Positions 1 to 64,000 of a stretch of 64,000 nucleotides of DNA are shown here, in pieces; position 1 is the stretch's first letter, and each line of letters opens with the position of its first letter. Location: contig NZ_FWFL01000003.1 of the NCBI RefSeq assembly GCF_900172295.1, forward strand, positions 372,001-436,000. Direction: 5' to 3'. A program made the position numbers and the translations under genes. The notes below the pieces were generated by a model. That model had not been told where the DNA came from, ran no database searches, and saw only the letters and a list, made by a program, of their open reading frames with translations. Source of the DNA: Roseovarius litorisediminis. Lineage in GTDB: Bacteria > Pseudomonadota > Alphaproteobacteria > Rhodobacterales > Rhodobacteraceae.

Positions 1-2
1 TA

Positions 3-680
3 TTGAAAGGAAAATGCGTTATTAGACATCTGATTACGACCTTGATGCTGATCGGCATCCCATTGGCCGCGCCCGCCGCTGTTGTTGATCTTGAGATCAC
101 GGGATCATGGCAAGCCAGCGACTATGATGTAACCTCGGCCGGACCCGATTCACCACTGGGTATTCCCGAAGAGAATGACGACAAGGTTTTCGGAACAAGC
201 CCGTCGGCAGGATCGACTACCTTTACCCTGCAGGTGGAGACGTCGAGTGTGGTTCATTTTGCAACCGGAGAATTCGGCGTCACGCACGATTGGTTCGGGT
301 ATGATCTGGTATCGCTTCCGGGCGGTCACAGCTTTGGGTCGGCCACCTGGGATACAGCGGACATTCTGACGGGCCTTGTCGGCCCGAACGGGTCAACCGC
401 CGCTTTGTGGACTGATACAGATCTGACTCTTGCTGATCCCACCCGGCTGTCGTTTCGCATGTTTGGCGACTGGGAGGGTAGCAATGCCGATTTATTCATC
501 GGATCGCGGACTGCGACCACGATCGGCGATCAATTCCTGATGTGGGAATATTTCGGAGGCGAGGAAATCCGGTCGTCAAGCTATTCGGCCAGTGTGGGCG
601 CGGTGCCGCTGCCTGCCTCTTCGCTTTTGTTGCTGAGCGGCCTTTTTGCTGTCTCGCGCCTACGCAAACGAAGCTTGTGA
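3..680 (+). CDS. VPLPA-CTERM sorting-domain secreted protein
   Basis: An exported protein of about 225 residues with unknown body function. The N-terminus is a signal peptide (hydrophobic run around residues 9-26 ending in Ala-rich sequence). The C-terminus has the tripartite sorting signal of the VPLPA-CTERM family: VPLPA at residues 201-205, a hydrophobic helix, then a basic tail (RLRKR). Proteins with this tail are processed in the envelope by an exosortase/rhombosortase-type enzyme; that is family knowledge, and no such enzyme is in the window. The only start seen is TTG at position 3, so the true start may lie upstream of the window edge. The middle is beta-rich and Gly/Ser/Asp-rich, as in surface or exopolysaccharide-associated proteins. 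No enzymatic motif was recognised. Confidence 0.75.
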   Translation: MKGKCVIRHLITTLMLIGIPLAAPAAVVDLEITGSWQASDYDVTSAGPDSPLGIPEENDDKVFGTSPSAGSTTFTLQVETSSVVHFATGEFGVTHDWFGYDLVSLPGGHSFGSATWDTADILTGLVGPNGSTAALWTDTDLTLADPTRLSFRMFGDWEGSNADLFIGSRTATTIGDQFLMWEYFGGEEIRSSSYSASVGAVPLPASSLLLLSGLFAVSRLRKRSL

Positions 681-796
681 GCTGATTGAACTGGCGGGCG
701 CAGCGGCGGTGTGCTGTTGCGCCCGTATCAGAACCAGGGTTTTTGACCTACCAGGCCTGTTTCGCAGGGGCGTGTCGCAGGCGAAAACTGTTTGCG

Positions 797-1210
797 CTAC
801 TCGGTCGAGAATGTACCCAGATAAGCCGCGACATCTTCGCCACCCTTCCTGAGTTTGAAGCTCATCTTGGCGCGGGCTTTGGGATCGTCGAGCTCTTTTT
901 TCAGATAGGCCGTCGGATCCTGTACGTATTCGGCCAGTTTCTCTTCGTCCCAGACAAGGCCTGCCTCGCCCGCAGAGATCATCGATTTGGAATATTTGAA
1001 CCCTTCAACCGAACCTGCCGCGCGCCCGATGGCGCCAAAAAGGTTTGGGCCGGTCCTACCGCCTTTGACGATGGTTTCATCCGGCGATGCGATCGTGTGA
1101 CAGGATTTGCATTTTTTGAAAATCTTCTCGCCCGCATCAGCGTCACCCGATGCAAGCGCGGGCAGGGACAGGGCCAGTAAGGCGGCGGAAGCTGTCAGAA
1201 AGAGTTTCAT
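797..1210 (-). CDS. Class I c-type cytochrome, periplasmic
   Basis: A small soluble electron carrier of the cytochrome c2/c550 type. The 137-residue product starts at the ATG at 1210, immediately before a signal peptide (residues 1-20, ending ALA); an in-frame extension upstream to 1297 has no signal character and is not used. The heme-binding CKSCH motif is at residues 34-38. The likely distal Met ligand is M116 in AKMSFKL. A GRTGPNLFGAIGR segment after the heme site is typical of the family. It probably shuttles electrons in the periplasm between the bc1 complex and an oxidase or other acceptor, but its partner cannot be read from context because it stands alone. Confidence 0.9.
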   Translation of the reverse strand: MKLFLTASAALLALSLPALASGDADAGEKIFKKCKSCHTIASPDETIVKGGRTGPNLFGAIGRAAGSVEGFKYSKSMISAGEAGLVWDEEKLAEYVQDPTAYLKKELDDPKARAKMSFKLRKGGEDVAAYLGTFSTE

Positions 1211-1500
1211 CGGTAACCTCGTTTGTTGGGGCAGGGTGTCTGCCACCACATGATAGCTGTGAGCGGCGTCCTGCAAGCCGCGCAGTGGATTTCGCAAGCG
1301 ATTGTGATGGGGTGTGAATGTTGGGCGTTTGGGGGCAGTGCCGATGTTCGCTCAGAAGGGTGAATACTGCCATTTTCGGCCTGCGGGCTTTGTTTCTTGA
1401 CGAAGATGCTGACCTGTCTGCAGGCATGCGGCCCTACAAAACTGGTCAAATTTGTGATAGTCTCGCCCTATTAGACAAGGCTTTTCAGGGAGGATATTAC

Positions 1501-2343
1501 ATGCGTGTGAACAACAGTCATCGGTTGCTTTTTGACAGTGGTACGGCCGTTCCGTTTCTGGAGACCCCGAACAAAAGCGGCAAATTGTCGGGCGGTAAAC
1601 CCAAATACGTTATCATTCATTATACGGCGGGCGGGTCTGGCAACAGCGCAATCAACGTTTTCCGCAATCCTGCGCACAAGGCCTCGGCGCATTTCGTTCT
1701 TGGGCATGACGGGGCAATCACGCAGATGGCACGGCTGGATGAAAAGTGCTGGCATGCCGGGCGTAGCAAATGGGATGGTCTTGTGGGGTTGAACAGCCAT
1801 TCGGTTGGAATCGAGATTGCCAACTGGGGCTGGCTGAAAGGTGGCAACGGTAACTGGAAATCCCATGTCGGCACCCGGGTTGAGGATGCACGGGTCATTG
1901 TCGCCCGTCACCGAAATGGCGGCGCGCTTTTGGGGTGGGAAATCTTTGACGAGGTCCAGTTCATGACCTGTGTCGATATGGTGCGCGCGATTGCCGATAA
2001 ATACGGCCTGGGCCCCCAGCATATTCTTGGGCATGACGATATTTCACCGGGCCGCAAGCAGGACCCGGGCCCGGCATGGCACATGGATAAGTTCCGGGCA
2101 CTTGTATTTGGGCGCGCCGAGGATGACGGAGACGTGGAGCAGCTATACCGCGTGGAAAGTTCAAGCGGGTTAAATATGCGCAAAGGCGCGGGAACCACCT
2201 TTGATGTCATCAAGCTGCTGGCGGACGGAACGCAGGTCTTGCAAATCGAAAGCGACGGTGCATGGTGGTTGGTCTCTGAGATTGTAGAAGGTGAGCCGGA
2301 TGTTACAGGCTGGGTCCATTCCCATTGGTTGCGACGTATCTGA
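1501..2343 (+). CDS. N-acetylmuramoyl-L-alanine amidase with C-terminal SH3 domain
   Basis: A peptidoglycan amidase of the Amidase_2 (AmpD/PGRP) family, which cleaves the lactyl-amide bond between muramic acid and the stem peptide. I use the ATG at 1501, preceded by a GGAGG ribosome site, rather than the ORF's upstream extension, giving 280 residues. Predicted zinc ligands include H40 in YVIIHYTAGG, with the second and third ligands in the HILGHDDISPGRKQDPGP region. Residues 216-280 form a bacterial SH3 domain (GLNMRKGAG, then GWVHSHWL), which usually binds the cell wall. No signal peptide is visible, so it may act on imported muropeptides or leave by another route. The next gene also carries an SH3 domain and starts upstream of this stop codon. 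Confidence 0.85.
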   Translation: MRVNNSHRLLFDSGTAVPFLETPNKSGKLSGGKPKYVIIHYTAGGSGNSAINVFRNPAHKASAHFVLGHDGAITQMARLDEKCWHAGRSKWDGLVGLNSHSVGIEIANWGWLKGGNGNWKSHVGTRVEDARVIVARHRNGGALLGWEIFDEVQFMTCVDMVRAIADKYGLGPQHILGHDDISPGRKQDPGPAWHMDKFRALVFGRAEDDGDVEQLYRVESSSGLNMRKGAGTTFDVIKLLADGTQVLQIESDGAWWLVSEIVEGEPDVTGWVHSHWLRRI

Positions 2344-2974
2344 GCGCCGGTTGTTCCGCGTACTAAAGCTATTTGCCCTGTCGGTCGGTTTTCTTATGCC
2401 TGCGATCAGGGATGTGCAGGCAGAGGGGTTTTCGTTCTTCCCGGCCATGGCGCAGGTGGCCAATATCGCGTCAGGAGATACGCTTAACGTACGCGCCGAA
2501 GCATCGGGAAGCAGCGCTGATCTGGGTGATCTGGCGTCCGGAGAACAGATCGAGGTTCTGGGGCTGAATGCTGACGGGCGCTGGGCGCATATTATCTGGC
2601 AGGAAGGCAACGGTTGGGTGGCCACACGCTATCTTGCGCCCGCTTCGCGCCCTGCAAGCGACTCGGGCCTGCCACTAAATTTGACCTGCATCGGAAACGA
2701 GCCGTTCTGGTCCCTGAAGCTGGATAATAGCACGCAGGCGGATTTTGAAATCGCCGGAGAAATGCCGGACCATTTATCGCTTGAATGGAGCGGGACCTCG
2801 CGCAATGTCGGTCTGGCGGCCTATGGGTTTTCAGGGCCGGCGGTGTCAGGCGTGCTGCGCCGGGCGGAATGTTCAGACGGCATGTCAGACCGCACATATG
2901 GCTGGTCGGTCGATGTCGTCCTGCGCGACGGACCGATGTCGCAGCTATATTCGGGCTGCTGCGTGGGGCGCTAA
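2291..2974 (+). CDS. Exported SH3-domain protein
   Basis: An SH3-type cell-wall-associated protein of unknown activity. After a hydrophobic leader (about residues 21-43, ending VQA) comes an SH3 domain ([17 protein letters not shown] through [10 protein letters not shown], about residues 57-115). A Cys-containing C-terminal domain ([24 protein letters not shown]) resembles the COG3650-type periplasmic domain. Start choice is uncertain: GTG 2291, ATG 2300, or TTG 2351, the last giving a cleaner signal peptide just 8 bases after the amidase stop. All imply coupling to the upstream amidase. It converges on lipB, overlapping its 3' end by 4 bases. Confidence 0.7.
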
Positions 2975-3663
2975 AGCGTTTCGCCAAATATGTCGCCGAA
3001 CCGGCGCTTCAGGGCCACATCCACATCGTCCATGGTTACGGGCAGGCCCAGATCGACAAGGCTGGTGACGCCGTGGTCAGTTATCCCACAGGGCACAATG
3101 CCTGTGAAATGGTCAAGATCGGGTTCGACGTTGATCGAAATGCCGTGAAAGCTGACCCATTTGCGCAGGCGGATGCCGATCGCTGCAATCTTGTCCTCTT
3201 GTTTTGCACCACTGGCAGTCAGCGGCTTGTCATCGCGGGTAACCCAGACACCGACGCGGCCCTCGCGGATTTCGCCCTGCACGTTGAACTCGTCAAGGGT
3301 GGCGATCACCCATTCCTCGAGCTGTTGCACGAAACGGCGCACGTCGCGTCCGCGACGGCCCACGTCCAGCATGACATAAACCACGCGCTGACCGGGGCCG
3401 TGATAGGTGTACTGCCCGCCGCGCTGGCTGATATGGACAGGAAATCGGTCCGGGTCGGTCAGATCGGCAGGTTTGGCCGAGGTGCCGGCAGTATAAAGGG
3501 CGGGGTGTTCCAGCAGCCAGATCGCCTCGGGGGCGTCACCCCGGGCGATTCGCGCAACCCGGTCTTCCATGGCGGCGACGGCCTGCTTGTAGGGGACCAG
3601 ACCCTTTGAGACATGCCATTGCACGGCATTTCGTTTTGGAAATTGCAACCCTTGCGGTAGCAC
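2971..3663 (-). CDS. lipB: Octanoyl-[acyl-carrier-protein]:protein N-octanoyltransferase
   Basis: LipB moves the octanoyl group from ACP to the lipoyl domains of 2-oxoacid dehydrogenases and GcvH, the first committed step of lipoate assembly in the cytoplasm. Family hallmarks visible are [12 protein letters not shown], the [18 protein letters not shown] segment holding the conserved Lys, and the IVPCGI motif with the catalytic Cys. The length of about 217-230 residues is normal. The longest frame begins at GTG 3663; an internal GTG at 3624 (giving VQWHVSKG as N-terminus) matches the usual family start better, and neither has a strong ribosome site. No lipA is nearby. Confidence 0.93.
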
Positions 3664-3745
3664 AGGCGGAAACTTTCTGTGTTTGACGGGAGGATATGGT
3701 ACAATGCCCCCATATTATTCAGCAGCTGCATAAGGGAGAAATAGG

Positions 3746-5074
3746 ATGTTTTCAAAGCGATTTGTCATGAGCGCCGTGGCTGCAAGCCTAGTGTTACTGC
3801 CCGGCACAAGATCTGTGGCAGATATCGGTGACGGCATTGTCGGCGGTCTCGTCGGAGGCGCGGTGAGCGGGATCATCGTGAACGAAAGTGCCAAGGCACG
3901 CGAGCGCAAGCGGGCGACAACAACAACCACGCGTACGCGCACGATTTATCAAAACGCGCCGGCCAGCTCTGCAAGGCGGGCCGAGGTCCGTGAGACGCAG
4001 GTGGCGCTGAATTACTTTGGCTTCCCTGCCGGAACCCCGGATGGGGTGACCGGGCGCAATACTCGCAACGCCGTGGCGCAGTATCAGGCCCATATGGGGT
4101 ATCCGGTTTCGGGCTATCTGAATGACTATGAGCGTCAGTTTCTTGTCGGGTCCTATTACCGGGCCCAATCCGGCGGGATGGCGACCACACAGCTGATTGC
4201 ACAACGCGGGCAGGGCACCCGGGGCCTGCTGCATGCTTACCGTGACGAGGCGGCGGGCAACCCGAATTATTCGGCCACGACGGGTACAGGCGTGACCCAG
4301 GCCACCGCCGCCCCGACAGAAGCTTCGCCGGAACAAAATCAGACGTCGCTGTTGCCCAACCTTATGGGGTCTCAGGACAACGGCCGGTCACTGGCATCGC
4401 ATTGCAATCAGGTCAGCCTGCTGACCAACAGCAATGGCGGTTTTGTTACCGAGGCCTCAATTTCAGACCCGCGGTTTGCCCTGAATGAACAGTTCTGTCT
4501 GGCGCGGACCTATGCCATTGCATCAGGCGAAAAACTGGCCGGCAGCCTGCAGGGCGTGACCAATTCCCAGCTGGAAGAGCAGTGCCGCGCCTTTGGCCCG
4601 GCGATGCGTGATCAGGTGGCGGCGCTGTCGCTGAAAAATCAGGCGGATGTCATGCAGGATGTACGTGGTTTCATTCTGGATGAGGGCATGCCCCCGGCGC
4701 AACTGGCCGGAACCGCCCGGATTTGCCTGTCGGTCGGATATCGCACCGACAACATGGATGTGGCACTGGGATCGGCCCTGTTGCTGACGGCACTGGGGGA
4801 GGGAGTTTATGGCGAGTTGATGGGCCATCATCTGAGCGAAGGATTCGGAACCGCCAAACGCCCTGATCTGGCGCTGGCCTGGTACCAGACCGGATTTGAC
4901 GCGATTGACCGTGGTGCCGAGCCGGTATTTGCCCCCGGCAATCCGGGACGCAATGCGCTGATTCAGAAAGCTGCTTATCAACTGAATGGCATTCAGGGAG
5001 ATCAGGCTGGTGGATCGTCAGAAGGTACGGTTCAGCCCGCATCGACGTTGCCCAGTTTCAACATTGCCCAATAG
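3746..5074 (+). CDS. Peptidoglycan-binding domain protein, exported
   Basis: An envelope protein of 442 residues. It has a signal peptide (residues 1-25, ending SVA), a Gly-zipper-like segment at about 29-46 (GDGIVGGLVGGAVSG), a basic Thr/Arg linker, and a PG_binding_1 fold at about 80-130 (ETQVALNYFGFPAGTPDGVTG) of the kind that anchors proteins to peptidoglycan. The long C-terminal part is helical with scattered Cys, and its pattern suggests Sel1/TPR-like helices, but no catalytic motif was found. The start ATG at 3746 follows a GGGAGAAATAGG ribosome site. It lies divergent from lipB and alone on its strand. Confidence 0.8.
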   Translation: MFSKRFVMSAVAASLVLLPGTRSVADIGDGIVGGLVGGAVSGIIVNESAKARERKRATTTTTRTRTIYQNAPASSARRAEVRETQVALNYFGFPAGTPDGVTGRNTRNAVAQYQAHMGYPVSGYLNDYERQFLVGSYYRAQSGGMATTQLIAQRGQGTRGLLHAYRDEAAGNPNYSATTGTGVTQATAAPTEASPEQNQTSLLPNLMGSQDNGRSLASHCNQVSLLTNSNGGFVTEASISDPRFALNEQFCLARTYAIASGEKLAGSLQGVTNSQLEEQCRAFGPAMRDQVAALSLKNQADVMQDVRGFILDEGMPPAQLAGTARICLSVGYRTDNMDVALGSALLLTALGEGVYGELMGHHLSEGFGTAKRPDLALAWYQTGFDAIDRGAEPVFAPGNPGRNALIQKAAYQLNGIQGDQAGGSSEGTVQPASTLPSFNIAQ

Positions 5075-5171
5075 GTGATCGGGTTAAGTTGGAACGTTAC
5101 ATAAAAGGCAGAAATTCTGCTTCACATCCGTCAGGTGCGTTGCTATACGGCGCGCACCTGCCTGATCATGT

Positions 5172-5257
5172 GCGGTCGTGGCGGAATGGTAGACGCGCAG
5201 CGTTGAGGTCGCTGTGGGGTAACACCCGTGGAAGTTCGAGTCTTCTCGACCGCACCA
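5172..5257 (+). tRNA. tRNA-Leu (anticodon GAG)
   Basis: A complete tRNA of 86 bases including encoded CCA. The acceptor stem GCGGTCG (5172-5178) pairs with CGACCGC (5247-5253), followed by ACCA. The anticodon stem CAGCG/CGCTG encloses the loop TTGAGGT, giving anticodon GAG, which reads CUC and CUU leucine codons. The GTTCGAGTC T-arm and a long variable arm (TGTGGGGTAACACCCGTG) are as expected for a class II leucine tRNA. Confidence 0.97.
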
Positions 5258-5330
5258 ATTTTCCGAAAAAATCCTATAATGTATTGAAGTTAGGCAGTTG
5301 CACGATTTTCTAACCAGCCGGTAATCCACC

Positions 5331-5549
5331 TCATGCGTGACGTAGGTGGCAATAAACCCAATCTGGACTCAACCAGAATCTACCGTTTGCGCCTGAGGCG
5401 TCTCTGTCTCGGCGTGCGATGGGAAATCCATACCGCAACGCAGCAGAAAAAGCGGACTTTGATGTAATCCGCAGCAACTCGACCGCGGCTATGACTGCAT
5501 TGCGGACAAACGGGCCCATCCAATACCGTCGATCAGGCGATCCCATCAA
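5331..5549 (-). repeat. Possible dispersed intergenic repeat or gene remnant
   Basis: This stretch after the tRNA has no convincing gene. On the minus strand it can be read as a 72-residue frame containing RYGFPIARRDRDASGANG, with no ribosome site. My recollection is that very similar short spurious frames recur in intergenic regions of Roseobacter-group genomes, which would make this a dispersed non-coding repeat rather than a gene. Within this window I see only one copy, so the repeat status is inference. A tRNA-adjacent position is a typical landing site for acquired DNA. Confidence 0.3.
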
Positions 5550-5826
5550 TAACGACCAGATTTGTAGAAGCGGTTTGATGGCGGATTTTTGCTAACTCCA
5601 CATAGTCTGGATCGTCGTGCCATGCCCTGGCATTTTCTAAAGAAGGGAAACGCATGATGACTGTCCGGGGCATCGCCCATGAGCCTTCAAGGATTTGCGT
5701 TTCAGCGCGCGACGTTGCCAAAAGCTCCCCGCCGTGCCGCTGAAAGCTTGGCATGAAACCATTGAGATAGGCTTGGTATGCATCAGGGTCATGTATGTCG
5801 AGTTGGCCGATCACATAGGCTGGCAT
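5533..5826 (-). CDS. DUF1330 family protein
   Basis: A 97-residue protein of the DUF1330 family (ferredoxin-like dimeric alpha/beta-barrel). Typical features are the start MPAYVIGQLDIHDPDAYQAY, the RFPSLENARAWHDDPDY segment, and a C-terminal VVIDG strand. A GAGGGAGAAG ribosome site precedes the ATG at 5826. The biochemical role of the family is not established, though such barrels often bind or protect small aromatic compounds. It is monocistronic and close to a tRNA and to remnant DNA. Confidence 0.85.
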   Translation of the reverse strand: MPAYVIGQLDIHDPDAYQAYLNGFMPSFQRHGGELLATSRAETQILEGSWAMPRTVIMRFPSLENARAWHDDPDYVELAKIRHQTASTNLVVIDGIA

Positions 5827-6137
5827 GGGCTTCTCCCTCTCGTCGCCGTGTGTCCAACTATACTAACAGCAACGAATGACAGCGCCAAATGCAGCGTTTT
5901 GCGGAAATGCTATGGCCTCGGACCAGCCGTTCGTGGCGCCCACCATCAATGACTGCTGAGCGGACGAAGCTGCCGTTCGCGGCGTGGGTGTCTAAAGTCC
6001 TGCTTCACACCAATCGACTGCCTCGAGCAGACGTAATCAATTGGCTTAGTGCGTGGCCATGGTAATAAGAAAATTGCATAGCCAGATATAGCTGCCGGGG
6101 CACGAACCTTTGGAAAATTTGCTGGCCGAGCGGCGTT
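5827..6137. other. Intergenic stretch with no gene
   Basis: About 310 bases between the DUF1330 gene and the dioxygenase, both read leftward. No supported ORF or RNA is seen. The segment near 5955-5985 (GCGGACGAAGCTGCCGTTCG) looks like a short motif I recall from intergenic regions of related genomes, so it may be repeat-derived. This is not provable from one copy. Confidence 0.35.
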
Positions 6138-6959
6138 TTACGCTCTGTTGAATACGAACGACCGCATTGAGATCGAGCCAAGATCAATGGCATCTGTCAT
6201 GAAGGTCAATTCGTCCCGTGCGTCCGAAGCCCCGGCGATGGTCAGCGCGGGCATGTAGTGATCGACGGTCGGGTGAGCCTGGGGCAAGAGAGTTCCGAGA
6301 GTCTCTTCGTCCGTCAGCGCTGCAAAATCTCGATCCGCGAGCCGGTCTGAGAAGAGTGCGTCAAATTCCAGGGCGAAATCGAGAGGCTTCGCATCGTGCC
6401 GCATGGTGCGAAGATTGTGAACCACATTGCCGGAACCAAGGATAAGAAAGCCCCGGTCCCTTAGTTCAGATAGCGTCCGACCAATTTCGAGTTGATGACT
6501 GAGACCGCGCGCCATGTCGATGGAGACCTGAAAGACGGGCACGTCAGCCTTGGGATAGAGGAACTTGAGAACCGCCCAGGCGCCATGATCGAGCCCCCAG
6601 GTGTCATCTTCCTGCGAACGATGACTCGCAAGAAGCGTGACGACCTCCCGGGCCAGTCCAGGGTCTCCGTGGGCCGGGTACTGCTGGGTGTAAAGTGCCT
6701 CTGGGAATCCATAAAAATCATGGATTGTACGCGGCATCGCTGAGACATCGACCAGGGTGGTTTCCCTGGTTACCCAGTGCGCCGAGACGACGAGGATTGC
6801 TTTCGGTCGCGGCAGGTTTTGCCCGAGGATCGTCCAGGCCCTGCCAAACGGGGTGTCCTCTATGACGTTCATCGGGCTGCCGTGCCCAAGGAAGACGAGG
6901 GGCATCCGGTCTGAGGCAGCGAAGCTGTCCTTCAAATACTGAAGACTGCGCGTATCCAT
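6138..6959 (-). CDS. ygiD: Extradiol ring-cleavage dioxygenase, LigB/YgiD (4,5-DOPA dioxygenase) type
   Basis: A class III (LigB-type) non-heme Fe(II) or Zn dioxygenase, 273 residues. YgiD-type enzymes open the ring of catechols such as L-DOPA, though the physiological substrate in most bacteria is unknown. Metal-site motifs include LGHGSPMN (H26), VVSAHWVTR, GLDHGAWAVLKFLYP and the GSGNVVHNLR segment near the C-terminal third. It lies 57 bases downstream of the doxX-like gene on the same strand and the pair is divergent from a LysR regulator, which suggests co-regulation. The start at 6959 follows an AAGGAG ribosome site. Confidence 0.88.
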   Translation of the reverse strand: MDTRSLQYLKDSFAASDRMPLVFLGHGSPMNVIEDTPFGRAWTILGQNLPRPKAILVVSAHWVTRETTLVDVSAMPRTIHDFYGFPEALYTQQYPAHGDPGLAREVVTLLASHRSQEDDTWGLDHGAWAVLKFLYPKADVPVFQVSIDMARGLSHQLEIGRTLSELRDRGFLILGSGNVVHNLRTMRHDAKPLDFALEFDALFSDRLADRDFAALTDEETLGTLLPQAHPTVDHYMPALTIAGASDARDELTFMTDAIDLGSISMRSFVFNRA

Positions 6960-7016
6960 GCTGGGCTCCTTGGAATGTGCCGGGCCGCTTTAGCGCGGCC
7001 CGGGCTCTGGCAAGTG

Positions 7017-7439
7017 TTAGGCGAACTGGCCCAGGGCTTTCTGAAGTCCGGGCACCCGAAGTGCAAAAGCGCCGCTGCCAAGTGTGGCAATCGCCCCCTG
7101 AACAACGGCCCAGAAGAGCGGGAATTCCCATCCGCCACCTTCGCCTGAAAACAGCCAGCCATTGCCTGAGTGAGCCCAGGTGGCGCCAAGAAGCACCGGG
7201 ATCAGGGCGAGCGAGACAAGACGAGTTGCCACGCCCAGAATGAGAGCTGCACCCCCGGCGATTTCAGCCAGGATCGTAAGGTAAGCCAGGAAGCCCGGCA
7301 GTCCGAGGCTTTCAAAATAGCCGACAGTGCCGGCGATGGTGAAAACGCTCAACTTGAGCCAACCATGGGCAAGAAAGAGAGTGCCGCTGGAAACGCGAAG
7401 CGCAAAAGCGGCGTAGTCAGAGTTGGTATATGTGGTCAT
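7017..7439 (-). CDS. DoxX family membrane protein
   Basis: A four-helix inner-membrane protein of the DoxX/DoxD superfamily, 140 residues. Characteristic sequence includes RVSSGTLFLAHGWLKL near the N-terminus and GAALILGVATRLVSLALIPVL in the third helix region. DoxX proteins are linked to redox stress or thiosulfate/quinone-related functions, but no specific reaction can be assigned here. It is first of two genes transcribed leftward with the dioxygenase and is divergent from the LysR gene across about 130 bases. Confidence 0.87.
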   Translation of the reverse strand: MTTYTNSDYAAFALRVSSGTLFLAHGWLKLSVFTIAGTVGYFESLGLPGFLAYLTILAEIAGGAALILGVATRLVSLALIPVLLGATWAHSGNGWLFSGEGGGWEFPLFWAVVQGAIATLGSGAFALRVPGLQKALGQFA

Positions 7440-7567
7440 ATCGAAACCCTATCTGGAAGTCGCCGTCAATGCGGCCTGCTTGTGTCACCCATATGTACGC
7501 TCCGGACGAGCCACTTTAAATGGCGAAGGTATTGAATAACTATCCACAAAATGTTCATAATAGGGTT
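7440..7567. promoter_or_regulatory. Divergent promoter region between DoxX operon and LysR gene
   Basis: This 128-base gap must carry promoters for both the leftward doxX-ygiD pair and the rightward LysR gene. It includes an AT-rich segment at about 7535-7567 with an imperfect inverted repeat (ATAACTAT ... ATAGGGTTAT), which is a candidate LysR site overlapping the regulator's own start. No clear -35/-10 pair could be fixed. Confidence 0.4.
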
Positions 7568-8464
7568 ATGGATCTTATTGACCAAATCCGCGCATTCGTC
7601 GCCACGGCCCGGACAGGCTCGTTCACAAGCGCCGCCGAACAACTTGGTACGTCGAACAGGTTGACGTCGAAATACGTGGCGGAACTTGAAGCGCGTCTTG
7701 GCGTCCGACTGTTTCAACGGACCACCCGAAAGGTGGGGCTGACGGCCGCGGGCGAGGACCTGTTGTCCCGCGCACCGCTTCTGATAGATGATCTCGACGA
7801 TCTCTTGGCCGAGGTTTCCGAAGGATCGCGAGGGCTGACCGGCGTCTTGCGTGTCTCGGCACCCGTTACATTCGGTGAGATCTACGTAGCGCGCATGCTT
7901 GGTCGGTTCGCCGAGACCCATCCTGATCTTTCGATCGACCTCAGGCTGAACGACCGTTATGTCGATCTGGCCGCCGAGGGGATCGATCTTGCGTTCCGCA
8001 TTGGAAGCTTTGACCTGGCATCGCTAAAGGTGCGTCGGCTCGGTTCCTTTCGTAGTATCGTAGTCGCCAGCCCGGATTATATCGCGCGTAATGGCGTTCC
8101 GGAAATTCCGGCCGAGCTGGCGCAGCACGCATGCATCGTCGACACCAATCGCCGGAATGCACGCCGCTGGGTTTTCAAAGACAACGATGCCAAGACTGCG
8201 GTGGCCGTATCGAGCCGGTTCGAGGTGAACTCTGCCCGCGCTGCGATCGAACTTGCCGTTCAGGGCCTGGGTATTGCCTATACGCCCCGGTTTGCGCTTG
8301 GCTCCGATCTTGAAGAAGGCAGGTTGCTGCCTTTGCTTGAGGACTATTCCGGAGAAGCCGGTGAACTCGGCGCCGTATATCTCGAAGGGCGTACCTTGCC
8401 TCGTAAAGTCCGGGCTCTTGTAGACTTCGTTGCCAAGGACATTCGATCCTCAAACATTCTCTGA
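7568..8464 (+). CDS. LysR family transcriptional regulator
   Basis: A LysR-type activator/repressor of 298 residues. I choose the ATG at 7568 (MDLIDQIRAF), the standard family N-terminus, over an ATG 48 bases upstream. The winged helix-turn-helix is at about residues 1-60 (GSFTSAAEQLGTSNRLTSKYVAELEARLG), and the rest is the periplasmic-binding-protein-like effector domain. The divergent arrangement with the DoxX and dioxygenase genes makes them its probable targets; the ligand is unknown. Confidence 0.92.
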   Translation: MDLIDQIRAFVATARTGSFTSAAEQLGTSNRLTSKYVAELEARLGVRLFQRTTRKVGLTAAGEDLLSRAPLLIDDLDDLLAEVSEGSRGLTGVLRVSAPVTFGEIYVARMLGRFAETHPDLSIDLRLNDRYVDLAAEGIDLAFRIGSFDLASLKVRRLGSFRSIVVASPDYIARNGVPEIPAELAQHACIVDTNRRNARRWVFKDNDAKTAVAVSSRFEVNSARAAIELAVQGLGIAYTPRFALGSDLEEGRLLPLLEDYSGEAGELGAVYLEGRTLPRKVRALVDFVAKDIRSSNIL

Positions 8465-9001
8465 TGTGAAACAATCCGGTCATTGACTTGTTGTGAACCG
8501 CTTCTTGGACCTGGACCGACGCTACGCCGCGAGACGTGATCGAAAGCGCTGACGGGAGTGAAATTTGCCACGGGCAGACAATAACCATTCGTCTCAAAAG
8601 GGCTCGTTGCGGTCATCCGGCGCTTTCGGACGCGATAACGGATATGCGAAGCCTACGGTTTAAGCCAGACGATTGGTGCCGATTTACCAGACGCCCAACA
8701 CGAGTAGGGCGGCGAACGAGGACAAGACCTATCCCAATCTGCTGCGCGGGCTGCGGATTGTGGATCTGGCCGAGGTCAAAGTGATCTGGCGTCGCCAAAG
8801 AAATGCTTTGGGGGCGCTTAGGTCAGTTTTGACGCGTTGTGATAGATTAAAGCGTTTCGGGATAAACCATGAATCATGAGTTGGTCACGAAATGAAGGTA
8901 ACCTTCTGATATTGAACTAATTTTTAAAAATTTTTGGCTCAAGTTTATTGCGGAACGATTTAACCGGGGTCTGGTCCGATGTCGGGCCTGCCCTTGCGGA
9001 T
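8465..9001. other. Intergenic region with decayed mobile DNA
   Basis: About 540 bases without an intact gene. The recognisable content is a short fragment of an IS3-type transposase at about 8664-8763. The rest shows scattered stops in all frames. The AT-rich end (8900-8950) precedes the 3' end of the flavoprotein gene, which is on the minus strand. Confidence 0.6.
8664..8763 (+). pseudogene. IS3-family transposase (OrfB) remnant
   Basis: In one frame this reads VPIYQTPNTSRAANEDKTY followed by PNLLRGLRI. It matches the conserved stretch of IS3-family OrfB integrases just before the DDE core, where a typical sequence is MGL.PIYQ.P.TS...P.H..YPYLLRGL.I. Similarity stops abruptly after LRGLRI, where the usual RPNQVWCADITYIPM should follow, so only a scar of about 30 codons survives. 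No terminal inverted repeats or target duplication could be recognised. Confidence 0.6.
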
Positions 9002-10186
9002 TCAAATGTTTCGGATCGCCTGACCCGCGGCCCAGCCCGACGACCAGGCCCATTGGAAATTGAAACCGCCCAGCCAGCCGGTGACGTCCACGGCCTCGCC
9101 GATGAAATAGAGGCCGGGGAGGGTTTTGGACATCATGGATCTGGACGACAGGCCGTCGGTATCTATGCCGCCAAGGGTGACCTCGGCGGTGCGGTAGCCT
9201 TCGGACCCGGTGGGTTTGAGGGACCAGTTGGTGAGGCTGTCCACAATCTGCGCCAGACGCGCGTCGGACTGATCTGCGAGGTTGCCCGAGAGACCCAGTT
9301 GCGGGGTAAGGAAATCAACAAGTTTTCCGGGCAGGTGGTAAGAAAGCTCGGTTGTCAGGTTGCGCCGCCCTTCGCGCTGGCGCTGATCACGCAGCAGGGT
9401 GAAGAGGTCTGTCGCTGGCGACAGGTCAAGGGTGATTGCTTGCCCTTCGCGCCAGTAGGACGAAATTTGCAGGATTGCAGGGCCCGAGAGGCCGCGGTGG
9501 GTGAATAGAACCGCTTCGTCAAACGAGGTGCCATTGGTTGTCACGCGGGCGGGCAGGCTGCTGCCCGAGAGCGGGGCAAAGGGATTGTCCGAGAATGTCA
9601 GGGGCACGAGAGCGGGGCGTGTTTCAGTCACCTCATGGCCGAACTGACGGGCGATATCATAGGCCTGCCCGGTGGCGCCCATGGCGGGAATGGATTTGCC
9701 CCCCGTTGCGACAACAAGGTTTCGTGCGGAGACGGTGCGCAGCTTCCCCTCACGCTCCAGCATGGCGGAAAACCGGCTGCCGTCATGGCTGATGCCGACA
9801 AGCGAGGTTTGCAGCCAAAGCTTTGCCCCGGCCTGATCCATCTCGGCCAGAAGCATCGTGATGACCTGCGTGGCCTTGTCATCGCAAAAAAGCTGCCCAA
9901 GGGTTTTTTCATGCCAGGCGATGCGGTGGCGCGCCATCAGATCAATGAAATCCCATTGGGTATAGCGGCTGAGGGCGGATTTGCAGAAATGCGGATTGGC
10001 TGAGATGAAATTACCGGGTCCTGCATGAAGATTGGTGAAATTGCAGCGCCCGCCGCCCGAGATGCGGATCTTTTCACCCGGCGCTTTGGCGTGGTCGATG
10101 ATCAGAGTGTCCCGGCCTGCGTGGGCGGCACACATCATGCCCGCGGCACCGGCGCCAAGGATAAGGGTTTCGACCGTGTGTTCCAT
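9002..10186 (-). CDS. NAD(P)/FAD-dependent flavoprotein, HI0933/YhiN family
   Basis: A two-dinucleotide-binding-domain flavoprotein of 394 residues. The FAD-binding GAGAAGMMCA motif is at residues 11-20, followed by GEKIRISGGGRCNFTN, the signature of the HI0933-like (YhiN/BaiN) family. The C-terminus (GLYFIGEAVDVTGWLGGFNFQWA) is also diagnostic. The cellular role is not firmly established; some relatives reduce steroid or conjugated double bonds. It stands between a decayed intergenic region and the divergent ftsW gene. Confidence 0.9.
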   Translation of the reverse strand: MEHTVETLILGAGAAGMMCAAHAGRDTLIIDHAKAPGEKIRISGGGRCNFTNLHAGPGNFISANPHFCKSALSRYTQWDFIDLMARHRIAWHEKTLGQLFCDDKATQVITMLLAEMDQAGAKLWLQTSLVGISHDGSRFSAMLEREGKLRTVSARNLVVATGGKSIPAMGATGQAYDIARQFGHEVTETRPALVPLTFSDNPFAPLSGSSLPARVTTNGTSFDEAVLFTHRGLSGPAILQISSYWREGQAITLDLSPATDLFTLLRDQRQREGRRNLTTELSYHLPGKLVDFLTPQLGLSGNLADQSDARLAQIVDSLTNWSLKPTGSEGYRTAEVTLGGIDTDGLSSRSMMSKTLPGLYFIGEAVDVTGWLGGFNFQWAWSSGWAAGQAIRNI

Positions 10187-10315
10187 GCCGCGCAGAGATG
10201 CGAATCTCTGCCGGTTGGCAAGGGGTTTACGCTAGCAATATGACCTAAATCGCGCTAAACTGCGTCAACAGATCCCGAAAAGGGGCGATTTTCGAGGCAG
10301 TAGTCGGCGGTAGTC

Positions 10316-11482
10316 ATGACAGAAATGGTCTATGGGGCGGTCCCGGTTCGGGATGGTGAGCCCGTTCTTCCCAAGTGGTGGCGGACGATCGACAAGTGGT
10401 CGGTGTCCTGTGTGCTGATCCTTTTCGGGATCGGCATTTTGCTGGGGTTGGCCGCGTCGCCGCCGCTGGCCGAGAAAAACGGATTTCAACCATTCCACTA
10501 TGTACATCGGCAAGCGTTTTTCGGCGGGCTGGCGCTGGCGGCGATGATGCTGACCTCGATGATGAGCCCGGCACTGGTGCGCAGGCTGGCGATTGTGGGG
10601 TTTTTGGCGGCCTTTGTGGCGCTGATCCTGCTGCCGGTTTTCGGGACCGATTTTGGTAAGGGGGCCGTTCGCTGGTACAGCCTTGGTTTCGCGTCGCTGC
10701 AACCCTCTGAATTTCTCAAGCCCGGATTTATCGTCGTTGCGGCCTGGCTGATGGCGGCCAGTCAGGATATCAACGGCCCCCCGGGGCTAAGCTGGTCGTT
10801 CCTGCTGGCCATTATAATTGTCGCGTTTCTGGCGATGCAGCCTGATTTCGGACAGGCCTGTCTGGTGCTGTTCGGCTGGGGGCTGATGTATTTCGTGGCT
10901 GGCGCGCCGATTTTGCTGTTGCTGGGCATGGCAGTTTCAGTGGTGGCCGTGGGCACCTTTGCCTATTCCAATTCCGAGCATTTCGCACGCCGGATCGACG
11001 GGTTTCTGTCACCTGATGTTGACCCAAATACCCAGCTTGGTTTTGCGGCGAACGCGATCCGCGAGGGCGGCTTTTTCGGTGTGGGTGTCGGCGAAGGGCA
11101 GGTGAAATGGTCTTTGCCGGATGCCCATACCGATTTCATCATTGCTGTGGCCGCCGAGGAATATGGGCTGGTGCTGGTGCTGTGCATTATCGCGCTTTAC
11201 ACCGCGATTGTGATGCGGTCGCTGCTGCGGTTGATGCGCGAGCGTGATCCGTTCATTCGTTTGGCGGGTACCGGGCTTGTGGGCATTTTCGGGGTGCAGG
11301 CGATGATCAACATGGGCGTGGCCGTACGATTGTTGCCGGCCAAGGGCATGACCTTGCCATTTGTCAGTTATGGCGGGTCTTCGCTGATTGCGGGGGGGAT
11401 TGCGGTGGGGATGCTGTTGGCCTTTACCCGGACCCGGCCGCAGGGCGAGATTGGCGACATCCTGCGGGGACGGGTCAGATGA
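10316..11482 (+). CDS. ftsW: Peptidoglycan glycosyltransferase FtsW
   Basis: A SEDS-family polytopic membrane enzyme, 388 residues, that polymerises lipid II at the division septum together with its class B PBP. About ten membrane segments are visible. SEDS signatures include [45 protein letters not shown] and [17 protein letters not shown]. It opens the cell-wall block and overlaps murG by 4 bases (ATGA), indicating translational coupling. The ATG at 10316 starts just after GTAGTC with no strong ribosome site. Confidence 0.96.
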
Positions 11483-12585
11483 CGGCCCAGGCGCCGTTGC
11501 TGGTGATCGCCGCAGGCGGCACCGGCGGGCACATGTTTCCGGCACAGGCGCTGGCCGAGGTAATGTTACGCCGCGGCTGGCGGGTAAAGCTGAGCACGGA
11601 TGCGCGGGGTGCGCGCTATACCAGTGGCTTCCCGCACACGGTGGCAATCGAAGAGATTTCAAGCGCCACATTTGCAAGGGGCGGTGTGCTGGCCAAGTTG
11701 GTGGTGCCGTTTCGCATTGCCGGTGGAATTATTGGGGCGACGTTCCGGATGCGGGCGGAAAAGCCTGCGGTGGTGGTGGGGTTTGGCGGCTATCCGACGA
11801 TTCCGGCACTGGCGGCGGCTTGGATTTTGCGCAAGCCGCGCATGGTGCATGAGCAAAACGGCATTCTGGGCCGGGTGAACAAGGTGTTTTCAACCCGTGT
11901 GGATCGCGTGGCATGCGGCACATGGCCCACGGCACTGCCAGAAGGGGTTGAGGGAGTACATGTGGGCAACCCGGTGCGTGCCGCCGTGCTGGAGCGCGAG
12001 CAGGCTCCGTATATTGCTCCGGGCGACTATCCGATGTCGATTCTGGTGATCGGCGGCTCTCAGGGGGCACGCATCCTGTCGGATGTCGTGCCGCCTGCGA
12101 TTGCGGCGCTGTCCACGGATATATTGCGCAATATTCGTGTCAGCCATCAGGCCCGCGACGAAGATGGCGAACGGGTTGCCAAATTTTATGCCGAACACGG
12201 CATTGATGCCGATGTGCAGCCCTTTTTCCGCGATGTGCCGGCGCGCATGTCCGAGGCGCAGTTGATCATCAGCCGGGCCGGGGCCAGCAGCGTGGCTGAT
12301 ATCAGCGTGATTGGCCGCCCGTCGATCCTGATCCCTTATGCCGCAGCAACGGGCGATCATCAGTCGGCCAACGCGCGCGCTCTGGTTGAGGCGGGCGCGG
12401 CAATCCGCGTGCCCGAATCAAAGCTTGAGATCGGCGCGCTTTCACAGCAGATAACCACGGTTCTGACGAATCCCCATGGCGCGTTGCAGATGGCACGGGC
12501 CGCCTATAAGTGCGCCGTACCGGATGCGCCGCAGAGATTGGCGGATATGGTGGAGGAACTGGCAGAGAAGGGTAATGGCCAATGA
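11479..12585 (+). CDS. murG: UDP-GlcNAc:undecaprenyl-PP-MurNAc-pentapeptide GlcNAc transferase
   Basis: MurG adds GlcNAc to lipid I to make lipid II at the inner face of the cytoplasmic membrane. The product has 368 residues. The G-loop [10 protein letters not shown] is at residues 13-22, and the second half carries the nucleotide-binding GGSQGA segment and the [21 protein letters not shown] region of GT28 enzymes. It overlaps both neighbours by 4 bases (ftsW-murG and murG-murC), the tightest coupling in the cluster. Confidence 0.97.
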
Positions 12586-13979
12586 ATGCAGCAACCAAGC
12601 TTCCGGGGGATGTCGGCCCGATCCATTTTGTCGGGATTGGGGGCATTGGCATGTCCGGGATTGCCGAGGTGTTGCTGAACCATGGCTATACGGTTCAGGG
12701 ATCGGATCTGAAACGCTCCAAAATCACCGACCGGTTGGCCGAAAGGGGCGCGACCATCTTTGAGGGACAGCGCGCCGAAAATCTGAAATCAGCCGAGGTT
12801 GTCGTAATCTCATCGGCGATCAAGCCGGGCAATCCCGAACTGGATCAGGCCCGGCTGCAAGGCTTGCCCGTGGTGCGCCGGGCAGAAATGCTGGCCGAGC
12901 TGATGCGGCTGAAATCCAACATCGCCGTCGCCGGTACCCATGGCAAGACCACCACCACCACGCTGGTGGCGGAACTGCTGGTCGCGGGCGGGATCGACCC
13001 GACGGTGATCAATGGCGGTATCATTCACGCCTATGGCAGCAATGCCCGTATGGGCGAGGGCGAATGGATGGTGGTTGAGGCGGACGAGTCGGACGGCACC
13101 TTTAACCGTCTGCCTGCCACAATCGCCATCGTCACCAATATCGATCCCGAGCATATGGAGCATTGGGGCACCGAAGAGGCACTGCATCAGGGCTTTCTGG
13201 ATTTCGTATCGAACATCCCGTTCTACGGGCTGGCTGTTTGCTGCACCGATGACCCGGATGTGCAGACCCTGGTTGGCAAGATTACCGACCGGCGGGTGAT
13301 AACCTATGGATTCAACGCGCAGGCCGATGTTCGTGCCGTCAACCTGACCTACAAGGCTGGCGTTGCACATTTCGATATTTTGCTGCAGGCCGAGGAAAAA
13401 GAGATCAGGGGGTGCACCCTGCCAATGCCCGGCGATCATAACGTGTCAAACGCGCTGAGTGCCGTCGCCGTCGCCCGGCATCTGGGTATGAAAACCAGCG
13501 AAATCCGCGAAGCACTGGCCAAATTCGGCGGCGTCAATCGCCGGTTCACGCGTGTGGGCGAAGTGAATGGTGTGACCATCATCGACGACTACGGCCACCA
13601 TCCGACCGAGATCACCGCCGTTCTGAAAGCGGCACGGCAGGCGACCGAGGGTCGCGTTATCGCCGTACATCAGCCGCACCGGTATACGCGATTGCATTCG
13701 TTGTTCGATGATTTTTGTGCCTGTTTCAATGAGGCCGACGTAGTCGCCATAGCCGAGGTTTATGCGGCTGGTGAGGATCCGATCGAGGGCGCAAGCCGCG
13801 ATGATCTGGTGGCGGGGCTGATCCGCCACGGCCACCGCCACGCCCGCGCCATCCGCGATGAGGCTGATCTGGAACGTCTGGTGCGCGAACAGGCGCGCGC
13901 CGGTGATATGGTGGTCTGCCTGGGCGCCGGGACGATCAGCGCTTGGGCCAATAACCTGCCGGAGCGCCTGAAAGGATAA
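12582..13979 (+). CDS. murC: UDP-N-acetylmuramate--L-alanine ligase
   Basis: MurC adds the first amino acid, L-Ala, to UDP-MurNAc using ATP in the cytoplasm. The 465-residue product has the N-terminal UDP-binding [14 protein letters not shown] motif, the ATP P-loop [11 protein letters not shown] from residue 118, the central EADESDGTF motif, and the C-terminal [18 protein letters not shown] motifs. In many relatives murB follows directly; here five genes intervene (a permease, two DUF2484 proteins and an orphan, then murB). Confidence 0.97.
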
Positions 13980-13983
13980 GCTG

Positions 13984-15177
13984 ATGCCTAACACCCTGAA
14001 ACGCCGGATCGGGCCGGGTCTTTTGACCGCCTATGGCATCGGCATCATGGTGGGGGCCGGCATTTATGTGCTGACCGGGGCTGCGGCCGGTGAGGCTGGC
14101 ATGTGGGCGCCGGTGGCTTTTTTGCTGGGCGCTCTGGTGGCCGTGCCGACCGCTTTGTCGTTTGCAGAACTATCTGCGCGCATTCCCGAGGCCGCAGGCG
14201 ACAGTTCGTATGTCGAAGTGGGATTGCAGGCACATTGGCTGGCGGTTGGGGTCGGCATGATCAACGTGGTTGCAGGCACCGTGGCCGCGGCGGCGGTGTT
14301 AAGGGGCGGGGTGGGGTATCTGACCTCGATCGTGGATATTCCTTTCGCCGTGGCTGTGATCGGTCTGGGTGTGATCCTGACAGGCGTTACCATCATCGGC
14401 GTGCTGGAAAGTCTGGCGTTTGCCGCACTTCTGACGGTGATCGAGGTGATTGGCCTGATCCTGGTGATCGGGGCCGGATTTGCCGCAACCCCGGTAGAAA
14501 CATGGGCGTTGCCCATGCCGGCACCCGAATGGAACGGCGTGGCAGCGGCCACGATATTTGCGGTTTTCGCCTTTATCGGCTTTGACGACGTAGTGAACAT
14601 GGCCGAAGAGGTGCAGAACCCCGAACGCAACATGCCACGTGCCATTCTCTATGCCCTCGCGATTACCGCGATCCTTTATGCCATGGTGTCGCTGGCGGCG
14701 GTACGCGCCGTCCCGCGTGAGGTTCTGGGCGTCTCTGAGCGCCCGCTGGCGCTGGTCTGGGAGGCAGGAACCGGCACAAGTTCGGTGTTTCTGGCAGCGA
14801 TTGCTGTGGCCGCCGCGCTGAACGGTGTGCTGGCGCAGATCGTGATGGCCAGCCGGGTGTTGTTTGGTCTTGGGCGGCGCTCACTCCGGTTTGCGATTTT
14901 TTACCACGCGCATCCGCGTTTTGGCACGCCGGTTCTGGCTTCGGTGCTTGTGGGGGTGGTGGTGACCGGCTCGGCGCTGACCCTGCCGGTGGCGGTGCTG
15001 GCCGAGGTGACAACCCTGGCACTGCTGATCGTCTTTGCCATCGTCAATGCGGCCCTGATCGGTGCCAAACGGCGCCGGCCGGAGTCGCCTTTTGCGGTGC
15101 CGGGATATGTGCCGTGGGCCGGGGTCACCCTGAGTCTGGGCTGTTTTGTGGCTTCTGTCGCCGGGAGCCTGCTATGA
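13984..15177 (+). CDS. APC superfamily amino acid permease
   Basis: A polytopic transporter of the amino acid-polyamine-organocation superfamily, 397 residues with about 11-12 membrane helices. The first helix holds the family signature GIGIMVGAGIYVLTG (unwound substrate-binding helix), and the sixth region has FAFIGFDDVVNMAEEVQNPERNMP. The substrate cannot be told from sequence; amino acid uptake or export is the family role. It starts 4 bases after murC and its stop overlaps the next gene's start, so it is co-transcribed with cell-wall genes, an unusual companion. Confidence 0.88.
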   Translation: MPNTLKRRIGPGLLTAYGIGIMVGAGIYVLTGAAAGEAGMWAPVAFLLGALVAVPTALSFAELSARIPEAAGDSSYVEVGLQAHWLAVGVGMINVVAGTVAAAAVLRGGVGYLTSIVDIPFAVAVIGLGVILTGVTIIGVLESLAFAALLTVIEVIGLILVIGAGFAATPVETWALPMPAPEWNGVAAATIFAVFAFIGFDDVVNMAEEVQNPERNMPRAILYALAITAILYAMVSLAAVRAVPREVLGVSERPLALVWEAGTGTSSVFLAAIAVAAALNGVLAQIVMASRVLFGLGRRSLRFAIFYHAHPRFGTPVLASVLVGVVVTGSALTLPVAVLAEVTTLALLIVFAIVNAALIGAKRRRPESPFAVPGYVPWAGVTLSLGCFVASVAGSLL

Positions 15178-15425
15178 ACCTGCTGTTGCTTGGATGCCTG
15201 TGGATAGTGGCGGCGTCAGTCGTGGCCTTTCTGCCGATGCGACTGCAATACGTGCTGGGGCTGGTGTTGCTGATCACGGCAGGGGTGCTGATTACGCTGA
15301 TCGGGCGTCAGCACGGCTGGTTCTATGCCCTGACCGGTGTTGCGGTTCTGGTGTCGATGTTCCGCAAACCGCTGAAAGTGCTGACCCGCAAGCTGATCCG
15401 CAATCCCCCGGAGATACCGAAATGA
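15174..15425 (+). CDS. DUF2484 family small membrane protein, copy 1
   Basis: An 83-residue protein with two or three membrane helices (residues 1-22, 27-45, 50-62) and a basic cytoplasmic tail (KPLKVLTRKLIRN). DUF2484 proteins are typical of Rhodobacterales and lie between murC and murB; their function is unknown. The ATG at 15174 overlaps the permease stop and its own stop overlaps the start of the second copy (ATGA), so the three genes are coupled. Confidence 0.82.
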   Translation: MNLLLLGCLWIVAASVVAFLPMRLQYVLGLVLLITAGVLITLIGRQHGWFYALTGVAVLVSMFRKPLKVLTRKLIRNPPEIPK

Positions 15426-15685
15426 ACCTGTCCCTGATCCTGGCGTGCCTCTGGGCGTTGCTGGCCAATGTGCTGGCCATGCTGCCGTCAAAAGACAACG
15501 GCTGGCGCCGGGCGTATTTTCTGGTTGCCGTCGGGGTGCCCCTGCTGGGGTACGTCACCTATCAGAACGGGCCGTGGTGGGGGCTGTTTGTGCTGGCCGC
15601 AGGCATGAGCGTGCTGCGCTGGCCGGTGATCTATCTGGGCCGGTGGGTGAAAGGGCTGTTTGGCGGCGACAAACCCGCAACCTGA
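15422..15685 (+). CDS. DUF2484 family small membrane protein, copy 2
   Basis: An 87-residue paralog of the preceding protein, sharing the start MNL.L...CLW...A.V.A.LP, three helices and a basic end. Tandem copies suggest an old duplication or a heteromeric pair in the membrane. Function unknown; the location next to murein precursor genes is the only hint. It is the last gene before a compositionally different orphan gene. Confidence 0.82.
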   Translation: MNLSLILACLWALLANVLAMLPSKDNGWRRAYFLVAVGVPLLGYVTYQNGPWWGLFVLAAGMSVLRWPVIYLGRWVKGLFGGDKPAT

Positions 15686-15721
15686 CGCAGAGACTGGACA
15701 GCGCGTGGCCCGCGGGGCAAG

Positions 15722-17395
15722 GTGCCCGGAATGGTTGAAATTGCGGATATCAAAGACGAGGCAAGCTTTCGAGGTTGGTTGCAGGATCAGCCGCAAGAGG
15801 TAGCAACCTGGATTGCATTTCGTGCTGCGGCGCGAGTGTTACCAATCTGGTGGCAGGGCGTTTCAGATCATACTTGGGCAGGGATGCATGACCGAACGAG
15901 ACTGCCTGGGCTTAGCGGTCTGTTGTTCCTGTTGGTTTCAACAAACAGTGATATTGAGCTGTCACTGAAACTTAAAGCTGCAGCGCGTGAGTTGAAAAAG
16001 GATGCGAGTTTCGCAGGTGATGAGGCGACAGAAATTGGTAGCGCTATATCACGATATCCTGACCAAGAAAGGCCAGAGCATAGGCCGCAAATGCGAACTT
16101 TGTATCGCGCAGCTTCTGCAAGTCAGGCGCTGGCGCTGGCTGCTGAAGCAAACAAGTTAGAAGAGTTCGTACATGCTGCAATAGCTGCAACCAAAATTCA
16201 CGGTGATTGGTCTGTTGTTCGCAAAGACGCCACGGATGTAGAACGTGGTTCAAATCCAATGAGACGGCCACTTTGGTACGATCAATCAAACCCATTTGCA
16301 GATGAATGCAAATATATTCAGCGTTCGGGTGTGGTTGCTGGAGGCCGCAAGAATTGGACCTTCTGGATCGACTGGTATCAATCCCTGCTGGATGGCCGTC
16401 CGATGTTGGGGGACGAAGCGCGCACATGGGATATGCTGAAAAAGATCGCGCTGATCCCCGCCGAGACATGGGAGCAAGGACCGGACGTAGTGAACCCGAA
16501 GATTGCGGAGATTTGGGCAAGCTATAGAATTGGCAGCCGGGTCGAGCTTTTCAAAGCCACGCTGTATGATTTCAAATTCGATGCCATGGCACATGTTATG
16601 CGCGCAGTACCGATGCCTGCGGATTGGGAAACATTAACCGAACCGGATCGGTTACAAAGGTTTTTGAGAGACGCGCTGGATTTGCGCGAAGATATGATCG
16701 ATCTGAGCCAAGCCTTTGCCGCCGAAGGGATGGTGATGCAGGGCGCAGGAATGACCTGTACGTACCTGGCGAAGGTATTGGACGAACTGGAAAATGCTGA
16801 AACCGTGGGCGCGCTGCGTGTTGGCAAGTTGGTGGAATGGGGGCGTATTCTGGAAGCGATCGCGTTGCGCGAGGATACGAAGCGTGAATTCGGCCCGATG
16901 TCCGAACCCTTTAATATGGCGGTGGACAAGCTAAAAGACCTTGTCCGCGATCATTTTGCGCTTACTTTGGCCCGGTTTAGCCAGCTTCGCGATGTCCGGA
17001 TGGAAAAGGGCGCGGCACCGTGGGAGGTATTGAAAGACCTGCGCGGCATAGTCGCAGCGGTTCGGGACGGATCGGGCGGCGTATTGCCGCCACTGGTCGA
17101 TGCTGATGCAGCCATTCTGGACGACATTCTGGACAGTATTGACCGGATGATCCGCGAATTGGACAATACAACCAGTGAGGATGCCCGCAGCAGTCTTAAA
17201 CGCGAGATTGACTTTCAAATGGCCAAGGTCGGTGCGACGGTAGGGCTGTACGGTGAAAAAGCAAAAAAAGCGGCGGGACTTGCCGATAAAGGAGGCAAGT
17301 CTGCTGATAAGATTTTGATTTGGGAAAAGCGCGGTAAAGGTCTTTGGGGTTTGCTGCGCGCCATTCGTGAAGTGCTTGAGTCTCTTGGCGGTTAG
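15722..17395 (+). CDS. Orphan protein of 557 residues, unknown function
   Basis: I do not recognise this protein. It begins at GTG 15722 or ATG 15731 (MVEIADIKDEASF). Residues about 8-45 (SFRGWLQDQPQEVATWIAFRAAARVLPIWW) form a short Trp-rich helical module that I recall in N-termini of unrelated hypothetical proteins. The rest is helix-rich, acidic and without signal peptide, membrane segments or catalytic motifs. The last 60 residues are Lys/Gly-rich and helical. The first ~550 bases are visibly AT-richer with different codon use from the surrounding mur genes, suggesting acquisition. It is a full-length intact frame inside an essential gene cluster, so it is probably expressed. Confidence 0.7.
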   Translation: MPGMVEIADIKDEASFRGWLQDQPQEVATWIAFRAAARVLPIWWQGVSDHTWAGMHDRTRLPGLSGLLFLLVSTNSDIELSLKLKAAARELKKDASFAGDEATEIGSAISRYPDQERPEHRPQMRTLYRAASASQALALAAEANKLEEFVHAAIAATKIHGDWSVVRKDATDVERGSNPMRRPLWYDQSNPFADECKYIQRSGVVAGGRKNWTFWIDWYQSLLDGRPMLGDEARTWDMLKKIALIPAETWEQGPDVVNPKIAEIWASYRIGSRVELFKATLYDFKFDAMAHVMRAVPMPADWETLTEPDRLQRFLRDALDLREDMIDLSQAFAAEGMVMQGAGMTCTYLAKVLDELENAETVGALRVGKLVEWGRILEAIALREDTKREFGPMSEPFNMAVDKLKDLVRDHFALTLARFSQLRDVRMEKGAAPWEVLKDLRGIVAAVRDGSGGVLPPLVDADAAILDDILDSIDRMIRELDNTTSEDARSSLKREIDFQMAKVGATVGLYGEKAKKAAGLADKGGKSADKILIWEKRGKGLWGLLRAIREVLESLGG

Positions 17396-17661
17396 AGCGA
17401 AAACCTGCAACAAATTGGTATGAACCCGTCGTTCACTCAAAGCACCCGGCACGGAATAAAGGCCGCAGGCCGCCGTGCATCGCCAGACCGCCCCCCCGGG
17501 CTGGTGATTTGGATAGGTCGCCGCAACGTGTTGGGGGTTTACGGATTTGGTTGGGATAAAGTGCTGCCCACCTCTGGTGGGTCACCATCCCGCGGTCTGT
17601 CACGGCGCGCCCTGCGTTTGGGGGGCTTTACCTATGGCCAAAGGCGGGGCAAAAGCGCGGC
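17396..17661. other. Gap between orphan gene and murB
   Basis: About 266 bases without a supported gene. It contains a perfect hairpin CCCACC-TCT-GGTGGG (17567-17581) without a T-tract and a GC-rich stretch. A promoter for murB could lie here, since the orphan gene breaks the otherwise tight operon; no clear promoter boxes are identified. Confidence 0.4.
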
Positions 17662-18597
17662 ATGAATGATTTGCCGCAAACAAGGGGGAAGCTGACCCCC
17701 AACCGTCCGCTGAATGATCTGACGTGGTTGCGTGTGGGCGGGCCGGCGGACTGGTTGTTTCAGCCGGCGGATCTTGAGGATCTGGCGGAGTTTCTGGGGC
17801 AGCTTGATCCTGATATCGCGGTGTTCCCCATGGGTGTGGGCAGCAATCTGATTGTGCGCGATGGCGGCTTGCGCGCGGTGGTGGTCCGGCTGGGGCGCGC
17901 GTTCAACGCCATTGAGGTCAGTGGCAACCGTGTCACCGCCGGGGCGGCGGCGCTGGATGCGCATGTGGCGCGCAAGGCCGCCGATGCAGGTGTTGATCTG
18001 ACCTTTCTGCGCACTATTCCCGGCGCTATTGGCGGCGCGGTGCGGATGAATGCGGGCTGTTATGGCAGTTATACGGCAGATCATTTTGTCAGCGCGCAAG
18101 CGGTGGCGCGCGACGGCCGGATTGTCACGCTCACCGCGGATGATCTCAGGTTCCAATACCGCCAGACCGACCTGCCCGATGGCTGGGTGATCACAAGTGC
18201 CACCTTTGAGGGGCCGATGGGGGATCCGGATGCGCTGCATGCACGGATGGCGGCACAGCTGAAAAAGCGCGACGAGACGCAGCCAACCAAGGATCGCACG
18301 GCAGGCAGTACGTTTCGCAATCCGGCCGGGTTTTCGTCAACCGGGAAGGCCGATGATGTGCATGATCTGAAGGCCTGGAAGGTGATTGACGACGCTGGCA
18401 TGCGCGGCGCGCGGCGGGGCGGGGCGCAGATGAGCGAGATGCACTCCAACTTTCTGGTCAACACCGGCGGTGCCACGGCCGCCGATCTGGAAGGTTTAGG
18501 CGAAGATGTGCGAAAAAGGGTTTTCCAAAACAGTGGAATAGAGTTACATTGGGAAATCATGAGGGTCGGCGAAACGACCCCGGATGAAGCCTTATAG
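17662..18597 (+). CDS. murB: UDP-N-acetylenolpyruvoylglucosamine reductase
   Basis: MurB is the FAD enzyme that reduces UDP-GlcNAc-enolpyruvate to UDP-MurNAc with NADPH. The product is 311 residues. Visible motifs are [13 protein letters not shown], the FAD-binding [12 protein letters not shown], the [15 protein letters not shown] segment, and [10 protein letters not shown] carrying the catalytic Ser. The C-terminal [16 protein letters not shown] is also typical of the type II enzyme. It is followed by ddl after about 50 bases. Confidence 0.97.
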
Positions 18598-18650
18598 GCG
18601 GTAGATAAACAACATGGGCCAAATACAGGCCCAGGACATTGAGGCACAAG

Positions 18651-19571
18651 GTGGTTGGTTCGAGCAGAACAACCCACAAAGTGGCGGTGATTATGGGTGG
18701 CCCTTCGGCTGAGCGCGAAGTGTCGTTGTCATCAGGGCGCGAATGCGTGGCCGCGTTGAGGGAAGCAGGTTATGACGTGGTCGAGGTTGATGCCGGCCGC
18801 GATCTGGCTGTGCAGTTGTCCCAAATTTCCCCGGATGTGGTTTTCAACGCCCTGCATGGCCGCTGGGGTGAGGATGGCTGTGTTCAGGGGCTGCTGGAAT
18901 GGATGCAGATCCCCTATACGCATAGTGGCGTCTATGCGTCGGCCCTGTCGATGGACAAGCAGCGCACCAAGGATTCCTATGCCGCTGCCGGGTTGCCATT
19001 TGTTCATAGTGTGATTGCCTCGTCGGACGAGGTTGAGGCGGCGCATGTGTTGCCGCCACCCTATGTGGTCAAACCTTTCAACGAGGGGTCCTCTGTCGGG
19101 GTTTATATCGTTGGCGAGAATGCCAATGGACCCCCGCAGCTTGCCCGCGAAATGCCAAAGCAGGTGATGGTGGAAACCTTTGCGCCGGGGCGCGAACTGA
19201 CCACGACAGTACTGGGGGACCGGGCGCTTTCTGTAACGGATATCCTCACCGACGGCTGGTATGATTATCATGCAAAATATGCAGAAGGCGGATCGCGCCA
19301 TGTGATCCCGGCTGAAATTCCGACCGAGATATTTAACGCCTGCCTTGATTATGCACTGCGCGCGCATCGGGCCCTTGGCTGCCGCGGGCTGACCCGCACC
19401 GATTTCCGCTGGGACGAGGCGCGCGGGCTGGAGGGGCTTATCCTGCTGGAAACCAATACCCAGCCAGGCATGACGCCAACGTCGCTGGCGCCTGAACAGG
19501 CGGCCCATTGCGGGATCACTTTTCCCGAGCTGTGCCGCTGGATGGTGGAGGATGCCTCGTGCGACAGGTGA
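18651..19571 (+). CDS. ddl: D-alanine--D-alanine ligase
   Basis: An ATP-grasp enzyme that makes D-Ala-D-Ala for the pentapeptide. I choose GTG 18651 ([17 protein letters not shown]), six bases after GAGG; the frame is open to TTG 18639. Motifs include [44 protein letters not shown] and the Mg-binding [18 protein letters not shown] near the C-terminus. The 3' end overlaps ftsQ by 13 bases. Confidence 0.96.
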
Positions 19572-20434
19572 CACAATGGGCCGACCCGGCGCCGTCGCGC
19601 TGGTCATACCGCTATCAGCGTCTGATGCTGACACCGCTGTTCCGCAAAGTGCTGAAGATCGGTGTGCCGTTCTGCCTTTCGCTGGGGCTGGGGCTTTATT
19701 ATCTTTCCGATGAGGTCCGGCGGGAAAATCTGGTTTTGGCCGTGGCGGATATCCGTCAGCAGATCGAAACCCGGCCCGAGTTCATGGTCAACCTGCTGGC
19801 TGTCGAAGGTGCCAGCATGTCGGTCGAGGAAGACATTCGCGAGATATTTCCCTTCGATCTGCCGGCCAGTTCCTTTGATCTGGAGCTGGATGAAATCCGC
19901 AGTCTGATCGCAGATCTGCCTGCTGTTGCGGATGCCTCGGTCCGGATCCGGCAGGGCGGGGTTCTGGTGGCAGAGATCACCGAACGTCAGCCGGTTGCCC
20001 TGTGGCGGACACGTGACGGGCTGGGAGTTGTGGACATTGACGGCGTAGTGATCGGTGAGGCCGCGGAACGCGCGGCCCATCCGGACCTGCCGGTCGTTGT
20101 GGGTGAGGGCGCCGACATGGCGGTGGCCGAAGCGCTGAATATTCTGGAAGCCGCCGCACCCCTTAAAGCGAAATTGCGCGGGCTGGTGCGCGTCGGCGCG
20201 CGGCGTTGGGATCTGGTTCTGGATCGGGATCAGCGGATTCTGCTGCCTGAGAAAAACCCTGTCGCCGCACTGGAGCGGGTGATCGTGCTGAGCAGCGTGC
20301 AGGACATGCTGGAGCGTGATCTGGTGGCGGTTGATATGCGGCTGGCGGCACGCCCGACACTCAGAATGAACCAGCGCGCGGTCGAAGACTGGTGGCGGGT
20401 GACAAATATGACGGTAGGGACGGACGACCAATGA
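19559..20434 (+). CDS. ftsQ: Cell division protein FtsQ
   Basis: FtsQ is a bitopic divisome protein that scaffolds FtsB/FtsL. The GTG at 19559 ([22 protein letters not shown]) is preferred over the ORF's upstream start because it matches related proteins and overlaps the ddl stop. A single membrane helix is at about residues 36-56 ([16 protein letters not shown]), followed by a POTRA domain ([17 protein letters not shown]) and the FtsQ beta domain ([21 protein letters not shown]). It overlaps ftsA by 4 bases. Confidence 0.95.
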
Positions 20435-21765
20435 TCGAGCTTTATGAATCCCAAAGGGCGATGCGTAACATGCGCCGGGCCGCAATGCAGCGGGGCGTGG
20501 TGGCGGTGCTGGATGTGGGGACATCCAAGATTGCCTGTCTGGTGTTGCGGTTCGACGGTACGGATCGGCTGAGCGAGACCGACGGTATCGGCACCATGGC
20601 GGGGCAGGTGGGGTTCCGGGTGATTGGTGCAGCCACAACCCGGTCACGTGGTGTGCGCTTTGGCGAGATCGAGGCGATGCAGGAAACCGAACGTGCGATC
20701 CGCACCGCCGTACAGGCGGCCCAGAAGATGGCCAATATCCGCGTCGATCATGTGATTGCCTGCTTCTCGGGGGCCAGTCCGCGGTCATATGGTCTGGCGG
20801 GGCTGGTCGAGTTGGAGGCAGAAGTTGTCAGCGAACAGGATGTCAGCCGGGTACTGTCGGCCTGTGATGTGCCCGACTATGGCGACGGTCGCGAAGTATT
20901 GCATGCCCAGCCGGTGAATTTTGCGCTGGATCACCGTTCGGGGCTGATCGATCCGCGCGGACAGATCGGCCATGAATTATCGACCGACATGCATATGCTG
21001 ACGGTTGATGGCATTGCGATCCAGAACCTTGCGCATTGCGTCAAGCGTTGTGATCTGGAACTGGCGGGGCTTGCCAGTTCGGCCTATGTGTCGGGGATCG
21101 CATCGCTGGTCGAGGACGAGCAGGAACTGGGCGCGGCCTGTATCGACCTTGGCGGCGGTTCTGCGGGCGTGTCGATTTTCATGAAAAAGCACATGATTTT
21201 TGCCGATAGCGTGCGGATGGGCGGTGATCACGTCACCAGCGACATTTCTATGGGATTGCAGGTACCAACGGCCACCGCCGAGCGTATCAAGACGTTCTAT
21301 GGCGGCGTCGTTGCCACCGGTATGGATGACCGTGAGATGATCGAAATAGGCGGCGACACCGGCGATTACGAACATGACCGCCGCACTGTCAGCCGGGCCG
21401 AGCTGATCGGTATCATGCGCCCGCGGGTCGAGGAAATACTGGAAGAGGTGCGCGCGCGCCTGGACGCGGCCGGGTTTGAACATCTGCCAAGCCAGCAGAT
21501 CGTGCTGACCGGCGGCGGCAGCCAGATACCTGGGTTGGACGGGCTGGCCAGCAAGATTTTGGGCCAGCAAGTGCGTTTGGGCCGGCCTTTACGTGTGCAT
21601 GGGCTGCCGCAGGCCGCGACCGGTGCAGGCTTTGCCAGCGCGGTGGGGATGTGCCTGTTTGCCGCCAATCCGCAGGATGAATGGTGGGATTTCGAAATCC
21701 CCGTTGATCGCTATCCGGCGCGTTCGTTAAAGCGTGCAGTGAAGTGGTTCAAGGATAACTGGTGA
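20431..21765 (+). CDS. ftsA: Cell division protein FtsA
   Basis: An actin-like ATPase that tethers FtsZ to the membrane. It is 444 residues from ATG 20431, which overlaps the ftsQ stop as ATGA. Actin-fold motifs are VAVLDVGTSKIACLV (phosphate 1), AACIDLGGGSAGVSIFMK (phosphate 2) and VLTGGGSQIPGL (adenosine). The C-terminal amphipathic helix (SLKRAVKWFKDNW) would insert in the membrane. No ftsZ start follows directly; about 740 bases separate them. Confidence 0.96.
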   Translation: MIELYESQRAMRNMRRAAMQRGVVAVLDVGTSKIACLVLRFDGTDRLSETDGIGTMAGQVGFRVIGAATTRSRGVRFGEIEAMQETERAIRTAVQAAQKMANIRVDHVIACFSGASPRSYGLAGLVELEAEVVSEQDVSRVLSACDVPDYGDGREVLHAQPVNFALDHRSGLIDPRGQIGHELSTDMHMLTVDGIAIQNLAHCVKRCDLELAGLASSAYVSGIASLVEDEQELGAACIDLGGGSAGVSIFMKKHMIFADSVRMGGDHVTSDISMGLQVPTATAERIKTFYGGVVATGMDDREMIEIGGDTGDYEHDRRTVSRAELIGIMRPRVEEILEEVRARLDAAGFEHLPSQQIVLTGGGSQIPGLDGLASKILGQQVRLGRPLRVHGLPQAATGAGFASAVGMCLFAANPQDEWWDFEIPVDRYPARSLKRAVKWFKDNW

Positions 21766-21948
21766 TCAAACGCGGCGACGCAGGCAGCCAAGCAGGGCAA
21801 GGCCGGCCAGCAGCATCGGAAGCCCCGTGCGCAGGGGGGCTGCGGTTGGTGCGGGCGCTACCGTTCCGTTGTCACAGTTAAATTCTACGCTGTGATGCTT
21901 TTCAGCTTGATTAAATGCTCTCAACCTGGCGTCGAATGAAAACGACAC
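21766..21948 (-). pseudogene. C-terminal fragment of a VPLPA/PEP-CTERM-type protein
   Basis: A 60-residue minus-strand frame ending in APLRTGLPMLLAGLALLGCL and RRRV. This has the layout of the Roseobacter VPLPA-CTERM sorting tail (short Pro-containing motif, hydrophobic helix, Arg cluster) but with a degraded motif. No signal peptide or protein body precedes it within the frame, so it looks like the surviving 3' end of a gene. It abuts the ftsA stop codon, convergent. It might alternatively be a small membrane protein, but no ribosome site is evident. Confidence 0.45.
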
Positions 21949-22123
21949 AGTGACGCGGAGTTCGATTTGTTCAGGAAGGTGCTGCGCTGGTTTGATACCC
22001 CATCCACGCTGCCAATCTTTAAAAGAACCCCGAAATTTATGATCTTTCCGATATCAGATTTTCTCTTTTGGGTCGACTTTTGCCGAGGGTCATATTGTAG
22101 CCAAACTGGAAACCGCCGTTTCC

Positions 22124-22161
22124 GAATCGGATCCGAAAAAACGAGAATCATTTCAGGAATC
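22124..22161. promoter_or_regulatory. Cluster of three GANTC (CcrM methylation) sites upstream of ftsZ
   Basis: GAATC occurs at 22124-22128, 22145-22149 and 22157-22161. GANTC is the target of the alphaproteobacterial cell-cycle methyltransferase CcrM; in Caulobacter, ftsZ transcription responds to GANTC methylation and GcrA. Three sites in 38 bases is far above the random expectation of roughly one per 256 bases. Function here is inference. Confidence 0.5.
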
Positions 22162-22190
22162 GCGTGACCACCGGCCTTTGCCATGGTAAG

Positions 22191-22199
22191 TTATCCACA
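22191..22199 (+). promoter_or_regulatory. DnaA box upstream of ftsZ
   Basis: TTATCCACA is a perfect match to the consensus DnaA-binding 9-mer. It lies about 305 bases before the ftsZ start and 30 bases from the GANTC cluster. In Caulobacter DnaA activates ftsZ, so a regulatory role is plausible. A single box does not indicate an origin. Confidence 0.55.
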
Positions 22200-22503
22200 A
22201 GGCCCGCAGAGGCCGTTGGATTGGCAGAGCAGCCGTCCCTCAATCTTGACGTGTATTCCGAGACCCTACTGGCGTCTGGGATGGTCGCTCTTTGACTTCG
22301 GATTTAGTGTCTTGCCCCTTGGTTTTGCGCAACATCTTGCCGATGTGGGCACATAGCGCGTTAAAATCAGTAATTGCAGCCCAGATTTTGTGGTTTGTTC
22401 GTGTTTTTTACGTGACGGTTGGCCCGTCGGACGTTAATAATGAGCGGGGATAGTAAGTTAAAAACACCCGTGTATGCGGGCGAAAACACAGGCGGAATGT
22501 ATT

Positions 22504-24090
22504 ATGACCCTCAATCTTTCAATGCCCGGTCAGGATGACCTGAAACCACGCATCACTGTTTTCGGTGTTGGTGGGGCCGGTGGTAACGCCGTCAACAACA
22601 TGATCGAGAAAGAGCTGGATGGCGTCGATTTTGTTGTCGCCAACACGGATGCGCAGGCGCTGCAACAAAGCAATGCCGACAATCGCATTCAGCTGGGCGT
22701 GAAAGTGACCGAAGGTCTGGGCGCCGGGGCGCGTGCCAGCGTGGGGGCCGCCGCCGCCGAGGAGAGCATTGAACAGATCGTGGATCATCTGGCAGGCGCG
22801 CATATGTGTTTCATCACCGCCGGCATGGGTGGCGGAACCGGCACCGGGGCCGCGCCAATCATCGCGCAGGCCGCCCGCGAGCTGGGTGTGCTGACTGTGG
22901 GTGTTGTCACCAAACCGTTCCAGTTCGAAGGCGCCAAGCGGATGCGTCAGGCCGAGGATGGCGTGGACGCACTGCAAAAGATGGTTGATACGCTGATCAT
23001 CATCCCCAACCAGAATCTGTTCCGTCTGGCGAACGAGAAAACCACCTTTACCGAGGCGTTTTCGATGGCCGATGACGTGCTTTACCAGGGCGTCAAAGGT
23101 GTGACTGACCTGATGGTTCGCCCTGGTCTGATTAACCTTGATTTTGCCGATGTCCGCGCCGTTATGGACGAGATGGGCAAGGCCATGATGGGGACCGGCG
23201 AAGACAGTGGCGAAGACCGCGCCATTCAGGCTGCCGAAAAGGCCATTGCAAACCCGCTGCTGGACGAAATCAGCCTGCGCGGCGCCAAGGGTGTTCTGAT
23301 CAACATCACCGGCGGGCACGACCTGACCTTGTTCGAACTGGACGAAGCGGCCAACCGCATCCGCGAAGAAGTGGACGCCGAAGCAAATATCATCGTCGGT
23401 TCGACGCTGGATACGGCCATGGAAGGCTCGATGCGGGTCAGTGTTGTGGCGACAGGCATTGACGCCTCGGAAAGCGTATCTGATATGCCGGTTCCCCGCC
23501 GTTCCATGGCGCAGCCGTTGCGGCCCATGGCCGAGGAAAAAGCGCAAGAAGAGCGTGAAGAGGTTGCCGCCGCCGAGCCTGAACCAGCGCTTTTCCGCGA
23601 GCTTGATGAGGTCGACAGCCAGTCGGACGAAGATTTCGAAGCAGAAACCGCCGCCAAGGACGATCTGCCACCGCCAGCCTATACGCCTAAGGTGCGGGAA
23701 TTTCAGCCGACGACCGACCACGCTGATGAAGATGAGGGACTTGACGATTATGTAGCTCCGCGCGCCCCGGCGCCCGGCACCCCGTCCCCCGAGGCCCTGG
23801 CCCGTTTGCAGGCCGCTGTCAGCAAGGCACCTGGCCAGCAGTCTTTCAACAATCGGCCTGAGGTTGCACGCGCGCCCCAGACCGAGCCTGCCGGCGAGCG
23901 GCCGCGCTTTGGCATCAACTCGCTGATCAACCGGATGACAGGGCACGCCAGCGCCGAGAGTGAGCAGCAGACAGCTCGAGCAACACGCCAACAGCCAACG
24001 GTACAGGCCCGCCAGGCCCCCGTTGAAGTGAAAGACGAAGAAGACGAACAGATTGAAATTCCGGCGTTCCTGAGGCGTCAAGCCAACTAA
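22504..24090 (+). CDS. ftsZ: Cell division protein FtsZ
   Basis: The tubulin-like GTPase that forms the division ring, 528 residues, longer than the ~380 of E. coli because of an extended variable linker. The ATG at 22504 is used ([17 protein letters not shown]); an upstream in-frame ATG at 22474 is less likely. The GTP-binding loop [10 protein letters not shown] begins at about residue 110, and the T7-loop region [11 protein letters not shown] is present. Residues about 350-515 are a low-complexity Glu/Pro/Ala linker, then the conserved tail peptide [11 protein letters not shown] (518-528) that binds FtsA and other partners. A terminator follows the gene. Confidence 0.97.
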
Positions 24091-24111
24091 GACTGCCGCA
24101 AATCGAGTTAG

Positions 24112-24139
24112 AAAGAGCCGCAAGCCAGCGGCTCTTTTT
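24112..24139 (+). terminator. Rho-independent terminator after ftsZ
   Basis: Perfect stem AAAGAGCCGC / GCGGCTCTTT around the loop AAGCCA, followed by a T-run. It lies 22 bases past the ftsZ stop and separates ftsZ from lpxC. Confidence 0.85.
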
Positions 24140-24314
24140 CATTTTAAAACAGGTATTTATTGTCAAGAAAAATGCCCTGAGCGAAAAGTTGCCACCGTGA
24201 GGTGGCCGCATGTTTCAAGTCGTTGCAAAGATTGAATTGAGCATTTGTGGCCGGGCGCTTAAACACCTCGCTAACCAAAACAAACCCTGTGTTTGTGCAA
24301 CGGTGAGGGCAGTC

Positions 24315-25235
24315 TTGCAAACCACGATCAAATCCCCTGTCTCTTTCGAGGGCTCCGGCCTGCACTCGGGCGCGTCTGCACGCCTTAGGGTTGTGCCTGC
24401 GGATTGTGACAGTGGCATTGTGTTCCGCCGGGTTGATCTGGCGCCTGCGGTTTGCGAACTGCCGGCACGTTGGGACCTTGTAGACCAATCGCCACTGTGC
24501 ACGCGTCTTGTCAATGCACATGGCACCTCGGTTGCGACCGTTGAACATATCATGGCCGCGCTGGTAGGTTGTGGTATTCATAACGCGATTGTCGAAGTTG
24601 ACGGACCCGAAGTTCCAATTCTGGATGGCAGTTCGGCCCTGTTTGTGCAGGGTATCCTGTCAAAGGGTGTCTGGGCGCAGCACCGCCCGGTCAAGGCCCT
24701 GAAAGTGTTGAAGCCCGTCGAGGTACACCGCGGCGAGGCCTGGGCGCGCCTGCGGCCGCACAACACGCTGTTGCTTGAGTTTGGCATCGAATTCGAGGAC
24801 GCGGCGATTGGTGTTCAGAAAAAGACTCTGAACATGTCCAATGGCAGCTTTGTGCGGGAACTTTCGGACAGCCGGACGTTCTGCCGCAAGGCCGATATCG
24901 ACAGCATGCGCGCCAACGGGCTGGCCCTGGGCGGAACGCTGGAAAATGCGGTTGTCGTCGATGGTGAAAAAATTCTGAGCCCTGGTGGCCTGCGCCACCG
25001 GGATGAGGCCGTGCGCCACAAAATGCTGGACGCCCTTGGCGACCTTGGCCTGGCCGGAAGCCCAATCCTGGGGCATTATCAGGGGTTCCGTGCGGGTCAT
25101 GCGCTGACCAATGATTTGCTGCGCGCCCTTTTCGACCGCACTGACGCTTTTGAAATGGTCGAATGTGACAGCGAAATGTCTTCGCGACTACCCGGGGCAG
25201 GGGTGCACTGGGGTGAAATTCCCAAAGTTGCCTGA
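24315..25235 (+). CDS. lpxC: UDP-3-O-acyl-N-acetylglucosamine deacetylase
   Basis: LpxC is the zinc amidase that commits UDP-acyl-GlcNAc to lipid A synthesis. The frame is open from TTG 24210, but family alignment (QTTIKSPVSFEGSGLHSG) supports TTG 24315, six bases after GAGGG; GTG 24303 is the alternative. Zinc ligands are in VATVEHIMAAL and in the HKMLDALGD motif (His and Asp), and the FRAGHALTNDLLRALF segment holds the conserved catalytic His. It follows the ftsZ terminator and has its own leader. Confidence 0.94.
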   Translation: MQTTIKSPVSFEGSGLHSGASARLRVVPADCDSGIVFRRVDLAPAVCELPARWDLVDQSPLCTRLVNAHGTSVATVEHIMAALVGCGIHNAIVEVDGPEVPILDGSSALFVQGILSKGVWAQHRPVKALKVLKPVEVHRGEAWARLRPHNTLLLEFGIEFEDAAIGVQKKTLNMSNGSFVRELSDSRTFCRKADIDSMRANGLALGGTLENAVVVDGEKILSPGGLRHRDEAVRHKMLDALGDLGLAGSPILGHYQGFRAGHALTNDLLRALFDRTDAFEMVECDSEMSSRLPGAGVHWGEIPKVA

Positions 25236-25347
25236 ACCGGGGCGCAGAAATGCGCCAAAGGCGTTTTGCACCGGAAAATTCTGTGCTAGGACCAAGGCGA
25301 AGTTCGGTGGGTACCCCCGACAATTCGCAATGAAGGTGAGTTCGAGC

Positions 25348-26196
25348 ATGACAGTCGGCAAGTCCCGGGCACTACTGGTCAGTGCATTGGTGTGTGGCGT
25401 TGGTTTGGCCGGTTGCGGCAAGAAGAACAGCGTTGAACGCGGTGACGTAAATTACGAGAATTACACCGCCGAGCAGATTTTCGAGCGTGCGGAATATGAC
25501 CTTGCTCGCAATGATCCCGATCTGGCCGCAAGCGTTTTTGCCGAGGTTGAGCGGCTTTATCCCTATTCGGAACTGGCAAAACGCGCTGTGATCATGCAAG
25601 CCTATGCCTATCATCAGGACAAGGATTATGAAAACAGCCGCGCTGCGGCACAGCGTTTCATTGATTTCTATCCGACGGATGAAGATGCCGCTTATGCGCA
25701 GTACCTGCTGGCACTTAGCTATTATGACCAGATCGACGAAGTTGGCCGCGATCAGGGCCTGACCTTTCAGGCGCTGCAGTCATTGCGCGAAGTGATCGAG
25801 CGGTATCCGGATAGTGAATATGCCCGTTCGGCAATTCTCAAGTTCGATCTGGCGTTTGACCATCTGGCGGCCAAGGAGATGGAAATTGGCCGGTACTATC
25901 TGCGCCGGGATCATTTCACCGCGGCGATCAACCGTTTCCGGGTCGTGGTTGAGGATTTCCAGACAACGACTCACACTGCCGAGGCGCTGCACCGACTGGT
26001 CGAGGCCTATCTGTCCCTTGGCCTGACCAATGAGGCACGCACTGCGGGCGCCATTCTGGGCCATAACTTCAAGGGAACCGGCTGGTACGAGGACAGCTAC
26101 AAGCTGCTGACCGGTCGCGGGCTGACGCTTGAGGCGGTTGGCGATAACTGGCTGCGGCAAGTGTACCGCCAGATGATTCAGGGCAAGTGGCTGTGA
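25348..26196 (+). CDS. bamD: Outer membrane protein assembly factor BamD
   Basis: BamD is an essential lipoprotein of the BAM complex that inserts beta-barrel proteins in the outer membrane. The ATG at 25348 follows AAGGTGAG by eight bases and begins a lipoprotein signal with lipobox LAGC (residues about 19-22); an ATG at 25330 is the alternative. The remaining ~260 residues are TPR-type helical repeats, with FERAEYDLARNDPDLAASVFAEVERLYPYSE as the first. It is followed by recN after 22 bases. Confidence 0.94.
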   Translation: MTVGKSRALLVSALVCGVGLAGCGKKNSVERGDVNYENYTAEQIFERAEYDLARNDPDLAASVFAEVERLYPYSELAKRAVIMQAYAYHQDKDYENSRAAAQRFIDFYPTDEDAAYAQYLLALSYYDQIDEVGRDQGLTFQALQSLREVIERYPDSEYARSAILKFDLAFDHLAAKEMEIGRYYLRRDHFTAAINRFRVVVEDFQTTTHTAEALHRLVEAYLSLGLTNEARTAGAILGHNFKGTGWYEDSYKLLTGRGLTLEAVGDNWLRQVYRQMIQGKWL

Positions 26197-26218
26197 CCCA
26201 AGAATAAGGGGGGCAGAG

Positions 26219-27868
26219 TTGCTCAGGGGTCTTGATATCCGTGACATGCTTATTATCGACCGGCTGGAACTGACGTTTCAGCCGGGCCTGAACGTGCTGA
26301 CCGGCGAAACTGGGGCAGGTAAGTCCATTTTGCTGGATTCCCTGGGGTTTGTTCTGGGCTGGCGTGGGCGCGCCGAGCTGGTGCGCGCCGGCGCAGAACA
26401 GGGAGAGGTACAGGCGTGGTTTGACCTGCCCCCCAACCATGCGGCGCATGTTGTTTTACAAGAGGCCGGTTTGCCGGATGGCGATGAGTTGATCCTGCGG
26501 CGCGTAAATACCGTTGACGGGCGCAAGACCGCCTGGGTCAACGATCGCCGCTGTTCGGGCGATGTGTTGCGCCAGCTGTCGGAAACGCTGGTCGAATTGC
26601 ATGGGCAACATGATGATCGCGGGCTGCTGAACCCAAAACACCACCGCGACTTGCTGGACAGTTACGGCGCGCTTGACGGGGTGCGCGACAAGACCCGGGC
26701 GGCCTGGCGCGAAGTGTCTGCCCGACGCAAAGATCTGGATGCGGCCGAAAAGGCCCTGGATGTGGTTCGCGCCGAAGAAGAATTTCTGCGCCATGCGGTG
26801 GGTGAACTGGATCAGCTTGACCCGCAGCCCGGCGAAGAGGCGGAACTGGACAGCCGCCGCCGCCTGATGCAGGGGGCCGAGCGGATCCGCGATGATATAC
26901 TCAAGGCCTTAAGCGCCCTTGGCCAAGAGGGAGCAGAAGCGGCGGCAGGCAACGCATTGCGCTGGCTGGAAGGAGTGGCTGACAAGGCCGAGGGGCAGCT
27001 GGACGCGCCAATCGCAGCCCTTGGCCGGGCACTTGTGGAACTGGACGAGGCCGTGGTCGGGGTTGAAAGGTGCCTTGACACTTTGTCGTTCAACCCGATT
27101 GATCTGGAAGAAGTGGAAGAGCGCCTTTTTGCGATCCGGGCGCTGGCGCGTAAACATGATGTGGCGCCTGATGATCTGGCCGAATTTGCTGGTGGTCTGC
27201 GGGCACAGCTGGACGCGCTGGATCAGGGTGACGCGGATATCAAGCAGCTCAGCCAACGAGTGATTGAGGCCGAAGCCAACTATGCCAAAGTCGCCGATGC
27301 GCTGACGGTTGCCCGCACCAAGGCTGCCAAGGCCCTGGACAAGGCGGTATCGGCCGAACTGGCGCCGCTGAAAATGGAGCGCGCCGTGTTTGAAACCGTC
27401 CTTACCCGCGGGCAACCGGGGCCGTCGGGACAGGATGAGGCGACCTTTACCGTGGCGACCAACCCCGGTGCGCCCTCTGGGCCGCTCAATCGTATTGCCT
27501 CGGGCGGGGAATTGAGCCGGTTTCTGCTGGCGCTCAAAGTGTGCCTCACGGGGGCCGAAAGCGGCCTTACCCTGATTTTCGACGAGATTGACCGTGGGGT
27601 AGGCGGGGCCACGGCCGATGCTGTCGGGCGGCGGCTGTCGCAACTGGCTGCGTCAGGTCAGGTTCTGGTGGTGACCCATTCACCGCAGGTGGCGGCGCTG
27701 GCGGCCCATCACTGGCGGGTGGAAAAGCGGGTTGAGAAGAATTTGACCCTGTCGACCGTTACGCATCTGATTGACGGCGACCGTGTCGATGAGATCGCGC
27801 GCATGTTGTCTGGTGATACCATCACCAACGAGGCCCGCGCCGCAGCACAGGCGCTTATGGCTGGGTGA
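26219..27868 (+). CDS. recN: DNA repair protein RecN
   Basis: An SMC-like ATPase of 549 residues acting in recombinational repair of double-strand breaks. TTG 26219 follows AAGGGGGG and gives the normal N-terminus MLRGLDIRDMLIIDRLEL. The Walker A motif GETGAGKS is at about residues 31-38. The middle is a long coiled coil, and the C-terminal ATPase half has SGGELSRFLLALKV (signature) and LIFDEIDRGVGG (Walker B). It closes the cluster that begins at ftsW. I found no clear LexA-type site (GTTC-N7-GTTC) just upstream. Confidence 0.96.
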   Translation: MLRGLDIRDMLIIDRLELTFQPGLNVLTGETGAGKSILLDSLGFVLGWRGRAELVRAGAEQGEVQAWFDLPPNHAAHVVLQEAGLPDGDELILRRVNTVDGRKTAWVNDRRCSGDVLRQLSETLVELHGQHDDRGLLNPKHHRDLLDSYGALDGVRDKTRAAWREVSARRKDLDAAEKALDVVRAEEEFLRHAVGELDQLDPQPGEEAELDSRRRLMQGAERIRDDILKALSALGQEGAEAAAGNALRWLEGVADKAEGQLDAPIAALGRALVELDEAVVGVERCLDTLSFNPIDLEEVEERLFAIRALARKHDVAPDDLAEFAGGLRAQLDALDQGDADIKQLSQRVIEAEANYAKVADALTVARTKAAKALDKAVSAELAPLKMERAVFETVLTRGQPGPSGQDEATFTVATNPGAPSGPLNRIASGGELSRFLLALKVCLTGAESGLTLIFDEIDRGVGGATADAVGRRLSQLAASGQVLVVTHSPQVAALAAHHWRVEKRVEKNLTLSTVTHLIDGDRVDEIARMLSGDTITNEARAAAQALMAG

Positions 27869-28039
27869 TCTGCTGCTCGGTGCCTGACCAATAAAAACGC
27901 CGGAAACGCGATGCCATTCCGGTCAGCGCCTTGCGTCGGTAAAATGCGGGAAAATCTGCGTCTCATTACAGCAAATTGATCCCTTGTCGTAGCCCGACAA
28001 TTTTGGGATAACCCTTGCAGCCTATCAGGAGATCTGCCC

Positions 28040-28351
28040 ATGTCCGCGCGTATTTACAAGCCTGCCCGCAATGCCATGCAATCGGGTGTTGCCAAGACCA
28101 AACATTGGGTTCTTGAGTATGCGGCGGATAAATCGCGCGAGGTTGATCCGCTGATGGGCTGGACCTCGTCTTCGGATACGCAGACACAGGTTAAACTGCG
28201 GTTCGGCAGCAAAGAGGCCGCGCTGGAATATGCCCGGGAACACGGTATTGATGCCATCGTTCAGGAGCCACACAAGCGCAAGCCCAATGTTCGCGCCGGC
28301 GGCTATGGTGAGAATTTTGCAACCAATCGGCGCAGTGTCTGGACGCATTGA
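28040..28351 (+). CDS. NADH dehydrogenase accessory subunit, NDUFS4 (18 kDa) family
   Basis: A 103-residue ETC complex I conserved-region protein, the bacterial homolog of mitochondrial NDUFS4, which supports the N-module of complex I. Diagnostic sequence includes [32 protein letters not shown] and the closing [15 protein letters not shown]. It is encoded 18 kb upstream of the nuo operon in this window, as is normal in Alphaproteobacteria. It has its own ribosome site (CAGGAG) and is followed by a terminator. Confidence 0.93.
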
Positions 28352-28393
28352 TATTTCATCAAAGCGATACGAAATTGCCTGACATCGTTTAAC

Positions 28394-28422
28394 AAAGCCC
28401 CGTTTCCTGACGGGGCTTTTTC
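28394..28422 (+). terminator. Rho-independent terminator after the NDUFS4-like gene
   Basis: The stem AAAGCCCCG / CGGGGCTTT encloses TTTCCTGA and ends with a T-run. It lies 42 bases downstream of the stop and may also serve the convergent AlkD-like gene, since the stem is flanked by A's on the other strand. Confidence 0.85.
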
Positions 28423-28431
28423 GTTAAAGCC

Positions 28432-29112
28432 TTATTCTACAAGGTTTTTCTTGGCTTCTCGCCGGGCGAAGGGTTTCATGTGTTTGCCGTTTTCATCCAA
28501 GAAGGCGCGGACACGGTCCGGGTCATGTTTGGAAAGGTCGCGTAACCACCAGGCCACGGATTTCTGGATGAACCATTCCGGATCACGCACATAGCCCGCA
28601 GCCCAGCCCAGTACACGATCGCGGATGGCGGCCTCGAACGGCTTGGGATGGTTCTGCTTGGTGTAGGGCAGAGTGATGACCATTGCGGCACGGCGGGTCC
28701 AGTGGTTGCTGGAACTGGTCCATGCCTCAACCTGATCCATGCGCGACGGGTCGGCCACAAGGCGCTTTTGCCCGGCCATCATGGCGTGATCAGCAATCGC
28801 CCAACTGTCGAAATCGGGCACCCAGCTTACGATCAGGTCCCATGCGGGTTGATCGGGGGTGATCCGGGCCTGCGTCAGCAGTTTGGCGGCGGCAAGGCGG
28901 GCCTCAAAAATGTTCGTGTTCCAGAGAGCATGGGCCAGATCGACGCGTTCGGGCACAGACAGTTCGCCGCGCCAGGCCTTGGTCAGGTCATTGATCGCCG
29001 GGTTGGGCACACCCAGGTATTCCCGTGGCACTTTGTGATACTCGGCCATGCCTTCGGCGCGACCGGGTTCAATATGGGATCTGAGCATATCCAGCGCCTG
29101 ATCGGGGGTCAT
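28432..29112 (-). CDS. DNA alkylation repair protein, AlkD-like HEAT-repeat family
   Basis: A 226-residue all-helical protein of the AlkC/AlkD superfamily, which removes alkylated bases from DNA through HEAT-like repeats without base flipping. The sequence LAHALWNTNIFEARLAAAKLL and the ISWV/VSWVPDFDSWAIADH region match the family, and KSVAWWLRDLSKHDPDRVRAFL is near the end. Assignment is by family resemblance; glycosylase activity is inferred. It overlaps the glmS stop by 4 bases and is downstream of glmU-glmS on the same strand. Confidence 0.82.
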   Translation of the reverse strand: MTPDQALDMLRSHIEPGRAEGMAEYHKVPREYLGVPNPAINDLTKAWRGELSVPERVDLAHALWNTNIFEARLAAAKLLTQARITPDQPAWDLIVSWVPDFDSWAIADHAMMAGQKRLVADPSRMDQVEAWTSSSNHWTRRAAMVITLPYTKQNHPKPFEAAIRDRVLGWAAGYVRDPEWFIQKSVAWWLRDLSKHDPDRVRAFLDENGKHMKPFARREAKKNLVE

Positions 29113-30932
29113 TCGACGGTCACAGACTTTGCCAGGTTGCGGGGTTGGTCCACGTCTGTGCCTTTAGCGACGGCGGTGTGATACGCCAGCAACTGCGCGG
29201 GCAGGGCATATAGGATCGGGCTGAGAATCGGGTCGACCTCGGGCATGGTCAGGCTTCGCCAGACACCTTCATTGGCCTCTTTTGCGCCAGGACCGTCGGT
29301 GACAAGCAGAATTTTCCCGCCGCGTGCCATCACCTCTTGCATGTTTGAGACGGTCTTGTCGAAAAGCGCGTCGCGCGGGGCCATGACGACAACGGGCATC
29401 TTTTTGTCGATCAGGGCGATAGGCCCGTGTTTCAACTCGCCGGATGCATAAGCTTCGGCATGTATATAGCTGATTTCCTTTAGTTTAAGCGCGCCTTCAA
29501 GTGCGAGTGGATACATCAGGCCCCTGCCCAGGAAAAGTACGTTATCCGTTTCGGCCAGCAGCCGCGCACATTTTCGGAAAGTCGTATCCTGCTCCAGTAC
29601 ATTGTTGATCAGCGCGGGCAGGCCACGCAGTGAGGACAGAATATCGGCCAACCGGTCGTCGGTGATCGTGCCACGGTCTTTTGCAGCCTTGAGCGCCAAT
29701 AACAAAAGCACAGTCAGCTGGCAGGTAAAGGCTTTGGTTGAGGCAACGCCGATTTCGGCCCCGGCATGGATTGGCAGTGCAAGGTTGCTTTCGCGCGCGA
29801 TCGAGCTTTCGGGGACGTTGACCACCGACAGGATGGTCTGGGCATGGGGCTCGCAGTACCGAAGGGCAGCCAGCGTGTCGGCGGTTTCACCCGACTGGCT
29901 GACGAAAAGGGCGGCGGTCCGGGCCGAGATCGGGGGCTCGCGATAGCGGAATTCCGAGGCAATATCGACCTCGACCGGCATCCGGGCCAATTGTTCGAAC
30001 CAGTATTTTGCAGTCAGGCAGGCGTAATAGGCAGTGCCACAGGCCACCATCGTCAGGCGGTCGATACTTGTGAAATCAATGCCGTCGCCGGGCAGAACAA
30101 CGTCGCGCCCGTCGTCAGTCAGATAATGTGACAGGGTATCCCCGATCACAACCGGCTGTTCGGCGATTTCCTTGGCCATGAAATGCTTGTGTCCGGCCTT
30201 GTCGACGCGGGCGTTGTCGATCTGGATGGTGCGGATGTCCCGATTGGCCAGTTCACCGTTGAAATCGGTTATCGTGACGCCATCGCGGGTCACGACGGCA
30301 AAATCGCCTTCTTCCAGGTAGGTGATCCTGTCGGTAAGCGGGGCCAGGGCAATGGCGTCAGAGCCGACAAACATCTCATTGTCACCATGACCAATGGCCA
30401 ACGGGCTGCCTTTGCGGGCAGCGATCAGAAGATCGGTTTCACCGTCAAACAGGAAGCACAGTGCATAGGCACCTTCAAGCCGTGCTACGGTTGCGCGGGC
30501 GGCCTCGGATGGTGAAAGGCCCTGCTTGAGATGGTAATCGGCCAGAAGTGCCACGGTTTCGGTATCGGTATCGGTTTCATGCCCCATGCCGTTTTGGGCA
30601 AGTTCGGAACGCAGTTCACGATAGTTTTCGATGATCCCGTTATGCACCACGGCAACTGATCCGGCGCAGTGCGGGTGGGCATTGGCGACGTTGGGTGCGC
30701 CGTGTGTGGCCCACCGGGTGTGACCGATACCGGCCTTTCCGGCCAGCGGTTCATGTACCAGCAGGTCCGAAAGATTGACCAGTTTGCCCACCGCGCGACG
30801 GCGGTCCAGCCGACCGTTGTTGACGGTGGCAATCCCGGCGCTGTCATAGCCACGGTATTCCAGCCTTTTGAGTGCTTCAACCAGAATTGGCGCCACTTCG
30901 TGATGGCCCAGAACACCTACAATACCACACAT
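29109..30932 (-). CDS. glmS: Glutamine--fructose-6-phosphate aminotransferase (isomerizing)
   Basis: GlmS makes glucosamine-6-phosphate from fructose-6-P and glutamine, the entry to amino-sugar and murein synthesis. The 607-residue protein starts MCGIVGVLGHHE, with Cys2 as the glutaminase nucleophile. The N-terminal half holds RRAVGKL and GIGHTRWATHG; the C-terminal half has two SIS domains (SQSGETADTLAALR; GRGLMYPLALEGALKLKEISYIHAEAY) and ends KSVTVE. It follows glmU with a one-base overlap (TAATG), so the two sequential pathway steps are coupled. Confidence 0.97.
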   Translation of the reverse strand: MCGIVGVLGHHEVAPILVEALKRLEYRGYDSAGIATVNNGRLDRRRAVGKLVNLSDLLVHEPLAGKAGIGHTRWATHGAPNVANAHPHCAGSVAVVHNGIIENYRELRSELAQNGMGHETDTDTETVALLADYHLKQGLSPSEAARATVARLEGAYALCFLFDGETDLLIAARKGSPLAIGHGDNEMFVGSDAIALAPLTDRITYLEEGDFAVVTRDGVTITDFNGELANRDIRTIQIDNARVDKAGHKHFMAKEIAEQPVVIGDTLSHYLTDDGRDVVLPGDGIDFTSIDRLTMVACGTAYYACLTAKYWFEQLARMPVEVDIASEFRYREPPISARTAALFVSQSGETADTLAALRYCEPHAQTILSVVNVPESSIARESNLALPIHAGAEIGVASTKAFTCQLTVLLLLALKAAKDRGTITDDRLADILSSLRGLPALINNVLEQDTTFRKCARLLAETDNVLFLGRGLMYPLALEGALKLKEISYIHAEAYASGELKHGPIALIDKKMPVVVMAPRDALFDKTVSNMQEVMARGGKILLVTDGPGAKEANEGVWRSLTMPEVDPILSPILYALPAQLLAYHTAVAKGTDVDQPRNLAKSVTVE

Positions 30933-32287
30933 TATTTCGCCCCTTTATCACGTTTAGCCTTTTTAGACTTTAACATTTCGAACAATTTGCGTGCCAGGCC
31001 CGGTTTGTTTTCCTGCCGTGCGCGGGCCAAAGCCAGAGCGCCCTCGGGCACGTCAGATGTAATCACCGAACCCGAGGCGGTCATCGATTCATCGCCCAGT
31101 GTGACCGGGGCAACCAGCATTGTGTTCGAGCCGATGAAGACGCGCTTGCCCACTTCGGTGCGATGCTTCATCACGCCGTCGTAATTGCAGGTAATGGTGC
31201 CCGCACCGATGTTGCTGCCCTCGCCCAGATGGGCGTCGCCGATATAGCTGAGGTGATTGACCTTGGTGCCTTCGTCAATGATGGCATTCTTGATCTCGAC
31301 AAAATTGCCGACGCGGGTGTGTTCTGCCAGTTCGGTGCCGGGGCGCAGGCGAGCGTAGGGCCCGACCACAGCACCGCGCGAGACATGACAACCTTCGAGG
31401 TGAGAAAAAGCGCGGATGTGCGCGCCTGATTCGATGGTGACATCGGGGCCAAAGACTACGTTCTGGTCAATCACAGTGTCCCGCCCGACAACGGTGTCAT
31501 GAGCGAAATGTACCGTTTCAGGCGCGGCCAGGGTGACACCGTCGTCCATGGCCTGCGACCGTGCGCGCGCCTGAAAGGCGGCTTCGGCCTGGGCCAGTTC
31601 GGCACGCGAGTTGATGCCCATCGTTTCGGATTCGTCACAGGCGACAGCGGTGGCCGAAAGGCCACGGGCGCGGGCGATGGCGATGATGTCGGTCAGGTAG
31701 TATTCGCCCGAGGCATTGTCATTATCGACCTCGGCAATGAGATCGAACAGCAGCGTGGCGGGGGCGGCCATGACGCCGGAGTTGCAAAAGGTGATCGCGC
31801 GCTCGGCCTTGGTGGCGTCCTTGAACTCGACGATCCGCTCCAGCGTATCGCCTGCCATCACCAACCGGCCATAACGGCCCGGATCGGTTGCGTCAAAACC
31901 CAGGACAACTACGTCATGGCTGGCACGGGCCTGCGCCATTTTTTCCAGTGTTTCCGGCCGGATAAAGGGCGTGTCACCATACAGGACAATGGCGTCTCCC
32001 TCATAACCTGCGAGCGCCGGGGCGGCCTGGGCGACGGCATGGGCGGTGCCAAGCTGCTCGGTTTGCAACACGACCTGGGCGGCTTCGTCATAGGCTTTTG
32101 CAGCTTTGTTTACAGCCTCGGCGCCGTGGCCTGCGACAACCACGGTGTGATCAGGCGACAAAGACGCGCCTGAGCGCATGGCATGAACCAGCATCGGCGC
32201 CTGCGCAATCTGGTGCAGCACCTTGGGCAGGTCGGATTTCATGCGGGTTCCCATGCCTGCGGCAAGGACGATCAGCGCAGTGGCCAT
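30932..32287 (-). CDS. glmU: Bifunctional UDP-GlcNAc pyrophosphorylase / GlcN-1-P acetyltransferase
   Basis: GlmU acetylates glucosamine-1-P and couples it to UTP to give UDP-GlcNAc, the precursor for both murein and lipid A. The product is 451 residues. The N-terminal uridylyltransferase has LAAGMGTRMKSDLPKVLH, and the C-terminal left-handed beta-helix shows the hexapeptide repeat with the catalytic NFVEIKNA and HLSYIGDAHLGEGSNIGAGTITCNYDG motifs. It is the first gene of the glmU-glmS-AlkD leftward unit. Confidence 0.97.
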   Translation of the reverse strand: MATALIVLAAGMGTRMKSDLPKVLHQIAQAPMLVHAMRSGASLSPDHTVVVAGHGAEAVNKAAKAYDEAAQVVLQTEQLGTAHAVAQAAPALAGYEGDAIVLYGDTPFIRPETLEKMAQARASHDVVVLGFDATDPGRYGRLVMAGDTLERIVEFKDATKAERAITFCNSGVMAAPATLLFDLIAEVDNDNASGEYYLTDIIAIARARGLSATAVACDESETMGINSRAELAQAEAAFQARARSQAMDDGVTLAAPETVHFAHDTVVGRDTVIDQNVVFGPDVTIESGAHIRAFSHLEGCHVSRGAVVGPYARLRPGTELAEHTRVGNFVEIKNAIIDEGTKVNHLSYIGDAHLGEGSNIGAGTITCNYDGVMKHRTEVGKRVFIGSNTMLVAPVTLGDESMTASGSVITSDVPEGALALARARQENKPGLARKLFEMLKSKKAKRDKGAK

Positions 32288-32433
32288 ACGGTTTCTCTTT
32301 GTAATTACCTCGCGCCCGTTTTATCGGGTTCGGGTGGTTGCGCAAGGCCGCAGCGGATCAAAGAAGATTGCGGGATGTGACAGGGATGCGCGGAAACACG
32401 CCAACCCTTTGAAATGAATAATGGAGTTTTGGC

Positions 32434-33099
32434 ATGCGGACAGTGGTTTTCGATCTGGATGGCACCTTGGCAGATACCAGCGGTGATCTGATTGCCGCTG
32501 CGAATGCCTGTTTTCAGGCCATGGGGATGGGCGATCAGCTGGATCCTTTGGCTGATGCGGGCACGGCCCTGCGTGGTGGTCGTGCGATGCTCACTCTTGG
32601 GATGGAACGGCTGGGGCGTGGCGGTGATACGGTTGAGATCGACCGCTATTACCCTGTGCTGCTGGAGGCCTATGCCGGGGCGATTGATGTGCATACGAAA
32701 CTATATCCCGGAGCGATGGACGCCGTAGAGGTGCTGCGCGGGCAGGGGTATGGCGTGGCCATCTGTACCAACAAACCCGAGCGCCTGGCGCGGCTTTTGA
32801 TGACACGGCTTGGGGTGCTGGACTCCTTTGCCGCCCTGACAGGGGCCGATACCCTGCCGGTGCGCAAGCCTGACCCCGAGCATCTGTTTGAGACGGTACG
32901 ACGTGCCGGGGGCGATCCGGCGCGGTGCCTGTTGGTGGGGGATACGGTGACGGATCGCGAAACCGCGCGCGCGGCGGGGGTACCATCGGTTCTGGTGACC
33001 TTTGGGCCGAACGGTACGGGCGTGGCAGATTTGGAGCCAGAGGCGACAATCGGGCATTTCGACGAGCTGGAAGGCGTTGTGCGTCGACTAATCGGCTAG
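32434..33099 (+). CDS. gph: Phosphoglycolate phosphatase, HAD superfamily
   Basis: A HAD-IA hydrolase of 221 residues. Motif I is DLDGTLADTSGD (nucleophile Asp8), motif II includes TNKP, and motif III/IV has KPDPEHLFETVRRAGGDPARCLLVGDTVTDRETARAAGVPSVLVTFG. Gph-type enzymes remove phosphate from 2-phosphoglycolate arising from DNA repair or carbon metabolism. The sequence supports the family well; the substrate is inferred. It is divergent from glmU. Confidence 0.85.
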   Translation: MRTVVFDLDGTLADTSGDLIAAANACFQAMGMGDQLDPLADAGTALRGGRAMLTLGMERLGRGGDTVEIDRYYPVLLEAYAGAIDVHTKLYPGAMDAVEVLRGQGYGVAICTNKPERLARLLMTRLGVLDSFAALTGADTLPVRKPDPEHLFETVRRAGGDPARCLLVGDTVTDRETARAAGVPSVLVTFGPNGTGVADLEPEATIGHFDELEGVVRRLIG

Positions 33100-33180
33100 G
33101 GTCTTTCGTTCCTTAAAAGCGACATTTCGGGTTTCCTGAATTAAGGCCCGCAGTTTCAAAGGAGCATTGACGCAGGCCGG

Positions 33181-34398
33181 ATGTGGGCTCAAAACGTCTG
33201 CATGACAGAGATATTCAAAGGCAGCTTCACCCAGCAGGAACCGATCCCCGACGAGGGAATCGCCGCCGCGCTGGAGGTGATGCAGAGCGGGCGGTTGCAC
33301 CGCTATAATCTGGTCGGCGACGAGGTGGGGGAAACGGCCCTGCTGGAACAGGAATTCGCGGCTTATGTGGGGGCGAAATACGCCCTTGCCGTAGCCTCGG
33401 GCGGATATGCGATGGCCACGGCCCTGCGCGCGGTCGGGGTCAAGCCTGGCGACAGGGTACTAACCAACGCGTTCACACTGGCGCCGGTGCCCGGGTCCAT
33501 TGCCAGTGTTGGTGCCGTGCCGGTTTTCGTGGGCGTCACCGAAAGCCTGACAATTGATCTGGAAGAACTGGCGGCCAAGGCGGATCAGGCCAAGGTGCTG
33601 ATGCTAAGCCACATGCGCGGGCATTTATGTGACATGGACCGGCTGATGGAGATTTGTAACAGCGCGGATATTACTGTGATTGAGGACTGCGCCCACACGA
33701 TGGGGGCCGCCTGGAAGGGGCGGCCATCGGGGCGTGACGGGCTGGTGGGATGTTATTCGACCCAGACCTACAAGCACATGAATTCGGGCGAGGGCGGGTT
33801 CTTTGTTACGGATGACGACGAGGTGATGGCACGGGCAATCATCCTGTCGGGATCGTATATGCTCTATGGTCGCAACGGGACGGTACCGCCAGCCGAGGTA
33901 TTCGAGCGGGTGAAATACGTCACGCCTAATGTGTCGGGGCGGATGGACAATCTGCGTGCAGCGATTCTGCGGCCTCAGTTGCGCAAGCTGGACAAGCAGT
34001 GCGCGGCCTGGAATGAACGCTACGCAACCGTCGAAGACGGTATTCGCGGCACGCCGGGCCTGACAGTGGTCGAGCGACCGGCGGAGGAAACCTTTGTCGG
34101 GTCGTCTATCCAGTTCTTGTTGCTGGACTGGAAGGATTCCGCCGTGGCCGAGGTGATGAAGCGCTGCGTCGATCGCGGTGTGGAACTCAAGTGGTTCGGC
34201 GGGGCAGAGCCGGTTGGCTTTACCAGCCGTTATGACAGCTGGCGCTATGCGCCGTCCGAGAGGATGCCGGAAACGGACCGTATCCTGAAAGGGATCGTCG
34301 ATATGCGCCTGCCGCTGACTTTTAGCCTGAATGATTGTGCGCAGATCGCGCGGATCATCCGGGCCGAAGTAGGCGCCGTATTTCAGGCACAGGCCTGA
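33181..34398 (+). CDS. DegT/DnrJ/EryC1/StrS-type PLP aminotransferase
   Basis: A PLP-dependent aminotransferase (fold type I) of about 405 residues, the kind that aminates keto-sugars for surface polysaccharides or antibiotics. The STQTYKHMNSGEGGFF segment carries the predicted Schiff-base Lys, and VIEDCAHTMGAAWKG carries the PLP-phosphate and pyridine contacts. ATG 33181 is used; ATG 33202 (MTEIFKGSF) is the alternative. No nucleotide-sugar genes are nearby, so the substrate cannot be inferred from context. Confidence 0.85.
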   Translation: MWAQNVCMTEIFKGSFTQQEPIPDEGIAAALEVMQSGRLHRYNLVGDEVGETALLEQEFAAYVGAKYALAVASGGYAMATALRAVGVKPGDRVLTNAFTLAPVPGSIASVGAVPVFVGVTESLTIDLEELAAKADQAKVLMLSHMRGHLCDMDRLMEICNSADITVIEDCAHTMGAAWKGRPSGRDGLVGCYSTQTYKHMNSGEGGFFVTDDDEVMARAIILSGSYMLYGRNGTVPPAEVFERVKYVTPNVSGRMDNLRAAILRPQLRKLDKQCAAWNERYATVEDGIRGTPGLTVVERPAEETFVGSSIQFLLLDWKDSAVAEVMKRCVDRGVELKWFGGAEPVGFTSRYDSWRYAPSERMPETDRILKGIVDMRLPLTFSLNDCAQIARIIRAEVGAVFQAQA

Positions 34399-34431
34399 GG
34401 CGCCAAGAGTAATCCAACGGTGTGGCTGCGC

Positions 34432-34515
34432 CACGCAGTATACTAAGACAGGGGGCGCCGCCCCCCGTGTTGAAATTTGAATAATTTCAACACGTCCCCC
34501 GGAGTATTTTTGGAA
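34432..34515. repeat. Rhodobacterales-type intergenic palindromic repeat
   Basis: A compact array of inverted repeats: GGGGGCGCCGCCCCC (34451-34465), then CGTGTTGAAAT / ATTTCAACACG around TTGAATA (34466-34494, perfect 11-base arms), then CCCCCGGAGTATTTTTGGAA. I recall the last phrase with adjoining GC palindromes as a frequent intergenic element in this family; only one copy is in the window. It could terminate transcription after the aminotransferase gene. Confidence 0.5.
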
Positions 34516-34638
34516 AAGCGAAAGGCAAGGCTCTGCTTGCGAAAGTGCAGTTGTGTCTGCGGGATTGACCCGACTCAGTTGTTGTGGCTATAAAATGAAC
34601 AAGTGTTCAATAAATGCTGGAAGCGGGGGTGAGACGCG

Positions 34639-35802
34639 ATGTTCAACGCGACGATGCAATTTGATCTGGGTGAAGATGTAAACGCGTTGCGCGAGATGGT
34701 ACATCGCTGGGCACAGGAGCGGGTCAAGCCGATGGCGGCTGAAATTGACCGCACAAATGCTTTTCCCGGCGAGTTGTGGACCGAAATGGGCGCGTTGGGC
34801 CTGTTGGGTGTCACGGTACCGGAAGAGTATGGCGGGGCGGGCATGTCGTATCTGGCGCATGTGATCGCTGTCGAGGAAATCGCGCGGGCCAGTGCCAGCG
34901 TGTCGCTGTCGTATGGCGCGCATTCCAACCTGTGTGTCAATCAGATCAAGCTTAATGGCACGGAGGCGCAGAAGGCGAAATATCTGCCCGGGTTGATTTC
35001 AGGTGAGCATGTCGGCGCTCTGGCGATGTCCGAGGCGGGCGCGGGCAGCGACGTGGTGTCGATGAAGTTACGGGCGGAAAAGCGCAACGATCATTACCGT
35101 CTGAGCGGCAACAAATACTGGATCACCAACGGCCCGGATGCCAGCACGCTGGTGGTCTATGCCAAGACCGATCCCGAGGCCGGCAGCAAAGGTATCACCG
35201 CCTTTATAATCGAAAAATCCATGGTCGGATTTTCCACCAGTCCGCATTTCGACAAGCTGGGAATGCGCGGCAGCAACACGGCTGAATTGATTTTTGACGA
35301 TGTCGAAGTGCCGTTTGAAAACGTCCTTGGCGAAGAGGGCAAGGGCGTGCGCGTGCTGATGTCGGGGTTGGACTATGAGCGCGTGGTGCTGGCCGGGATT
35401 GGCACCGGCATCATGGCTGCCTGTCTGGATGAGGTGATGCCTTATGTGTCCGAGCGTAAACAGTTTGGTCAACCGATCGGGAATTTCCAGCTGATGCAGG
35501 GCAAGATCGCCGATATGTACACGGCGATGAATTCGGCGCGGGCCTATGTATACGAGGTGGCCAAGGCCTGTGACCGCGGCGATGTCACCCGTCAGGACGC
35601 AGCGGCCTGTTGTTTATATGCGTCTGAAGAGGCGATGAAACAGGCGCATCAGGCGGTGCAGGCATTGGGCGGTGCTGGCTATTTGTCAGACAATCCGGTG
35701 GGCCGGATTTTCCGCGATGCCAAGCTGATGGAGATCGGGGCGGGGACATCTGAGATCCGGCGGATGCTGGTGGGCCGCGAGATGATGGGGGCGATGGGGT
35801 GA
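34639..35802 (+). CDS. ivd: Isovaleryl-CoA dehydrogenase
   Basis: An FAD acyl-CoA dehydrogenase, 387 residues, that oxidises isovaleryl-CoA to 3-methylcrotonyl-CoA in leucine breakdown. Family signatures are [14 protein letters not shown], the FAD-proximal YWITNGPDA, and [20 protein letters not shown] near the end. The [10 protein letters not shown] segment carries the Glu at the position characteristic of IVD. Substrate assignment rests mainly on the downstream carboxylase, hydratase and lyase genes. It begins the liu cluster and is followed after 3 bases by the synthetase. Confidence 0.92.
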
Positions 35803-35805
35803 GGG

Positions 35806-37356
35806 ATGCTTTCTATTGCCGACTCATATCAAGCACTGGCAGACGGGTTTATGTGGAACCTTCCTGACCGTCTGAACATGGCGGGGCAGACTTGTGATGA
35901 TTGGGCTGCAGCTGAGCCCGGCCGTGTGGCAATTATTGATCTCACCGATGGGCGGCGCGACGTTAGTTACGGCGAGCTTAAGGCGCTCGCCGACGGGTTG
36001 GCGCATGAATTGGTTGCGCGCGGGGTGAAGCGCGGTGACCGGGTGGGCGTGCTGCGCTCACAAGGGGTATGGACGGCGGCGGCACATATCGCGATCTGGA
36101 AGATCGGGGCGATCTCGATACCGCTGTTCAAGCTGTTCATGCGGGATGCGCTGCAATCCCGGGCAAGGGACGCCGGCGCGCGGATTATCGTGACGGATGC
36201 CGAAGGCGCTGCCATGCTGGACGGGCAAGAGGCGCTGATCCCCGAAGAATCAGACCTGTCTGACACCCTCTTTGAGACCGCCGATACCGGCCCCGAAGAC
36301 CCGGCTGTACTGATCTATACCTCTGGAACCACCGGCAGCCCCAAGGGTGCGCTGCACGGGCACCGGATGCTGACAGGGCATTTGCCGGGCGTTGAAATCA
36401 GCCATGATTTTCTGGGTCAGCCGGGCGATTGCCTGTGGACGCCTGCCGACTGGGCCTGGATCGGCGGATTGTTTGACGTTCTCATGCCGGGGCTTGCGCT
36501 TGGGGTGCCGGTGGTGGCGGCGAGGATGGCGAAATTCAGTATTGGGGAATGCCGGGATATCATCTCGCAAGGTGCTGTTCGGAATGTGTTTTTTCCCCCG
36601 ACAGCCCTGCGGATGCTGAAAGCGGAAGAGGCCGGGATACCGGGATTGCGCAGCGTTGCCAGTGGCGGTGAACCTTTGGGCGCTGAAATGCTGGAATGGG
36701 GGCGTCGGGCGTTCGGCCTGACGATCAACGAGTTTTATGGCCAGACCGAGTGCAACATGGTGGCGTCAAGTTGCGGCGTCTTGTTTGAGCCAAAGCCGGG
36801 GTGCATTGGCAAGCCTGTGCCGGGGTTTGACGTTGCGGTTCTGAATGACAGCGGCCAACCCACAGATTCTGAAGGCGAAGTGGCTGTCAGGCGTGGGGCC
36901 GCGAGCATGATGCTGGAATATTGGAACCGGCCCGAGGTGACTGCCGAGAAGTTCGCTGGTGACTGGATGCTGACCGGGGACCGGGGCATCTGGGAGGGCG
37001 ACTATTTGCGTTTTGTCGGGCGCGAGGATGATGTGATTACTTCATCCGGATATCGCATTGGCCCGGCTGAGATTGAAGATTGCCTGATGCAGCACCCAAG
37101 CGTGGCGACCGTGGGCGTGGTGGGCAAGCCAGATGCGCTGCGTACTGAAATCGTCAAAGCCTATGTTGTGCTGCGACCGGGATACATCGCGACGGACGCG
37201 CTGGCTGCTGGCTTGCAGGATTTTGTCAAGCAACGTCTGGCAAGATATTCTTATCCCAGAGAGATCGGATTTCTGGATGCCTTGCCTATGACGGTGACCG
37301 GCAAGGTGATCCGCAAGGAGCTTAAGGCGCGGGCGACAGCGGAGGCGGTTCAGTGA
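35806..37356 (+). CDS. AMP-forming acyl-CoA synthetase
   Basis: An ANL-superfamily ligase, 516 residues, that activates an organic acid through an acyl-AMP intermediate. Motifs are LIYTSGTTGSPKGALHGH (P-loop), NEFYGQTECNM (A5), GDWMLTGDRGIW (A7) and the catalytic-Lys motif TGKVIRKELK near the C-terminus. Its place behind ivd suggests that it activates isovalerate, acetoacetate or a related short branched acid, as in liu clusters. Exact substrate unknown. Confidence 0.88.
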   Translation: MLSIADSYQALADGFMWNLPDRLNMAGQTCDDWAAAEPGRVAIIDLTDGRRDVSYGELKALADGLAHELVARGVKRGDRVGVLRSQGVWTAAAHIAIWKIGAISIPLFKLFMRDALQSRARDAGARIIVTDAEGAAMLDGQEALIPEESDLSDTLFETADTGPEDPAVLIYTSGTTGSPKGALHGHRMLTGHLPGVEISHDFLGQPGDCLWTPADWAWIGGLFDVLMPGLALGVPVVAARMAKFSIGECRDIISQGAVRNVFFPPTALRMLKAEEAGIPGLRSVASGGEPLGAEMLEWGRRAFGLTINEFYGQTECNMVASSCGVLFEPKPGCIGKPVPGFDVAVLNDSGQPTDSEGEVAVRRGAASMMLEYWNRPEVTAEKFAGDWMLTGDRGIWEGDYLRFVGREDDVITSSGYRIGPAEIEDCLMQHPSVATVGVVGKPDALRTEIVKAYVVLRPGYIATDALAAGLQDFVKQRLARYSYPREIGFLDALPMTVTGKVIRKELKARATAEAVQ

Positions 37357-37525
37357 AAGTTCGGTCGAGCATCCATGTCAGGAGCGGGCAAGGCGGCGAC
37401 CTGGCGCTGGAGCAGTGTCGGGGTCAATGTGGGCACGCGGTAAGGAGACACGCGCGATACAAATACGGCACACCGGGTAATGCACCGGCGCCTGCCCGGA
37501 AAGCATGTCGGTCTGCGGCTAATGC

Positions 37526-37554
37526 AAAACGGGCCGATCAAAAGACCGGCCCGC
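37526..37554 (-). terminator. Rho-independent terminator after ompW-like gene
   Basis: On the minus strand GGGCCGGTC-TTTT-GATCGGCCC is followed by GTTTTGC, with one G-U pair. It lies 20 bases beyond the stop of the leftward ompW-like gene. Confidence 0.75.
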
Positions 37555-37574
37555 TGAATTGGCTGAATACGGAT

Positions 37575-38189
37575 TCAGAACTTGTGGACGTAAGCCAAAC
37601 CAAAAATCCACGGGTCGATCTTGGCTTTGCCGATATTGACGCCATTCAGCTTGACGTCGGATTCGATGTCGATCCAGCGGACATCGGCACGCAGCGAGCC
37701 ACTCGGGCTGATTTCATAGTCCAGACCGGCATGCAGGGCGAGGCCCCAGGAATCGTCCACGCTGAGCGAGTTCCCGGCCAGCGGACCAACAGCCTTGTCT
37801 TCAACGAAGGTTGTGTAGTTGATACCGGCGCCGACAAAGGGCGTTACAGCCGAACTGTTGGCGAAGTGGTACTGCAGCGACAACGTGGGCGGCAGGTGCT
37901 TGACCTGACCGATCTTGGTGCCATTGGTGTTGATGTCATGCTCGAACGGCCAGGCGGCCAGAAGCTCAACGCCAAGGTTTTCAGCGATAAAATATTCGGC
38001 AGTGATGGTCAGGCTGTAACCTTCGTCAACGTCGATCGGGGTGGGGCCTGCAAGGACGCCGTTGTTGTCTTTGGGGAACACGCCGGCGAAGCCGAGGCCA
38101 ACGGTCCAATCGCCCTGAGACTGGGCCAGGACAGGTGCGGCAGTGCAGGCAAGGGCGGCGGCGAGGGTGAGGGCTGTGATTTTTTTCAT
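37575..38189 (-). CDS. ompW: OmpW family outer membrane protein
   Basis: An eight-stranded outer-membrane beta barrel of the OmpW family, 204 residues from the ATG at 38189 (MKKITALTLAAALACTAAPV, a signal peptide ending VLAQ). The frame's upstream extension to 38363 has no coding character and is dropped. Later parts show VDEGYSLTITAEYFIAENLGVELLA and FVGAGINYTTFV, with a terminal Phe typical of barrels (YVHKF). OmpW proteins pass small hydrophobic molecules. It lies opposite to the liu genes, between the synthetase and carboxylase, and is a single-gene unit with its own terminator. Confidence 0.9.
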   Translation of the reverse strand: MKKITALTLAAALACTAAPVLAQSQGDWTVGLGFAGVFPKDNNGVLAGPTPIDVDEGYSLTITAEYFIAENLGVELLAAWPFEHDINTNGTKIGQVKHLPPTLSLQYHFANSSAVTPFVGAGINYTTFVEDKAVGPLAGNSLSVDDSWGLALHAGLDYEISPSGSLRADVRWIDIESDVKLNGVNIGKAKIDPWIFGLAYVHKF

Positions 38190-38350
38190 GGTCTTTCCGT
38201 TCCTAGTAAAACTGGGCAGACCATGCTTTGTGCCATGCCAATACACCTTGATCTGGGTCAATTTCCCGGGGAAATGCCGCGCTGCGGCAGAAATGCAACA
38301 TTTTGGGGAAGGCGGCAGTGCCAGCCCGATGATTTTCAGGAGGCTTTCGT

Positions 38351-39955
38351 ATGAAACTGGCAAGTTCCGCCCTGCCGACGTCTGAGGCGTTCACGGCTAA
38401 TCGCGCGGCGCATCTTCAAGCCATATCGCTGGTGGCGGAGGCTGCTGCAAAAGCGGCTGCCGGTGGTGGCGAGGCAGCGCGCGAACGGCATGTGTCCCGT
38501 GGTAAGATGCTGCCGCGCGGCCGGGTGGCGAACCTGCTGGATTCCGGAAGCCCGTTTCTGGAGGTGGGCGCCACGGCAGCGCATGGTATGTACGAGGAAG
38601 CGGCCCCTTGCGCCGGCGTGATCACCGGGATCGGCCGGGTGCAGGGGTTGGAGTGTATGGTGGTGTGCAATGACGCCACGGTGAAGGGCGGCACCTATTA
38701 CCCGCTGACCGTCAAGAAACATCTGCGCGCGCAGGAAATTGCCGAGGAATGCAATTTGCCCTGCATCTATCTGGTGGATAGCGGCGGGGCAAATCTGCCC
38801 AACCAGGATGAGGTGTTTCCCGATCGCGACCATTTTGGCCGGATTTTCTATAATCAGGCGCGGATGTCGGCCAAAGGGATCCCGCAGATCGCCGTGGTCA
38901 TGGGATCCTGTACTGCGGGCGGTGCCTATGTGCCGGCCATGTCGGATGTGACAATCATCGTGAAAGAACAGGGCACCATCTTTCTGGCAGGCCCGCCACT
39001 GGTCAAGGCGGCGACGGGTGAGGTGGTAACATCCGAAGATCTTGGCGGGGGTGATGTGCACACGCGGCTGTCGGGTGTGGCCGATTATCTGGCCGAGGAT
39101 GATGCCCATGCACTGGCGCTGGCAAGGCAGGCGGTGGCCGGGCTGAACCGGGTGAAACCGATGACGGTGAACTGGGCCTCGCCCGAAGATCCCGCCTATG
39201 ACCCCGAAGAATTGCTGGGCGTTGTGCCGGGCGACTTGCGCACGCCATATGATATTCGCGAGGTCATTGCCCGGTTGGTGGACGGGTCGCGGTTTGATGA
39301 GTTCAAGGCGCGTTTTGGTGACACGCTGGTGTGTGGATTTGCACATCTGATGGGCTGCCCGGTGGGCCTTGTCGCCAACAATGGTGTGCTGTTTTCCGAA
39401 GCTGCCCAGAAGGGCGCGCATTTTGTTGAACTTTGCAGCCAGCGGAACATTCCACTGGTGTTTTTGCAAAATATCACCGGTTTCATGGTGGGCCGGAAAT
39501 ACGAAAATGAGGGCATCGCCCGACATGGGGCCAAGATGGTAACCGCGGTGGCGACGACCAATGTGCCGAAGATCACCATGGTGGTTGGCGGATCGTTCGG
39601 GGCGGGGAATTACGGCATGTCCGGTCGGGCCTATCAGCCCAGGTTCATGTGGTCCTGGCCGAATTCGCGCATCTCGGTGATGGGGGGCGAACAGGCAGCG
39701 GGCGTTCTGGCCACGGTAAAACGCGATGCGATCGAGCGTAAGGGAGGCCAATGGTCGGCCGAGGAAGAGGCTGAATTCAAACGACCCACGATTGAGATGT
39801 TCGAGCGCCAGTCACACCCTCTTTATGCCAGCGCGCGTCTGTGGGACGACGGGATCATTGACCCGCGCAAAAGCCGCGAGGTTCTGGCGCTGTCGCTGAG
39901 TGCTGCGCTCTGCGCCCCGATCGAGGAGACCCGGTTTGGCGTGTTCCGGATGTGA
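38351..39955 (+). CDS. liuB: 3-methylcrotonyl-CoA carboxylase, carboxyltransferase (beta) subunit
   Basis: The carboxyltransferase subunit of MCC, 534 residues, transferring CO2 from biotin to 3-methylcrotonyl-CoA. It has the two crotonase-like halves: the N-terminal [30 protein letters not shown] region and the C-terminal [24 protein letters not shown] with [22 protein letters not shown]. The pairing with the biotin subunit downstream and with ivd, hydratase and lyase supports MCC over propionyl- or geranyl-CoA carboxylase. The ATG at 38351 follows CAGGAGG. Confidence 0.93.
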
Positions 39956-39964
39956 GCCATCAGT

Positions 39965-40276
39965 ATGAGCATGCGAAACCTCATTCGGTTCTACCGTGGT
40001 GCGCGCAAGCATCCCGAATGGGACATCAGCACCCCTCCCATTCCGCGAGGCTGCAAGCCATATCGCCCGGCGAAACGTGGTGGGCGGATGAAATTGGCAT
40101 TGGCTCTCGTCTTGTGTTTCATTTTGGGGCCAAAGGCCCTTGATCTTGTCAGTATGGCATGGCGCAAAAGCGAAGGTTGGAGGGTTGGCGCGGTGGTACG
40201 ATGGAGGCCGCAGGCGGGGATGGTGGGATGCGCGGTAGCGGTTCAAAACTGGCGATCAGGGAATTTGAGTATTTGA
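39965..40276 (+). CDS. Hypothetical small protein between liuB and liuD
   Basis: A possible 103-residue protein starting 9 bases after liuB, with a basic N-terminal part and one hydrophobic segment (KLALALVLCFILGPKAL, about residues 42-58). I do not recognise it. No good ribosome site precedes ATG 39965; ATG 40088 would give a shorter protein starting at the hydrophobic segment. It may be a non-coding spacer; it is kept because a frame fills most of a 372-base gap in an otherwise compact operon. Confidence 0.35.
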   Translation: MSMRNLIRFYRGARKHPEWDISTPPIPRGCKPYRPAKRGGRMKLALALVLCFILGPKALDLVSMAWRKSEGWRVGAVVRWRPQAGMVGCAVAVQNWRSGNLSI

Positions 40277-40327
40277 GCCAAGAAGAAGCAGCAGGTTCAG
40301 GCTTGGCGAGGACCGGAAGGGACGAAG

Positions 40328-42280
40328 ATGTTTGACACTATTTTGATAGCGAACCGGGGCGAGATTGCCTGCCGTGTCATGGAAACCGCAAGGGCCATGG
40401 GCGTGCGCACGGTGGCAGTTTATTCAGACGCTGATCGTGCCGCAAAGCATGTGGCAATGGCCGATGTGGCGGTCCACATTGGCGGGCCTGCCCCGGCGGA
40501 CAGTTATCTGCGCGGTGACGTGATCATTCAGGCTGCGCTGGATACGGGTGCGCAGGCGATCCATCCGGGCTATGGGTTCTTGTCCGAGAATCCGGACTTT
40601 GTGGATGAAGTCGAGGCGGCAGGGCTGGTTTTCATCGGGCCCTCGTCCAGTGCAATCCGGGCCATGGGGCTGAAGGATGCCGCCAAGGTGCTGATGGACG
40701 AAGCCGGTGTGCCGGTGGTGCCGGGGTATCACGGCAAGAACCAGAACCCCGAGCATCTGTCGGGGGCGGCGGATGCCATTGGCTATCCGGTACTGATCAA
40801 GGCCGTGGCAGGCGGCGGCGGCAAAGGCATGCGGTTGGTCGAACGGCCCGAGGTTTTCATGGATGCGCTGGAAAGTGCCAAGAGCGAGGCGAAAACCGCC
40901 TTTGGCAATGAGGCGGTGCTGATCGAGAAATACATCCAGAAGCCGCGCCATATCGAGTTGCAGGTCTTTGGCGACGGCCAAAGCGCGGTGCATCTTTTCG
41001 AGCGCGACTGTTCGTTGCAGCGACGCCACCAGAAGGTGATCGAAGAGGCCCCCGCGCCGGGTATGACCGACGAGATGCGCGCGGCCATGGGGCAGGCTGC
41101 GGTGCGCGCGGCCGAGGCGATTGGTTATGCCGGGGCAGGTACGATCGAATTCATCGTAGATGGTTCAGACGGGCTGCGCCCTGACGGGTTCTGGTTCATG
41201 GAGATGAACACAAGGTTGCAGGTTGAACATCCGGTAACAGAGGCGATTACCGGGGTTGACCTGGTAGAGTGGCAGTTGCGGGTTGCTTCGGGCGAAGGGC
41301 TGCCCAGGCGACAGAAGGATTTGCAGATCAATGGCCATGCCTTTGAGGCGCGGCTTTATGCAGAAGATGTGCCTAAAGGGTTTTTACCTGCCACTGGCAC
41401 ACTGACCCATCTGGAGTTTCCGCAAGGAGCGAGGGCGGATAGCGGCGTGCGCGCGGGCGATGAGATTAGCCCGCATTACGATCCGATGATTGCCAAGTTG
41501 ATCACCCATGGCACCACACGCGCCGGGGCGTTACGACGGCTTTGCAGTGCGCTGGAAAATTGTGAGGTGGCCGGTACGGTGACCAATCTGGCGTTTCTGG
41601 GTGCGTTGGCGCGGCATCCCGGATTTGCAGCGGGTGATGTGGACACGGGCCTGATTGGCCGCGACATTGATACGCTGGTGGTGGCACCGGAACCGGGTGC
41701 ACCCGAGGTGGCGCTGGCCGGACTGGCCACGCTTGGGCTATTGCAGACCGAGACGCCTGATACCGGGTTTACCTTGTGGGCGCCACTGGAACGGATTGTG
41801 TCTTTGCGCCGGGGGGGCGAAGATATCTCTGTTTGCGTGCGCAGCCTGTCGAGGGATGCGCACGACGTGGTGTGCGACGGAAAGGTTGTTTCGGCGCGGC
41901 GCACTACCGGACGCTGGCAACTTGACGGGCGGTTGGCGCCCCCGGTTGCAGTGACAGGAGCGACAGTGACGCTTTTTACGCAATACGGCATGGCCTTTGA
42001 AAGGGTCGACCCGCTGGAGCGAGACAGCGTGGCGGGCGGCGATGCTACCCTGATCGAGGCGCCGATGCCAGGGTTGGTCAAGGCGGTTCTGGCATATGCC
42101 GGGCAGGCGGTTGCCAAAGGTGACCGGTTGGCGGTGCTGGAAGCGATGAAAATGGAACATGCGTTGCTGGCCGCCCGAGATGGTGTGGTGGCCGAGGTTC
42201 TGGTCAGCGCGGGTGATCAGGTTGCAGCGGGGGCGGCGTTGATCCGGCTGCAGGACGACGAGGAAGGAAAAGCGGCATGA
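40328..42280 (+). CDS. liuD: 3-methylcrotonyl-CoA carboxylase, biotin-containing (alpha) subunit
   Basis: The biotin carboxylase plus carrier subunit of MCC, 650 residues. The N-terminal domain has ILIANRGEIACRVMETAR and the ATP-grasp Gly-loop KAVAGGGGKGMRLV, then GTIEFIVDG and EMNTRLQVEHPVTE. The C-terminal biotinyl domain ends with the LEAMKMEH biotinylation site at about residue 605. It starts about 50 bases after the small hypothetical frame and overlaps the GST gene by 4 bases. Confidence 0.95.
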   Translation: MFDTILIANRGEIACRVMETARAMGVRTVAVYSDADRAAKHVAMADVAVHIGGPAPADSYLRGDVIIQAALDTGAQAIHPGYGFLSENPDFVDEVEAAGLVFIGPSSSAIRAMGLKDAAKVLMDEAGVPVVPGYHGKNQNPEHLSGAADAIGYPVLIKAVAGGGGKGMRLVERPEVFMDALESAKSEAKTAFGNEAVLIEKYIQKPRHIELQVFGDGQSAVHLFERDCSLQRRHQKVIEEAPAPGMTDEMRAAMGQAAVRAAEAIGYAGAGTIEFIVDGSDGLRPDGFWFMEMNTRLQVEHPVTEAITGVDLVEWQLRVASGEGLPRRQKDLQINGHAFEARLYAEDVPKGFLPATGTLTHLEFPQGARADSGVRAGDEISPHYDPMIAKLITHGTTRAGALRRLCSALENCEVAGTVTNLAFLGALARHPGFAAGDVDTGLIGRDIDTLVVAPEPGAPEVALAGLATLGLLQTETPDTGFTLWAPLERIVSLRRGGEDISVCVRSLSRDAHDVVCDGKVVSARRTTGRWQLDGRLAPPVAVTGATVTLFTQYGMAFERVDPLERDSVAGGDATLIEAPMPGLVKAVLAYAGQAVAKGDRLAVLEAMKMEHALLAARDGVVAEVLVSAGDQVAAGAALIRLQDDEEGKAA

Positions 42281-42945
42281 TCACATTGCACCATTCGGCC
42301 GAGACGCGTTCGATGCGGATTTTGTGGTTACTGCATGAGTTGGGTGTCGAGTTTCATGTTGTACCGCATGCGTTTGACAAATCGCTGCGGGCGCCGGAAT
42401 TTCTGAGCCTGTCGCCCGCAGGACGGGTGCCTGCACTGGAGCTGGAAGGCGAGAGGATGTTCGAAAGTGGTGCCATGGTGGAATATCTGTGCGAGCGATA
42501 TCCCGAGCGTGGTTTGGGCAGGTTGCCGGGTGATATGGACCGGATGGCCTGGCTGGTCTGGATTCATTTTGCTGAAACTGTCAGCCAGCATGCCGCGGCG
42601 CTGACGCAGCAGCATATCGCGCTTTACGACGACGCGATGCGCAGCCCCATCATTATGAAACTGGAGGCCGCGCGGCTGCGTAAGTGCTATGCGGCGATTG
42701 AAGCGCGCTTGAGCACACCGATTGAAAACCGTGATTACCTGCTGACCGGGGGGTTTTCGGCCTGCGATATCTGCGTGGGGCAGGCGGTCTACATGGCCAG
42801 GCATTTTGCGCGGATCGATGACTTTCCTGAAATGTCCAGATGGTATGCGCGCATAACCGAGCGCGAAAGTTTCAAAGCGTCGCTGCCGGGGCCCGATACA
42901 ACACGGCTGTTTGAACAGGACTTTTACGAGGCCTGGGATGTCTGA
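42277..42945 (+). CDS. Glutathione S-transferase family protein
   Basis: A cytosolic GST fold of 222 residues. The N-terminal thioredoxin-like domain begins MITLHHSAETRSMRILWLLHELG (Ser/Arg near the active site) and includes SPAGRVPALELEG and FESGAMVEYL; the rest is the all-helical C-terminal domain (GGFSACDICVGQAVYMA). It lies within the liu operon, overlapping liuD by 4 bases and the HMG-CoA lyase gene by 8 bases. The role in leucine catabolism is unknown; detoxification of a reactive unsaturated CoA intermediate is only a guess. Confidence 0.88.
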   Translation: MITLHHSAETRSMRILWLLHELGVEFHVVPHAFDKSLRAPEFLSLSPAGRVPALELEGERMFESGAMVEYLCERYPERGLGRLPGDMDRMAWLVWIHFAETVSQHAAALTQQHIALYDDAMRSPIIMKLEAARLRKCYAAIEARLSTPIENRDYLLTGGFSACDICVGQAVYMARHFARIDDFPEMSRWYARITERESFKASLPGPDTTRLFEQDFYEAWDV

Positions 42946-43792
42946 AACGGTTGAGATTTTCGAAGTTGGTCCGCGTGACGGACTGCAGAATGAAAAGCGT
43001 CCGATCCCGCTGAATGAAAAAATCGCTCTGGTCGATTGCCTTAGCCGTGCAGGGTTCAAGCGCATCGAGGTGGCCAGTTTCGTGAGCCCAAAATGGGTAC
43101 CTCAGATGGCGGACAGCGCCGAAGTTCTGGCCGGTATAGAAAGGGTTGAGGGGGTTCGTTATGCGGCGCTGACACCCAATTTGAGAGGGTTTGAAGACGC
43201 GTTGGCAGCGCAAGCGAACGAGGTGGCAATATTCGGATCCGCCTCGGAGGGTTTCTCAAAGGCCAATATAAACGCCACCATCGCCGAAAGCCTTGAGCGG
43301 TTCGCGCCGGTGATGGATGCGGCCAAAGAGGCGGGCATTCGTGTGCGCGGCTATGTCTCTTGCGTGACGGACTGCCCTTATGACGGCAAGGTGGCGCCGG
43401 GGCAGGTGGCCTGGCTGGCGGAGAAACTGTTGGCGATGGGCTGCTACGAGATAAGCCTTGGTGACACCATCGGGCAGGGCACGCCCGAAAGCGTTGATGC
43501 GATGCTGGCGGCCGTGTCGGGGGTTGTCCCGGTAACGCAGCTGGCGGGACATTACCACGATACGGCGGGACGGGCATTGGACAATATCGAAGTGTCTTTG
43601 ATGCGCGGGCTGCGGGTATTTGATGCGGCTGTGGGGGGCTTGGGCGGTTGCCCCTACGCGCCGGGTGCGGCTGGAAATGTGGCAACCGAGGCGGTGCATG
43701 ACAGGCTGGACGCCCTGGGATACATGACCGGGTTGGAGCGGAAGGTTTTGGCGGATGCCGCAGATTTGGCACGGGCGATGCGGGCCGGGTAA
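42938..43792 (+). CDS. liuE: Hydroxymethylglutaryl-CoA lyase
   Basis: HMG-CoA lyase splits HMG-CoA to acetyl-CoA and acetoacetate, the last step of leucine breakdown. The protein has 284 residues from ATG 42938. DRE-TIM motifs are FEVGPRDGLQNE, SLGDTIGQGTP, LAGHYHDTAGRAL and the catalytic-Cys motif GLGGCPYAPGAAGN. The start overlaps the GST stop. Confidence 0.95.
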   Translation: MSETVEIFEVGPRDGLQNEKRPIPLNEKIALVDCLSRAGFKRIEVASFVSPKWVPQMADSAEVLAGIERVEGVRYAALTPNLRGFEDALAAQANEVAIFGSASEGFSKANINATIAESLERFAPVMDAAKEAGIRVRGYVSCVTDCPYDGKVAPGQVAWLAEKLLAMGCYEISLGDTIGQGTPESVDAMLAAVSGVVPVTQLAGHYHDTAGRALDNIEVSLMRGLRVFDAAVGGLGGCPYAPGAAGNVATEAVHDRLDALGYMTGLERKVLADAADLARAMRAG

Positions 43793-43840
43793 GCTACGAA
43801 TTTTCTGCGAAAATTCGGCAGCGATACAAAGGGGAAGAAG

Positions 43841-44629
43841 ATGTCTGAAGTGATTAGCGTGGAACATGACGCGCGCGGCGTGGCCACAGTCAGGCTGGAC
43901 CGGGCGGAAAAGCATAATGCGATGTCTGCGCAGATGATCGCAGAACTGACCCGGGCGGCAGCGGATCTAGCGGCTGACCCGGGCGTGCGGGTTGTCGTGC
44001 TGGCTGCGAAAGGCAAAAGTTTTTGCGCGGGGGGGGATCTGGATTGGATGCGCGCACAATTTGATGCTCCGCCCGAAGTGCGTTCTGCCGAGTCGGCCAA
44101 GTTGGCGCATATGTTGCAGGCGCTGAATACCTTGCCGAAGCCTTTGATCGGTCGGCTGCATGGCAACGCTTTTGGTGGCGGTGTCGGGTTGGCGTCGGTT
44201 TGCGATGTGGCAATTGGCGCCGATCATATTCTGATGGGGTTGACAGAAACCCGGCTGGGACTGATCCCCGCCACGATCGGTCCCTATGTCTGTGCCCGGA
44301 TGGGCGAGGCCAGGGCGCGGCGCGTTTTCATGTCGGGCCGCCGATTTGGTGCAGCCGAGGCGGTGCAGCTGAACCTGTTGGCGCGCGCGGTGCCCGAGGC
44401 AGAACTGGATGCAGCAATCGAGGCCGAGGTTGAGCCCTATCTGAGCTGTGCACCCGGTGCGGTGGCCCGGGCGAAAGCGCTTTTGCGGTTTCTCGGTCCC
44501 GATATTGATGACGGGGTTATTGCCCATACCGTAGATGAGCTGAGTGCCTGCTGGGCCGGGCGAGAGGCCCCTGAGGGCATCGGGGCTTTTTTCGACAAGC
44601 GCAAGCCGGGCTGGATCGAAGACGCATAG
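43841..44629 (+). CDS. liuC: Enoyl-CoA hydratase/isomerase (methylglutaconyl-CoA hydratase)
   Basis: A crotonase-fold protein of 262 residues. The oxyanion-hole segments are AKGKSFCAGGDLDWMR and HGNAFGGGVGLASVCDVAIG, and the C-terminus is the usual helical trimerisation region. Context, directly after HMG-CoA lyase and with MCC subunits upstream, points to hydration of 3-methylglutaconyl-CoA to HMG-CoA. It begins about 50 bases after liuE with a GGGGAAG ribosome site. No liuR-type regulator is seen next to the cluster. Confidence 0.9.
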   Translation: MSEVISVEHDARGVATVRLDRAEKHNAMSAQMIAELTRAAADLAADPGVRVVVLAAKGKSFCAGGDLDWMRAQFDAPPEVRSAESAKLAHMLQALNTLPKPLIGRLHGNAFGGGVGLASVCDVAIGADHILMGLTETRLGLIPATIGPYVCARMGEARARRVFMSGRRFGAAEAVQLNLLARAVPEAELDAAIEAEVEPYLSCAPGAVARAKALLRFLGPDIDDGVIAHTVDELSACWAGREAPEGIGAFFDKRKPGWIEDA

Positions 44630-44722
44630 ACCACCGCAGACATATCCTGAAAGAACAGTATTTTAAGGGGAGAAGTTTTTTCCCTTATCTTTCAATATGT
44701 CCTTGCTGCAACTTGATGTACT

Positions 44723-45052
44723 GTGGGCGCTATTTCCCAAAACGCAACATGCCTGACCTGCGACAGGGTTTCGGCGCTGACGCTGCAAGGGCGGTACTTG
44801 TCGGAACTGTTTCAAAAACCAGCGGTATATTCGGTCTCGGCCAGCCACGCCGAACAAGCGGCGAACGGCACCGAGTGGGAGCGCATGGTGCAGATCATTC
44901 TGGGGCCGGAGGTGGAACCAACGCCGCATGTGAAGCTGGGCGTTGAATATATGTACAACGCGGGTTTTGTGCCGATGATCCTGCCGGCGATCACCGCTGA
45001 CAGAAGCGTGGATTCACGCACGCTGATTGTAGGTGGCAAGCTGACCTTCTGA
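44723..45052 (+). pseudogene. Probable fragment of an outer-membrane or exported protein
   Basis: A 109-residue frame from a GTG with no clear ribosome site. Its second half (HVKLGVEYMYNAGFVPM, then TLIVGGKLTF with terminal Phe) has the alternating pattern and end residue of a final outer-membrane beta strand, while the first half looks like unselected sequence. No signal peptide is present. I read it as the 3' remnant of a porin-like gene; it could also be non-coding. Confidence 0.3.
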
Positions 45053-45147
45053 TCTATTGAGGGGAAGGGATCGCAGCAGGTTGCGTGGGTTTTGCTTTAA
45101 AGATAGCGTCATCTGCGACAACCTGCGGTAAGTTGATGAGGTCCGCC
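45053..45147. promoter_or_regulatory. Leader of the MetE-like gene with long-range inverted repeat
   Basis: This short leader holds GCAGGTTG (45076-45083) and CAACCTGC (45119-45126), complementary arms 35 bases apart, just before the start codon at 45148. A leader structure controlling a methionine-cycle gene is plausible, but the sequence does not fit SAM-II, SAH or cobalamin riboswitch consensus as I know them. Confidence 0.3.
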
Positions 45148-46197
45148 ATGCTCTTAACCACCACCTGCATCGGGGCCTATCCCAAACCTGACTATGTCCC
45201 GATCTCGGACTGGTTTCAGGTGCGCCACGATGCCGAAGAGTATAACGATACAGTTTTGCGTCAATGGAGTGAGGCCAATTCGGGCGACGCCCTGGCGTTG
45301 ATGGACCGGGCTACAGCCGAGGTAGTTGCCGATCAGATCGCCTGCGGGATTGATGTGCCCACCGATGGCGAGGTGCGGCGTGAAAATTATGTTCATTATC
45401 AATGCCGGCATTTCGATGGGTTTGATTTTGAAAACCTGACCGAAAGGGTGCTGCGCAACGGCGCCTATAGATCCGAATTGCCAACCATCCGCAGCGTGAT
45501 CCGCGCCAATGACACTAAAACGCTGATACGTGATTGGCAGGTGGCCGAGGCGGCTGCAGGTCGGCCTGTGAAAATCACCGTGCCTGGTCCAATGACCATT
45601 TCGGATACAACGGCGGATGTTTTTTACAACGACCCACCCAGGCTGGCACGCGATCTGGCGGACGCACTGAATGGCCAGATCAGGGCGCTTGCCGATGCCG
45701 GGTGCCGTTATATCCAGGTGGACGAGCCGATTTTTGCCCGCAAACCGAACGAGGCGCTGGAATACGGTATGGAAACGCTGGAGCGGTGCTTTCATGGGCT
45801 GCCGGCGGAAGTGACGCGCGTGGTTCATATGTGTTGCGGCTACCCCTCTTATCTGGATGAAAAGGGCTATCCGAAGGCCGATCAGGCCTCATACACACAG
45901 ATTGCAGAAGCTGTTGACGGTCTTGCGGATCAGATTTCGATCGAGGATGCACATCGCCATAATCCGACGGATTTGTTTTCCCAATTTGAGAAATCCAGCC
46001 TGATCGTGGGGTTCGTGACCGTTGCATCCAGCCAGGTTGAATCAGTCGAGGAAATCCGCGCGCGCATGCTTGAAGTACTCGAGTATTTGCCGGCCGAGCG
46101 TCTTATTGCCGCGCCGGATTGCGGGCTGGGCTTTTTGGGGCGTGATCTGGCGATGAAAAAACTTCAGAATCTCTGTCGGGCGGCGCGGTCTGTCTGA
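45148..46197 (+). CDS. Cobalamin-independent methionine synthase family protein (MetE C-terminal domain type)
   Basis: A 349-residue stand-alone homolog of the catalytic C-terminal domain of MetE, which transfers a methyl group to homocysteine or a related thiol. Start ATG 45148 follows TGAGGT. Visible family features are TDGEVRRENYVHY, KITVPGPMT, RYIQVDEPIFARK, the zinc ligands HMCCGYP, and CGLGFLGRDLAMKKLQNL containing the last zinc Cys. It lacks the N-terminal folate-binding half of full MetE, so the methyl donor may differ. It lies alone between liuC and the nuo operon. Confidence 0.85.
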   Translation: MLLTTTCIGAYPKPDYVPISDWFQVRHDAEEYNDTVLRQWSEANSGDALALMDRATAEVVADQIACGIDVPTDGEVRRENYVHYQCRHFDGFDFENLTERVLRNGAYRSELPTIRSVIRANDTKTLIRDWQVAEAAAGRPVKITVPGPMTISDTTADVFYNDPPRLARDLADALNGQIRALADAGCRYIQVDEPIFARKPNEALEYGMETLERCFHGLPAEVTRVVHMCCGYPSYLDEKGYPKADQASYTQIAEAVDGLADQISIEDAHRHNPTDLFSQFEKSSLIVGFVTVASSQVESVEEIRARMLEVLEYLPAERLIAAPDCGLGFLGRDLAMKKLQNLCRAARSV

Positions 46198-46235
46198 GGG
46201 CAATACCCGGACCTGATGAGCTGTGTAATATGCGG

Positions 46236-46260
46236 TTTGGTGCATTGGTAATGGACCAAA
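46236..46260. promoter_or_regulatory. 25-base near-perfect palindrome upstream of nuoA
   Basis: TTTGGT-g-CATT-GGT-AATG-g-ACCAAA: both arms match except one G/G pair. It lies about 155 bases before the nuoA start in the only real gap upstream of the operon. The TTGGT...ACCAA halves resemble sites of GntR-type regulators such as PdhR, but the spacing differs. It is a candidate operator for the nuo operon. Confidence 0.5.
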
Positions 46261-46416
46261 GAGATGACTTTTGCCAAAATCGGGTAAACTGCCATTTTTC
46301 GACCGCGTGAAAATGTCCAGCGTCTGTTGACCCCACCATGGGGCAGGGGTAAACCCGCTTTAGTCATTGCAGCAATTTGAATGCGCGCTGTTGACGTGCA
46401 TGAAAGGAGCCACCTC

Positions 46417-46782
46417 GTGGAAGAGATGCTGAGGGAATACCTTCCCATTCTCGTGTTCCTGGCCATCGCCATCGGCCTTGGAATTGTTCTGATCCTCGCA
46501 GCCGTCATTATTGCTGTCAGACATCCCGATCCCGAAAAGCTAAGTGCGTATGAATGCGGTTTCAATGCGTTCGACGACGCACGTATGAAATTTGATGTCC
46601 GGTTCTATCTGGTGTCGATCCTTTTCATCATTTTCGACCTTGAGATCGCGATGCTGTTCCCCTGGGCGGTGGCCTTCAAGGATGTCAGCATGGTCGGCTT
46701 CTGGTCGATGATGGTTTTTCTGGGCGTGTTGACTGCCGGTTTTGCCTATGAATGGCGCAAAGGAGCGATGGAATGGGAGTAG
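46417..46782 (+). CDS. nuoA: NADH-quinone oxidoreductase subunit A
   Basis: A small complex I membrane subunit (ND3 homolog), 121 residues with three helices. GTG 46417 is chosen because it follows AAAGGAG by seven bases and gives [12 protein letters not shown]. The loop between helices one and two has the conserved [25 protein letters not shown] segment with its Cys near the quinone site. It overlaps nuoB by 10 bases. Confidence 0.96.
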
Positions 46783-47306
46783 CAACCGGAGCCAACAGCG
46801 CGGGCATTGATCGCGAAGTTTCAACGCAGGCCCTGAACGCCGAGCTGCAGGACAAGGGTTTCCTGCTGACCTCGACCGAGGATATCATTAACTGGGCGCG
46901 CACCGGCAGCCTGCACTGGATGACCTTTGGTCTGGCCTGTTGTGCGGTCGAGATGATGCACACCGCGATGCCGCGTTATGACGTGGAGCGTTTCGGTTTT
47001 GCCCCGCGCGCATCCCCGCGTCAGTCGGACGTGATGATCGTCGCAGGTACGCTGACCAACAAAATGGCCCCGGCGCTGCGCAAGGTTTACGACCAGATGC
47101 CCGAGCCGCGCTACGTTATCAGCATGGGCAGCTGCGCCAATGGTGGCGGGTATTACCATTACAGCTATTCGGTGGTGCGCGGATGTGACCGGATCGTGCC
47201 GGTGGACATTTACGTGCCCGGCTGCCCGCCGACGGCCGAAGCGCTGGTCTATGGGATCATGGCTCTGCAACGTAAAATCCGCCGCACGGGGACGATTGTA
47301 AGATGA
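46773..47306 (+). CDS. nuoB: NADH-quinone oxidoreductase subunit B
   Basis: NuoB (PSST) carries iron-sulfur cluster N2, which hands electrons to quinone. The product is 177 residues from ATG 46773. Cluster ligands are in LACCAVEMM (two Cys), [21 protein letters not shown] and [15 protein letters not shown]. The start overlaps nuoA and the stop overlaps nuoC by 4 bases. Confidence 0.97.
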
Positions 47307-47911
47307 CCAATGCATTGAAAGAGCTGGGCGCCCATATCGAATTGAAGCGCAGCGATTGTGTGCTGGGGTGGGACTTGGCACATGGCGAGCTGACCGTGGA
47401 TGTGGCGCTGGCCAACATCGTCGGGCTGGTGGAGTTTCTGAAAACCGATCAGACCTGCAAATTCTCGACTTTGGTTGACATAACTGCGGTGGATTACCCA
47501 GAGCGGGCCAAGCGGTTCGACATGGTCTATCATTTCCTGAGCATGTATCAGAACCAGCGTATCCGTCTGCGCGTTGCAGTGCGTGAAGAGGATATGGTGC
47601 CCTCGGTTATCGATGTCTTTCCGGCCGCCAACTGGTTCGAGAGAGAAGTCTTTGACATGTACGGTATTCTGTTTTCGGGCCACCCGGATCTGCGCCGAAT
47701 TCTGACCGACTATGGCTTTCGCGGCCATCCTTTGCGCAAGGACTTTCCGACAACCGGCTATACTGAAGTGCGCTATGACGAGGTGCAGAAGCGGGTGATC
47801 TATGAGCCCGTGAATCTGGTGCAGGAATACCGGCAGTTTGATTTCATGTCGCCATGGGAAGGTGCCGAATACATCCTGCCGGGCGATGAGAAGAAGGAGG
47901 AGTCGAAATGA
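47303..47911 (+). CDS. nuoC: NADH-quinone oxidoreductase subunit C
   Basis: The 30-kDa subunit of the connecting module, 202 residues, separate from NuoD (unlike the fused NuoCD of E. coli). Signatures are [22 protein letters not shown] and the [23 protein letters not shown] segment near the C-terminus. It overlaps the next small gene by 4 bases. Confidence 0.97.
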
Positions 47912-48120
47912 TGGGCGGCGGTTACGGCATGGGATTCGGTGGCGGCGGGCTGCTTTTCATGGCGCTCTTTGCGGCGTTGATCGTCATTCCTTTTTGGCGG
48001 CTTTTGCCGAAATTCGGTATCCCGAACTGGGTGGCTCTGGTTGCGATCATTCCGCTGGGGGCTCTGATCCTGCTTTGGGTCATGGCGTTCAAGGACAAGA
48101 TTGACGGAGCCCAATCATGA
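47908..48120 (+). CDS. Small membrane protein between nuoC and nuoD
   Basis: A 70-residue Gly-rich protein ([14 protein letters not shown] start) with two hydrophobic helices (about 14-30 and 39-60). It overlaps nuoC and nuoD by 4 bases each, so it is translated with complex I subunits. I know no function. Similar small frames occur at this position in relatives; whether it belongs to complex I is open. Confidence 0.75.
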
Positions 48121-49340
48121 TGGACGGCTCCAAAGGTTTCGATGACGCCCTGACCGGCGAACAGAAGATTCGCAACTTCAACATCAACTTCGGTCCGCAA
48201 CACCCGGCAGCCCACGGCGTGCTGCGGTTGGTGCTGGAGCTGGACGGCGAGATTGTCGAACGATGCGACCCGCACATCGGTCTGCTGCACCGCGGCACCG
48301 AAAAGCTGATGGAAAGCCGGACATATCTGCAGAACCTGCCTTATTTTGATCGCCTGGATTATGTAGCGCCGATGAACCAGGAACATGCCTGGTGTCTAGC
48401 GATTGAAAAGCTGACTGGCGTCGAGGTGCCGCGCCGCGCCAGCCTGATCCGGGTGCTCTACAGTGAAATCGGCCGCATCCTGAACCACATCCTGAACATC
48501 ACCACACAGGCGATGGATGTGGGCGCGCTAACCCCACCGGTTTGGGGGTTTGAGGAACGCGAAAAGCTGATGGTTTTCTATGAGCGCGCCTGTGGGGCAC
48601 GGCTGCACGCAGCCTATTTCCGCCCCGGCGGCGTGCATCAGGACATGCCGCCCGAGTTGCTTGACGATATCGAAACCTGGGCCAATGAATTTCCCAAGAT
48701 GATTGCCGATATCGACGGGTTGCTGACTGAAAACCGGATTTTCAAACAGCGCAATGCGGACATTGGCGTGATTTCCGAGCAGGATGCCTTGGATTGGGGA
48801 TTCTCGGGCGTGATGGTGCGCGGGTCAGGTATGGCCTGGGATTTGCGCCGCGCGCAACCTTATGAATGTTATGATGAATTCGAATTCCAGATTCCTGTTG
48901 GCAAGAACGGCGATTGCTATGATCGCTATCTCTGCCGGATGGAGGAAATGCGCCAGTCGCTGCATATCATCCATCAGGCTATCGCCAAGCTGCGCGCACC
49001 TGACGGGCAGGGCGATATCCTGGCCCGCGGCAAGATCACACCGCCCAGCCGGGGCGACATGAAAACTTCGATGGAGTCGTTGATCCATCACTTCAAACTT
49101 TACACCGAGGGCTTCCACGTGCCCGAGGGCGAAGTCTATGCCGCGGTTGAAGCCCCGAAAGGTGAGTTCGGCGTTTATCTGGTGGCCGATGGCACCAACA
49201 AGCCGTACCGCGCCAAGATCAGGGCGCCCGGATTTTTGCATTTGCAGGCGATGGATTATGTGGCCAGTGGTCACCAACTGGCCGATGTGGCTGCGATTAT
49301 CGGTTCACTGGATGTCGTTTTCGGGGAGATCGACAGGTAA
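48117..49340 (+). CDS. nuoD: NADH-quinone oxidoreductase subunit D
   Basis: The 49-kDa subunit, 407 residues, forming the quinone cavity with NuoB. Features are [37 protein letters not shown], the [14 protein letters not shown]-like segment, and the closing [28 protein letters not shown] 48117 or 48120 could start it. It is one base from the next gene (overlap at 49340). Confidence 0.97.
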
Positions 49341-49705
49341 TGACACTTGCGGGGGCCGCTATAGCGCTTTCGGGCGCGGGGATATTGGTGACAGGGTTTC
49401 TGGCACTGATGTTTCTGCGTGATCCGATTGCCGGATTGGCCCACACGACGCACCGGGCGGAACATCTGCCCGAAGTCATGACGGACCGCTACATTGCCTT
49501 TACCATCCTGACGATCGGGGCCACGCTTTATGGCGATATGAAGGTGATTGCGGCGCTCTTTGCGACTTTTGCATTTATGGGGTTTGCCGACGCCTGGATT
49601 TATGCGCGCGGTGGTCATCCGATTGCCAAGCATATTGGTGCCGGCATTGCGGCCTCGGTCGTGACTGTGGTGGCGCTGCTGGCGATATGGGGGCAGGGCG
49701 CATGA
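49340..49705 (+). CDS. Membrane protein between nuoD and nuoE
   Basis: A 121-residue protein with three or four predicted helices (about 3-25, 50-63, 67-84, 98-117) and a polar loop RAEHLPEVMTDRYIAFTIL. I do not recognise the family with certainty. Translation is coupled to nuoD (TAATG overlap) and its end overlaps the following secreted-protein gene. Its place suggests a link to complex I assembly or coincidental operon membership. Confidence 0.7.
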   Translation: MTLAGAAIALSGAGILVTGFLALMFLRDPIAGLAHTTHRAEHLPEVMTDRYIAFTILTIGATLYGDMKVIAALFATFAFMGFADAWIYARGGHPIAKHIGAGIAASVVTVVALLAIWGQGA

Positions 49706-50466
49706 TCCGGATCATTGTGGCCATATCGTTGTCTTTCGGGCTGGCGACAGCCCCTGTTTCTGTTACGGCCTCAGAGGCCGTGTCGCCAGAGCGCGTCGAG
49801 GCTTTTGTTGCGGTGGTCGAGGCGAATGGCTGCCGGATGACCCAGTACCGGGCCAACACGGTGCTGCCCGAAGCAGGGTTCGACAACAAGACCGAAACAA
49901 AATCGATCACCGAATTGCTGATCGAGCAGGAACGAGCCCGCATTCTGGACGGACAACTGGTTTTGTTTGGCGGCGCCTGTGGCGAGACACTGAAATATTC
50001 GGGCCGCGAACGGTTTTTTGCCGGGCTGGCCGACAATGGCTGCAAAATGAATTCGGAAGAGGCAAGGCTGATCCTGCCCCGTGTGGGTGTCGAGATGCAG
50101 GAAGTGCAACTTCTTATGGAGCGTATGATCCATATGAGCGAGGTCAGCCTGTCAGATGACGAGAAAACTGTCTATCTAGAGCAAGGCCTTTGCGACAAAT
50201 TCAGGGGTCTTTCGGCGTCCATGGCCGCGACAAAACCGATCGCACAGCAGCGCACCGCGGAAGAGCTGAAGGCGGCTTTTGTTGAATTCATGAAATCAGT
50301 GGATTGCAAGATGACCCGCGCCCAATCGCATGAAATGCTGCCTGCCGCGGGCTTCACCGGCAAAGAGCTGCGGCCGATTATTGCTGGTATGATCAAAGAC
50401 GGCGAGGCAACGATGACCGGTGAACAGGATCTTTTGACGCTAAAAAAAGAGGTGTGTAACGGATGA
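49702..50466 (+). CDS. Exported protein with three Cys-paired repeat units
   Basis: A secreted protein of 254 residues from ATG 49702, with a signal peptide (MIRIIVAISLSFGLATAPV, cleavage near TAS). The mature part is three units of about 70 residues, each with the pattern: helix, GC or DC followed by K/R-MT or similar, a hydrophobic LP..G(F/V) motif, an acidic helix, and a closing Cys. Unit 1: ANGCRMT ... LPEAGF ... FGGAC. Unit 2: DNGCKMN ... LPRVGV ... EQGLC. Unit 3: SVDCKMT ... LPAAGF ... KKEVC. Six Cys in three pairs suggest disulfides in the periplasm. The function is unknown. It overlaps the next gene, which carries one more such unit. Confidence 0.75.
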   Translation: MIRIIVAISLSFGLATAPVSVTASEAVSPERVEAFVAVVEANGCRMTQYRANTVLPEAGFDNKTETKSITELLIEQERARILDGQLVLFGGACGETLKYSGRERFFAGLADNGCKMNSEEARLILPRVGVEMQEVQLLMERMIHMSEVSLSDDEKTVYLEQGLCDKFRGLSASMAATKPIAQQRTAEELKAAFVEFMKSVDCKMTRAQSHEMLPAAGFTGKELRPIIAGMIKDGEATMTGEQDLLTLKKEVCNG

Positions 50467-50744
50467 TACGCAAAGCCGTTTTAGCGACGACGGGCCTGAC
50501 CCTGCTGACTGCCTGTGCCTTGCCGCCGCAAAGCGTCAATCGTCAACAGATTGCCGATTACGAGGCCGCTGTCGCCAGCATTGGCTGCGAGCTGGTGAGT
50601 GAATCTGATTATCTGCCGGTTGAACTTCAGGCCGGGCTGACGCGCCAGCAGGCGCTTGATATTACGAAATACGAACTTGCTGCCGGGACTGCTGAAGCGC
50701 TGCCCGGCGGTGGAGTGAGACTGACCACAGGAGCCTGTGCCTAG
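50463..50744 (+). CDS. Small lipoprotein with one Cys-paired repeat unit
   Basis: A 93-residue predicted lipoprotein with lipobox LLTAC (Cys at about residue 18). The rest is a single copy of the unit found three times in the preceding protein: ASIGCELV ... YLPVELQAGLT ... GAC, with one Cys near its start and one at its end. The two genes overlap by 4 bases and nuoE begins on the next base after its stop. Function unknown. Confidence 0.72.
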   Translation: MIRKAVLATTGLTLLTACALPPQSVNRQQIADYEAAVASIGCELVSESDYLPVELQAGLTRQQALDITKYELAAGTAEALPGGGVRLTTGACA

Positions 50745-51965
50745 ATGCTACGCCGTCTCTATCATGAGCAGCCCGAAAGCTTTGCTTTTTCGCCCGCAAA
50801 TCAAAAGTGGGCCGAGGCGCAGATAACGAAATACCCCGAGGGGCGTCAGGCATCGGCGATCATTCCGTTGCTTTGGCGCGCGCAGGAGCAAGAGGGCTGG
50901 CTGACACGCCCCGCGATCGAGCATGTGGCCGACAGGCTGGGCATGGCCTATATCCGGGCTTTGGAAGTGGCCAGCTTCTATTTTATGTTTCAGCTACAGC
51001 CGGTTGGTTCCGTGGCGCATATTCAGGTTTGTGGCACAACGTCCTGCATGATCTGCGGCGCTGAGGATCTGATCGGGGTCTGCAAGGAGAAAATCGCGGC
51101 TAACCCGCATACCCTGAGTGCTGATGGCAAATTCAGCTGGGAAGAGGTGGAATGCCTGGGGGCCTGCGCCAACGCCCCGATGGCACAGATCGGGAAAGAC
51201 TATTACGAGGATCTGACCGCGGCGCGTATGGGCGAGATCATTGATGAACTGGCTGCAGGCAAGGTGCCAACACCGGGCCCGCAGAACGGGCGTTATGCTT
51301 CTGAGCCAAAATCCGGTCTGACGTCGCTCAACGAATTCGACAGTGGCAAGACCAAATACAATGCCAGCGCACAGCTTGCCATTGATATTGGTGACACGGT
51401 CAAGCGGATCGACGGGACCGAAGTGCCGCTGTTGACGCCTTGGCGCGACAAAGGGGCTAATCACACCCCCGCAGCGCCAAAGGTGAAACTTGCCAGCGAG
51501 CCGGTTGCAGTGGTTGCCAAAGAGGCACGGATTTCAAAGTCTGATGCCAAAAAGGGCGATGATGCAAAATCGAAAGCCAAACCAAAGCTCAAGGCCCCGA
51601 AGAAAGCCGCAGTCAAGCCTGCCGCTGAATCAGCGACGCCAGCAAAGGCGGCATCCAAAGCAGCCGTAACAGGCGCTGGCAAGAAGCCACGTGTCATGAA
51701 GGCCCCGCGCAAATCCGGTGCGGATAACCTGAAAATGATCAAGGGCGTTGGGCCGAAACTGGAAATCATGCTGAACGATCTGGGCTTTTTCCATTTTGAC
51801 CAGATTTCGAAATGGACCGAAAACGAGGTCGCCTGGGTCGATCAGAACCTTGAAGGCTTCAAAGGGCGGGTCAGCCGTGACAACTGGGTAGAACAAGCGA
51901 AACTTCTGGCGGAAGGAAAAGAGACCGAGTTCTCGGCCCGGGCCAAAAAAGGGAATATCTATTGA
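50745..51965 (+). CDS. nuoE: NADH-quinone oxidoreductase subunit E with C-terminal helix-hairpin-helix extension
   Basis: The 24-kDa subunit with 2Fe-2S cluster N1a, at 406 residues more than twice the core length. The core is residues 1-190, with cluster ligands C96, C101, C137 and C141 ([21 protein letters not shown]). Residues about 235-325 are a Lys/Ala-rich linker with repeated [11 protein letters not shown]-type sequence, and 327-406 form a helix-hairpin-helix domain ([19 protein letters not shown]) of the type also found at the end of ribosomal protein L21 in this family. The extension is duplicated in the next gene. Its role in complex I is unknown. Confidence 0.95.
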
Positions 51966-52000
51966 CGACATCCAAGTGACCGCCACAGGGAGTAACTGCC

Positions 52001-52666
52001 ATGTCTAATTCTGGAACTTCGGGAAGCTGCCCGGTGATCTGCTGGGGCCTTGCCCTGATCGCAGGTCTGATAACTGTCTGGTCAACGATTGATGCAGTCG
52101 GTTTTGTGGCTGCCCTGATGCTGGGATTGGCGTTGGCAGTTCTGCTGGGGTTGGTCCTGACGCAGTTGTTTTGCTCTGCCTCGGAAAGCCATGTGGTGCC
52201 TTCGGACGCCAGCGCTCCTGTCGAGAAGCGCGAGACGGCGAAGCCCGCGGTGAACAAGGCCGTCGCTCCGGAGACTGCTTCTGCCGCCAAGGAAACGGCG
52301 AGTGCCCCCGCTGATGAGGTTGAGGCGGAAAAGACGCAAGACTCTGACGGCGATGGCGTGTTGGAAGGTGAAGATGAGGGCGCACAGCCCGAGACGCTGA
52401 AAGCGGCGCGCGGTGGCAAGGCGGATGACCTCAAGCAGATCAGGGGCGTCGGCCCCAAGCTGGAAGTCTTGCTGAACGAAATGGGGTTTTACCATTTCGA
52501 CCAGATCGCAGGATGGAATGCGAATGAGGTGGCTTGGGTCAATGCAAACCTCAAAGGCTTCAAGGGGCGCGTGACGCGCGACAATTGGGTCGAACAGGCA
52601 AGGATTCTTGCCGCAGGCGGTGAAACAGAATTCTCGAAACGCGTCGAAGACGGCGGCGTGTATTGA
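52001..52666 (+). CDS. Membrane protein with helix-hairpin-helix domain paralogous to NuoE tail
   Basis: A 221-residue protein with two N-terminal membrane helices (about 12-30 and 33-55), an acidic/Ala-rich linker, and a C-terminal domain (about 141-221) closely resembling the NuoE extension: LKQIRGVGPKLEVLLNEMG, then [15 protein letters not shown]. Such domains bind nucleic acid or proteins; here it would face the cytoplasm. Its position between nuoE and nuoF suggests a membrane anchor or partner for the NADH-oxidising module. Function unknown. Confidence 0.82.
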   Translation: MSNSGTSGSCPVICWGLALIAGLITVWSTIDAVGFVAALMLGLALAVLLGLVLTQLFCSASESHVVPSDASAPVEKRETAKPAVNKAVAPETASAAKETASAPADEVEAEKTQDSDGDGVLEGEDEGAQPETLKAARGGKADDLKQIRGVGPKLEVLLNEMGFYHFDQIAGWNANEVAWVNANLKGFKGRVTRDNWVEQARILAAGGETEFSKRVEDGGVY

Positions 52667-52678
52667 AAGCGATGAGTG

Positions 52679-52900
52679 ATGCAGGGACCGGACAAACAAC
52701 AGGCGCAGAAAGGCCGCTTCACCGCGATGGTGATCGCAGGCACGGCTGTGTTCTGGGTGCTGGCCACGCTGATCGGGGGGCAATTGGGGCTGAGCAACCG
52801 TGTTCGAGCCTTGTTCGATATGCTGGCACTGGCGGGGTTCATATGGGCCTTCGTCTTGATTTACCAAATCTGGCGCGATCGCCAGAGCAATCAGGGGTAG
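52679..52900 (+). CDS. DUF5337 family membrane protein
   Basis: A 73-residue protein with two helices (about 19-36 and 46-64) and the family phrase [28 protein letters not shown]5337 proteins sit before nuoF in Rhodobacterales; no function is known. ATG 52679 is chosen; GTG 52676 is adjacent. It ends 4 bases before nuoF. Confidence 0.8.
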
Positions 52901-52904
52901 CGGG

Positions 52905-54200
52905 ATGCTGAAAGACCAGGACCGTATTTTTACCAATCTCTACGGGATGCATGACCGCACCCTCAAGGGTGCCAAGGCGCGCGGACATTGGGACGGTACG
53001 GCAAAGATTTTGCAGAACGGGCGCGACTGGATCATCAACCAGATGAAAGCCAGCGGCTTGCGCGGACGTGGTGGTGCAGGGTTCCCCACGGGCCTGAAGT
53101 GGTCGTTCATGCCCAAGGAAAGCGATGGCCGCCCGGCCTATCTGGTGGTCAATGCCGACGAATCCGAGCCCGGCACCTGCAAAGACCGCGAGATCATGCG
53201 GCATGACCCACATACGTTGATCGAGGGCTGTCTGATTGCCAGCTTCGCGATGAATGCACATGCCTGTTACATCTACATTCGGGGTGAATATATTCGCGAG
53301 CGCGAGGCGCTGCAGGCCGCGATCGACGAGGCTTATGATGCCGGGTTGATCGGCAAGAACGCCTGCAAATCCGGTTATGATTTTGATCTGTATCTGGCGC
53401 ATGGCGCCGGGGCCTATATCTGCGGTGAGGAAACGGCGCTGCTGGAGAGCCTTGAAGGCAAGAAGGGCATGCCACGGATGAAGCCTCCGTTCCCGGCAGG
53501 GGCAGGCTTGTATGGTTGTCCGACCACCGTGAACAACGTGGAATCGATTGCCGTAGTGCCGACCATTTTGCGCCGTGGACCGGACTGGTTTGCAGGTTTC
53601 GGGCGCCCCAACAATGCGGGCACCAAAATCTTTGGCATCTCGGGCCATGTGAACAACCCGTGCGTTGTCGAAGAATCGATGTCGATTTCATTTGAAGAAC
53701 TGATCGAGAAACACTGTGGCGGTATTCGCGGTGGCTGGGATAACCTGAAGGCGGTGATCCCGGGTGGTTCGTCCGTGCCCTGCGTGCGCGGCGAAAACAT
53801 GCGCGATGCGGTGATGGATTTTGACGCGCTACGCGAAGTTGGTTCAAGCTTGGGCACGGCGGCAGTCATTGTGATGGACAAGGACACCGACATCATCAAG
53901 GCGATCTGGCGGCTGTCGAAATTCTACAAACACGAAAGCTGCGGTCAGTGTACGCCGTGCCGCGAGGGTACAGGCTGGATGATGCGGGTGATGGACCGCC
54001 TGGTAAAAGGCGAGGCCGAGGTTGAAGAGATCGACATGCTGCTGTCAGTCACCAAGCAGGTCGAAGGTCACACAATTTGCGCCCTTGGAGATGCGGCGGC
54101 CTGGCCAATTCAGGGCCTGATCCGCAATTTCCGTGACGAGATCGAGGACCGGATCAAGGCGCAGAAAACCGGCCGCGTCAGTGCCGTGGCGGCGGAGTGA
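52905..54200 (+). CDS. nuoF: NADH-quinone oxidoreductase subunit F
   Basis: The 51-kDa subunit, 431 residues, which binds NADH, FMN and 4Fe-4S cluster N3. Motifs are [16 protein letters not shown] (NADH), [32 protein letters not shown], and the cluster ligands [12 protein letters not shown] with the distal Cys in HTICALGD. The start ATG at 52905 is preceded by GGGTAGCGGG. Confidence 0.98.
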
Positions 54201-54213
54201 AGTGGTTGGAGCA

Positions 54214-54552
54214 ATGAGTATGCGGTTTTTCCTACTGGTCCTGACATCGACCCTTGTGCTGGGCGCTTGCACTGACAAGAAAGAACGCGTGTTCTTTGAT
54301 GGTAAATACTATCCGGCAAAAGCCAAGCATCAGTCCAAGAACGATCGCACGTTTTTCACGGCGACGGTTCGCAAGGCGTCGCAGGGGCTGGAAGGTGCTC
54401 GCGCGGCGGCGCTGCATGCCGGTACGCAATATTGCGTCGAGAATTATGGCACCTCGCAGATTGACTGGAGCAGGGCGCCGGATGACGACCAATCGGTGAT
54501 CGTAACCTCTAACGGCAACGTCGTAGTTGCGGGTGAATGCAAGATATGGTGA
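54214..54552 (+). CDS. Lipoprotein between nuoF and nuoG, unknown function
   Basis: A 112-residue predicted lipoprotein (MSMRFFLLVLTSTLVLGAC, lipobox Cys at residue 19). The mature part has FFTATVRKASQGLEGARAAALHAGTQYC, NYGTSQIDW and a closing GECKIW; the pattern recurs in Rhodobacteraceae lipoproteins I have seen, but has no assigned function. Start ATG 54214 lies 13 bases after nuoF. It probably resides in the periplasm or outer membrane. Confidence 0.75.
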   Translation: MSMRFFLLVLTSTLVLGACTDKKERVFFDGKYYPAKAKHQSKNDRTFFTATVRKASQGLEGARAAALHAGTQYCVENYGTSQIDWSRAPDDDQSVIVTSNGNVVVAGECKIW

Positions 54553-54612
54553 TAAGTCTTTCAATATCAGGGTGTTACTCTGTTTGCTATTGTATAGCAG
54601 ATAGCGCACGAC

Positions 54613-54631
54613 CCATCTGCTGTGCAGATGG
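54613..54631. repeat. Hairpin within the nuo operon
   Basis: CCATCTGC-TGT-GCAGATGG, perfect 8-base arms with a 3-base loop and no T-run, in the largest internal gap of the operon (54553-54679). It may stabilise processed mRNA ends or attenuate transcription. Confidence 0.5.
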
Positions 54632-54679
54632 TGCCGCGATGTACGTAGCACCTGATAACAGTATGAAAGGACTATCCCC

Positions 54680-55087
54680 ATGCGTATGATGACAACCTTG
54701 GTTTTAGGTTTCGCACTGGTGGCCAGTGCCGTAGGTGCCAGTGCCAAAACGCCGCTGCGTGATGTCAGCGAGATTGACGATGCTATGCTGTGGGTCGCTT
54801 TGGCCATTGAGATCAGTGACAAATGCAATGAAATTGACCCGCGCACTTTTAAAGGGCTTTCGGTGCTTTACGGGCTGAAAAACCGGGCCCAGGAGCTGGG
54901 CTATTCGAACTCCGAAATCAAAGCCTATGTCAAAAGCCACGAGGAAAAGGCGCGAATGCGCCAGCGCGGCGAGAAATATGTGAAATCCAGAGGTCTGAAC
55001 CCGTCCGATCCGGCGGCGCTGTGCAGTCTTGGCCATACCGAGATTGACCGCTCCAGCAAGATCGGGGTTCTGTTGAAAGCAAAGTGA
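54680..55087 (+). CDS. DUF5333 family exported protein
   Basis: A 135-residue protein with a signal peptide (MRMMTTLVLGFALVASAVG, ending ASA). The mature part (EISDKCNEIDPRTFKGLSVLYGLKNRAQELGYS; DPAALCSLGHTEI) is helical with two Cys (about 49 and 115) and matches the DUF5333 family, which lies beside nuoG in Rhodobacterales. Function unknown. It is followed by nuoG after 6 bases. Confidence 0.8.
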   Translation: MRMMTTLVLGFALVASAVGASAKTPLRDVSEIDDAMLWVALAIEISDKCNEIDPRTFKGLSVLYGLKNRAQELGYSNSEIKAYVKSHEEKARMRQRGEKYVKSRGLNPSDPAALCSLGHTEIDRSSKIGVLLKAK

Positions 55088-55093
55088 GAACGG

Positions 55094-57112
55094 ATGTCTG
55101 ACCTACGCAAGATCATCATTGACGATACCGAGATCGAAGTAGACGGGGCGATGACCCTGATCCAGGCCTGTGAACAGGCCGGGATCGAGGTGCCGCGCTT
55201 TTGCTACCACGAGCGTTTGTCGATTGCCGGAAACTGCCGGATGTGTCTGGTCGAAGTGGTCGGTGGGCCGCCGAAGCCCGCCGCATCCTGCGCCATGCAG
55301 GTGCGCGATCTGCGGCCCGGCCCCGAAGGTCAGCCGCCAGTGGTGAAAACCAACAGCCCGATGGTCAAGAAGGCCCGCGAAGGGGTGATGGAATTTCTGC
55401 TGATCAACCACCCGCTGGACTGCCCGATTTGCGATCAGGGCGGCGAGTGTGATCTGCAGGATCAGGCAATGGCATACGGTGTGGATTTCAGCCGTTTCCG
55501 TGAGCCCAAACGCGCGACTGAAGATCTGGATCTGGGGCCGCTGGTTGAAACCCACATGACGCGCTGCATTTCCTGCACGCGCTGCGTGCGCTTTACGTCC
55601 GAGGTGGCCGGGATCACGCAGATGGGCCAGACCGGTCGTGGCGAAGATGCCGAGATTACCTCGTATTTGGGCGAGACCCTGGACAGCAACCTGCAGGGTA
55701 ACATCATTGATCTGTGCCCGGTGGGCGCACTGGTAAGCAAGCCATATGCCTTTACCGCCCGCCCGTGGGAACTGACCAAAACCGAAACCATTGACGTGAT
55801 GGATGCCCTTGGCAGCAATATCCGGGTGGATTGCAAGGGCCGCGAAGTGATGCGGATTTTGCCACGAAACCACGATGGCGTGAACGAGGAATGGATATCC
55901 GACAAGACGCGTTTTGTCTGGGACGGGCTGCGTCGTCAGCGACTGGACAAACCCTATGTGCGTGAAGACGGTAAGCTGCGGCCTGCCAGTTGGGGTGAAG
56001 CGCTGAGTGCTGCTGCGACGGCGATGAAAGGCAAGAAAATTGCCGGCCTGGTCGGCGATCTGGCCCCGGTAGAAGCGGCGTTTGCGCTAAAACAACTGGT
56101 TGAAGGGCAAGGCGGCAAGGTGGAATGCCGCACTGATAAGGCCAAACTGCCTGCGGGGAACCGCAGTGCCTATGTTGGTACGGCCAGCATTGAAGATATT
56201 GATAGCGCGCAGATGATCCAGCTGATCGGCTGCAACCCCCGTGTTGAGGCCCCGGTGCTGAATGCGCGTATCCGCAAGGCCTGGAGCAACGGCTGCAATA
56301 TCGGACTTGTGGGCGAGGCCGTGGATCTGACTTACGATTACGCCCACATCGGCACCGATCGCAAAGCGTTGGAAAGCCTGTCGTCTAAGGAAATTGGTGC
56401 CGCCAAGGACATGAACACCGTGGTGATCATCGGGCAGGGCGCCTTGACCGAGGCTGACGGCGAGGCGGTTCTGGCCCATGCGATGAAGCTGGCCGAGAAC
56501 TCAAATTCAAAATTCATGGTGCTGCATACGGCGGCGGGCCGGGTTGGCGCAATGGATGCGGGCTGCACCACAGAAGGCGGGCTTGAAGCTGCCATCGAGG
56601 GTGCCGAGGTGGTCTATAACCTTGGTGCCGATGAAGTCGAAATCGCTGCTGGTCCCTTTGTGATCTATCAGGGCAGTCATGGTGATCGTGGCGCGCATCG
56701 TGCCGACGTGATCTTGCCGGGGGCCGCTTACACCGAGGAACAGGGCCTGTTCGTGAACACCGAAGGACGGCCGCAACTGGCGTTACGCGCCGGATTCGCG
56801 CCGGGTGAGGCAAAGGAAAACTGGGCAATTCTGCGCGCTTTGTCCGCCGAGATAGATGCAACTCTGCCCTATGATAGCCTGCCGCAACTGCGCACAGCGC
56901 TGGTGGCTGAGGTGCCGCATCTGACCCAGATTGACACGGTGCCCGAGAATGATTGGCAGCCGGTGAAGATTTCGAAACTGGGCAAGGCCGATTTCCGGGG
57001 GGCGGTTGCGGATTTCTATCTGACCAATCCGGTTGCCCGTGCCAGCGAACTGATGGCCGAGCTGAGTGCCAACGCCAAGGCGCGTTCGGCCAAGGCGATG
57101 GCGGCAGAGTGA
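55094..57112 (+). CDS. nuoG: NADH-quinone oxidoreductase subunit G
   Basis: The 75-kDa iron-sulfur subunit, 672 residues, passing electrons through several clusters. The N-terminal 2Fe-2S domain has [18 protein letters not shown], followed by [17 protein letters not shown] and [12 protein letters not shown]. The C-terminal part is the degenerate molybdopterin oxidoreductase-like domain ([22 protein letters not shown]). The length is near that of mitochondrial-type subunits, shorter than in E. coli. It overlaps the next lipoprotein gene (GTGA). Confidence 0.97.
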
Positions 57113-57516
57113 TACGTCGTGTGACATATCTGACGCCTTTGGCGTTTGTCCTGGCCGGTGGTGTATCGGGATGCGAGGCGACGTCACCTGATATGGTCAC
57201 GCGCGCAGACCCGGTTTACCAGGGAATCGAAACGCGGTTGCTGGACGACGATCTGGTGAATTTTCGGGTCGAGTTGGCAGGTGGCAGCACTTCCAGCGAC
57301 GTGGATCGCTATGCAGAATGCGCTGCGGCACAGTATACGCTGATCCGGGGATACGGTTTTGCGCGACATCTGCGCACGAAAGTGGCCGAAGAGGGTGGCA
57401 TCTGGCGCGGTGATGCGGTTTATACGATCTCATCGGCCCGGCCCGATGGGCTAAGGACAATCGACGCCGAAGTCGTCGCCGCAGATTGTGCGGAAAACGG
57501 AATACCGATGGTGTGA
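57109..57516 (+). CDS. Lipoprotein between nuoG and nuoH, unknown function
   Basis: A 135-residue predicted lipoprotein from GTG 57109, overlapping the nuoG stop (GTGA). The leader [21 protein letters not shown] ends in a Cys at residue 22. The mature part has [14 protein letters not shown], a [18 protein letters not shown] segment and a closing Cys ([10 protein letters not shown]). No family with known role is recognised. The frame's longer upstream part lies inside nuoG and is ignored. Confidence 0.72.
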
Positions 57517-57523
57517 GGACATG

Positions 57524-58561
57524 ATGGCTGAATTCTTTACAACCCCTCTCGGGATCTTGGTGCTTATCGTGGCACAGTGTCTGGCGGTTGTCGCCTTTGT
57601 CATGATCTCGCTTCTGTTCCTGGTTTACGGCGACCGTAAAATCTGGGCCGCAGTGCAGATGCGGCGGGGGCCCAACGTGGTGGGCACATTTGGCCTGCTG
57701 CAATCGGTGGCGGATGCGCTGAAATATGTGGTCAAAGAGGTGGTCATACCTGCCGGGGCCGACAAGACAGTGTTCCTGCTGGCGCCGCTGACCAGCTTTG
57801 TGTTGGCGATCCTTGCCTGGGCAGTGATTCCATTCAACGACGGCTGGGTATTGTCGGACATCAACGTGGCGATACTTTTTGTCTTTGCCGTTTCCAGCCT
57901 TGAAGTTTACGGCGTGATCATGGGCGGATGGGCGTCAAACTCGAAATACCCCTTCCTTGGTTCGTTGCGCTCGGCCGCACAGATGATTTCCTATGAGGTC
58001 AGCATCGGGTTGATCATCATCGGGATCATCATCTCGACCGGATCACTGAATTTTGGCGATATCGTGCGCGCACAGGATACAGGTTACGGGTTTTTTGGCT
58101 GGTACTGGCTGCCGCATTTCCCGATGGTTTTCCTGTTCTTCATCTCGGCGCTTGCGGAAACCAACCGCCCGCCATTTGACTTGCCAGAAGCGGAATCAGA
58201 GCTGGTTGCAGGCTATCAGGTTGAATATTCAGCCACGCCCTTCCTGTTGTTCATGGCGGGGGAATACATCGCTATCTTCCTGATGTGCGCGTTGACCTCG
58301 CTGTTGTTCTTTGGCGGCTGGCTAAGCCCCATTCCCGGGCTGCCCGATGGGGTATTGTGGATGGTTGGCAAGATGGCGTTTTTCTTTTTCATCTTCGCAA
58401 TGGTCAAGGCGATCACCCCGCGTTACCGCTATGACCAACTGATGCGGATCGGTTGGAAAGTGTTCCTGCCGCTTAGCTTGGGCTGGGTTGTGATCGTGTC
58501 GTTCCTTGCGAAATTCGAAGTTCTAGGCGGTTTCTGGGCCCGCTGGGCAATAGGGGGCTGA
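57524..58561 (+). CDS. nuoH: NADH-quinone oxidoreductase subunit H
   Basis: The ND1 homolog, 345 residues with eight or more helices, forming the quinone tunnel at the membrane interface. ATG 57524 has proper spacing from GAGG, unlike ATG 57521. Signatures are [39 protein letters not shown] and the [21 protein letters not shown]-type end. A methyltransferase gene follows after 4 bases. Confidence 0.97.
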
Positions 58562-58565
58562 TAAG

Positions 58566-59333
58566 TTGGGCGTGGATTACGTTCTTTTTGACCGGCTAAC
58601 AGAACTGTCCACCCGGTTTCAACCGGGCGGGCGGACGCTGATGCTTGGTCGGCAGACGTTTTCCATCCAGTCGCAGTACCGCCAGCTTTATGATCAGTCG
58701 CTTGAGCGGTGCGGGATCAAGGCTTCGCGTTTTGATTTTCTGCAAAAGGACGGTTACGCGGAAACCCTGATGCGTAAGCTGGGCTTTGGCGAGATGGAGG
58801 TCATGGACTTCTCAGACTACGAAGGCGCGCAGATTTTGCACGACCTGAACATCAAGCCGCCAAAGGCGCTGGAAAAGCAGTTTGATCTGATTTTTGATGG
58901 CGGCACGATTGAACATGTGTTCAACACACCCGTGGCTTTGGAGGGTGTTTACCGCATGCTCAAGCCGGGTGGGCGGTTCATCTCGGCTAACGGTCTGAAC
59001 GGCTGGTATGGGCATGGGATGTATCAGTTCAACCCCGAGCTTGTTTGGACATTCTGGAAACGTGCCTGCAATTGCAACGTGATCAGCTGCCGCGCGGTGC
59101 CCAAGGATCCGTTGGTGGGGTTTGATCCGGTTGAATTTCCTGATCCGGCCCACACCGGTGTTCGACTCAAGCTTTACAACCAAATCGGACCGGGGCGCAC
59201 ATATCTTTATTACGAGGTGGAAAAGACCAGACAATCCCACCTGCCGAAATATGCGCTGCAAAGCGACTACGAGACAAAGTGGCATGGTCACGACAACGCC
59301 GGCGCAACCCGGTTTGAAGAAGCAAGGAGCTGA
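58566..59333 (+). CDS. Class I SAM-dependent methyltransferase-like protein within nuo operon
   Basis: A 255-residue Rossmann-type methyltransferase homolog. TTG 58566 or GTG 58572 (MDYVLFDRL) may start it, neither strongly supported. The core shows FDLIFDGGTIEHVFN (strand 4), YRMLKPGGRFISANG (strand 5) and a Tyr/Trp-rich segment NGWYGHGMYQFNPELVW. The usual Gly-rich SAM motif I is reduced to TLMLGRQTF, so binding of SAM is not certain. It differs from the known complex I factors NDUFAF5/NDUFAF7 as far as I can tell. It is between nuoH and nuoI, 4 bases after and 3 bases before. Confidence 0.78.
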   Translation: MGVDYVLFDRLTELSTRFQPGGRTLMLGRQTFSIQSQYRQLYDQSLERCGIKASRFDFLQKDGYAETLMRKLGFGEMEVMDFSDYEGAQILHDLNIKPPKALEKQFDLIFDGGTIEHVFNTPVALEGVYRMLKPGGRFISANGLNGWYGHGMYQFNPELVWTFWKRACNCNVISCRAVPKDPLVGFDPVEFPDPAHTGVRLKLYNQIGPGRTYLYYEVEKTRQSHLPKYALQSDYETKWHGHDNAGATRFEEARS

Positions 59334-59336
59334 GCG

Positions 59337-59831
59337 ATGGCGAATATAGATTATGGGCGCGCAGCCGGATATTTCCTGCTGAAAGACTTCATCGTCGGTT
59401 TCAAGCTGGGCCTGAAGTATTTCTTTGCCCCCAAGGCGACGCTGAACTATCCGCATGAAAAGGGCCCGCTGAGCCCCCGTTTCCGAGGTGAACACGCGTT
59501 GCGCCGCTATCCCAATGGCGAAGAGCGCTGCATTGCCTGCAAGCTGTGCGAGGCGATCTGTCCGGCACAGGCGATCACCATTGATGCCGAGCCGCGCGAT
59601 GACGGCAGCCGCCGTACGACGCGCTATGACATCGACATGACCAAATGCATCTACTGCGGTTTCTGCCAGGAAGCCTGCCCTGTGGATGCGATTGTCGAGG
59701 GTCCGAATTTCGAATTCGCCACCGAGACCCGCGAAGAGCTGTTTTACGACAAGGCCAAATTGCTTGAAAACGGTGACCGCTGGGAAGCCGAGATTGCCCG
59801 CAACCTTGAACTGGATGCACCTTACCGATGA
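59337..59831 (+). CDS. nuoI: NADH-quinone oxidoreductase subunit I
   Basis: The 23-kDa subunit (TYKY) with two 4Fe-4S clusters, N6a and N6b, 164 residues. The two CxxCxxCxxxCP motifs are [16 protein letters not shown] and [16 protein letters not shown]. An N-terminal amphipathic helix attaches it to the membrane arm. It overlaps the next gene by 4 bases. Confidence 0.98.
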
Positions 59832-60241
59832 CTGATCCCAAAAACCCTTTCGAGATGATGATGAAGCAGGCGCAGGAAATGGCGAAAGCGATGAACCCTG
59901 CGCTGGAATCCTTTTCGCCCAAGGGGTTTGAAAAGCTGTGGCCGACCATGCCCAAGGAATTCATGGAAATGAGCTTTGGCAGGGGCGCCAGCAAGGACGG
60001 GCTGGACGCCAAGACACGGCTTTTGCTGACACTGGCGGGGCTGACCATGCTGGGCGCGCAAAGCGATACCCAAATTCGTCTGACAGTTCGCCACGCCCTT
60101 GAGGCCGGCGCCACCAAGGACGAGATCGCCGAAACCATCGCGCAGATGTCGATGTTTGCCGGTATTCCGTCGATGACCCGCGCCATGGAGTTCGCGCGCG
60201 AGGTTATGGACGAGAGTGACAAAGAGGGAAAAGACACATGA
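59828..60241 (+). CDS. Carboxymuconolactone decarboxylase-fold protein
   Basis: A 137-residue helical protein of the CMD/AhpD superfamily: [48 protein letters not shown]. It has no Cys at all, so the AhpD redox CxxC centre is absent and peroxidase activity is unlikely. The N-terminal 50 residues (Met/Lys-rich helix) are extra. It overlaps nuoI and nuoJ by 4 bases each. Role in the operon unknown. Confidence 0.85.
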
Positions 60242-60846
60242 CCATTGCAACGTTTTGCTTTTACCTTTTTGCGATTTCCGTACTGACAGGGGGCCTGTTC
60301 ACGGTAATCAGCCGCAACCCGGTGCACTCGGTGCTTTGGCTGATCCTGTCGTTTATCTCGGCTGCAGGCCTTTTTGTTCTACTGGGTGCTGAATTTGTCG
60401 CGATGCTGCTGGTAATCGTTTATGTCGGCGCGGTCGCGGTGCTATTCCTGTTCGTGGTGATGATGCTGGACGTGGATTTTGCCGAGCTAAAGGCGGAAAT
60501 GGCGAAATACATGCCCTTGGCGCTGCTCATTGGGGCAATCCTGCTGATGCAGCTTGGGATGGCCTACGGCGTTTGGCAGGTGGCAGACGGGGCCGAGGCC
60601 GCGCGTGGTGCGGTTGCGCCCGAGGGCGTGCAGAACACCGCTGCGCTTGGCCTGCTGCTGTATGATAAATATTTCCTTCTGTTCCAGTTGGCCGGACTCA
60701 TTCTGCTGGTGGCGATGATCGGGGCAATTGTTCTGACGCTGCGCCACCGCACCGATATCAAGCGCCAGGATGTGCTGCAGCAGATGTGGCGCGATCCGGC
60801 CAAGGCGATGGAACTGAAAGACGTAAAACCGGGCCAGGGGCTGTAA
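60238..60846 (+). CDS. nuoJ: NADH-quinone oxidoreductase subunit J
   Basis: The ND6 homolog, 202 residues with five helices. Signatures are [51 protein letters not shown], containing the pi-bulge helix, and [28 protein letters not shown]. It follows the CMD-fold gene with a 4-base overlap and precedes nuoK by about 40 bases. Confidence 0.96.
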
Positions 60847-60887
60847 CGCTTTTTGCCGACCGACAAGAAAAAGAACTGAGGGACGAG

Positions 60888-61193
60888 ATGATAGGTTTGG
60901 AACATTATCTGACAGTGGCGGCGGCCTTGTTCGTCATTGGCATTTTCGGCCTCTTCCTGAACCGGAAGAATGTGATCATCCTGCTGATGTCGATCGAGTT
61001 GATGCTTTTGGCAGTCAACATCAACCTTGTCGCCTTCTCTAGCTTTGCAGGTGATTTGGTGGGGCAGGTGTTCACCTTGTTTGTCCTGACAGTGGCAGCA
61101 GCTGAGGCAGCGATCGGGCTTGCCATTCTGGTCTGCTTCTTCAGAAACCGCGGCACCATTGCCGTGGAAGATGTCAACGTGATGAAGGGCTGA
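60888..61193 (+). CDS. nuoK: NADH-quinone oxidoreductase subunit K
   Basis: The ND4L homolog, 101 residues with three helices. The ATG at 60888 follows GAGGGACGAG and gives the normal start [18 protein letters not shown]. The proton-path Glu residues lie in [16 protein letters not shown] and in [13 protein letters not shown]. It ends 4 bases before nuoL. Confidence 0.97.
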
Positions 61194-61197
61194 ATTG

Positions 61198-63339
61198 ATG
61201 GAAAAAATTATCCTCTTCGCGCCGCTTATCGCGTCCATCATTGCAGGCTTTGGCTGGCGGTTCATTGGCGACAAAGGTGCGCAATGGCTGACCACGGGTG
61301 TGCTGTTTCTGTCATGTTTCCTTAGCTGGATCGTGTTCTTCGGCCATGACGGTCAAACCCATTATATCCATGTGCTGGATTGGGTTCAGTCCGGCACACT
61401 GGACACCGCCTGGGCCATCCGGTTGGACCGGCTGACAGCGATCATGCTGATTGTGGTTACGACCGTTTCAGCGCTCGTGCATCTTTATTCCATGGGCTAC
61501 ATGGCGCATGATAGCCAGTTTGCCGAAAACGAAAGCTATCGCCCGCGTTTCTTTGCCTATCTGAGCCTGTTTACCTTTGCCATGCTGATGCTGGTGACGG
61601 CCGACAATCTGGCGCAGATGTTCTTTGGCTGGGAGGGGGTTGGCCTTGCCTCGTATCTGCTGATCGGGTTTTACTTTCGCAAACCATCCGCCAATGCTGC
61701 TGCGATCAAGGCGTTTGTGGTCAACCGGATTGGCGACTTTGGTTTCGCGCTTGGCATCATGGCGCTGTATTTCCTGACCGACAGCATCAAATTTGACGAT
61801 GTTTTTGCCGCAGCACCCGAACTGGCGCAGACGCAGCTCACTTTCCTCTGGACCGAGTGGAATGCCGCCAACCTGATCGCCTTCCTGCTGTTCGTCGGCG
61901 CGATGGGTAAATCGGCGCAATTGTTCCTGCACACATGGCTGCCGGATGCGATGGAAGGCCCGACACCTGTTTCGGCACTGATCCATGCGGCCACGATGGT
62001 GACGGCGGGCGTATTTCTGGTCTGCCGGATGTCACCTTTGTTCGAATACGCCCCCGAGGCCAAGATGGTTGTTGTCTTTATCGGCGCCTCAACCGCGTTT
62101 TTTGCCGCCACGGTGGGGTTGGTTCAGAACGATATAAAACGGGTTATCGCCTATTCCACCTGTTCGCAGTTGGGCTACATGTTCGTGGCCGCGGGTGTGG
62201 GCATGTATTCGGTGGCGATGTTCCACCTGTTCACCCATGCGTTTTTCAAGGCAATGCTGTTTCTCGGCGCGGGCTCGGTCATCCACGGGATGCACCACGA
62301 GCAGGACATGCGTAACTACGGCGGGCTGCGGTCGAAATTGCCTTATACCTACTGGGCGATGATGATCGGCACACTGGCCATCACCGGCGTGGGTATCCCA
62401 CTGACGACAATCGGATTTGCCGGGTTCCTGTCCAAGGATGCGGTGATTGAAAGTGCTTATGCGGGCACACAGGGGGGCTATGCTTTCTGGATGCTGGTGA
62501 TCGCTGCACTGTTCACAAGTTTCTACAGCTGGCGGCTGATCTTCATGACCTTCTATGGCAAGGCGCGCGGCGACAAGCATACGCACGAGAATGCCCATGA
62601 AAGCCCCATGGTCATGTTGGCGCCCCTTGGTGTTCTGGCGCTTGGCGCGGTGTTCTCAGGGATGTTGTGGTATGGCAGCTTCTTTGGCAGCCATGACAAA
62701 GTGAACGCATTCTTCGGTATTCCCGCGCATCACGCCGAGGCGGATGCCGGCCATGGCGAAGACACCGCCACAGCCGATACGGGCCACGGCGCAGATGCGA
62801 CCCATGGCGAAGCAACCGCACAAGGGGGTGAAGCGCCCGAAGCGGACGCGGGGCATGCTGTTGCAGATGCCGGACATGGCGAGGCGCCCAAAGGGGCCAT
62901 TTTCATGCATCCGGACAACCATGTGATGGACGACGCACATCATGCGCCGAAATGGGTCAAAATCAGCCCGTTCATTGCAATGCTGATCGGCCTTATCACT
63001 GCCCTGTGGTTCTATATCTGGGATCCGTCGATGCCGGGCAAACTGGCAGAAAACCAGCGCCCACTGTATCTGTTCCTGCTGAACAAGTGGTACTTCGACG
63101 AGATTTACGACTTCCTCTTTGTCCGGCCTGCAAAGGCGCTTGGTGGTTTGCTGTGGAAGCGCGGTGATGGCACTGTAATCGACGGGTCACTTAATGGCGT
63201 GGCGATGGGGATCATCCCCTTCTTTACCCGCCTCGCAGGGCGGGCGCAGTCCGGCTACATCTTTACCTATGCCTTTGCCATGGTGATCGGGATTGCGGTT
63301 CTGGTCACATGGATGACGTTCACCGGAGGGGCTGAATAA
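61198..63339 (+). CDS. nuoL: NADH-quinone oxidoreductase subunit L, with His-rich insertion
   Basis: The ND5 homolog, 713 residues, an antiporter-like proton-pumping subunit. ATG 61198 is chosen over TTG 61195. Core motifs are [56 protein letters not shown] and [26 protein letters not shown]. Between about residues 510 and 585 there is an unusual low-complexity loop with repeated AGHGE/THGE units and eleven His, where other NuoL proteins have a short loop. The C-terminal lateral helix and last membrane helix follow. It abuts nuoM (overlap of one base, TAATG). Confidence 0.96.
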
Positions 63340-64000
63340 TGGATAACGTGCTTCTTTCCATGGTGACCTTTATCCCGGCTCTTGCCGCGTTGATTCTTGC
63401 CGTGTTCCTGCGGGGTGAGGATGAGGCGGCACAGCGCAATGCCAAATGGGTGGCGCTGCTTGCCACGTCGCTGACGTTTCTTGCATCGCTATTCATCCTT
63501 GCCGGATTTGACGCCAGCAATACCGGTTTCCAGTTTGTCGAAGAACGTGAATGGCTGCTGGGGCTGAAATACAAGATGGGCGTTGACGGGATCAGCGTTC
63601 TGTTTGTGCTGCTGACCACCTTCATGATGCCGTTGACCATCGCCGCATCATGGAGCGTGAAGGTCCGGGTCAAGGAATACATGATTGCATTCCTGTTGCT
63701 GGAAACCCTGATGCTGGGTGTCTTCATGGCGCTGGATCTGGTGCTGTTCTACCTGTTCTTCGAGGCGGGCCTGATTCCGATGTTCCTGATCATCGGCATC
63801 TGGGGCGGCAAGGAACGCATTTATGCGTCGTTCAAGTTCTTCCTTTATACCTTCCTTGGATCGGTTCTGATGCTGGTGGCCATGGTTGCCATGTTCTCTG
63901 AGGCGGGTACAACGGATATCCCGACCCTGATGCGCCATGAATTTGCGTCTGAATCATTCAGTATTCTGGGCGTTCACATCGTGGGCGGCATGCAGACGCT
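63339..64000 (+). CDS. nuoM: NADH-quinone oxidoreductase subunit M (5' part)
   Basis: The ND4 homolog, truncated by the window end after about 220 codons. It starts at ATG 63339 within the nuoL stop (TAATG). The visible part includes the first membrane helices, [19 protein letters not shown], and the conserved [21 protein letters not shown] with the proton-path Glu. nuoN is expected to follow outside the window. Confidence 0.95.

Follow-up and report, generated by a model that had tools for sequence, protein, structure and literature searches.

In Roseovarius litorisediminis, NuoE, the 24-kDa subunit of complex I, and the membrane protein encoded beside it end in copies of the same helix-hairpin-helix (HhH) tail, and the neighbour is related over its full length to protein-O, which was described in 2025 as a novel subunit of the reaction centre (PMC12079452). 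For Dinoroseobacter shibae, that article already reports the shared tail and the location of the gene between nuoE and nuoF; new here is that O occupies the nuoE-nuoF interval in genera without a reaction centre, including the genome studied. This genome (100% complete) has no match to the reaction-centre family Photo_RC (PF00124), hence O cannot be an RC-LH1 subunit there and, in the lack of a photosynthetic reaction centre, probably does something more general than photosynthesis. We propose tentatively, at somewhat less than an even chance, that the tail is an exchangeable nucleic-acid docking module which tethers complex I and, via O, the membrane to the nucleoid. Unless another locus is named, positions refer to the window, the whole stretch of 64,000 nucleotides analysed (contig NZ_FWFL01000003.1, positions 372,001 to 436,000 of the forward strand).

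The genes from nuoE to nuoF (Table 1) share one strand and are separated by gaps of 35, 9 and 4 bases. A scan of 50700-53000 recovered no sigma-70-like promoter (0.7 expected) and nine terminator-like sites against 2.9 expected; the + strand holds three of these, with none falling between nuoE and O, making co-transcription of the two genes likely. NuoE was recognised by a thioredoxin-like 2Fe-2S domain within the nuo operon (Pfam 2Fe-2S_thioredx, E = 1e-51; NCBIfam NF009040, 613 bits), and the NuoE chain of 8QBY (239 aa) could be aligned only to residues 1-234 of the window protein. Most of the listed intervals without a canonical O contained an ORF of DUF5337 size with hydrophobic segments directly 5' of nuoF. 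Elsewhere in the nuo region we observed a 259-aa protein with no Pfam match between nuoD and nuoE (49687-50466), in which three repeats of a two-cysteine unit were seen by eye, a 93-aa protein (50463-50744) resembling a single fourth copy of that unit, a DUF5333 protein between nuoF and nuoG (54680-55087, E = 8.1e-38), a methyltransferase-like gene (58566-59333) and a carboxymuconolactone decarboxylase-family gene (59828-60241).

Table 1 Features of the nuoE-nuoF interval of the window and of the O-type locus of one phototrophic relative (G179).
Feature	Position	Strand	Remarks
nuoE, complex I 24-kDa subunit, long C-terminal extension	50745..51965	+	406 aa
NuoE Ala/Pro/Lys-rich linker, residues 234-319	51444..51701	+	net charge +16, script-taken stretch
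NuoE C-terminal HhH domain, residues 320-406	51702..51962	+	AlphaFold2 mean pLDDT 90.2
Protein-O homologue, with membrane hairpin, linker (low confidence) and HhH domain	52001..52666	+	221 aa
Protein-O two-helix membrane hairpin, residues 6-64	52016..52192	+	with Cys10 and Cys58
Protein-O linker, residues 65-130	52193..52390	+	mostly pLDDT 54-72; net charge -10, script-taken stretch
Protein-O C-terminal HhH domain, residues 135-221	52403..52663	+	helices of at least 4 residues from 152 to 216
Small ORF, Pfam DUF5337	52676..52900	+	74 aa, GTG start; setting, outside the shared domain
nuoF, other end of the interval	52905..54200	+
G179 O-type protein: hydrophobic hairpin, Ala/Pro-rich linker, HhH tail	L197:2065-2682		205 aa
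G179 locus with dxs and, directly after it, the O-type gene	L197:2065-4712 (G179:C50:20564-23211)	minus	PufX-type phototroph

In the D. shibae RC-LH1 (8YY9), protein-O was identified by mass spectrometry, and cryo-EM resolves its residues 8-59, a membrane hairpin lying between RC and LH1 and closed by a disulfide, Cys10-Cys59. The C-terminal domain of protein-O resembles those of NuoE and others (Wang et al. 2025, PMC12079452). A PDB sequence search matched residues 8-221 of the window protein to 8YY9 chain O (E = 1.4e-46), and also retrieved chain a of 9WQV (E = 1.5e-28), by description the LH1-RC of Rhodovulum sulfidophilum. That entry contains a reaction-centre M chain, and its chain a was deposited under a complex I name; we found no paper describing it. 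The preliminary description of this DNA had given the nuoE neighbour two membrane helices, and the AlphaFold2 model bears this out: helices span 6-33 and 35-64, confidence is low at about 61-120, and the C-terminal domain is folded. The kinship with protein-O had gone unnoticed there, as had the frequency of the protein in non-phototrophs. Superposition of the predicted hairpin on 8YY9_O (8-59) covered 51 residues at 1.0 A, that on 9WQV_a 59 residues at 1.7 A, and Cys10 and Cys58 fall at the positions of the D. shibae disulfide. The protein thus has the two-helix hairpin, the cysteine pair, the linker with HhH domain and the gene position of a protein-O orthologue, in a genome that lacks the reaction centre expected of an RC-LH1 subunit.

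The occurrence of the tail and of O was surveyed in 198 genomes of the Rhodobacteraceae-type family, one per genus. The nuoE-nuoF interval was resolved in 181; the remainder comprised 10 unresolved intervals, six genomes without a nuoF match, and G144. Among the matches listed, the tail domain was found once or more in 181/198 genomes and the O hairpin profile (E <= 0.001) in 131/198.

The HhH domain at the end of NuoE had been described as duplicated on the neighbour, and the two proteins are indeed 66% identical, without gaps, over their last 87 residues, with the motifs first picked out (KGVGPKLE or RGVGPKLE, GF(F/Y)HFDQI, NEVAWV, FKGRV, RDNWVEQA) all present in both tails at matching spacing. 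Over longer tail sequences BLASTP gave 46% identity across 162 aa (E = 3e-45). A pair of tailed genes recurred at the nuoE-nuoF junction in 100/181 resolved genera, so that the likeness is not due to chance. Both window tails matched the C-terminal part of the NCBIfam PhaH model NF045508, from profile positions 103 (NuoE, 67.9 bits) and 100 (O, 69.7 bits) to 233 of 234, scores below the whole-protein cut-off of 250 bits. Scores against Pfam HHH_5 were likewise below the gathering score of 27 bits (O, 14.4; NuoE tail, 13.2), and 53 of 58 relatives gave a weak HHH_5 match (best E = 2e-5) and 56 a Cdd1 match (best E = 2.3e-4). The window tails are predicted to combine the G-h-G hairpin and compact helical fold of HhH domains, with a moderate fold match (Z under 8). 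The nearest folds included the NusA AR2 and RadA N-terminal domains (Z 7.0-7.2, none reaching 8), NusA AR2 (6ib8_C) aligning with the tail model over 61/65 residues at 2.2 A (Z 7.0). Foldseek alone retrieved nothing at E <= 0.001 with the two models, a result that carries no evidence on the fold.

Conservation of the tail was pronounced. Across 147 NuoE and 112 O tails, G15, G17, F53, G55, R56, R59, D60, W62 and Q65 were each 96-100% conserved; within the hairpins, G15/G17 reached 98-100% and R56/R59 99-100%, and K or R occupied position 54 in 95-96%. The HhH domain had a median net charge of -1 on both hosts. Where both tails occur (100 genomes), the linker of NuoE carried more positive charge than that of O in 81 genomes and less in 14, linkers (and the cysteine pairs below) being called by hydropathy windows.

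The same domain was found on further hosts. The preliminary description's statement that a similar domain ends ribosomal protein L21 holds in the window genome, whose third copy closes bL21 (G000:C29:236537-236758; gene at L004:979-1707, NCBIfam NF008915, 382 bits), and the domain is part of the NCBIfam models of bL21 (NF008915), S2 (NF008966) and the phasin PhaH (NF045508). Of seven L21 tails, 0% had a basic residue at position 14 and 43% at position 19, both in the first hairpin. Among the best 60 of 61 PDB chains matched, the L21 core was covered, save for 9wqv_a and 8yy9_O, which match the tail, and no solved L21 tail was found among PDB structures. The eL32 protein (PDB 9l94 chain Q) matched the same profile weakly (E = 6.4e-4). 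Across the class the domain was detected in 22/192 genomes; in the loci of 30 of 45 matches listed, assigned partly by eye, the hosts were NuoE, bL21 and several proteins that combine one or two C-terminal HhH domains with a hydrophobic segment at the N-terminus. Examples of the last kind with two copies, outside the family, lie at L288:787-1857 and L290:219-1697. In the open-access literature searched we found no paper devoted to a NuoE tail or an L21 HhH tail.

The two tails of a genome resembled each other more than expected. In the 100 two-tail genomes the mean NuoE-O tail identity was 0.687 within a genome versus 0.642 between genomes; the within-genome value was attained in 0/10,000 shuffles (shuffle sd 0.004), and identities between genera for NuoE-NuoE (0.648) and O-O (0.653) were hardly above that for NuoE-O. 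Where the residue was the same, the codon was also identical in 2369/4186 cases (0.566) compared to an expected 0.477 (same residues, other positions); codon identity between genomes was 0.492, and the within-genome excess was seen in 77/100 genomes. In one relative (G103, L164), nuoE and O share 317/326 aligned bases over the domain as one 97%-identical tract. The higher within-genome identity, the synonymous excess and this tract together indicate that the NuoE and O tails evolve in concert, at least in part, through gene conversion between neighbours. The window pair shows no recent conversion event (longest aligned identical run, 10 bases), and species distance was not significantly related to NuoE-O tail identity (70/500 relabellings as extreme). 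Such exchange suggests that the tails are interchangeable in function and that NuoE and O answer to the same ligand.

Several intervals departed from the simple pair. An extra tailed gene was present in 9/181 and a second O-type gene in 4. In some relatives a third tailed gene lies downstream of O (L068:6124-7110, L066:5305-5823, L067:6647-7552), its N-terminal part matching no NCBIfam model at E <= 0.001. Two O tails were of bL21 type by eye (L283:779-2676, from G215, and L031:5377-6231), as was the NuoE tail of G215, suggesting that L21 too takes part in the exchange of the module. One contig titled Hydrogenophaga (L008, a MAG) bears the nuoE-O pair at 84% identity and is probably mis-binned.

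We interpret these data as follows. NuoE and protein-O would bear copies of one exchangeable docking tail, an HhH domain on a flexible Ala/Pro-rich linker. Protein-O is a membrane-hairpin protein of Rhodobacteraceae, normally encoded in the complex I operon, which was presumably recruited only later, and in some phototrophs, into RC-LH1. In line with what is reported for the related PhaH domain, the tail would most likely be a non-specific binder of nucleic acid and would thereby tether complex I to the nucleoid and, via O, a patch of inner membrane, which in D. shibae and Rhodovulum sulfidophilum would include the RC-LH1. Among the links raised earlier for the duplicated domain, to the membrane, to nucleic acid or to ribosomes, nucleic acid is the best supported, through homology to PhaH, whose HhH domain is reported in a review to bind DNA, and through the conserved basic residues at the second hairpin. 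The predicted HhH-type fold with both hairpins conserved in NuoE and O tails, and the presence of one domain on NuoE, bL21, S2, PhaH, protein-O and other proteins, also favour nucleic-acid docking. Such docking is weakened by the median net charge, unusual for a DNA binder, by the scarcity of basic residues at positions 14 and 19 of the L21 tails, by nearest folds that include the protein-binding NusA AR2 and of which none reaches a Z of 8, by a DNA-binding test made in PhaH alone, and by the HhH tail not being visible in the D. shibae RC-LH1 map (PMC12079452).

The main competing explanation is that the tail docks on a common protein partner, such as a scaffold or an assembly, transcription or translation factor, in the manner of NusA AR2 with SuhB, and that complex I, O and L21 are gathered by that partner. 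The near-neutral domain and the NusA AR2 alignment fit such a partner, and exchange between hosts by gene conversion fits any shared ligand; the DNA binding reported for the homologous PhaH domain and the basic residues at the second hairpin speak against it, and we regard it as rather unlikely. Should the ligand turn out to be DNA, there would be a physical coupling between the chromosome and large bioenergetic complexes, bearing on how bacteria place their membrane complexes. A broader version, in which one HhH tail serves across Alphaproteobacteria as a nucleoid tag for ribosomes (L21, S2), PHB granules (PhaH), complex I (NuoE) and, via protein-O, RC-LH1, is more doubtful still. Were it true, the main translation, storage and energy machines would be held against the chromosome, and gene conversion would keep the complex I and protein-O copies functionally alike. 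In the open-access literature we found no nucleoid tether of complex I or RC-LH1; for O outside phototrophs, the PhaH-NuoE-protein-O relation and the tail exchange nothing was found there either, and a look at the literature on accessory genes of nuo operons led no further.

A further possibility is direct binding between the NuoE tail and the O tail, which would bridge complex I and the O hairpin and, in phototrophs, RC-LH1. Among the 181 intervals, both tails were present in 100, NuoE's only in 47, O's only in 12 and neither in 22, a co-occurrence above chance (Fisher p = 0.0007; Pagel p = 0.021, one of four tests without correction). Trait dependence was evaluated on a tree of the NuoE core and NuoF (FastTree topology, 437 trimmed columns), with Nelder-Mead fitting from four starts and some rates at bounds. 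Adjacency of the genes, the within-genome similarity of the tails and the charge difference between the linkers are also in keeping with mutual binding. Against it stand the intervals with a single kind of tail and the genomes with one copy of the domain. Exactly one match was present in 27 genomes, among the matches listed, 21 of them resolved, and this copy lay on NuoE in 11, on O in six and elsewhere in four (counted at E <= 0.001, a threshold at which diverged copies could be missed); 15 of the 17 genomes with the copy on NuoE or O are at least 94% complete. Pairing of a NuoE tail with an O tail is therefore not required, and in these genomes the ligand has to be something other than the opposite tail. 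The direct link between the NuoE and O tails is accordingly weakened and improbable, and strict co-dependence of the two was set aside on the same counts. Pairing of two copies of the same tail is possible.

The distribution of O bears on whether it is essentially a photosynthesis subunit, with relics in genera that lack a reaction centre. A reaction centre was detected in 83/198 family genomes, among the matches listed. Calls of O rested on the hairpin profile together with a tail in 106 genera, on the profile without a tail in 15 and on a tail plus hydrophobic segment in six, the weak hairpin-only calls being possibly wrong; profile matches away from nuo in G004, G045, G054 and G179 were excluded from the counts. 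O occupied the nuoE-nuoF interval in 58/75 genera with a reaction centre versus 69/106 without (Fisher p = 0.10), and a Pagel test on the tree found no dependence between O and the reaction centre (LR 2.45, p = 0.65). The occurrence of O in 69 genera without a reaction centre supports a docking role beyond RC-LH1 and shifts attention away from photosynthesis, towards the respiratory chain or membranes in general. Tailed O was more frequent with a reaction centre (55/75 versus 57/106, Fisher p = 0.008), the corresponding figures for tailed NuoE being 55/75 versus 92/106 (p = 0.03). Weak Pagel signals, from the same four uncorrected tests, linked the reaction centre to the O tail (p = 0.012) and to the NuoE tail (p = 0.038).

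The tailed-O association and the presence of O in the RC-LH1 structures of two species favour a photosynthetic role, but the remaining comparisons do not. Residue conservation of O tails was similar in genera with and without a reaction centre, as was the mean pairwise identity of the hairpin (0.281 in 56 with, 0.259 in 65 without). Both hairpin cysteines were present in 74 of 127 O genes, the first only in six, the second only in none and neither in 47. The pair was, if anything, commoner without a reaction centre (46/69 versus 28/58), making it a general family trait that is absent from many phototrophs. PufX or PufC was sought in 79/83 reaction-centre genomes, 74 of which had exactly one, and in the 70 with a resolved interval O accompanied PufX-type (30/39) and PufC-type (26/31) reaction centres without tracking the type. 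O as a substitute for PufX was thus rejected, as was O as a horizontally acquired photosynthesis gene, given its one syntenic place across the family. We consider an essentially photosynthetic role with relics elsewhere highly improbable.

One phototroph nevertheless carries an O-type gene beside its puf genes, a point in favour of the photosynthetic role. In G179 the nuoE-nuoF interval contains a tailed NuoE and no O, and the hairpin-profile match lies on the same contig as puf, in the one-strand order pufM (C50:23612-24358), pufX (23373-23570), dxs (NCBIfam TIGR00204, 762 bits) and the O-type gene. Among solved structures its product was closest to 9WQV chain a (E = 2.7e-24), then to 8YY9 chain O (E = 5.7e-22); BLASTP against the window O aligned the tail alone (57% over 79), and the hairpin lacks the cysteines. 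This single case supports the view that some lineages have recruited O-type proteins into RC-LH1. The weakest alternative, in which the tails are neutral in function and owe their spread to recombination, draws on the absence of either tail from part of the genera, the gene-conversion exchange and the flexible linkers, but is very hard to believe given near-invariant hairpin residues over the family, a confident folded prediction and a tail on 147/181 resolved NuoE.

As to origin, tailed nuoE is followed directly by nuoF in two families outside the Rhodobacteraceae-type family (L282, L286), and in the class-wide draw the O hairpin was detected in three genomes of its own family and elsewhere only as two marginal matches (E = 5.6e-4 and 8.2e-4). 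Most likely, then, the NuoE tail came first, and O would have arisen by duplication of it next door onto a two-helix membrane anchor.

Compared with known systems, the predicted fold is like the HHH_5-type domains of NusA AR2 and the RadA N-terminus, with the window tails scoring below the Pfam gathering thresholds. The C-terminal HhH part of PhaH is homologous to the NuoE and O tails; the phasin differs in its N-terminal part, which binds PHB granules according to the review, the window hosts being NuoE and a membrane hairpin. The bL21 and S2 extensions are the same domain on a ribosomal host and differ in positions 14 and 19, mostly not basic in the seven L21 tails. According to Wang et al., protein-U/protein-Y of the Rhodobacter sphaeroides LH1-RC has a similar hairpin at a similar site and a sequence described as quite distinct from protein-O (PMC12079452), and at 53 aa, with its gene elsewhere (PMC8564508), it has no HhH tail. 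Chain a of the Rhodovulum sulfidophilum 9WQV is the same kind of protein as the window O in the RC-LH1 of another species, although the match is weaker than that to D. shibae and the host is phototrophic. Protein-O of D. shibae agrees with the window protein in full-length similarity, hairpin, cysteine positions, HhH tail and place between nuoE and nuoF; unlike D. shibae, the window genome has no reaction centre.
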